Below, in pieces: positions 1 to 32,300 of a stretch of 32,300 nt of DNA. Location: the NCBI GenBank assembly GCA_026394935.1, contig JAPLZR010000119.1, forward strand, positions 1 through 32,300, read 5' to 3'. How positions within the stretch are numbered: the first letter of the stretch is position 1; each line of letters opens with the position of its first letter. The notes under the pieces are model-generated. The model saw only the letters and a list, made by a program, of their open reading frames with translations. It was not told the DNA's origin and ran no database searches. This DNA comes from Candidatus Woesearchaeota archaeon (GTDB lineage Archaea; Nanobdellota; Nanobdellia; Woesearchaeales; ARS49). Made by a program: the position numbers and the translations under genes.

Positions 1-495
1 ACTATACCCGTAAACAAGATAATTTCCACTACCCAAAGCCAATATACCATTATAAGTACTGCCGGTAAACTGAAGAGTCTTCATAGCAACAAGACTTCCA
101 TCAGTTTTATTCACTGTGACAAGAACTGCATTACTACCGCTAGTGTAGAGTGTGGTATAATACAATTCGTCATAAGTAGCATCTAAGAAAGAAGTTGCAG
201 CATCATCCTTTCCAATCTCGTCAGTCCTTGTAAGATAAGATTAATTAGGAGCAACATCTGCGGTTGCAGCACTAAAATCAGCAGCATAAGCAGCAATGGA
301 AGGACTTGCAAAAGGGACATCAACAAGTATAGAACGTCCTTCTTGAGCATAACTTACAGAGGTTCCCCAAGTAATGTCATTAAGCGCAGGAGCAACACTT
401 GTAGCGCCAAAATCAGAAACCATATTTGAATTAGCAGCAAAAACAGGCATTGCCAAAATCAGAACAATGAATAAGACATCAAACTTCTTCACCAA
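1..495 (-). CDS. Secreted/surface protein with N-terminal signal peptide, truncated by the window edge; in-frame TAA at 241-243
   Basis: 84-aa ORF starts MVKKFDVLFIVLILAMPVFA (signal peptide). After the TAA the same frame stays open for 80 more codons (SYLTRTDEIGKDDAATSFLDATYDELYYTTLYTSG...) to the window edge. Confidence 0.6.
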
Positions 496-533
496 TTCAC
501 CTCTTGATTACAGAACTATAATAATGTCAGTAT

Positions 534-3500
534 TTAAACCTTATCCAGGAACATTTTGAACGATTTCTCCTTAATCTTTTCCTCAGCAAAGAAAGCGTGC
601 TTGCGCATAGGCTCAGCAGAACCAATCTTAACAGAAGCACCGCACTTCTCAGCAATCTTATCCTGCCATTTCTCAATCAACTTCACAGTACCAGCATCAG
701 ACTGAACGTAAACGTGAGCCTTGTCAGCCTTCAACATTCCAGCTTCCTTACGCAACTGCTGAACACGGCGCATAACCTCTCTCGCATAACCCTCAGCATC
801 AAGCTCAGGAGTACGCTCAGTATCTAAGTAAACAAGACCAAGAGGGAACTCGACCTCCAAAAACTTCTTAGGAACTTCCCTTTCAACAATAATATGATCC
901 TTGTTAAGCTCTATTATTTCCTTGTCAATCTTCACAGTAAACTTGCCCTTAGCCAAATCAGCAAGAACACTATTGGCAGACAATTCAGCAATCTTAGCCA
1001 TAATCTTCGGACTCTTAGCACCAAAAGACTTGCCAAGCGGACCAGCATTAGCCTTAAGCTTAATCTTGACCTCAGCAAACTCCTTATGACCGTGAACTTC
1101 CTTGCAGTTAGTCTGAACTTTAATCACGTCTTCCAATTCTTCCAAAGCCTCAAGCAAAACTTCATTCTGAGAAACAATCTCTACCTTCTTAATAGGCCAG
1201 CGCAAAGAGAGTTTTGCCTTCTCACGAGCAGAAAGAACAGCCTGAACAGCCTGGTCAGCAACAACCATCTGCTTCTCCAATTTTTCATCAATATCCTTCT
1301 CATTAAACTTGGGCCAGGCGCAGAAATGAATACTTTCATCTCCTCCGAACTCTTTCCTAAAATTCTGCCAAATCTGCTCTGAAATAAACGGAGCAATAGG
1401 AGCAAACAATTTCAAGATGTTCGACAAGCACTTGTAAGCTGTAAAAAGAACAGCCTTCCTATCATTCTCCCCGCCAACAGAACACTTGTCACGAACCATC
1501 TGAATATAACTCCTGCTAAGCGTGAGGTACAAATCTTCTATGACTGCAGGAATTTCATTAAGATGATATTCATCAAACAATTTGGTGACTTTCTTTATGG
1601 CAGTATTCATTTTTGAAAGCATAAAACGCTCTTCAACAGCACCCAAAGACTTCATAACAACGTCGTCCATCTCAGCCGGGTTCGTTTTGAGATCTTTAGC
1701 AAGATTAATCACGAAATTCTGCACGTTCCAAAGAACAATCAGATTCTTGTGCTTTATTTTAGCATCCTCGTGATTGAAATTCAAATCCAGACCAGGCTGG
1801 GCAGCGCCAATCTGATAATAACGCAAAGTATCAGCGCCATACTGGCTGATAATCTCATCAGGAGAAATAATGTTCTTCAAAGACTTAGACATTTTCCTGC
1901 CAGAAGAATCATTAATGAAACCGTGCATGTAAACCGCCTTGTAAGGAACCTGACCAAAACTAATCATACTCATACACATCAAACTGTTAAACCAGCCGCG
2001 AATCTGGTCCTTGCCCTCAAGAATAAGTTCCGGAAAGCCCATCTCCTTGAACGTCTTCTCATCAGAAGGATAATTCAAAGTGGCCCAAGGAGCAACACCC
2101 GAGTCAAGCCAGACATCAAGAACATCAGGAACACGAGACATCTCCTTACCACACTCGCACTTAAATTTAATCAGGTCAACCCAAGGACGATGCATGTTTT
2201 CAAGCTCTTTCCCCGATAATTTCTTCAGCTCAGCACGAGAAGAAACAACCTTACGTTTGCCACAAGCGCAAACCCAAATAGGCAAAGGAATACCCCAGAA
2301 ACGCTGACGCGAAATACACCAGTCCTGCAAAGACTTCAACCAACTGTCAAACCACTTATTGCCCGCCCAGTCAGGAACCCAGTAAACCTTCTTATTCTTC
2401 TCAACCATATCATCCTTCAACTTCTCAACAGCCAAAAACCATTGGTCAGTAGCCCTGAAAATAACAGGAGTCTTGCAACGCCAGCAATGAGCATACTCGT
2501 GCTCAACCTTCACAACATCAATAATGACGTTCTTTTCCTTCAAAGCCTGCACAAAACGGTCATCATCCTGCTTAGCAATCAAACCAGCAAGCGGACCCAT
2601 AACATCAGAAAAACAACCCTGCTCGTCAACCTCGTTAAATGAAGAAAGACCGCACTCCTTGCCAACCTCGAAATCCTCAGGACCACAGCCAGGAGCACAA
2701 TGCACCAAGCCAGAACCAGCATCAGTAGAAACATACTTCTCTGACAAGATGACACGGTGAGCATTCTTTTCCTTGTTCTGCTGATGGAATTTCACTTCAT
2801 CCTTAAACGGGTGAACGTACTTCGTGCCAGCAAGTTTCTCGCCCTTAATTTTTTCCAAAACCTCATACTTCTTGCCAGCAACAGCGCCAATAACGCCGGC
2901 AGCCAAAGCCTCTGCAAGAATCCAGACCTCGCTGTCAACCTTTGCCCTCAAATAAATAAAATCAGGATGAGCCATAACAGCCATATTAAAAGGCAAAGTC
3001 CAAGGAGTAGTAGTCCAAACGATCAAAAATTCATTAGGCTTGTTTTCTACCTGGAGTTTTACAAAAATAGAATCATCATTCCTCGTCTCGTATTCCAGTT
3101 CGTGCTTTGCCAAAGCAGTAGCACACCTCGGACACCAAGTCATCACCTTTTTGCCAATATACAAAAGCTTTCTCTCATCAGCCTTAGCCAAAGCCCACCA
3201 AGCACCCTCAATTTACTCGTTCTTGATAGTCATGTAAGGATTCTCCCAATCCATCCAAATACCCACGCGCTTAAACTCGGCAACCATAGGCCACAACTGC
3301 GAAAGAGCAAACTTCTGGCACTCATCAATAAAACGCGAAAGACCCAATTTGTTCAAGATTTCCTTCTTATCCTTAATACCAAGCTCTTTCTCAACAGCAA
3401 CCTCAATAGGCAAACCGTGCATATCAAAGCCAGGCTGGTCCCAAACATCAAAACCCTGCATACGCTTGTACCTAAGAATTGCATCCCTCAACGCCTTGCC

Positions 3501-3662
3501 CCAAGCATGACCAATATGAATCTTACCAGAAGTATAAGGAGGACCATCCAAGTAGTAAAACCGCTTCTTGCCCTTGTTCCTTTTTACTGCTTTTTCGTAG
3601 ATTTCATTATCCTTCCAAAAATCCAATACGGAAGGCTCTACAACCTTAAAGTCATAAGTCAT
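534..3662 (-). CDS. ileS: Isoleucyl-tRNA synthetase, interrupted by in-frame TAA at 3213-3215
   Basis: YLDGPPYTSGKIHIGHAWGKALRD (HIGH region), WDQPGFDMHGLPIE, RMSKSLKN-type motif (GRKMSKSLKNIISPDE). The two ORFs (3213-3662 and 534-3191) are in the same frame and join as ...NPYMTIKNE*IEGAWWALAKADERKLLY... Confidence 0.95.
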
Positions 3663-3698
3663 GACTCAAAAGAAAAATAGGAGATTTAAAAAGGTATC

Positions 3699-4514
3699 TT
3701 AAGGATTAGGCGGCGGAGTGTTGTAGTAATTAATGTTGATTACCGGCGCCGGTGCATTAGGATTCGGGTTTGGCGGAACTGGTGCTGCTGGAGCAGGTGC
3801 TGGATTTACAGGAGCTGGAATTGCTGGTGCAGGTGCTGGAATTGCTGGTGCCGGAGCTGCGGCTTGTGTTGCTGCTGCTTGAGCTGCTTGCTGTGCCGCT
3901 TGGGCCGCAGTATTCTTTCTTATCTTGTAACCCACAAGTCCATAAAGACCTGCAAGCAAGCCCAAACCGCCCAAAAAGTAGAAAAGCCCTTTACCGCCTT
4001 TGCGGTCCTTTTGAGCATCTGTCTTAACATCTTCAAGATTATCTTCCAAAGTCTTGCTGCTATTATACCAAGGAGCATCCCTGCCTGTAAAATAACGATG
4101 CCTCTCGTTAGCTGATTGATAGTTATTCTGTCTTTGTTTGACGAAATTGTCAGACGGCTTGACATTACCAATCATTAAAGTTAAAGCCAAACCAGCACCA
4201 GCCAAAGCCAAACCTACGCCCCAAAGCTTTTTACTTGACCTATTATCTGCAAGTGGCTCGTAATGCTGTCTTGCAAGCTCGACAAGCTCATACTGCCTTG
4301 GTGTGGGCTGTGCAAAAGGAATATAGTGTGCTGGAGCGCCATCAGGGCGAACAAGCCTAAGTGGAGCGTGCAAATCACTGTGAAATGCCTGCCTACCTTG
4401 AGGATTATTTTGATAAAGTTGCGCCTGAACAGCCCGATTAAAAGCTTCTCCAGGATCTCGTTGCATCTCCTTTAAAATTGAGTCTGCGTTGGCCATTTTC
4501 CTTCGAGAAACCAT
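3699..4514 (-). CDS. Hypothetical two-TM protein with Ala/Pro/Asn-rich low-complexity C-terminal tail
   Basis: 271-aa ORF; hydrophobic segments GVGLALAGAGLALTLMIG and GLFYFLGGLGLLAGLYGLVGY; tail PAPAIPAPAPAIPAPVNPAPAPAAPVPP. Confidence 0.75.
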   Translation of the reverse strand: MVSRRKMANADSILKEMQRDPGEAFNRAVQAQLYQNNPQGRQAFHSDLHAPLRLVRPDGAPAHYIPFAQPTPRQYELVELARQHYEPLADNRSSKKLWGVGLALAGAGLALTLMIGNVKPSDNFVKQRQNNYQSANERHRYFTGRDAPWYNSSKTLEDNLEDVKTDAQKDRKGGKGLFYFLGGLGLLAGLYGLVGYKIRKNTAAQAAQQAAQAAATQAAAPAPAIPAPAPAIPAPVNPAPAPAAPVPPNPNPNAPAPVININYYNTPPPNP

Positions 4515-4615
4515 TGGCTTTCTTACTTTATAAATCTTTCGGTTTTGTAGTCACTATAAAGTGGTTATTTTAAGCTGAGGAAGGTTTATATATGGCTTTC
4601 CCATATTATAGAAGT

Positions 4616-4768
4616 ATGAACTTCAAATGCCACGGCTGCGGGAAAATATACCTCAAAAAAGGGCTCTGCTGCGGAAAAGCACTGGAAACAGTATGCCCAA
4701 TATGCGGTTTCGGAAAAGACTTCTGCACCTGCGAAGTGCCAAGCACGAAAGACGGAATAAAGAAATAA
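4616..4768 (+). CDS. 50-aa zinc-ribbon/zinc-finger microprotein
   Basis: Not in the ORF track. Translation MNFKCHGCGKIYLKKGLCCGKALETVCPICGFGKDFCTCEVPSTKDGIKK with CxxC...CC...CxxC...CxC cysteines. TATA-like tttatatatgg about 25 nt upstream. Confidence 0.75.
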   Translation: MNFKCHGCGKIYLKKGLCCGKALETVCPICGFGKDFCTCEVPSTKDGIKK

Positions 4769-5296
4769 TCACCACTCGCTTGATATCCTGTATTTGATCT
4801 TCATATAATCCACTGCATTCTTAACAACAACATCTTTCGGCAGCAAAGCATTCAAAGGATGAATGCGAACGCCATTTCTGTGGAAAAAGTCCAGAGTCGG
4901 CCAGGAAATATTCCAGTAATCCTTAATGCGACGAGACATCGCTTCCAGAGTATCATCAGCTCTACCTTCCTCTGCCTGCTCAGGAGTACGGCACATACCG
5001 TCAACAAGCAAAGTATGATCAGGACTGATAACGCCGGAGGTTTTCCTGCCAATCACGGCTTCTTTATACATTGGAACGATTAAGCTGTCAGGAGTAAGCT
5101 CCCCGCGATGAAAATAACCATAAATCTCGTCTGCAAGAGGACCACCTTTTGCACGGGCTTCACGAATCAAATCACCTGAAGCAAGAAAATAAAAGTATCT
5201 TGGCAGCTCCTTTGCAATCGCTTTACCAACAGTGCCCTTGCCTGCGCAGGGAATTCCAAACAACAAAATTGATGGTACACGGTGATCTTTGTCCAT
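4769..5296 (-). CDS. Adenylate-kinase-family nucleoside monophosphate kinase, unusually short
   Basis: P-loop GIPCAGKGTVGKAI, SGDLIRE, LLVDGMCRTPEQAE, then GRADDTLEAMSRRI, C-terminal DFFHRNGVRIHPLNA. Confidence 0.8.
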   Translation of the reverse strand: MDKDHRVPSILLFGIPCAGKGTVGKAIAKELPRYFYFLASGDLIREARAKGGPLADEIYGYFHRGELTPDSLIVPMYKEAVIGRKTSGVISPDHTLLVDGMCRTPEQAEEGRADDTLEAMSRRIKDYWNISWPTLDFFHRNGVRIHPLNALLPKDVVVKNAVDYMKIKYRISSEW

Positions 5297-5371
5297 TTTG
5301 TGCTGGAAACTATATTCTCTATATTAATTTAAGCGCAAGATTTAAAAACGGGCTTTCTGCAACCCGAGAAT

Positions 5372-6040
5372 ATGCCACAAGAAGCAATAACAGAAATAGA
5401 CATGGACGTTTATTCAAGAAGAATAGGACCCTATTTTTCCTGGATTGAAAGCAAAATAGAAGGCGGATGGACGCAAAGCGAATCAGTCCAAAAAGACGTC
5501 TTGAAAGAGGCAAAATACCTGGCAACAACAATGCGAGCCAGATTCATACTAGGAGTATCAAAAGGAGACTTCTCAAAAGAAGTGCAAAGAACACTCGAAC
5601 TATTCGAGCTATCATTAGACGCGTTCCCAGAAGAAAGCGATGAAGTAGAAGCAAAAATAAGACATTTCGTAAAAGGAGTATCAGAAGAATTAGGCGCAGA
5701 GTTCATACCAGCTTCTTACAGAGAACCGCTGACGCCACAGCCACCAATGCCTGACCCATATCCAGGACCAGAACCAATGCCAGGACCAGAACCATTAGAG
5801 CCAGATGAGCCAGACGAAGAAACAATCAAGACCAAGCTAGTCAAAACAGAACCTGTCAAAAAAATCAAAATAGAGAAAAAAGTGCGAAGAGCAAAGATTG
5901 AAATTGAAACGCCAAAAGCAGTGAAAGCAAAACAGGCAAAAACACCAAAGCCAAAAATACAGGAAACAAAGCGCGAAAAACGCGGCAAAGGATTCTTCCT
6001 AGTCCGATGGGCAAAAGAATTCATATTCGGCGAAGACTAA
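5372..6040 (+). CDS. Hypothetical protein: helical N-terminal domain, Pro/Glu-rich linker, Lys-rich basic C-terminus
   Basis: 222-aa ORF; PMPDPYPGPEPMPGPEPLEPDEPDEE linker; KPKIQETKREKRGKGFFLVRWAKEFIFGED tail; TATA-like gatttaaaaac upstream. Confidence 0.75.
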   Translation: MPQEAITEIDMDVYSRRIGPYFSWIESKIEGGWTQSESVQKDVLKEAKYLATTMRARFILGVSKGDFSKEVQRTLELFELSLDAFPEESDEVEAKIRHFVKGVSEELGAEFIPASYREPLTPQPPMPDPYPGPEPMPGPEPLEPDEPDEETIKTKLVKTEPVKKIKIEKKVRRAKIEIETPKAVKAKQAKTPKPKIQETKREKRGKGFFLVRWAKEFIFGED

Positions 6041-6087
6041 TTCTTCACAACGACACCTTTAAAAACACGATATGACTCTATAGTCAT

Positions 6088-6567
6088 ATGCGCGTATCAA
6101 TATGGATAGGGCTTCTGACATTCGGAATAGGAATACTCCTCTCATACCTCGCAGATGCGATGGTAAAAACACAGACAATCGGCGCATTGCAGACAACAGC
6201 AGCAACAATCGCCTCAATCATATTCATACTATTCTCAGCAACAATGCTCGGCGCAGGAGCAGGGCTTGTAATACACTGGATATTCGGCTTTGCATCACAC
6301 TGGAAAGCATTCATTGCAGAAATAATATTTTCTGTAATAATACTTATAATAGGTATAATAGCAACAATAATCAGCGGAAACGTCTGGACAGCCCTGCAGG
6401 CATTCATAACGTTCTTAACAGCCAGCATATCACTTCTTTTCCTGTCGTTCGTCACAATGTTCGGCGGAATATTTGAAGGATTCACATCAATAAAAAAATA
6501 CATAGAAAAAAGAGGAAAAAATGAACGAAAACCTGATAAAATTCGTGCAAAAGTCAGACGCGTTTGA
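6088..6567 (+). CDS. Multi-spanning membrane protein
   Basis: 159-aa hydrophobic ORF with 4 or more predicted TM segments. Confidence 0.75.
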   Translation: MRVSIWIGLLTFGIGILLSYLADAMVKTQTIGALQTTAATIASIIFILFSATMLGAGAGLVIHWIFGFASHWKAFIAEIIFSVIILIIGIIATIISGNVWTALQAFITFLTASISLLFLSFVTMFGGIFEGFTSIKKYIEKRGKNERKPDKIRAKVRRV

Positions 6568-7405
6568 CGCCAACTCCAAGCTAAAACTAATACTATTCCT
6601 ATCAGGCGCAAAACCATCAACTTACATACACATGCGCATAGAGAAGAATTTGCACGACAAGCACGAGTTTGAAGACCTGCTCAAAGAAAACAGCATATTA
6701 TTCGAAGCCAGCAGACCAAAAGGGTACGAAGAAATAACAGGAATAAAAGGCAATGCAGCAGTATGGAAGCTAAAAGGAACCTGGTACGGGTATGACCTGT
6801 TCAAAAACAAGGAATACAACGCAAAATTCCTCGAATACACCACACTCCTCAAACAGAAAAAACACGACACAGCAGACCAACTCGCAGGAGTCATATACGG
6901 GTATCCGGCATGCTGCACTGAAACATTCATAAGAGACCACAACAAAACACAACTCGCAAGAAAATACGGAGCATACCAATACTACAAAAGACTCCACGAC
7001 TGCGACCAAAAATTCCCATTCATCGCGCACACGCCATGCTCGCCAGTATGCAAACAAACCAAAAAGCTAAACCTGCAGTACGCGAGCACTGTAAAAAGAA
7101 AAGCGCCGGAATTCTACAAAAAATACGCCAAAAAAAGAACGTACAGAATACCCCTGATTGTTGATATAGAAAGCAGCGACGTCAAATGGAAAAAACAAGA
7201 CGGACACGACTACATGCTTATAACAAAGAATCCGCTGGAAGGAAAATACTGCCTGATAAGCTGGCTGTCAAGAGGAAAATACAAAAGAGGAACAATAATT
7301 GACGCGACAGCAACACTGCAGTACGACTATGCAATAATCGACGTGCACAAAAAAACAGGACACCTGAAAAACTTCCACCACGAAAGAAGATTCGCAAGAC
7401 TATGA
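6521..7405 (+). CDS. DUF483-like protein
   Basis: IYGYPACCTETFIRDH plus downstream PCSPVCKQTKK Cys motifs; overlaps the previous gene by 47 nt and the ligase by 4 nt (ATGA). Confidence 0.65.
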   Translation: MNENLIKFVQKSDAFDANSKLKLILFLSGAKPSTYIHMRIEKNLHDKHEFEDLLKENSILFEASRPKGYEEITGIKGNAAVWKLKGTWYGYDLFKNKEYNAKFLEYTTLLKQKKHDTADQLAGVIYGYPACCTETFIRDHNKTQLARKYGAYQYYKRLHDCDQKFPFIAHTPCSPVCKQTKKLNLQYASTVKRKAPEFYKKYAKKRTYRIPLIVDIESSDVKWKKQDGHDYMLITKNPLEGKYCLISWLSRGKYKRGTIIDATATLQYDYAIIDVHKKTGHLKNFHHERRFARL

Positions 7406-9057
7406 AATTCTTAGAACTGGCACACCTCTACGAAAAACTAGAGAACACCAGCTCGTATATTGCAATGCGAGAAATACTGAGCGATTTCTTCAAAAAAACG
7501 CAAAAAGAAGAACTTGAGAACGCAGCCTATCTGACACTCGGACAGATAGCATCACAATATGCTGATGTCAACCTCGGCATGGCAGACAAAATGGCAGTCA
7601 AAGCCATAGCAATGGCAGGCGGAGAAAACGAAAAAGAGGTCCTGCAGCAATTCAAAAAACTAGGAGACATAGGAAAAACAGCAGAAAAACACGCAGGAAA
7701 AGGAACACTCACAGTCAAAACAGTATTTGAAACACTCCACAAAATAGCACAGGCAGAAGGAGGACAAAGCAGGGACAAAAAAATAAAACTGCTTGCAGGA
7801 CTGCTGTCACAGGCAAGCCCGCTCGAAGCAAGATACCTTGCGAGAATAGTTCTCGGAGACTTAAGACTCGGAGTAGGAGACAAAACAATACTCGACGCAC
7901 TCGCAACAGCATACGCGCACAAAGAAGCAAGAAAAGAATTAGAGCACGCTTACAACATCTGCCCAGACATCGGAATAATAGCAAGAACACTCGCGCACGG
8001 AGGCATCAACAGCATCAAAAAAATAGGCGTGGAAGTAGGAGTGCCAATACAATCAATGCTCTGCCAAAGAGTAAAAAACATAGAAGAAATTGAGCACAAA
8101 ATAGGATACCCTGTAATTGTAGAAGAAAAATACGACGGCGAAAGAGTGCAAGTGCACAAAGGCAAAAAAATAAAATTATATTCGCGAAGATTAGAGGACA
8201 TAACACTGCAATTCCCGGACATCGTACAGGCGATTAAAAAAGCAGTCAAAGGAAACTGCGTTCTCGACAGCGAAGTAATGCCAGTGGATGCGAAAGGAAA
8301 CCTCCTGCCATTCCAAATATTAATGCAAAGAAGAAGAAAATATGACATTCAGGAATACATCAAAAAAGTGCCTGTCGCGCTGTTTGTGTTTGATGTATTA
8401 TATGTCAATGGCAAATCATTGATAAGAGAAAAATACAGCAAAAGATACGCAATACTCAAGAGAATAGTCAAACAGACAGGACAAATAAAGCTCGCACTGC
8501 AGAAAACGTGCAAGGACTCAGACTGCATAGAAGACCTGTTCAACAAAACAGTAGAACACGGAGGGGAAGGAGTAGTAATCAAGAATCTCCACGGACCATA
8601 CGACGCAGGAGCAAGAGGATGGAACTGGGTCAAATGGAAGCCGGAATACGTCAAAGGATTACGAGACACATTTGACTTGGTCGTAGTAGGAGCTTATCAC
8701 GGCAAAGGAAGAAGAGCAGGAACATACGGAGCACTATTGTGCGCAGTATACGACGCGAAAAAAGACAAATTCCTCACGTTCTGCAAGCTGGGAAGCGGGT
8801 TCAAAGACAAAGAACTATTCGCACTCCTAAACAAATTCAAAAAAATAACGCACAAACCAGCAAGACTCGAAATAGCAAAAACAATAATGCCTGACGTATG
8901 GTTCGACCCGCGTTTTGTAGTAGAAGTAACAGGAGCAGAAATAACAAAATCACCAAACCACACAGCAGGATACGCACTGCGCTTTCCGAGATTCTTGCGC
9001 TGGAGAGAGAAGAAACCGGAACAGGCAACAACGCTAAAGGAAATACTGGGTTTCTGA
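7402..9057 (+). CDS. lig: ATP-dependent DNA ligase (archaeal type)
   Basis: Adenylation motif EEKYDGERVQVHK; LDSEVMPVD; HGGEGVVIKNLHGPYDAGARGWNWVKWKPEYV. Confidence 0.97.
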   Translation: MKFLELAHLYEKLENTSSYIAMREILSDFFKKTQKEELENAAYLTLGQIASQYADVNLGMADKMAVKAIAMAGGENEKEVLQQFKKLGDIGKTAEKHAGKGTLTVKTVFETLHKIAQAEGGQSRDKKIKLLAGLLSQASPLEARYLARIVLGDLRLGVGDKTILDALATAYAHKEARKELEHAYNICPDIGIIARTLAHGGINSIKKIGVEVGVPIQSMLCQRVKNIEEIEHKIGYPVIVEEKYDGERVQVHKGKKIKLYSRRLEDITLQFPDIVQAIKKAVKGNCVLDSEVMPVDAKGNLLPFQILMQRRRKYDIQEYIKKVPVALFVFDVLYVNGKSLIREKYSKRYAILKRIVKQTGQIKLALQKTCKDSDCIEDLFNKTVEHGGEGVVIKNLHGPYDAGARGWNWVKWKPEYVKGLRDTFDLVVVGAYHGKGRRAGTYGALLCAVYDAKKDKFLTFCKLGSGFKDKELFALLNKFKKITHKPARLEIAKTIMPDVWFDPRFVVEVTGAEITKSPNHTAGYALRFPRFLRWREKKPEQATTLKEILGF

Positions 9058-9125
9058 AGTAATTAACCACTCCAGAGTAAATTCTGACGAAAAGCTTAAA
9101 AAACACTCCTGCGAAGCCAACAAAT

Positions 9126-9791
9126 ATGGCTGAAGACACGATAATAGCGTACGGACGAATAGCAGAAAGAGGAGATACGCGCGTGCTTGCAATGTTTGGA
9201 ACGACAAACCGCTGGTTCTACATGCAAAACTATCCAACATACACAGAACAGGAAGTTCAGGATATGGAACTGCACTGTCTCAAGAATCTAAGAGCACTTG
9301 CGCAAAAACACGGAATTTCCAAGCTTGAAGAAGAAACAATCGTGCTAACAGGAAAACTACAACAGGAAGATGACGACTTCACAAAATACCAAATAGTAGG
9401 GCACGTTGGCGAGTTTAACAATGAGAAAGACTGCTTAGAATTTGTCAAAATAGCAATACGTTCCCTATTCACAGGAATAAAAAAAGGCAATGCAGACTGC
9501 GAGCAAACCCTGAAAGGACTTGTAAACCCGTTAGTGGATGCAGTAAGTACAAGAGAAAGCGAAAAACTATTCGATACACAAGCCAGATTAATCGAAGCAT
9601 ACCGGGGTCCGCCATTGCATAATTATATCCAAAAACTTTGCAGGATGATAAGACACGAAAGAAGTCCAGACCTGATAAAACTGCAAATAGAACTCATAAC
9701 GGCAATAGAACAAGGCGAATACGAAACCGCGGCAAGAGCTGACAGAACAATAATGCACACCCCACTGGACAACCGCGCACAGGGTATATAA
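9126..9791 (+). CDS. Hypothetical protein with C-terminal UVR-like (UvrB/UvrC-type) helical motif
   Basis: C-terminal LIKLQIELITAIEQGEYETAARADRTI resembles the UVR motif. Confidence 0.55.
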   Translation: MAEDTIIAYGRIAERGDTRVLAMFGTTNRWFYMQNYPTYTEQEVQDMELHCLKNLRALAQKHGISKLEEETIVLTGKLQQEDDDFTKYQIVGHVGEFNNEKDCLEFVKIAIRSLFTGIKKGNADCEQTLKGLVNPLVDAVSTRESEKLFDTQARLIEAYRGPPLHNYIQKLCRMIRHERSPDLIKLQIELITAIEQGEYETAARADRTIMHTPLDNRAQGI

Positions 9792-9814
9792 ACGGAAGAT
9801 TTCTGAGATAATTT

Positions 9815-10396
9815 GTGAGACAAAGCACACTTCTAGAGTTTGAAATACCTGTTTTAACAGTCTACATACCAATAAGAAAATACCCGTACAAGTCAAGACA
9901 AGGACTGGCAGAACTGCAGTTGAGAAAAAGACTGGAAAAACAAGGATGGCAGGTATGGAGAGGAGGATTCGTGCACGCAATAGCAGCAGACGTATACCCT
10001 GCAGTCAAAAGAAGATACGTACAACTGGCAGAACTAATAACAGAACTGTACGGAGACAAAGCACTGGACCTGCTTTGCTACCTGTGCACAGTACACCACG
10101 GAATGCCGGATTTAGTATGCTACAATCCTGCATTAAAGCAGTTCAAATTCGTGGAATGCAAGCTCGGACACGAAGGACTAAGCGACAGACAGGTTGTGAC
10201 GATCCAAAGATTACAAGAAGCAGGATTTCAGGTAGAAGTGCACAAACTAGTGGAAGAATGCACAAAAACGAGAAAAGCAGAAGTCAACTTAGCTACAAAA
10301 GAAAAGAAAATACTTGAAAAAGAAATGAAACTAACACGATTTATTTATGACAAAAGACCGAGAGTGGAAAGAATACAGACGGCGATTAACGCTTGA
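9815..10396 (+). CDS. VRR-NUC / PD-(D/E)XK-type nuclease
   Basis: HHGMPDLVCYNPALKQFKFVECKLGHEGLSDRQVVTIQRLQEAGFQVEV (PD...ECK...Q). GTG start with TATA box (ggtatataaac) about 27 nt upstream. Confidence 0.8.
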   Translation: MRQSTLLEFEIPVLTVYIPIRKYPYKSRQGLAELQLRKRLEKQGWQVWRGGFVHAIAADVYPAVKRRYVQLAELITELYGDKALDLLCYLCTVHHGMPDLVCYNPALKQFKFVECKLGHEGLSDRQVVTIQRLQEAGFQVEVHKLVEECTKTRKAEVNLATKEKKILEKEMKLTRFIYDKRPRVERIQTAINA

Positions 10397-10610
10397 ACTT
10401 CATCTGGGTATAAGTAGGAACTTTAATGTTATGAAAAGGGTCCTGCATAAACTTAGGAGGATTGCCGTGATATTGCTGCTCCCAAGCAGGAGGGTTTGAA
10501 TTCTGTCTTACATAATTGTGGTCAGTAACACAGCCGCAAAAAGATGCTAGTGAAAACAAAGCGCCAGCCAAAAATAGTTTAGTTTCCAATACCGTGTTCA
10601 TAATAATCAC
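10386..10610 (-). CDS. Small secreted/possible lipoprotein
   Basis: Hydrophobic signal KLFLAGALFSLASFCGC; overlaps the convergent nuclease gene by 11 nt. The true start may be the internal ATG (MNTVLETK). Confidence 0.55.
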   Translation of the reverse strand: MIIMNTVLETKLFLAGALFSLASFCGCVTDHNYVRQNSNPPAWEQQYHGNPPKFMQDPFHNIKVPTYTQMKFKR

Positions 10611-10633
10611 TAAACAGTGGTGGTATTTAAAAC

Positions 10634-10984
10634 TTATGCTTTCTGGACGAAAAAACCATTGCTGGAAGGCAAAATACGCACTTTCTGACCTTTCTTTATG
10701 TGCAAGTGCTCGGCAAGCGCTGAAGGAATGCCCACAACAAGACTCTTGCCGCTGATAGTCACCTTGCGCGGAAAGGCGAATAATTTCTGCTTGAGCTCTT
10801 CAGTACGCGCTTCCATTTCATCAGCCTGCTCTTCTGTAAAAACAATGTTGTCGCATTTTGGACACAAATAAGCTTGAACGTTATAAAGCGGAATACCTTC
10901 TGTGTATTCATATTTTGGAACCACTCCTAAACGCATCTCAATATTACACTTCGCACAATACCAGCCGTCTTTCATTTTTTCCAT
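10634..10984 (-). CDS. Antitoxin with YgiT/MqsA-like zinc finger and C-terminal AbrB/SpoVT-like domain
   Basis: WYCAKCNIEM...YLCPKCDNIVFTEEQ zinc knuckles, then RKVTISGKSLVVGIPSALAEHLHIKKGQKVRI (AbrB swapped-hairpin pattern). Confidence 0.75.
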   Translation of the reverse strand: MEKMKDGWYCAKCNIEMRLGVVPKYEYTEGIPLYNVQAYLCPKCDNIVFTEEQADEMEARTEELKQKLFAFPRKVTISGKSLVVGIPSALAEHLHIKKGQKVRILPSSNGFFVQKA

Positions 10985-11208
10985 TTGTTTATTATTGCAT
11001 ATACCGTGATAACGCGCAATTCGTCGTTTTCGAATGTGTAAATAACAACGACTGATTTCTCTTTCAAATCGAGCCGTTTGTAATGCCTGATTTCTCCTTC
11101 GACGCAGTTAGTTGCTTTAAGCACGCCGAAATCAAGGCACTGCAATACTTCGTCTTCGGAGATGTTTTTACTCAACATCCTTTCCTTAGCGTGCACTGAT
11201 AATATCAT
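10972..11208 (-). CDS. DUF4258/RelE-like toxin
   Basis: ILSVHAKERMLSKNISEDEVLQCL...IRHYKRLDLKEKSVVVIYTFENDELRVITVYA; overlaps the antitoxin gene by 13 nt. Confidence 0.75.
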   Translation of the reverse strand: MILSVHAKERMLSKNISEDEVLQCLDFGVLKATNCVEGEIRHYKRLDLKEKSVVVIYTFENDELRVITVYAIINKWKK

Positions 11209-11225
11209 GATAAATCACTTATCAT
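11207..11225. promoter_or_regulatory. Candidate operator: inverted repeat ATGATAA-n5-TTATCAT at the toxin start codon
   Basis: Perfect 7-bp arms overlapping the start codon at 11206-11208, between it and a minus-strand TATA-like element. Confidence 0.5.
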
Positions 11226-11233
11226 ATAAAAAA

Positions 11234-11854
11234 CTATCTGTGGCTCATTGCCGTTATCATTTTGTATTTCATCTCTGAACGCTCCCTTTCGGAAAAATTG
11301 CAGTCCTCGTTTTCATCTGTGAGCGCTATCAAATATTTTTCAAGTTTTTCTGGTGAGCCGTAAAAAGCAGGTGAATTACTCTTGCCCGGGTCCGGCAGTT
11401 TAGGCACAGGCTCAGGACCTCTGTAAGGCAGAGCAATCTTTCCCATAAAACTGTCAGGGTTGAGAAGATTACCGCACAACTGCTCGGTTTCCTTGTCATC
11501 AATATAAGCGTCACCAGTGTCACTGTTCAAATTAGCCAAATCCAGCAGGGCTTCCATCTGCCGATGACTAAAATGAGCGCCGGCGAGAACCATCCGCTCC
11601 AGACTGCCCTTAAACTTCTGATAGTTCTCCTTGTTCAACTTAATGCAGCCACATTCACCGGTTTTGCAGTCATGCGATGATTCCTTGACCTGAATGTCAG
11701 ACAACTGCATATAACTTCCAGTCTCAAAACGCTTATTACAGCTGTAAACCAAGCCGGCAATTGTAATTGCGGCAGCCACAGCATAAACCCTCCAATCTTT
11801 CCATATACTGTTCACATCTTCCCACATCATAGTGCTCACCTCATAGTATAACAT
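11234..11854 (-). CDS. Hypothetical single-TM protein
   Basis: 206-aa ORF with TM WRVYAVAAAITIAGLVYSC near the N-terminus. Confidence 0.65.
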   Translation of the reverse strand: MLYYEVSTMMWEDVNSIWKDWRVYAVAAAITIAGLVYSCNKRFETGSYMQLSDIQVKESSHDCKTGECGCIKLNKENYQKFKGSLERMVLAGAHFSHRQMEALLDLANLNSDTGDAYIDDKETEQLCGNLLNPDSFMGKIALPYRGPEPVPKLPDPGKSNSPAFYGSPEKLEKYLIALTDENEDCNFSERERSEMKYKMITAMSHR

Positions 11855-12031
11855 GTTAAACTAGTTAAAGGGTCTATCGACGAAAAAGTTGAAAGAATTA
11901 CTGGCTAGATCGGAAAGTTTACGGAAAAATAAGGGAAAAGCTGAAAAGATTACGGACTAATCCGAATTTGGTATTTCAACTCCCTTGTTGCGACAGGAGC
12001 GGTAAAATCCACTGCGAGAAAGAAACATTTA

Positions 12032-12059
12032 TATAGCTAAAGTATATACTATAGCTATA
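12032..12059. promoter_or_regulatory. 28-bp near-perfect palindrome, candidate RHH operator
   Basis: TATAGCTAAAGTATATACTATAGCTATA; 13 of 14 arm positions complementary; ends on the A of the start ATG. Confidence 0.65.
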
Positions 12060-12316
12060 TGGCTACTGAAATGATAACGGTAAAAATGGATGATGCATTC
12101 CTGAACGACATAGATGCCGTCGTAAAAAGAGAGAAATATCAGAACAGGACTGAATTCATCAGGGCTGCATTGAGGGAAAAGATTGATGAAATCAAGTTGA
12201 AGAAGGCAATGATGGAGATTGCTCATTTAAAAGGCGCATCCAAAAAGAAAATAACCGAAGAGGAATACGAAAGAGCAAGAGAAAAAGCATTTGAACTGAT
12301 TTCTAAGAAACTTTAA
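12059..12316 (+). CDS. Ribbon-helix-helix (CopG-like) antitoxin/regulator
   Basis: EMITVKMDDAFLNDIDAVVKREKYQNRTEFIRAALREKIDEIK; paralogous to the RHH protein at 25650-25907. Confidence 0.8.
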   Translation: MATEMITVKMDDAFLNDIDAVVKREKYQNRTEFIRAALREKIDEIKLKKAMMEIAHLKGASKKKITEEEYERAREKAFELISKKL

Positions 12317-12469
12317 ATAAGATTCTCAGGTTTATAGTGGTAAGAAATTTTCAAGTTCACGGGCTAATCCGGAAAATATACAAGAAGTTCAGTTAAACCT
12401 GGAAATCTTTACAAGTAAACTTGCAACATTTTCAAGATTTCCGACGATAAAAACTTTAAGGACCGGATG

Positions 12470-12482
12470 CTTATACTATAAG
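12470..12482. promoter_or_regulatory. Short palindrome CTTATA-C-TATAAG at the start codon of the PBECR-like toxin
   Basis: 6-bp arms, 1-nt spacer, overlapping the GTG start at 12482; TATA-like ctttaag about 27 nt upstream. Confidence 0.4.
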
Positions 12483-12766
12483 TGATTATACTCATAGTTG
12501 AAACAAAACTGAAAACCAGGGTCGTGTTATCCGAGGAAAGATGGAACCATATAATTTCAAGGCATCCTGCAGTGATAGGAAGAATAAGCGAAATTGAACA
12601 GACATTAGCTACCCCGGATGTAATAATCTTCAATGGTGAAGCATACATTTACCAAAGAAAATATGAAGCATATCTAACAATCATCCTCGACAAAAAACAA
12701 ACATTTATTATAACTGCATTCTTATCAGAAAACATCAAGCAAGGTGAAACAGTATGGAAAAACTGA
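12482..12766 (+). CDS. PBECR/RelE-like putative nuclease toxin
   Basis: RVVLSEERWNHIISRHPAVIGRISEIEQTLATPDVIIFNGEAYIYQRKYEAYLTIIL; 13-nt overlap with a DUF2283 gene. Confidence 0.65.
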   Translation: MIILIVETKLKTRVVLSEERWNHIISRHPAVIGRISEIEQTLATPDVIIFNGEAYIYQRKYEAYLTIILDKKQTFIITAFLSENIKQGETVWKN

Positions 12767-12972
12767 ATATGCTATATGACAAGGAAGGAGATGTCCTTGA
12801 CGTCATAATGGGAAAACCAGAAGACGCAGTAATGAAAGAAGTAGCACAGGATGTCTTCTTACGACTGCACCCCAAAACAAAAAAAATCGTTGGATTGACA
12901 GTGCTTCACTTCCAAAAGAAATTCTCAAGAACAATACCGGTAAAAGCAGAATTCGCACTAGCTACTGCTTAA
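12754..12972 (+). CDS. DUF2283-family putative antitoxin
   Basis: MLYDKEGDVLDVIMGKPED...VFLRLHPKTKKIVGLTVLHFQKKF. Confidence 0.75.
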   Translation: MEKLNMLYDKEGDVLDVIMGKPEDAVMKEVAQDVFLRLHPKTKKIVGLTVLHFQKKFSRTIPVKAEFALATA

Positions 12973-13043
12973 AAATGTCGCTAATTTCGCAAAGCTCATT
13001 AGCGAACACTTTTTCTCGCTTTGCTCAAAAAAGAATAAAAAAA

Positions 13044-13922
13044 TCAAACTTTCTGGCGCGTATTATGAACGAACATCCTATACTCGCCATCCGGCTGGAT
13101 TTCCTTTCCAGCAAAGGCAACACGCCAATTAGCACCGCCGTCGTCCAAATGATTCCATAGATTCATGGCAGACTCTTCCAAAGAACCAAAAATCGGCACA
13201 ATGAAAGGCTCGCCTTCAAAAGAATCCAGTGCCTTGCTTCCGGGCTTGTAAGTGGTCAAGCAAAAACCATGCCAAGAATCAAGCGGCAACTCGAAAAAGC
13301 TGCGAATGGTCGGGAATTGCTGATGGTTAAATCCAGCACGTTTGCCGATAGCTTTATTGTACTCTTCTGTAGCCTCTGAGTCTTTCATTCCGGGCTTTTT
13401 GAACTGGTCCTTTGTCAAACCGCTTGATTTAACAACACCTGTCCAAATCTCTCTTGCAACAGGATCGGCACGCAAAAGCGCAAGATAAGCGATATTTTCG
13501 CCAGCAGCCTGATAACCAGTTATTCTTGGAGTAAACGTGGGTGCATCAGGCTCGCAAAAACGAGAATCCAAGGCTTGAACAAAAGCTGAATGATGTGTCT
13601 TATGAGACCGCTCCATAAACTCAGCAGAAACAGTATCAGTCTGGTCGCCGTTGCTGACAATATGACAAGGAGAGCAATGATTCATAGCATTGTAAATAAT
13701 CAAACGCGGATCCTCAACTTTGGAAACATCAGCAGGAGCAGTCCTTAAATCAACGCCTCCAACATTCCTTTGATAAAACCTGTTCTGGCTGTTAGAACTC
13801 CTGCCCATAATCCAGGAAAACTGACGCAAAGTGCGATCTTCACCCATACCAAGAACAATACCGCGGCAAGGATTATCAGCCAAACGCTCTTTCAAATTCT
13901 TTTCTGCTTGTTCATAATTCAT
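13044..13922 (-). CDS. purO: IMP cyclohydrolase (PurO-like)
   Basis: NPCRGIVLGMGEDRTLRQFSWIMGRSSNSQNRFY resembles the IMP_cyclohyd N-terminal motif; last gene of the purine operon. Confidence 0.75.
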   Translation of the reverse strand: MNYEQAEKNLKERLADNPCRGIVLGMGEDRTLRQFSWIMGRSSNSQNRFYQRNVGGVDLRTAPADVSKVEDPRLIIYNAMNHCSPCHIVSNGDQTDTVSAEFMERSHKTHHSAFVQALDSRFCEPDAPTFTPRITGYQAAGENIAYLALLRADPVAREIWTGVVKSSGLTKDQFKKPGMKDSEATEEYNKAIGKRAGFNHQQFPTIRSFFELPLDSWHGFCLTTYKPGSKALDSFEGEPFIVPIFGSLEESAMNLWNHLDDGGANWRVAFAGKEIQPDGEYRMFVHNTRQKV

Positions 13923-14785
13923 TTTGATACCTCCAACACTAGTGTTCCATCAAGATAAGCCTTATCGCCATCAAGAGAATACAAGCCACGGGCAATATCA
14001 CGCAAAACTCTCGGGAAGACAACCCAGTCTCCAAACTCTTTCAAAATATTCTGCAAATCCTTTCCAACGCCGTAAACAGGGAACTTTCTCCTGAGTTCTG
14101 GACCTTCAACCGAAGGATTATCCCTGATGAAATGCTCAATCTCACTAACAGACTTGGCTTCTCCCAACAAAACAGCACGGTCTTCCAAAGATTTGACATT
14201 ATCAGGAACAGGAACAGCGTCAGAAACAGCAAGCACAGAACCGCCATCAAGCACTTCAGTAACTTTGTGCACAGAAGTATAAACATTATTCTCGCCAGCA
14301 AGCACTGCTTTTGCGCTTGGCACCCAAGCAAGACCAGCATACGCGGGCTTGCCATTAGGTTTCTTCACACGCAAATCCCCAGGATGAACATTAACAGTCA
14401 AGAAATTCTCGCAAATAATAGGAGTAACAATCCAGTCATAGCCAGCAAGAGCAACACAATCAACATTTTTATTGTCGAGCATCTTGCACTGCTCCATATC
14501 ATATTTACCCCTTGTAGCACCAGGGCACTTCATAAATTCCTTGTATGACTTGAAAACAACAGGAAGAGTAACGCCATGCTCTCGGTAATCCTCTTTCGCA
14601 ATCTTAACAGCATTAGAAGCAGGATTGTCAGTAAAAACCAGAACAGGCTCAAAAAAAACTCTGCCAGCATCACGGTTGGCAATGTACGCCTCAATAATCT
14701 TCTTGGCATTAGTGCCAGAACCGGACATAAAAATAGCAACACGCATCGGAGTATCTTTAGGAGAGTACAAACTTTCCATGCTCAC
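13919..14785 (-). CDS. purN: Phosphoribosylglycinamide formyltransferase (PurN-like)
   Basis: MRVAIFMSGSGTNAKKIIEA...VDCVALAGYDWIVTPIICENFLTVNVHPGDL...SVHKVTEVLDGGSVL. Confidence 0.88.
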   Translation of the reverse strand: MSMESLYSPKDTPMRVAIFMSGSGTNAKKIIEAYIANRDAGRVFFEPVLVFTDNPASNAVKIAKEDYREHGVTLPVVFKSYKEFMKCPGATRGKYDMEQCKMLDNKNVDCVALAGYDWIVTPIICENFLTVNVHPGDLRVKKPNGKPAYAGLAWVPSAKAVLAGENNVYTSVHKVTEVLDGGSVLAVSDAVPVPDNVKSLEDRAVLLGEAKSVSEIEHFIRDNPSVEGPELRRKFPVYGVGKDLQNILKEFGDWVVFPRVLRDIARGLYSLDGDKAYLDGTLVLEVSK

Positions 14786-16239
14786 TTACTCCCTGAGAAA
14801 TAAATGTTATTCCCGTCAGAATCCTTAATGTCAACAAGCTCGACACCAGTCCTGCCATTCTGCGCTTCTTCAATCCTGCCAATAACCCTGCCCTCAAGAC
14901 TAAACAACCTGCCAATCGCAACAGCTTTATCAGGCTGGGAAGTGGTTGCAAAACCATCAATACCCATTGGCCACTTGGCATAAGCCTGCTCAAAAGTATT
15001 GCCCAAAGCATCCATAAAGAACAAATCCTCTTTAGGAGGAACCAAGCCGTCTAAACGCGCAAACAAATTATGCTTGGCCAAAGGACGGGCAAGCTTGCCA
15101 TCATAAGCGCCGCCAGAAGGATGATAAAAACTCGAAGCAATGCCTCCATCAACAAGCTTCCTGAAGAAAGGATACAAAACAATAGCAGGAGACATCAAAT
15201 AATTCAAAAGCGCTTTGCACTCGGGCTTTTCGTGCCAATCATTCCCAAACTTCTGAACCATTGCCTTTCTCTTGGAAGTAATTCCATTAGACCTTGGATT
15301 AGGATAGCCGGAAAACGCAATCAAATAATCGCCGGGCTTTGGAACAAGAGGATTACGCAACCTTTCTTCATCAATAGTGCTGACAGCAGAACCGCTGATA
15401 TTGTAAGCAGGAACACCCTCCTTATAACTCCTAATCCTGTCACCAACATCTTCTGGTTGAAGAATAACAGTGAAGCCGGCTTCATTTCCAAACTTTGATG
15501 CATCCCTTTCAATAACATCAAAAGGAATATTGCCAGACATCTCAGCAACACCAGAAAGACACATTACAAGAGCGCCATTCTTAATAGCATCATCAACATT
15601 CATAGCCATGAAATTTTTGACGTGAGGCGAATAAATTTTGGTACGCTCAGGAAACTCAGTAGCAGTGCCGATACCATCAGAATTACCATAAACAGGCTTT
15701 CCTTTAGGGTCAAAAACAAAATAACGCGTGCGGTTGCGAACAAAAACGCCAGGAATCTCTGAAAAAGCAGTCCTTGGCGCCATACTAATCATCGTGCCAG
15801 ACACGTTGGCAGGAACAGCAACCCTGCTGCCAAGAATGGCAAGCTCTCCATTCAAAATAGAAACGTAAAAATCACTGCAGCCGGCAAGCAAACCATCCAT
15901 TACCTGTTTCAAATGCTCAACTTTTCCCTCGCTCGCATCAATAACATCACAAATAGCTAAAGGAACAGCATTCACCTGTTTTGCCTGGGCAACAAGCCTT
16001 TCAACAAGCGAAGCAGAATGATTATGCAAATTCGACTCGTTCGGGTCGCCGTCAGCAGAATGAACAACTGCCACCATGCCTTTTGGGATACTAATTACCC
16101 GCAAACCATTCATGCCAGGAGTAATAACATCTGTAAAACTATTATTCTTCAAAGACTCAGCAGAACGCTTAGCCAAATAATCAGAACCCTCATCGCCAAG
16201 CTGGATTACCGTTTTCTGATATTCATCGACAGCAGTCAT
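14782..16239 (-). CDS. purM: Divergent, long PurM-like AIR synthetase
   Basis: GDYLIAFSGYPNPRSNGITSKRKAM, FYHPSGGAYDGKLARPLAKH and WPMGIDGFATTSQPDKAVAIGRL match PurM blocks; 485 aa; operon context. Confidence 0.7.
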   Translation of the reverse strand: MTAVDEYQKTVIQLGDEGSDYLAKRSAESLKNNSFTDVITPGMNGLRVISIPKGMVAVVHSADGDPNESNLHNHSASLVERLVAQAKQVNAVPLAICDVIDASEGKVEHLKQVMDGLLAGCSDFYVSILNGELAILGSRVAVPANVSGTMISMAPRTAFSEIPGVFVRNRTRYFVFDPKGKPVYGNSDGIGTATEFPERTKIYSPHVKNFMAMNVDDAIKNGALVMCLSGVAEMSGNIPFDVIERDASKFGNEAGFTVILQPEDVGDRIRSYKEGVPAYNISGSAVSTIDEERLRNPLVPKPGDYLIAFSGYPNPRSNGITSKRKAMVQKFGNDWHEKPECKALLNYLMSPAIVLYPFFRKLVDGGIASSFYHPSGGAYDGKLARPLAKHNLFARLDGLVPPKEDLFFMDALGNTFEQAYAKWPMGIDGFATTSQPDKAVAIGRLFSLEGRVIGRIEEAQNGRTGVELVDIKDSDGNNIYFSGSK

Positions 16240-16250
16240 AAAAAGTCACC

Positions 16251-17099
16251 TCACTTGAAATACCTAAGAGCGTTAACGAACAACTGCAAGCCAGGACCTT
16301 CTGAAGGCATTTCTTTTCCTGTGCGCTTGTACAACTCCTTCAACAAAGTCCAGTCAGGCCTGTGCGTGAAATCAACAGCGCGCTCAGGATGAGGCATCAT
16401 ACCAAGAATCCTGCCAGACGGGTCGGTAACACCGGCAATATCATCAAGAGCGCCGTTAGGATTGGCAGGCAAGTTCTGAGAAGTGCAAACCTCGCCATGA
16501 ATATAACGAGCAGCAACCAAATTACGCTCTTTAATCTGCGCCAAGGTTTCGGGCGCTGCGTAAAACTTTCCCTCGCCGTGAGCAATAGGCAAACTAATCT
16601 TATCAATCTCCTCTGTCCAAGGACTTTTTCCAGAAAACTGCAAGTCAACCCAGCGGCAAAGATAACGAGGAAACTCATTATGAAGAAGAGCAGCAGAACG
16701 GGTGTATTTGCCGTCAAGGTTCGGCAACAAGCCAAGATTCACCAAAGCCTGGAAACCATTACAGACACCAAGAGTCAAATGGTCTCCTTCAACATACTTG
16801 CGCATCTCATCCCACATCTTGTTCCTAATACGGTTAGCCCACGCATAACCAGAACCAGTATCATCACCGTGAGAAAAACCGCCAGGAAACATCATAATCT
16901 GATAATCAAAAATCTTCTTGGGATTTTTAATCAAATCATTCATGTGAATAATATCTACAGAAAGAATATTCTTCGGATCTTCATCAATATCAGGCGTGGC
17001 GATGACCATGCCGAGCCGTGCACCAGCAAGCTCGAAAGCGTACTTTGACTCAAACTCACAATTCGTGCCGTGCTCCTTCAAAATAAGAACGCCAACCAT
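16251..17099 (-). CDS. purQ: FGAM synthase glutaminase subunit PurQ
   Basis: MMFPGGFSHGDDTGSG, LGVCNGFQALVNLGLLP, GMMPHPERAVD. Confidence 0.95.
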   Translation of the reverse strand: MVGVLILKEHGTNCEFESKYAFELAGARLGMVIATPDIDEDPKNILSVDIIHMNDLIKNPKKIFDYQIMMFPGGFSHGDDTGSGYAWANRIRNKMWDEMRKYVEGDHLTLGVCNGFQALVNLGLLPNLDGKYTRSAALLHNEFPRYLCRWVDLQFSGKSPWTEEIDKISLPIAHGEGKFYAAPETLAQIKERNLVAARYIHGEVCTSQNLPANPNGALDDIAGVTDPSGRILGMMPHPERAVDFTHRPDWTLLKELYKRTGKEMPSEGPGLQLFVNALRYFK

Positions 17100-20095
17100 C
17101 AGAAATCCCTCAATGGAGCCTTGTATGACTCCAACAACGTTCCAACATCAGCATCAACAATTGTCCTGCCATTATGCTGGACAACAAACCTGTTGTCGTC
17201 TCTCACAGTTCCAACCTGAGCAAACGTGCGACCATTCATCAATTCCTCAAACCTCTCCCTGCTCTCAGGAGCAACAGTCACAACACACCTGCCCTGACTC
17301 TCCGAAAACAAACCATAATCCTCCCTGCTCCATTTCCCAGGAAGCTCGTCAATAGAAACATCCATTCCAAGCATGCCACCCATAGCAGTCTTTGCCAAAG
17401 CAATACCCAAACCGCCAAAATCAACACTCTTCGCAGAAGCAACAAGACCCTGCTCAATACAATTCTGCAAGGAACGATACAATCTCGGATTCCTGTCAGG
17501 ATTAGAAACAGGACAATGATTGCCAACAAAAGGCTTGCCACGCTGCTGCTCGCCAACCATTTTGAAATACTCGCTGCCACCAAGCTCGTCGTGAGTATCA
17601 CCAAGAACGTAAACAAGGTCGCCGGCAACCTTTGCATCCAAGGAAACGAGATTTTTTACATCATCAACCACGCTGATAGTAGAAACTAACAACGTAGGAG
17701 GAACAGAAATCGTAACTGGCTTGCCGTTCTCATCGTAACCCTTGAAAGTGTTAAACATGCTGTCCTTACCGGAAATGGCAGGAGCATCGTGTGCAATAGC
17801 ATTGTCAGAGAAAGACATGCTTGCTGCAAACAAATCACCCAAGTTCTCTTCGGAATCACCAGGCCAGCAGAAATTATCCAGCAAAGCAAGATGGTCCAAA
17901 TTCGCGCCAAGACAAACAGCTCTTCTTACGGCGGTATCTACGGCGCAGGCTGACATGTGATACGTATTAATATCACTGTAAGACGGGCAAATACCCTGAG
18001 AAAGAACAACAGCCTTCCTTGAAGAAAGAACAGGACGGAAAGCAGAAGCATCAGCATAAACACGACCACGACCCTGCAAAGGCTTCAAAGCACTACCACC
18101 CTGAACCTCATGGTCATACTGCTGAGCAATAAACTCCTTACTGCAAATGTTCAAACGACCAAGCAGAGAATGCAAAGCATCAGTCAAATTGTCAATAGAA
18201 AACTCAGGCTCCTCATGCTTGACAGCTTTCCTTTCACCAAACAATTCACGCTCAGGCACACCATCATGCAGGAAGTCAAGGTCAACGTCCATAACATTCT
18301 TGCCATTATAATCAACAACACATTTTTTGGAATCAGTAAACTCGCCAATAATCGTGGCTTCAACATCACGAGACTTCATCAAAGCAGAGAATTCCTTCCA
18401 CTTGTCCTTAGGCACAGACAAAGTCATACGCTCCTGGCTCTCACTAATCCAAATCTGCCAAGGAGACATACCAAGATATTTGATTGGAGCCTTGTCCAAG
18501 TCAACATGACAGCCACCACACTCTTTTGCCATCTCAGCAACAGAACACGACAAGCCGCCAGCACCATTATCAGTAATACTGGAATACAAATTGCGAGGCT
18601 TTGCCTCAAAAATAATAGCATCGTGCATCTTCTTCTGAGTAATCGGGTCACCAATCTGAACAGCAGTAGCAGGACTGCCAGCATCCATTGCCTCAGAGGA
18701 AAACGTGGCACCGTGAATGCCATCCAAACCAATCCTACCACCAACCATCACAATATAATCGCCAGGCTGAGCTGCTTTCTCCTTCTCATCAGCAACTATT
18801 TCCTCCAAACCAACAGTGCCAACATAAACCAAAGGCTTACCACGATAACGAGGGTCAAAAACAGCAAAACCCAACTCAGTAGGAATACCAGAACAATTAC
18901 TGCCAACATTCACACCATCAATCACACCAAGACCAATCCTTTTTGAAGAAAGCATTTCCTGAGTGAAATTAGGACCCTTAAACAGCTTGCTTTTATCCCT
19001 CGGGTCACCAAGACAATAACCATAAACATTCGCAACACACTTGTGGCCTTTACGAGTACCCATCGGGTCACGATTCACACCAACAATACCAGTAATCGCG
19101 CCACCAAACGGGTCCAAAGCAGAAGGACTATTGTGCGTTTCTACCTTATAAGAAATGTAATGCTTCTCATCAAACGCGATAACTCCTGCATTATCGGAGA
19201 ACAAAGAAACACAGAAATCCTTGGCGCCCTTCCTTCTCCTAATCTCTTCAGTAGAACCCTTAATGAACCTCTTGAAAATACCCTCTGTGACTTTCTCAAC
19301 GTGCCCAGGACCATAAGTCATCGTAATCGGATTGGAAAAAATAGTGTGCTTGCAATGTTCAGACCAAGTTTGGGCCAGAGATTCAAGCTCAACATCAGTA
19401 GGATTGCGACCTTTCTCCTTGAAATAAACCTGAACTGCCTTCATGGACGCCAAACTCATAGAAAGAGGACCATTTCTTGAACCACTAGCATTAGCAATAC
19501 CTTTCTTGCCAATAGTCTCTAATTCCTTATCCTCAGAATTCAAAAGGTCAACCAGGCCAGCAGTTGGCGGTTCGTGAAGATCAACAGAGGGATACTTTGT
19601 ATTCATGCCCTTGTCTTTAAAATACTGGTCGCGAGACTTAATCTTCACACGCTCGATAATGGGATTGTACAAACCGCCTGCAAGTTTTTCAACATCCTCT
19701 TCAGACAAGTTTCCTGAAAGGAACATCACCTTAGAAGAACTGGCAGGAATTTCCTGACCAAGCGAAGCCTCAATACCCTCGCTAACAGTGTGCCCGACAT
19801 TATCAGTCACGCCAGGCTGAGGACCAATCTCAACAACCCAAGAGAAATCTGTTGGAACAATAATCTCTCCCTTTTTTTCAGGTATGTGCGGTCTGTTAAC
19901 GAGAGCATCCTGAACAACAGGATTCCTCAAACCCTCAGCAACACTTCCCAACTGCTCAGAAGGAAGCTCAGCATACAATGTGTAGGCATCAACAAGCACA
20001 ACATCTTTTACATCAAAGCCGGCTTCACGAAGACTCTTAGCCCTAACCTCAGCACGAGAATCTTCTACCTTTGAAACGACTTCAATGCGAGACAT
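17099..20095 (-). CDS. purL: FGAM synthase with N-terminal PurS-like region (PurSL)
   Basis: N-terminal PurS-like repeats (e.g. VVEIGPQPGVTDNVGHTVSEGIEASLG), then LAQTWSEHCKHTIF, VETHNSPSALDPFGGAITGIVGVNRD, SGKDSMFNTF. Confidence 0.95.
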   Translation of the reverse strand: MSRIEVVSKVEDSRAEVRAKSLREAGFDVKDVVLVDAYTLYAELPSEQLGSVAEGLRNPVVQDALVNRPHIPEKKGEIIVPTDFSWVVEIGPQPGVTDNVGHTVSEGIEASLGQEIPASSSKVMFLSGNLSEEDVEKLAGGLYNPIIERVKIKSRDQYFKDKGMNTKYPSVDLHEPPTAGLVDLLNSEDKELETIGKKGIANASGSRNGPLSMSLASMKAVQVYFKEKGRNPTDVELESLAQTWSEHCKHTIFSNPITMTYGPGHVEKVTEGIFKRFIKGSTEEIRRRKGAKDFCVSLFSDNAGVIAFDEKHYISYKVETHNSPSALDPFGGAITGIVGVNRDPMGTRKGHKCVANVYGYCLGDPRDKSKLFKGPNFTQEMLSSKRIGLGVIDGVNVGSNCSGIPTELGFAVFDPRYRGKPLVYVGTVGLEEIVADEKEKAAQPGDYIVMVGGRIGLDGIHGATFSSEAMDAGSPATAVQIGDPITQKKMHDAIIFEAKPRNLYSSITDNGAGGLSCSVAEMAKECGGCHVDLDKAPIKYLGMSPWQIWISESQERMTLSVPKDKWKEFSALMKSRDVEATIIGEFTDSKKCVVDYNGKNVMDVDLDFLHDGVPERELFGERKAVKHEEPEFSIDNLTDALHSLLGRLNICSKEFIAQQYDHEVQGGSALKPLQGRGRVYADASAFRPVLSSRKAVVLSQGICPSYSDINTYHMSACAVDTAVRRAVCLGANLDHLALLDNFCWPGDSEENLGDLFAASMSFSDNAIAHDAPAISGKDSMFNTFKGYDENGKPVTISVPPTLLVSTISVVDDVKNLVSLDAKVAGDLVYVLGDTHDELGGSEYFKMVGEQQRGKPFVGNHCPVSNPDRNPRLYRSLQNCIEQGLVASAKSVDFGGLGIALAKTAMGGMLGMDVSIDELPGKWSREDYGLFSESQGRCVVTVAPESRERFEELMNGRTFAQVGTVRDDNRFVVQHNGRTIVDADVGTLLESYKAPLRDF

Positions 20096-20101
20096 TCATT
20101 A

Positions 20102-21943
20102 TCACGCAGTCTGCTTGTATTTCTCTCTGATAACGTTCAGCATATCTCTATACTGCATGGCTGCCTTTGCAGGGTCATTAGCGTTAAGAACAGCTCTGCC
20201 AACGTTCACAATCACGTTGCTACCAAAAATCTTAATGACATTATCTGCATCACCGCCCTGAGCGCCAACACCAGGCATCAGGACGAGCGTATTATCGCCG
20301 ACATAAGACTTGATACACGCGACCTCGTCCAAAGTAACGTGGTTTCCAGGGCTTGGAGCGCCAATAACGACGCCATCCCACTTGTAAGCAGCGGCTGCAC
20401 GAGCCAGCTGAACATACTGCGGAACATATTTGCGATGTCCAAGCTTAGGATGCTCCATCTCAACGATATCATCAATATGGTAATCTCCAGGATTTTCTGT
20501 AACATCAGCCAGCTTCATCTTCTCTGTCTTATGTTGCGGATTACTCATAATGCACATACCAATAATTCCCTCACCACGATTATGAGCCATCGTTGCAGCT
20601 TCCTCAAAGTTGCCAGGGAACGGCGAATACGTTACAGCATCAAAGCCAAAGTTCTCAGCGTGATACAATCCAGAGTCATTCGTGTTTCCAATATCAACAA
20701 GCTTCCTATCCCAAATAGCAACCGAACCATGCTTGTGAATCCTGTCAACAATCTTCGTTTTATCCTCTCCGGACAAGTTCTCAAAGAAATTGCCGTTAGG
20801 CTTAACAGCAGCAGCGTAAGGAGCAACTTTATCGATGAAATCAAGACACCACTGCAGTTTATCAGCGCCTTCTGGCAACGTATTCTCAGTGCCCTGCCAG
20901 TACTCGGCCGGGTCCAAGCCAGCGCACAAAATAGACTTCTTTTGTCTGACAGCATCTCTCCATTTCTCTGACAAAGTAGTCTTATACAATGTTCTTCCAT
21001 CTCTTATCTCGCAAATCGAAAGACCATAATGAGTTTTTACGACTTCGTCAAGAGCGTTAAATTTGTTAACATCAACAAGATGCTTTCCATAACGTTCAAC
21101 AAACCTCTTAGCACGGTCCTGCTTGCCACCGCTCGGATCGAAAAATCTGGCAAACATTTTTGCACCACGCTTTCTAAGGAAATTCTTGCCCCACTTTTCA
21201 GGGTCACGGAAGTAACGAACAGCCTCAGGATTTTGGGAATGCTCTCTCAAAAACTCCTCATCAATGCCGACCATAGGGTGAACTTTAACGCCAACATTCG
21301 CAAGATTCTGCTCACCATTCTGATAACGCGTAACAACAGCAACAAGGTCAGTTGTATCGACTCCCAAATTTCTCAGCATAGGAATCCAACCAGTCTCACG
21401 ACCATCAGCTTCCTTGTGATAACAGCTCGAACCCTCTGTAATCAAGTCAACTATGTGCAAATTAGCAAAAGGTCCTTCAGCGCTCCTAAAAAAATTGGGA
21501 ATAGGCGTGCCGTCTGACTTATGAACCTCAACACGGTCAGGCTGGCCAGCAACCTGCTTGTAAAGAGAAATATGAGGCAATTTCAGCAAATGAGCCACAG
21601 GCGCTGAGAAAAGCCAATCCCTTGTCTGACCGCCAGAAATTGTGCTCTGACCTTTCCTAGGCGAAAGACTAAATGGCTCCTTAGGCAAAATACGCGATGC
21701 TTCTTCAGCAAGAATCTCAATAATCTTTCTGAAATCAGGATTTTTGTCCATCATACTAACAGCATGATGCCACATACCTCCTGCATTTTCACCATAATCC
21801 TTGAAAGAACCGCCATCACCAACAACTTTCTCACTATTACAATAATAGATGCCAAGTTCTCCAGAAGCCAAAAGAGTAGGATCCACATCCTGGAATCCGG
21901 TTGTCTTAACCAATTGTTCTGCAATAAACTGATTACCCGCCAT
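20102..21943 (-). CDS. pyrEF: Bifunctional UMP synthase: N-terminal orotate phosphoribosyltransferase + C-terminal OMP decarboxylase
   Basis: SGGQTRDWLFSAPVAHLLKLPHISLYK and PRPP-site-like HIVDLITEGSS (OPRT); ILCAGLDPAEYWQG, AAVKPNGNFFE, VAIWDRKLVDIGNT, MPGVGAQGGDADNV, NVGRAV (OMPDC). Confidence 0.85.
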   Translation of the reverse strand: MAGNQFIAEQLVKTTGFQDVDPTLLASGELGIYYCNSEKVVGDGGSFKDYGENAGGMWHHAVSMMDKNPDFRKIIEILAEEASRILPKEPFSLSPRKGQSTISGGQTRDWLFSAPVAHLLKLPHISLYKQVAGQPDRVEVHKSDGTPIPNFFRSAEGPFANLHIVDLITEGSSCYHKEADGRETGWIPMLRNLGVDTTDLVAVVTRYQNGEQNLANVGVKVHPMVGIDEEFLREHSQNPEAVRYFRDPEKWGKNFLRKRGAKMFARFFDPSGGKQDRAKRFVERYGKHLVDVNKFNALDEVVKTHYGLSICEIRDGRTLYKTTLSEKWRDAVRQKKSILCAGLDPAEYWQGTENTLPEGADKLQWCLDFIDKVAPYAAAVKPNGNFFENLSGEDKTKIVDRIHKHGSVAIWDRKLVDIGNTNDSGLYHAENFGFDAVTYSPFPGNFEEAATMAHNRGEGIIGMCIMSNPQHKTEKMKLADVTENPGDYHIDDIVEMEHPKLGHRKYVPQYVQLARAAAAYKWDGVVIGAPSPGNHVTLDEVACIKSYVGDNTLVLMPGVGAQGGDADNVIKIFGSNVIVNVGRAVLNANDPAKAAMQYRDMLNVIREKYKQTA

Positions 21944-22052
21944 AAAAACACCTCCCTACTGTTGCACTGCAAGACTTATATCCATTTATAAAAAAATCTA
22001 TGGCAGAATATGGGTATTGAAATATAGAGAAGTTCGAATATCTATCAGAAAA

Positions 22053-22234
22053 GAGTCAAACGATACAGTCATTTTCACGTGCGCAGCTGCTCATATCACT
22101 AAAATCTATCAGAATGCGACCAACTCAAAGCAACAAATGAGGATTTGAACAACAAAATAAACATAGTCAATGCGGAAATTGAAAGCCTGAAAGCACAAAT
22201 CAAACAATTGAAACATAACTACCACAATATTTAA
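22053..22234 (+). pseudogene. Decayed 3' fragment of a paralog of the coiled-coil protein at 22277
   Basis: ESNDTVIFTCAAAHITKI then, after a 1-nt shift, SECDQLKATNEDLNNKINIVNAEIESLKAQIKQLKHNYHNI*, aligning to EPHTLRFTCAPTAPVKIEPIISDCEQLQKQNADLKAKITATQQEISNLQTQI of the next gene. Confidence 0.65.
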
Positions 22235-22276
22235 ATATACACAATAGTATATTGGTATAATAATTTAAAAGGTGAT

Positions 22277-22744
22277 ATGATGGCTAAGAAAACCGGATAT
22301 GGAATATATATCGTTGTAGGTATTGTTATCATTTTTGTTGCCGCACTAGTATATTATAGTGGAGGGAATGTCGGTCAAGCTGTTTTTAATGAAAACCAAA
22401 AAATAACCTGTTATTTTGACGGAGCAACAACAGAACAATGGTGCAAGGATACAAAATGGGCAAGACAGTGTTCTGGCATTGGAAGCTGTTCTTTCAGCAT
22501 TAATAAGCCTCGCAATTCAAAATACAATGTTGTAAGTTCCTGTCCTGGTTCATACGCTATTACACTTAACCAGGAACCACACACGCTGCGCTTTACCTGC
22601 GCACCAACCGCACCTGTGAAGATAGAACCAATCATATCAGACTGCGAGCAGTTACAGAAACAAAACGCGGATTTGAAGGCAAAGATAACAGCAACACAGC
22701 AGGAGATCAGCAATCTGCAAACACAAATCGCGAGCGTGAGGTGA
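22277..22744 (+). CDS. Membrane-anchored Cys-containing extracellular protein with C-terminal coiled coil
   Basis: N-terminal TM YIVVGIVIIFVAALVYY; C-terminal heptad-like DCEQLQKQNADLKAKITATQQEISNLQTQIASV. Confidence 0.75.
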   Translation: MMAKKTGYGIYIVVGIVIIFVAALVYYSGGNVGQAVFNENQKITCYFDGATTEQWCKDTKWARQCSGIGSCSFSINKPRNSKYNVVSSCPGSYAITLNQEPHTLRFTCAPTAPVKIEPIISDCEQLQKQNADLKAKITATQQEISNLQTQIASVR

Positions 22745-24525
22745 TTCCAATGAAAAAACTACTATTAATACTCGGACTGGCATTATTGTTAGCGGCAACA
22801 GCGGTGAGCGCGCAGGAATGGAAAAACAGACTGACAGAAGTTCAACAGTGCAATCAAGGCACACCAATGACAATTTTCCCAACTCATTATATCGGCACCT
22901 GTGCCGGATTAGACCAATACGATTCTCGACTCGGATATTTGCTAACTGAGTCGTACTTGCAAAGCAACAACATGCTGGGTTCAGCGTACAAAATTGATCA
23001 GTGCGGTCAGAATATACTAACGGGAAGAACTCCGAATGAATGGGGCTGGATAACGTACCGTCTTGATCCGTGCCCGGCAGGTTGGAAGGACAGCACCCAA
23101 TTTAAAGGCTACTCATTAAAACAACAAGCCCCAGGAACAAAAGAAGTCTTCCTGTGTACAAACAACCAAGATCCTTTCAGGATTTATTCTCTATCCACAG
23201 ACCCGAACTGCAGAAGCGGTCAGAGAGCAGGCTATACAAAAGTAGCTTCACTCGGATTCTGGCCACAAAGCACAGATTTTGTGTTACAGCCGCCACAACA
23301 ACCATCGGCACCAGCAGAACAACAAGTATGCTGCCTGGTTACAAGAACAAGAGACGATGGAAGAATAACGCGCGAATCAGGAGTGCAGAAAGAAAGCCAA
23401 TGTGACGCATACAAAACAAAAACAGGATACACAATTGAAAAGCTCGCTTCAGCAAAATGCGATGAAGAAGTATGCTGTGAAGCCGAAGGAAGAAGAGACA
23501 GACAACAATTCAGAGACTGCTATAAAAGAAATGGAGTGGGCGTGAATGTACCGCTAGCTGAGTGCAAAGGAGCAGTTCCACCACCAACACAGCCACCAGC
23601 AGTAATACTGCCACCATCAGTCTGTTCAGTAACAAAAGCAGACAATGCAGCATTACTCGCAACACTAACTGAATTAGAACGAGAAAGAGATAGTTATGCA
23701 AAGAAAGAAGTCTGCTGTGTAATAGAAAATGACAGAGGAGACGGAAAGGCAGATAAAACAACGCTCGAAAAATGCAACAAAAACTTACAAGAAAAAGGAA
23801 TCAAGTTGATCAGACTAGCACCCCCGGACATGTGCGAAGCAAAAGTATGCTGCATGCTCGGCACAAACGCAAAAACAGCACCTTTCAGGGAATGCATCAA
23901 AAACAAAGGAGCAGAGGTTGAAGGCGCAAAATGCGCACCATCAGTCTGCGGAAATGGCATCATCGAACCACTTGAAGCCTGCGAAGCAGACAAGGATTGC
24001 GGTATAAGCATGAATTGCGTCAACTGCCAATGCGCGAAAATAAGTGTTGCAGCACCGTCAACACCTTACACTACAAGCGACCTAGTGCGCCTTGGAATGT
24101 GCCATCCACAAGGAAGAATTGACAGAATATATTTCGACTACGGAGGAAACTGCGCAGGCGGTATCGTAGACCCTGTCGAACCAACATTCTACCTGTTAAA
24201 ATACCCAAGAGACGAACAAGGAAGAGGACCAGCAAACTCAGCAGCAACACAAACAGTAACACTGTGCTCATCAGACGCAGAACAAAAATTGATGATTGGA
24301 GAAGAATGCCCGACAGGAATGACGCCGATACAATACCTCGGACTGTCTTATACAACCCGAGCAGAAGGCACGACCCAATCATACAACTGCGAAGGACGGA
24401 AACTGTTAGGCGATACGTGGAGCTACGGAATAGCAGCCTCTCTATCGCAAAACTGCCGCGCAGACACCACTTATAGAACAAACTTCAGAAACGCAGGCTC
24501 TCTAGGCTTCTGGCCTACGCCTTAA
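22741..24525 (+). CDS. Large secreted cysteine-rich protein with internal vCC repeats and duplicated terminal domain
   Basis: Signal MKKLLLILGLALLLAATAVSAQ; repeats QVCCLV, EVCCEA, EVCCVI, KVCCML; CGNGIIEPLEACEADKDC; VASLGFWPQS (N-terminal domain) vs AGSLGFWPTP (C-terminus). Confidence 0.85.
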   Translation: MIPMKKLLLILGLALLLAATAVSAQEWKNRLTEVQQCNQGTPMTIFPTHYIGTCAGLDQYDSRLGYLLTESYLQSNNMLGSAYKIDQCGQNILTGRTPNEWGWITYRLDPCPAGWKDSTQFKGYSLKQQAPGTKEVFLCTNNQDPFRIYSLSTDPNCRSGQRAGYTKVASLGFWPQSTDFVLQPPQQPSAPAEQQVCCLVTRTRDDGRITRESGVQKESQCDAYKTKTGYTIEKLASAKCDEEVCCEAEGRRDRQQFRDCYKRNGVGVNVPLAECKGAVPPPTQPPAVILPPSVCSVTKADNAALLATLTELERERDSYAKKEVCCVIENDRGDGKADKTTLEKCNKNLQEKGIKLIRLAPPDMCEAKVCCMLGTNAKTAPFRECIKNKGAEVEGAKCAPSVCGNGIIEPLEACEADKDCGISMNCVNCQCAKISVAAPSTPYTTSDLVRLGMCHPQGRIDRIYFDYGGNCAGGIVDPVEPTFYLLKYPRDEQGRGPANSAATQTVTLCSSDAEQKLMIGEECPTGMTPIQYLGLSYTTRAEGTTQSYNCEGRKLLGDTWSYGIAASLSQNCRADTTYRTNFRNAGSLGFWPTP

Positions 24526-24540
24526 TTTTTTTTTCTTTTT
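24526..24540 (+). terminator. T-rich archaeal-type terminator candidate
   Basis: tttttttttctttt-type tract between the Cys-rich gene stop and the next start codon. Confidence 0.4.
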
Positions 24541-24810
24541 ATGAACCCAACAATACTGTTCGGATTAATAGGAGCATTAGGCGGATTACTTAGAGCAGTA
24601 ATAGGCGTAAGAAAAGCACACCTCCAAAAAAGAAAGTTCGTGCTGAAATACTTCTTAATAACAGTACTAGGAGCAGCAGTAATCGGAGCAATACTCGGAA
24701 GCATAATAGGAATAAACAAAGCAGTAGCACTGTTCGCAGGATACGCAGGAACAGACTTACTTGAAGGTTTGGCAAAAAGCTTCAAGATAGCGCCAATAAG
24801 AATAGGCTGA
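24541..24810 (+). CDS. Small Gly-rich membrane protein
   Basis: 89-aa: GLIGALGGLLRAVIGV...GAAVIGAILGSIIGINKAVALFAGYAGTDLLEGL, glycine-zipper-like helices. Confidence 0.7.
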   Translation: MNPTILFGLIGALGGLLRAVIGVRKAHLQKRKFVLKYFLITVLGAAVIGAILGSIIGINKAVALFAGYAGTDLLEGLAKSFKIAPIRIG

Positions 24811-24821
24811 TTTCTAATAGT

Positions 24822-24906
24822 TTTGCCGCGGTCTACGACTCGCTTTCTTCTCCCCACGCTTTGCAAAGGGAGAAAAAGCAACCTGAGCTTGCTCAAACGC
24901 GGCAAA
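24822..24906 (+). ncRNA. Candidate structured RNA (closing stem enclosing two hairpins)
   Basis: P1 tttgccgcg/cgcggcaaa (24822-24830/24898-24906, 9 bp). P2 GCTTT-c-TTCTCCC/GGGAGAA-AAAGC (24842-24854/24868-24879, 12 bp with 1-nt bulge). P3 TGAG-CTTG-CTCA (24884-24895). Confidence 0.55.
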
Positions 24907-24973
24907 TTATTCGAGGTTAACGACTAATCGGTTACAAACAAAGTTTAAAGGTAACCTGCAGTTATCACACTGC

Positions 24974-25060
24974 ATGAAAAACGCAGCAATGCCAAAATGG
25001 GCTTGGGCAGTGATAGTAATCATCCTGCTTATCCTCATCTATTGGTTCTTCCTGAAATAA
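24974..25060 (+). CDS. 28-aa single-TM microprotein
   Basis: MKNAAMPKWAWAVIVIILLILIYWFFLK; TATA-like agtttaaagg about 26 nt upstream of the ATG; not in the ORF track. Confidence 0.55.
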   Translation: MKNAAMPKWAWAVIVIILLILIYWFFLK

Positions 25061-25094
25061 GAAGAAAAAGAGGCCAATAACTGAGATTTAACTA

Positions 25095-25117
25095 GTTTTT
25101 TTTATCTTTTTTTATTT
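25095..25117 (+). terminator. T-rich terminator candidate after the microprotein
   Basis: gttttttttatctttttttattt-type tract. Confidence 0.45.
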
Positions 25118-25247
25118 AATTCTTCTGGGTGATTTCGCAAACTTTCCAAAATAATCGTTCATTTTCCGAAAAGATTCCTAAGCAGGCAGTAAAGCTTTCT
25201 GAAAATCATTCGATACAAATTTTAATAAGAAAAACATATTATGTGGT

Positions 25248-25658
25248 GTGACAAGATACTATCTGGATACTTCAATATGGCTCGATCATTATGAAAACAG
25301 AACCGACAGATTCAGACCGCTTGGCGAGTGGGCATTAGCACTGCTTTCGCTAATAAAAGAAAGAAAGGACACAATCCTGGTTTCAGATGTCATATTACGA
25401 GAACTTGGAACTTATTATTCTGAACTGCAAATAATGGAAATTTTTAAATCATATGCACATTTGATTGAAAACATAAAACCAACCGATAATCAAATGAAGC
25501 TCTCAAAAACAATATCATCGATAAGAAAAATACCTATGGGCGATGTTCTGCACGCGGTGCTGTCAAAAGATCAAAATGCCATCTTGGTTTCAAGAGATAA
25601 TCACTTCATGCTATTGACTGACATAAACAAGGCGCATAAACCAGAAGAATTAATCTAA
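25248..25658 (+). CDS. PIN-domain ribonuclease toxin (VapC-like)
   Basis: YYLDTSIWLDHYENR (first Asp), VSDVILRELG, MGDVLHAVLSKDQNAILVSRDNHF; GTG start. Confidence 0.85.
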   Translation: MTRYYLDTSIWLDHYENRTDRFRPLGEWALALLSLIKERKDTILVSDVILRELGTYYSELQIMEIFKSYAHLIENIKPTDNQMKLSKTISSIRKIPMGDVLHAVLSKDQNAILVSRDNHFMLLTDINKAHKPEELI

Positions 25659-25907
25659 CCCTCTTTCTTTCATCATTTTTTGAAATACTTCCTCTCTTGC
25701 TTGATGAAGCTCTTCATCAGTCGTCTTTCTTTTTGATTTGCCCAAGAATTGATGCAGTTCTTTCCAGGATTCCGTCTTCTTAATCTCTTCTAACTTGAGC
25801 CTAAGCGCATCCCTGATAAACTCTGTTTTAGTAGTATAATTGGGATGCATAGCTTTTTCAATCTCAGCAGCCATCTCATCATTAACCTTGATTGTAATAC
25901 TTTCCAT
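25650..25907 (-). CDS. Ribbon-helix-helix antitoxin
   Basis: MESITIKVNDEMAAEIEKAMHPNYTTKTEFIRDALRLKLEEIKK; paralog of the 12059 protein; tail-to-tail 9-nt overlap with the PIN gene. Confidence 0.8.
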   Translation of the reverse strand: MESITIKVNDEMAAEIEKAMHPNYTTKTEFIRDALRLKLEEIKKTESWKELHQFLGKSKRKTTDEELHQAREEVFQKMMKERGLD

Positions 25908-25910
25908 CGT

Positions 25911-25930
25911 AAGACAAGGTAAGACAAGGT
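25911..25930. promoter_or_regulatory. Tandem 10-bp direct repeat AAGACAAGGT x2, candidate RHH operator
   Basis: Lies between the RHH start codon (25907) and a minus-strand TATA element (tatttaaat). Confidence 0.5.
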
Positions 25931-26003
25931 AATTTAAATACTTTTTGGTTTGTCAACAAAAACTGAGCAAACACTTAAAAATCACACCTATATATGCCGG
26001 AAT

Positions 26004-26690
26004 ATGGACGTCCAATACAAAATCTTCGAGCTATTCATCAAAAACAAGAGATTAAGGTTCTCAGACATAGAAAAAGCACTGGAAATGAAAAGCAACCTGC
26101 TTTCCTATCATTTAGACGGACTGGTAAAACAAGGAATGCTCACAAAAGAATACGATGACTACATTCTAACAAAAAATGCAGAAACAATGATGCCGATATT
26201 TGCGCAAATAACAGGCAAAGAAAAAGGAGTACTGCCAGTAGTGCTAATGGCAATACTGAATGAAGGCAAAATACTGCTGTTGAAACGAAGCAAAAGACCA
26301 TACCAAGGATACTGGGGAATGCCAGGAGGAAAATTGCAGTTACAGGAAAGCATACCAGACTGCGCTTTACGCGAAGCAGAAGAAGAAACAGGACTGAAAT
26401 GCAGTTACTCACACACAGCAGCAGTAGTACACGAACGAGTCAAAGAAAATGAGGAATACAAACACGCATTCGTACTGTTCCTGACAGTACTTAAGCCGGA
26501 ATCAATCAAGCTCAAAGAAAGCGAAGAAGGAAAACTCGAATGGTTCCCATTGGACAATTTACAGTCAGACAGAATAATACCATCAGACTATAACATGATA
26601 AAAGAGCACATAGAACAAAAGACCCAAGTAAGCAATGTAATCATGGAAGAAAACAGCGAAGGACAACTCGTATCATTCACAAAAAAATAA
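26004..26690 (+). CDS. Winged-HTH + Nudix hydrolase fusion protein
   Basis: N-terminal HTH FELFIKNKRLRFSDIEKALEMKSNLLSYHLDGLVKQGMLTK; Nudix box GGKLQLQESIPDCALREAEEETGL. The ORF track starts at TTG 25950; ATG 26004 preferred. Confidence 0.85.
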   Translation: MDVQYKIFELFIKNKRLRFSDIEKALEMKSNLLSYHLDGLVKQGMLTKEYDDYILTKNAETMMPIFAQITGKEKGVLPVVLMAILNEGKILLLKRSKRPYQGYWGMPGGKLQLQESIPDCALREAEEETGLKCSYSHTAAVVHERVKENEEYKHAFVLFLTVLKPESIKLKESEEGKLEWFPLDNLQSDRIIPSDYNMIKEHIEQKTQVSNVIMEENSEGQLVSFTKK

Positions 26691-26707
26691 GAAAAAATAA
26701 ATAAAAA

Positions 26708-27028
26708 TTAAAACTTAAACTTCTCAGCAAACTTGCCAATCAAAGGAGTAGGCTTCTCAGCACCGCTCAAAGAGTTGATAATTGCAATAATCCACAATAC
26801 CAACATTGCCAAGCTACCCAAAGGCAGGATGATAAACCAGCCGATAAGAGGCAGGAATGTGCCGATAATGTACACAATTACCCAAGCGATGAAAATAACC
26901 AAACCCTGCTTTGCATAATACATCGCGTACTTGTCAGTCTTGCGCGTCAAAAGGACAATCAGAAAACCAATCAGTCCCAAGAACACTCCCAAAAATGCAA
27001 ATAACTTACTATCAGATTCTTTAGCCAT
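26708..27028 (-). CDS. DUF4870/Tic20-like small membrane protein
   Basis: ESDSKLFAFLGVFLGLIGFLIVLLTRKTDKYAMYYAKQGLVIFIAWVIVYIIG... Confidence 0.75.
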   Translation of the reverse strand: MAKESDSKLFAFLGVFLGLIGFLIVLLTRKTDKYAMYYAKQGLVIFIAWVIVYIIGTFLPLIGWFIILPLGSLAMLVLWIIAIINSLSGAEKPTPLIGKFAEKFKF

Positions 27029-27140
27029 ACTAAATCACCTCTGTTTTATAGTACTGACTGGCAGGGCTTTAAAATAGTTGCGGTTAAACACAGTGCTATT
27101 GAATAGTAGTAGTGAACCATTAAAAAAGCTCATGTGATTA

Positions 27141-27536
27141 ATGCCAAATATGTTGACGGCATTGCATTTCAGCAATATGGCTTCCTTGATGTACATTATT
27201 GCATCAATCATGCTAATCGCTGCCTGCTTTCTGCTGTACAGCGCGCACAAACTATTCAAGCCAGGAGATGTAACAGCAATAACTTTAAGCATGGTGATAG
27301 CGGGCATAGCACTGCTTGCAGCACGCCTGCTGGCAATAGTTGACGGCAGCATATTCCAAATACAAAACTTTGCCTTTTACAGAGCAATACTGGCAATAAT
27401 ATCTGCACTCGCATTCCTGGTGTTCGCAGTCAAATTCTACCAGTTCGCAGAACAATACGGACTGCAGGTATGCAATGTAAAAAAATCAAAATCACAAAAC
27501 AAAATAGCCAAAGCGCTTGGAGGTAGAGTATGTTAG
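27141..27536 (+). CDS. Membrane protein (4 TM)
   Basis: 131-aa hydrophobic ORF; overlaps the next gene by 7 nt. Confidence 0.7.
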   Translation: MPNMLTALHFSNMASLMYIIASIMLIAACFLLYSAHKLFKPGDVTAITLSMVIAGIALLAARLLAIVDGSIFQIQNFAFYRAILAIISALAFLVFAVKFYQFAEQYGLQVCNVKKSKSQNKIAKALGGRVC

Positions 27537-27808
27537 ACTTTCTATTCTGGCTGCAATTACTAGGAATTGCAGGAGAAGTACTGATATCAGGCTTAGGTGT
27601 AGGCATAGCAATGCGCTCAAAATCATCAGTAGGATGGTATATGGGAGCAAGCTTCCTGCTATACGCGCTATACGACTTCATACAGCTCGGAAGAGCAGTT
27701 GGAAGCTGGGCAATAGAACTAACCCCAATGATGATTGGAATAGTATACTTCGCAGCAGTCATCACAATGGTAATAGCTGCCTGGAAAATATACAAAGCAC
27801 TAGATTAA
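27530..27808 (+). CDS. Membrane protein (3 TM)
   Basis: 92-aa hydrophobic ORF, translationally coupled to the previous gene. Confidence 0.7.
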   Translation: MLDFLFWLQLLGIAGEVLISGLGVGIAMRSKSSVGWYMGASFLLYALYDFIQLGRAVGSWAIELTPMMIGIVYFAAVITMVIAAWKIYKALD

Positions 27809-27823
27809 AAAAAATAAAATATT

Positions 27824-28939
27824 TTATTTTCTTTTTCTAACAACAAACAATACCAAACCGCCAGCAAGCAATACTGCTAATAACAAAGTTGCAAGGCTGA
27901 ACTCTGGGGCAACACCTACTGGACCATTGAAATCATAATCATAAACCTGATTGTATCCGGTGGCATCGTTCTTGGTGAAAGCAATACGGGAATCATCAGA
28001 ATTATACTGAGGAACCTGGTTGTCAAACGCATCTGAAATAATCGATGTAGGAACGCCTCCAGAAGAAGACACAGTATAAATCGCACCTGTAGCCCAATCA
28101 GTCATCACATAAAGAATAGTGCTTCCATCAATGCTTCATTGAGGGTTAATAAGACTGAAGCTCGGGTCGGCCAAAATCTGCACCTCAGCACCACCAGCAG
28201 AAGGCACCTTCCAAAGCTCATAATTATTAGAAGTGGAATTAAATCTTGAGTAAACAACCCACGCATCATCAGGACTCCACTGAGGATACTCGTGGTCTTC
28301 AGCAAAACTGGTCAAGTTAGTTTCATTAGCCCCATTAGAATCAACAATACCTATTTGTATATTGCCTGCAAGAGAAGAAGACGCCTCATAAACAAGACGA
28401 GTGCCAGCATGATTCCAGCGCGGAACCTCATGATCATATGTCTTGTTAGTGAGATTGGTTTCAGCACCACCAGCAGAACTAACAACCGCAATCTGGTTGT
28501 TATTACTAAATGCCGGGTCAATATAGTATGCAATCAGCGTACCAGCAGGATTGTACTCCGGTCTACTGTGACTGTAAGCAGCATTACTGGTCAATCGAGT
28601 CTGAACCTGAGTGCCCACATTCATCTTAAAAATCTGATACTTGGTACCATTAAGCTTCTGAAAAGCAACATCAGCACCATCAGGACTCCAAACCGGGAAA
28701 TCTTTGAAATACGGGTCTGTAGCATCAGTAGTCAAACTAGTCTGAACACCTGCAGTAGTTACAATACCAATCTGCATGTCCACAAGATCCTGATAAGAAT
28801 ACAGGATAGTGGTATCGTCAGGACTCCACATGGGAGTATACTTGCCATTCGCATCAGAAGTCAAAGCAGTCTCCTGAGCAAAAGCAACTCCAGCACATAA
28901 CAAGAACGCAATTAACAGCAGTATTTTCTTCATAAGCAA
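27824..28939 (-). CDS. Secreted TolB-like beta-propeller with PEF-type C-terminal sorting/TM tail, interrupted by in-frame TGA at 28136-28138
   Basis: Signal peptide MKKILLLIAFLLCAGVAFA; repeats MWSPDD, VWSPDG, EYNPAG, RWNHAG, QWSPDD, Q*SIDG, QYNSDD; tail APEFSLATLLLAVLLAGGLVLFVVRKRK. Confidence 0.85.
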
Positions 28940-29024
28940 TCACCTTCTTTTGATATTACCTAATGTTTTTTTTGAATATATAAAGGTTTCTTAAGCAAAG
29001 TTTAAATACAAAGTTTACGAAGAA

Positions 29025-30254
29025 ATGATGAAAAGAGGAAAATTGATAACATTCAAGTACGACAACTGTTTAATACCGAAAAACAAGATATTCTCAACAG
29101 AAAAAAAACTCATACCGGAAATAAAAAAACTGGAAAACTACGAATGCGTAAAACTGCCGGATGAAAACAAAATTCTCCATGTAGTGGAAGCAGCAATAGC
29201 AATGAAAAAGAAATTACGCCCACAATTAATCGTTGTAACAGGAATAGGCGGAAGCAACCTCGGAACAATGGCAGTACAAGAAGCACTGCTCGGAAAACAC
29301 GCACCAATACTATACGCAGACACAGTAGACCCAGATGCCTTACAATATATAATGGAAGCAATGCAAAACGTATTACGACAAGGACAACAAGTCATTCTAA
29401 ACGTAGTCAGCAAAAGCGGAACGACAACAGAAACCATAGCAAACTTTGAAGTCTTATTGAATGTTCTCAAAAGACACAGAAAAGACGCAGAAAAATACGT
29501 AGTAGCCACAACAGACAAAGACAGCAAACTATGGCAGTTAGCAGTAAAAAACAATTTCTCAGTACTAGAAATACCAAAAAACGTGGGAGGAAGGTACAGC
29601 ATATTCACGCCAGCAGGACTATTCCCACTAGGAATGCTAGGAATCGACCTGAAAGAACTATTGGGCGGAGCAGCACAAATGAAACAAGACTGCCTAGCAC
29701 TAAAAAATAACCCAGCAGCAATAGGAGCAAGCATATTGTATCTCCAAAACAGAAACATCTACGACAGCTTCTACTTCGCAACAGAACTCGAAAGTTTAGG
29801 AAAATGGCACAGACAATTACTAGCAGAAAGCACAGGCAAAACAAACAAAGCAATAACACCAACAGTAAGCATAGGAAGCACAGACCTCCACAGCGTAGCA
29901 CAATTATACTTAGGAGGACCGCAAGACAAGTTCACAAACTTCGTCACAACACACTTCAACAACACAATAAAAGTACCGTATTACCCAGAATACAACTCAC
30001 TCGTCGAAAACCTGCAAAAAAAAGAACTCAACCACATAATGCACGCAATACTACAAGGAGTAAAAAAAGCATACAAAAAAGGAAAAAGACCATACACAGA
30101 AACACACATCGCCAAGAACGCAGGAGCAATAGGCGCATACATGCAACTAAAAATGATGGAAACAATATTACTGGCAAAACTACTCAAAGTAAACCCGTTC
30201 GACCAGCCCGCAGTAGAAATGTACAAGAAAGAAACGAAAAGATATTTGCATTAA
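29025..30254 (+). CDS. pgi: Glucose-6-phosphate isomerase
   Basis: VVTGIGGSNLGTMAVQEALLG, NVVSKSGTTTETIANFEVLL, GGRYSIFTPAGLFPLGMLGID. Confidence 0.95.
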   Translation: MMKRGKLITFKYDNCLIPKNKIFSTEKKLIPEIKKLENYECVKLPDENKILHVVEAAIAMKKKLRPQLIVVTGIGGSNLGTMAVQEALLGKHAPILYADTVDPDALQYIMEAMQNVLRQGQQVILNVVSKSGTTTETIANFEVLLNVLKRHRKDAEKYVVATTDKDSKLWQLAVKNNFSVLEIPKNVGGRYSIFTPAGLFPLGMLGIDLKELLGGAAQMKQDCLALKNNPAAIGASILYLQNRNIYDSFYFATELESLGKWHRQLLAESTGKTNKAITPTVSIGSTDLHSVAQLYLGGPQDKFTNFVTTHFNNTIKVPYYPEYNSLVENLQKKELNHIMHAILQGVKKAYKKGKRPYTETHIAKNAGAIGAYMQLKMMETILLAKLLKVNPFDQPAVEMYKKETKRYLH

Positions 30255-30982
30255 GAAAACAAGCCGACAAACCAAGACCACAAACCAGCCCAAAAACCTT
30301 TCTGCTTCGGCAACTCTTCCAACGGCTCATACGGCCCAACACTCTGCTTCGGTTTTGAAACGTTCGACACGTTCAAAGGCACTGAAACAGTCACATTCTT
30401 AGGAACATAAGAAACATTTGAAACAGTTTTATTAACTGGCTGATTAACAACAGACTGATTCTTTTTTTCATAATACCTAGGAACAGAACCCGAATTAGAA
30501 TTAACCACGAACTCCTTCGAATTAACGATTTTCAAGTTAGAATTAGCCAAAAACTTCGCAGCAGCATTACGGTCCTTCTCGCTAAGACCAGTAACGAGCA
30601 ACTGCACTTTTCCATTGTTCTCAAACAACTTAATGTAGCCAACACTCCCTGCCAAATCCTTATAACATGGCTCAGGACCAGCCATCAACTGGTAAGCAGC
30701 ACGATTATCACAAGGACTGCCAACAACAATAGCGTTCTTTGAAGAAACATCAGCAATCTCAGTATCCAATTTAGAAGTCCCAACTTCAGTAGTCACATTC
30801 TCAAACCTGGCAAGACTTGACGAAATAATCGTAGCAGAAACAACATCCAAAGCAGGAGATTCCTCGCCAATAACATAAAGAGCGCTGAATTTACCATCCT
30901 TCACAAAAAAAGAAGGCCAGTCAGAAATTGTAACTGCAGAAACAACCGGAATCAGAATCAACAACAACAGCCAAACTTTCAT
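30251..30982 (-). CDS. Secreted protein with archaeal S-layer-like domain and N-glycosylation-rich linker
   Basis: Signal MKVWLLLLILIPVVSA; ISDWPSFFVKDGKFSALYVIGEESPALDVVSATIISSSL; several NxS/T sequons; C-terminal FWAGLWSWFVGLFS. Confidence 0.65.
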   Translation of the reverse strand: MKVWLLLLILIPVVSAVTISDWPSFFVKDGKFSALYVIGEESPALDVVSATIISSSLARFENVTTEVGTSKLDTEIADVSSKNAIVVGSPCDNRAAYQLMAGPEPCYKDLAGSVGYIKLFENNGKVQLLVTGLSEKDRNAAAKFLANSNLKIVNSKEFVVNSNSGSVPRYYEKKNQSVVNQPVNKTVSNVSYVPKNVTVSVPLNVSNVSKPKQSVGPYEPLEELPKQKGFWAGLWSWFVGLFS

Positions 30983-31034
30983 AACTTCAAGATGAACAAT
31001 TACTTATTTAAAGATTATTATTTGAAATAGCGTT

Positions 31035-31640
31035 ATGAAACAGATAATACTCTTATTGCTGCTAATCAGCTGTGCATACGACCCGACAGCAGCACGCTAT
31101 ATAGTAGACGGAGACACGTTTGCTCTCAACAACGGCGATATCGTAAGACTGCAAGGGATTGACACGCCAGAACAAGGAGACATAAATTACGACAAAACAG
31201 CATACGAACTGCAAAACAAACTGATAGGCAAAAAACTAAGCTTTGAAGGCACAACAGATGACTTTTACGGCAGAAAAGTAAGATTCGTGTTTGCAGACGG
31301 AAATAATGTTAACATTGAAATGGTACGCGAAGGATTGGCAATAGCATTCATGCACAAAGGAACAAAATACGAACAGCAAATAGAACTCGCACAACACGAA
31401 GCAAGAATACAAAAAATAGGAATGTGGAAGGTAGATGATGCGAGTTACAAAAGACTAAGCCATAGGTGCCTGGAACTCGGGTGTCCAACAGGAACAATAG
31501 CAGTGGCAAGTAAACAAGGAGAAGCATTCTACAACTGCGCATGCAGTGCAACAAACCTGATAAGCAAAGAGAATATTGAATGCTTCACAACAATAGAAGA
31601 CGCAATAGCGCAAAGATTAAGAGAAGCAAGAAAGTGCTAA
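31035..31640 (+). CDS. Secreted staphylococcal-nuclease-like (SNase) thermonuclease with Cys-rich C-terminal extension
   Basis: YIVDGDTFALNNGDIVRLQGIDTPEQ...FYGRKVRFVFADGNNVNIEMVREGLA; C-terminal GTIAVASKQGEAFYNCACSATNLISKENIECFTTIEDAIAQRLREARKC. Confidence 0.88.
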   Translation: MKQIILLLLLISCAYDPTAARYIVDGDTFALNNGDIVRLQGIDTPEQGDINYDKTAYELQNKLIGKKLSFEGTTDDFYGRKVRFVFADGNNVNIEMVREGLAIAFMHKGTKYEQQIELAQHEARIQKIGMWKVDDASYKRLSHRCLELGCPTGTIAVASKQGEAFYNCACSATNLISKENIECFTTIEDAIAQRLREARKC

Positions 31641-31999
31641 TAATTAAGACTCGTTGAACCAACAACACAACAATACTTCTTCAACTTTTCATCAAAAATA
31701 CACGGGTCAACACTCCTATCAGCCTGCTGCTTGTTAAAACTGCAATCCAACTTATCCTTATTTGAGTAAATATAGTCAGACAAACGCTGGTTTCTCACAG
31801 CCTCACCATACTTAACCCCTCCTACAGAAGAAGGACTCTCATACATGGCCTTTTTCATACCGCCGCCATACAGCTTTGAAGCATAACCATAACCGTAGGA
31901 CCTGTAAGCACCTGCACCAGTAATAGAATCTATATACATAACTGCAAATACTGAAAATGCAACAATTCCAAAAATAGCTATAATGGCAGCTTTCGTCAT
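31637..31999 (-). CDS. Hypothetical single-TM, Gly/Tyr-rich protein with C-terminal Cys cluster
   Basis: MTKAAIIAIFGIVAFSVFAVMYI; YRSYGYGYASKLYGGG; CSFNKQQADRSVDPCIFDEKLKKYCCVV. Confidence 0.6.
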   Translation of the reverse strand: MTKAAIIAIFGIVAFSVFAVMYIDSITGAGAYRSYGYGYASKLYGGGMKKAMYESPSSVGGVKYGEAVRNQRLSDYIYSNKDKLDCSFNKQQADRSVDPCIFDEKLKKYCCVVGSTSLNY

Positions 32000-32072
32000 C
32001 TCTTTTCAAGATTTCAATAGTATCAGTGTATATAAATGTTTGGAACGGTTGTTTAGGCTTCGCAATTATTTC

Positions 32073-32099
32073 AGGGGGCACTCAATCGCCGTGCCCCCT
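32073..32099 (-). repeat. Perfect 9-bp GC-rich hairpin 3' of the tRNA gene
   Basis: AGGGGGCAC-tcaatcgcc-GTGCCCCCT. Confidence 0.6.
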
Positions 32100-32116
32100 T
32101 AAACCCCTGGCGAATC

Positions 32117-32248
32117 ATGCAGAGGGCAGGATTTGAACCTGCGAACTCACTAAGAGACAAGCTGTTCCGAGCGATGCGAGGAACTTTCGACAAAGCCCCT
32201 TTGTCGCTACCTGAAGCTTGCGCCTTTGACCAAGCTTGGCTACCTCTG
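32117..32248 (-). tRNA. tRNA-Leu(CAG) with a 46-nt intron after position 37
   Basis: Acceptor GCAGAGG/CCTCTGC + A; anticodon arm CAAGC-TTCAGG[intron]A-GCTTG; V-arm CTCttagtGAG; T-arm GCAGG-TTCAAAT-CCTGC; CCA not encoded; TATA-like element upstream. Confidence 0.88.
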
Positions 32249-32300
32249 CGCACTAAACCGGTCTTCACCAGCATATAAAAACCTTTTTAAATACAGAACA

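Follow-up and report, generated by a model that had tools for sequence, protein, structure and literature searches.

MITEs are short, non-coding, multicopy and intergenic, form stems and are flanked by direct repeats, which measure 7-9 bp in an example given in a review of prokaryotic MITEs (PMC10969869). Yeast mitochondrial GC clusters are palindromic mobile units of ~42 nt that lack an enzyme of their own, have target repeats of 2-3 bp and empty orthologous sites, and nest and merge (PMC4478555). REP and BIME repeats are multicopy extragenic palindromes made of single hairpins of 20-40 bp and tied to Y1 transposases, the RAYTs (PMC2817692, PMC12306157), and hairpin repeats, including double-hairpin elements, have spread in intergenic DNA as described for the repetitive hairpin elements of sponge mitochondria (PMC2800124). 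Template-switch repair has been documented for other hairpins (PMC8794818). Here, we analysed a window of 32,300 nucleotides from Candidatus Woesearchaeota archaeon (contig JAPLZR010000119.1, positions 1 to 32,300), in which a compact patch had initially been annotated as a strongly structured RNA candidate. Our sequence analysis points to a mobile DNA element at 24822-24906 rather than an RNA gene.

The patch folds with a minimum free energy of -33.4 kcal/mol, a value equalled by none of 200 dinucleotide shuffles (Table 1). All the stems named in the initial annotation are present: the closing stem (P1), the long bulged hairpin of 5 + 7 bp (H2) and the UGAG-CUUG-CUCA hairpin (H3). Overlooked there was a small 3-bp hairpin, GUC-UAC-GAC (H1), directly 3' of the 5' arm of P1, so that P1, H1, H2 and H3 together form a four-way junction. 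The window copy is mildly decayed, the two outer (basal) pairs of H3, which are C-G in intact copies, being C.A mismatches. The tRNA finder returned nothing at 24822-24906, in agreement with the annotation, and an Rfam search of the site at gathering and loose thresholds matched no family. When folded as single-stranded DNA, either strand forms the four-way junction (z -4.00 and -3.55). The CUUG loop had been taken to favour the plus strand; it is not conserved in the family, and as DNA the two strands fold to a similar degree, so that this preference does not hold.

Table 1. Positions of the element and its surroundings in the window, and sites of a second repeat family in the sister species.
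Feature	Position	Strand	Evidence or remark
Inserted segment relative to sister species, 110 bp	24807..24916	.	Direct repeat AGG at 24804-24806 and 24914-24916; alignment to G001:C72
Four-way-junction core of the element	24822..24906	+	Fold z -4.07; covariance-model match
P1, 5' arm TTTGCCGCG	24822..24830	+	Fold and covariation
H1 hairpin GTC-TAC-GAC	24831..24839	+	Fold, covariation, family alignment
H2 long hairpin with CTCCC/GGGAG block	24842..24879	+	Fold and covariation
H3 hairpin TGAG-CTTG-CTCA, without its two outer pairs in the window copy	24884..24895	+	Fold, alignment, covariation
P1, 3' arm CGCGGCAAA	24898..24906	+	Fold and covariation
Upstream gene, CrcB-like, 89 aa	24541..24810	+	Weak Pfam CRCB match, E 5e-4, below cut-off
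Second-repeat sites in G001	L131 2028-2100; L043 1850-1930; L126 183-290; L127 2640-2740; L129 3019-3100		

Elsewhere in the window, a tRNA gene with an apparent intron of ~60 nt lies at 32118-32249 (-); it was missed by the intron-blind tRNA finder and scores 45 bits against the Rfam tRNA model. An isoleucyl-tRNA synthetase-like gene (534-3662, -) is split into two open reading frames by one in-frame TAA at 3213-3215, which may reflect a sequencing error, a pseudogene or read-through. At 25248-25907, a PIN-domain gene (+) and a ribbon-helix-helix gene (-) overlap at their ends, a putative VapBC-like toxin-antitoxin pair in an unusual convergent order. Finally, a run of genes at 13044-21943 (-), whose translations were judged by eye, resembles purine and pyrimidine synthesis genes (PurL-, PurQ- and PurN-like) and, if truly such, would stand out in a Woesearchaeon with so small a genome.

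A covariance model built from 23 copies matches the window copy at 24823-24905 (75 bits). With this model, full-length copies were detected in two draft genomes: six in the genome that contains the window (G000; 1.03 Mb, 146 contigs), and ~48 in that of its sister species, the other genome examined from the same genus (G001), uncultured archaeon LFW-252_3, listed as Woesearchaeota by its authors (PMC8561730). The same search at E 1e-4 returned zero copies in the family's 24 remaining genomes, and the element appears restricted to one genus among the genomes tested. The viral contigs, phages and plasmids searched contained no match, and a loose motif scan yielded mostly noise. When the genome collection was scanned for the exact pattern, only LFW-252_3 and four bacterial sequences matched, the latter rejected as copies because they fail to fold into the element; one weak match in another genus (G002), which resembles a lone hairpin, was rejected as well. 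The copies are short, non-coding and dispersed in intergenic DNA, as are those of MITEs. They are old relative to one another, with a mean identity of 59% (94% for the best pair), so that present-day activity cannot be claimed, and a pair that is 92% identical occupies non-orthologous sites in the two species.

Most intact copies form a four-way junction without any unpaired base between the helices. Over 23 copies, 96.6% of cells are paired, versus 82.4% in shuffles, and 22 of the 32 base pairs display compensatory changes in which both sides have been altered. The covariation among related copies is strong: its score of 0.431 compares with 0.160 in shuffles, whose count is no probability since the copies are related by descent, and with at most 0.125 when partners were slid, a control that preserves relatedness and still fails by far. 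The conserved closing stem spans 6-9 bp in the family, and two forms of P1 predominate, GCCGCG/CGCGGC and GCTCTG/CAGAGC, besides further paired variants. In the copy common to both species, at least one H3 pair has been compensated since the split (CCTGAG/CTCAGG vs CCCGAG/CTCGGG), a change in place unless another copy replaced this one. Scans for other perfect four-way junctions in the examined sequence returned the element family together with scattered chance-like or tRNA-like cases.

At least five copies in the sister species carry a second repeat family inside an H2 arm, always at a similar place (Table 1). In this repeat, a TG-rich linker connects two hairpins (ATCGGAAAT...GTGTG...TTTCCGACAT). 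Short multi-hairpin inserts are also found in loops of the element (L119 7989-8040; L063 1990-2045; L135 2990-3065), two of which are interpretable as small four-way junctions in their own right, one of them being GCCCAAG / three hairpins / CTTGGGC. Such nesting is reminiscent of the way in which GC clusters merge in yeast mitochondria (PMC4478555).

At the window locus, the site is uninterrupted in the sister species: two stretches of G001:C72 that adjoin, with an overlap of three bases, AGG, correspond to window positions 24544-24806 and 24914-26700, and the 110 bp of the insert are missing there, with conserved surroundings. The window copy thus has a direct repeat of only 3 bp, and the stop codon of the upstream CrcB-like gene comes from the insert (GGC TGA here, GGT TAA in the sister species). 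Most of the 28 orthologous sites compared are empty in the other species, one harbours an intact copy in both (G001:C51:7924 and G000:C72:5460), and one retains a decayed remnant (in G000, at the G001:C75:4684 site), in a comparison that covered ~70% of G000 and a quarter of G001 and that, with two species, leaves gain and loss unpolarised at each site. Several empty sites display overlaps of 6-12 bp, of the kind left by target duplication. Flanking direct repeats of at least 8 bp (8-16 bp) accompany 12 of 56 copies, versus 2.0 expected when the left and right flanks of different copies were joined (maximum 7; 0/2000 permutations as high). The direct repeats sit 8-31 nt to the left and 0-24 nt to the right of the closing stem; the stretches that separate them from the stem are unrelated from copy to copy. 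One of them, AAATTCTTGAAGTGAA, duplicates the apparent end of a coding sequence; another, AAATGAAAA, duplicates an overlapping stop and start, and both genes remain intact. Target-site direct repeats and empty orthologous sites are features of MITEs. Conserved terminal inverted repeats are absent from the insertion ends, which lie up to ~30 nt outside the closing stem in unrelated sequence, the closing stem alone being shared; local complementarity between a copy's own flanks equals that between flanks of different copies (11.8 vs 11.8).

We consider it likely that the window patch is one copy of a mobile DNA element, non-coding and non-autonomous, that is specific to the genus and comprises ~84 bp plus short variable flanks. 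An enzyme supplied in trans would recognise the extruded junction by its shape, as we infer from the fact that nothing is conserved outside the closing stem, and would cut at a variable distance outside that stem. It would then join the element to a staggered break in A+T-rich intergenic DNA, and the filling of this break would create the direct repeats. Two processes could keep the arms matched: mobility restricted to well-formed junctions, or template switching, in which replication copies one arm from the other; the inserted copy need serve no host function. Counting against a mobile element are the absence of a mobilising enzyme among the families searched, that of conserved terminal repeats outside P1, which is unusual for a MITE, the age of the copies, the direct repeat of just 3 bp at the window copy, and gain and loss that are unpolarised at single sites. 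The transposase families PF12762, PF01797 (Y1, RAYT-type), PF01609, PF00872 and PF13610, as well as Cas1 (PF01867), are absent from both incomplete drafts, and the search of these five transposase families revealed no autonomous transposon sharing the ends of the element.

It is conceivable, if rather unlikely, that the family represents a class of mobile DNA recognised solely by its perfect four-way-junction shape, a mimic of the Holliday junction. Such elements would have neither conserved ends nor a dedicated transposase, would rely for movement on host enzymes of junction processing or break repair, and would keep their symmetry by template switching.

A functional structured RNA that occurs in multiple copies and is maintained for its fold, be it a small RNA, a leader, a terminator or an mRNA-stability element, would account for the strong fold and covariation and for the intergenic position of the copies, often 10-60 nt from genes. 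A functional RNA tolerates G.U pairs and not A.C; on DNA, both are one event seen from either strand. The stems of 53 copies contain 27 G.T and 30 A.C mismatches (binomial p 0.79), in a set collected by a covariance model that favours G.U if anything. As G.T is no commoner than A.C, pairing appears to be maintained symmetrically, at the DNA level. Wobble pairs constitute 1.7% of paired cells in the element versus 7.5% in the tRNAs of the same genomes, a comparison of wobble share only, since the tRNA finder brackets standard pairs only and cannot show A.C. In addition, the copies are oriented at random relative to flanking genes (18 with, 18 against, according to simple, approximate gene calls), their flanks, compared across copies, share no motif that could serve as a promoter, both strands fold alike, and a single intact copy is common to both species across the 28 sites. 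We therefore hold a function as RNA to be improbable. The initial annotation was right in proposing a real, evolutionarily constrained and covarying structure; the RNA gene that it suggested finds no support, given the dispersed insertion, the empty site in the sister species, the random orientation, the lack of conserved flanks, and G.U pairs that fare no better than A.C. The annotation had itself named a mobile-element terminal repeat as the finding that would speak against an RNA, and the outcome comes close to it, the patch being, in all likelihood, a copy of a mobile element.

SINE-like spread, in which target-primed reverse transcription inserts copies of a structured transcript at new sites, is very improbable. 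Direct repeats that vary in length and flanks that are ragged and unrelated, as in the element, fit target-primed insertion, and G000 encodes one intact reverse transcriptase of 354 aa (G000:C72:18.3-19.8 kb, L246). However, this enzyme adjoins an AAC-rich repeat, as in diversity-generating retroelements, to which, judged by that repeat, it probably belongs. In the sister species, which holds ~48 copies, the sole match to the one family model used is weak and interrupted, a broken remnant, and no intact reverse transcriptase was found in this draft. The element has no tail and no conserved 3' end, and its mismatches are strand-symmetric. We thus disfavour a reverse transcriptase as the mobiliser.

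It is equally hard to credit that these are ancient fixed palindromes under loss, with replication slippage between chance direct repeats deleting the hairpin and its flanks and no mobility at all: hairpin-prompted deletion between short direct repeats is a well-known process, and the variable length and position of the repeats as well as the remnant in G000 fit it, but the copies still present carry an excess of direct repeats over permutation, which loss would remove, the repeats duplicate coding ends, near-identical copies occupy different sites in the two species, and the dispersal of one family requires movement at some time.

The family makes a clean natural example: strong covariation, commonly read as a sign of a functional RNA, appears here to belong to a mobile DNA palindrome, and the strand-symmetry test (G.T vs A.C) can separate DNA palindromes from functional RNAs in other candidates. 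With ~50 natural variants of its fully paired four-way junction, and as a mobile element of DPANN archaea for which no enzyme was found, the family also makes shape-guided transposition testable.

In sum, the element works like a MITE, yet it is not classed as one, because conserved terminal repeats are lacking outside the closing stem and neither a parent transposon nor a parent transposase was found; its four-way junction, maintained by compensatory changes, is a further difference from MITEs (PMC10969869). Like the element, yeast GC clusters are enzyme-less mobile palindromes, but they are smaller and mitochondrial, have shorter target repeats and possess no conserved four-way junction (PMC4478555). 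The sponge elements likewise spread as intergenic hairpin repeats and, as far as described, are hairpins only, a distinction drawn from that description and not from sequence (PMC2800124). REP and BIME repeats are also multicopy extragenic palindromes, but each is a single hairpin linked to Y1 transposases, a family that was found in neither draft (PMC2817692, PMC12306157). Template switching explains one-step paired changes of the arms without a wobble intermediate, but it is a mutational process and not an element, and leaves dispersal unexplained (PMC8794818). As far as we have searched the open-licence literature, no such element has been described with a four-way-junction architecture maintained by compensatory change.
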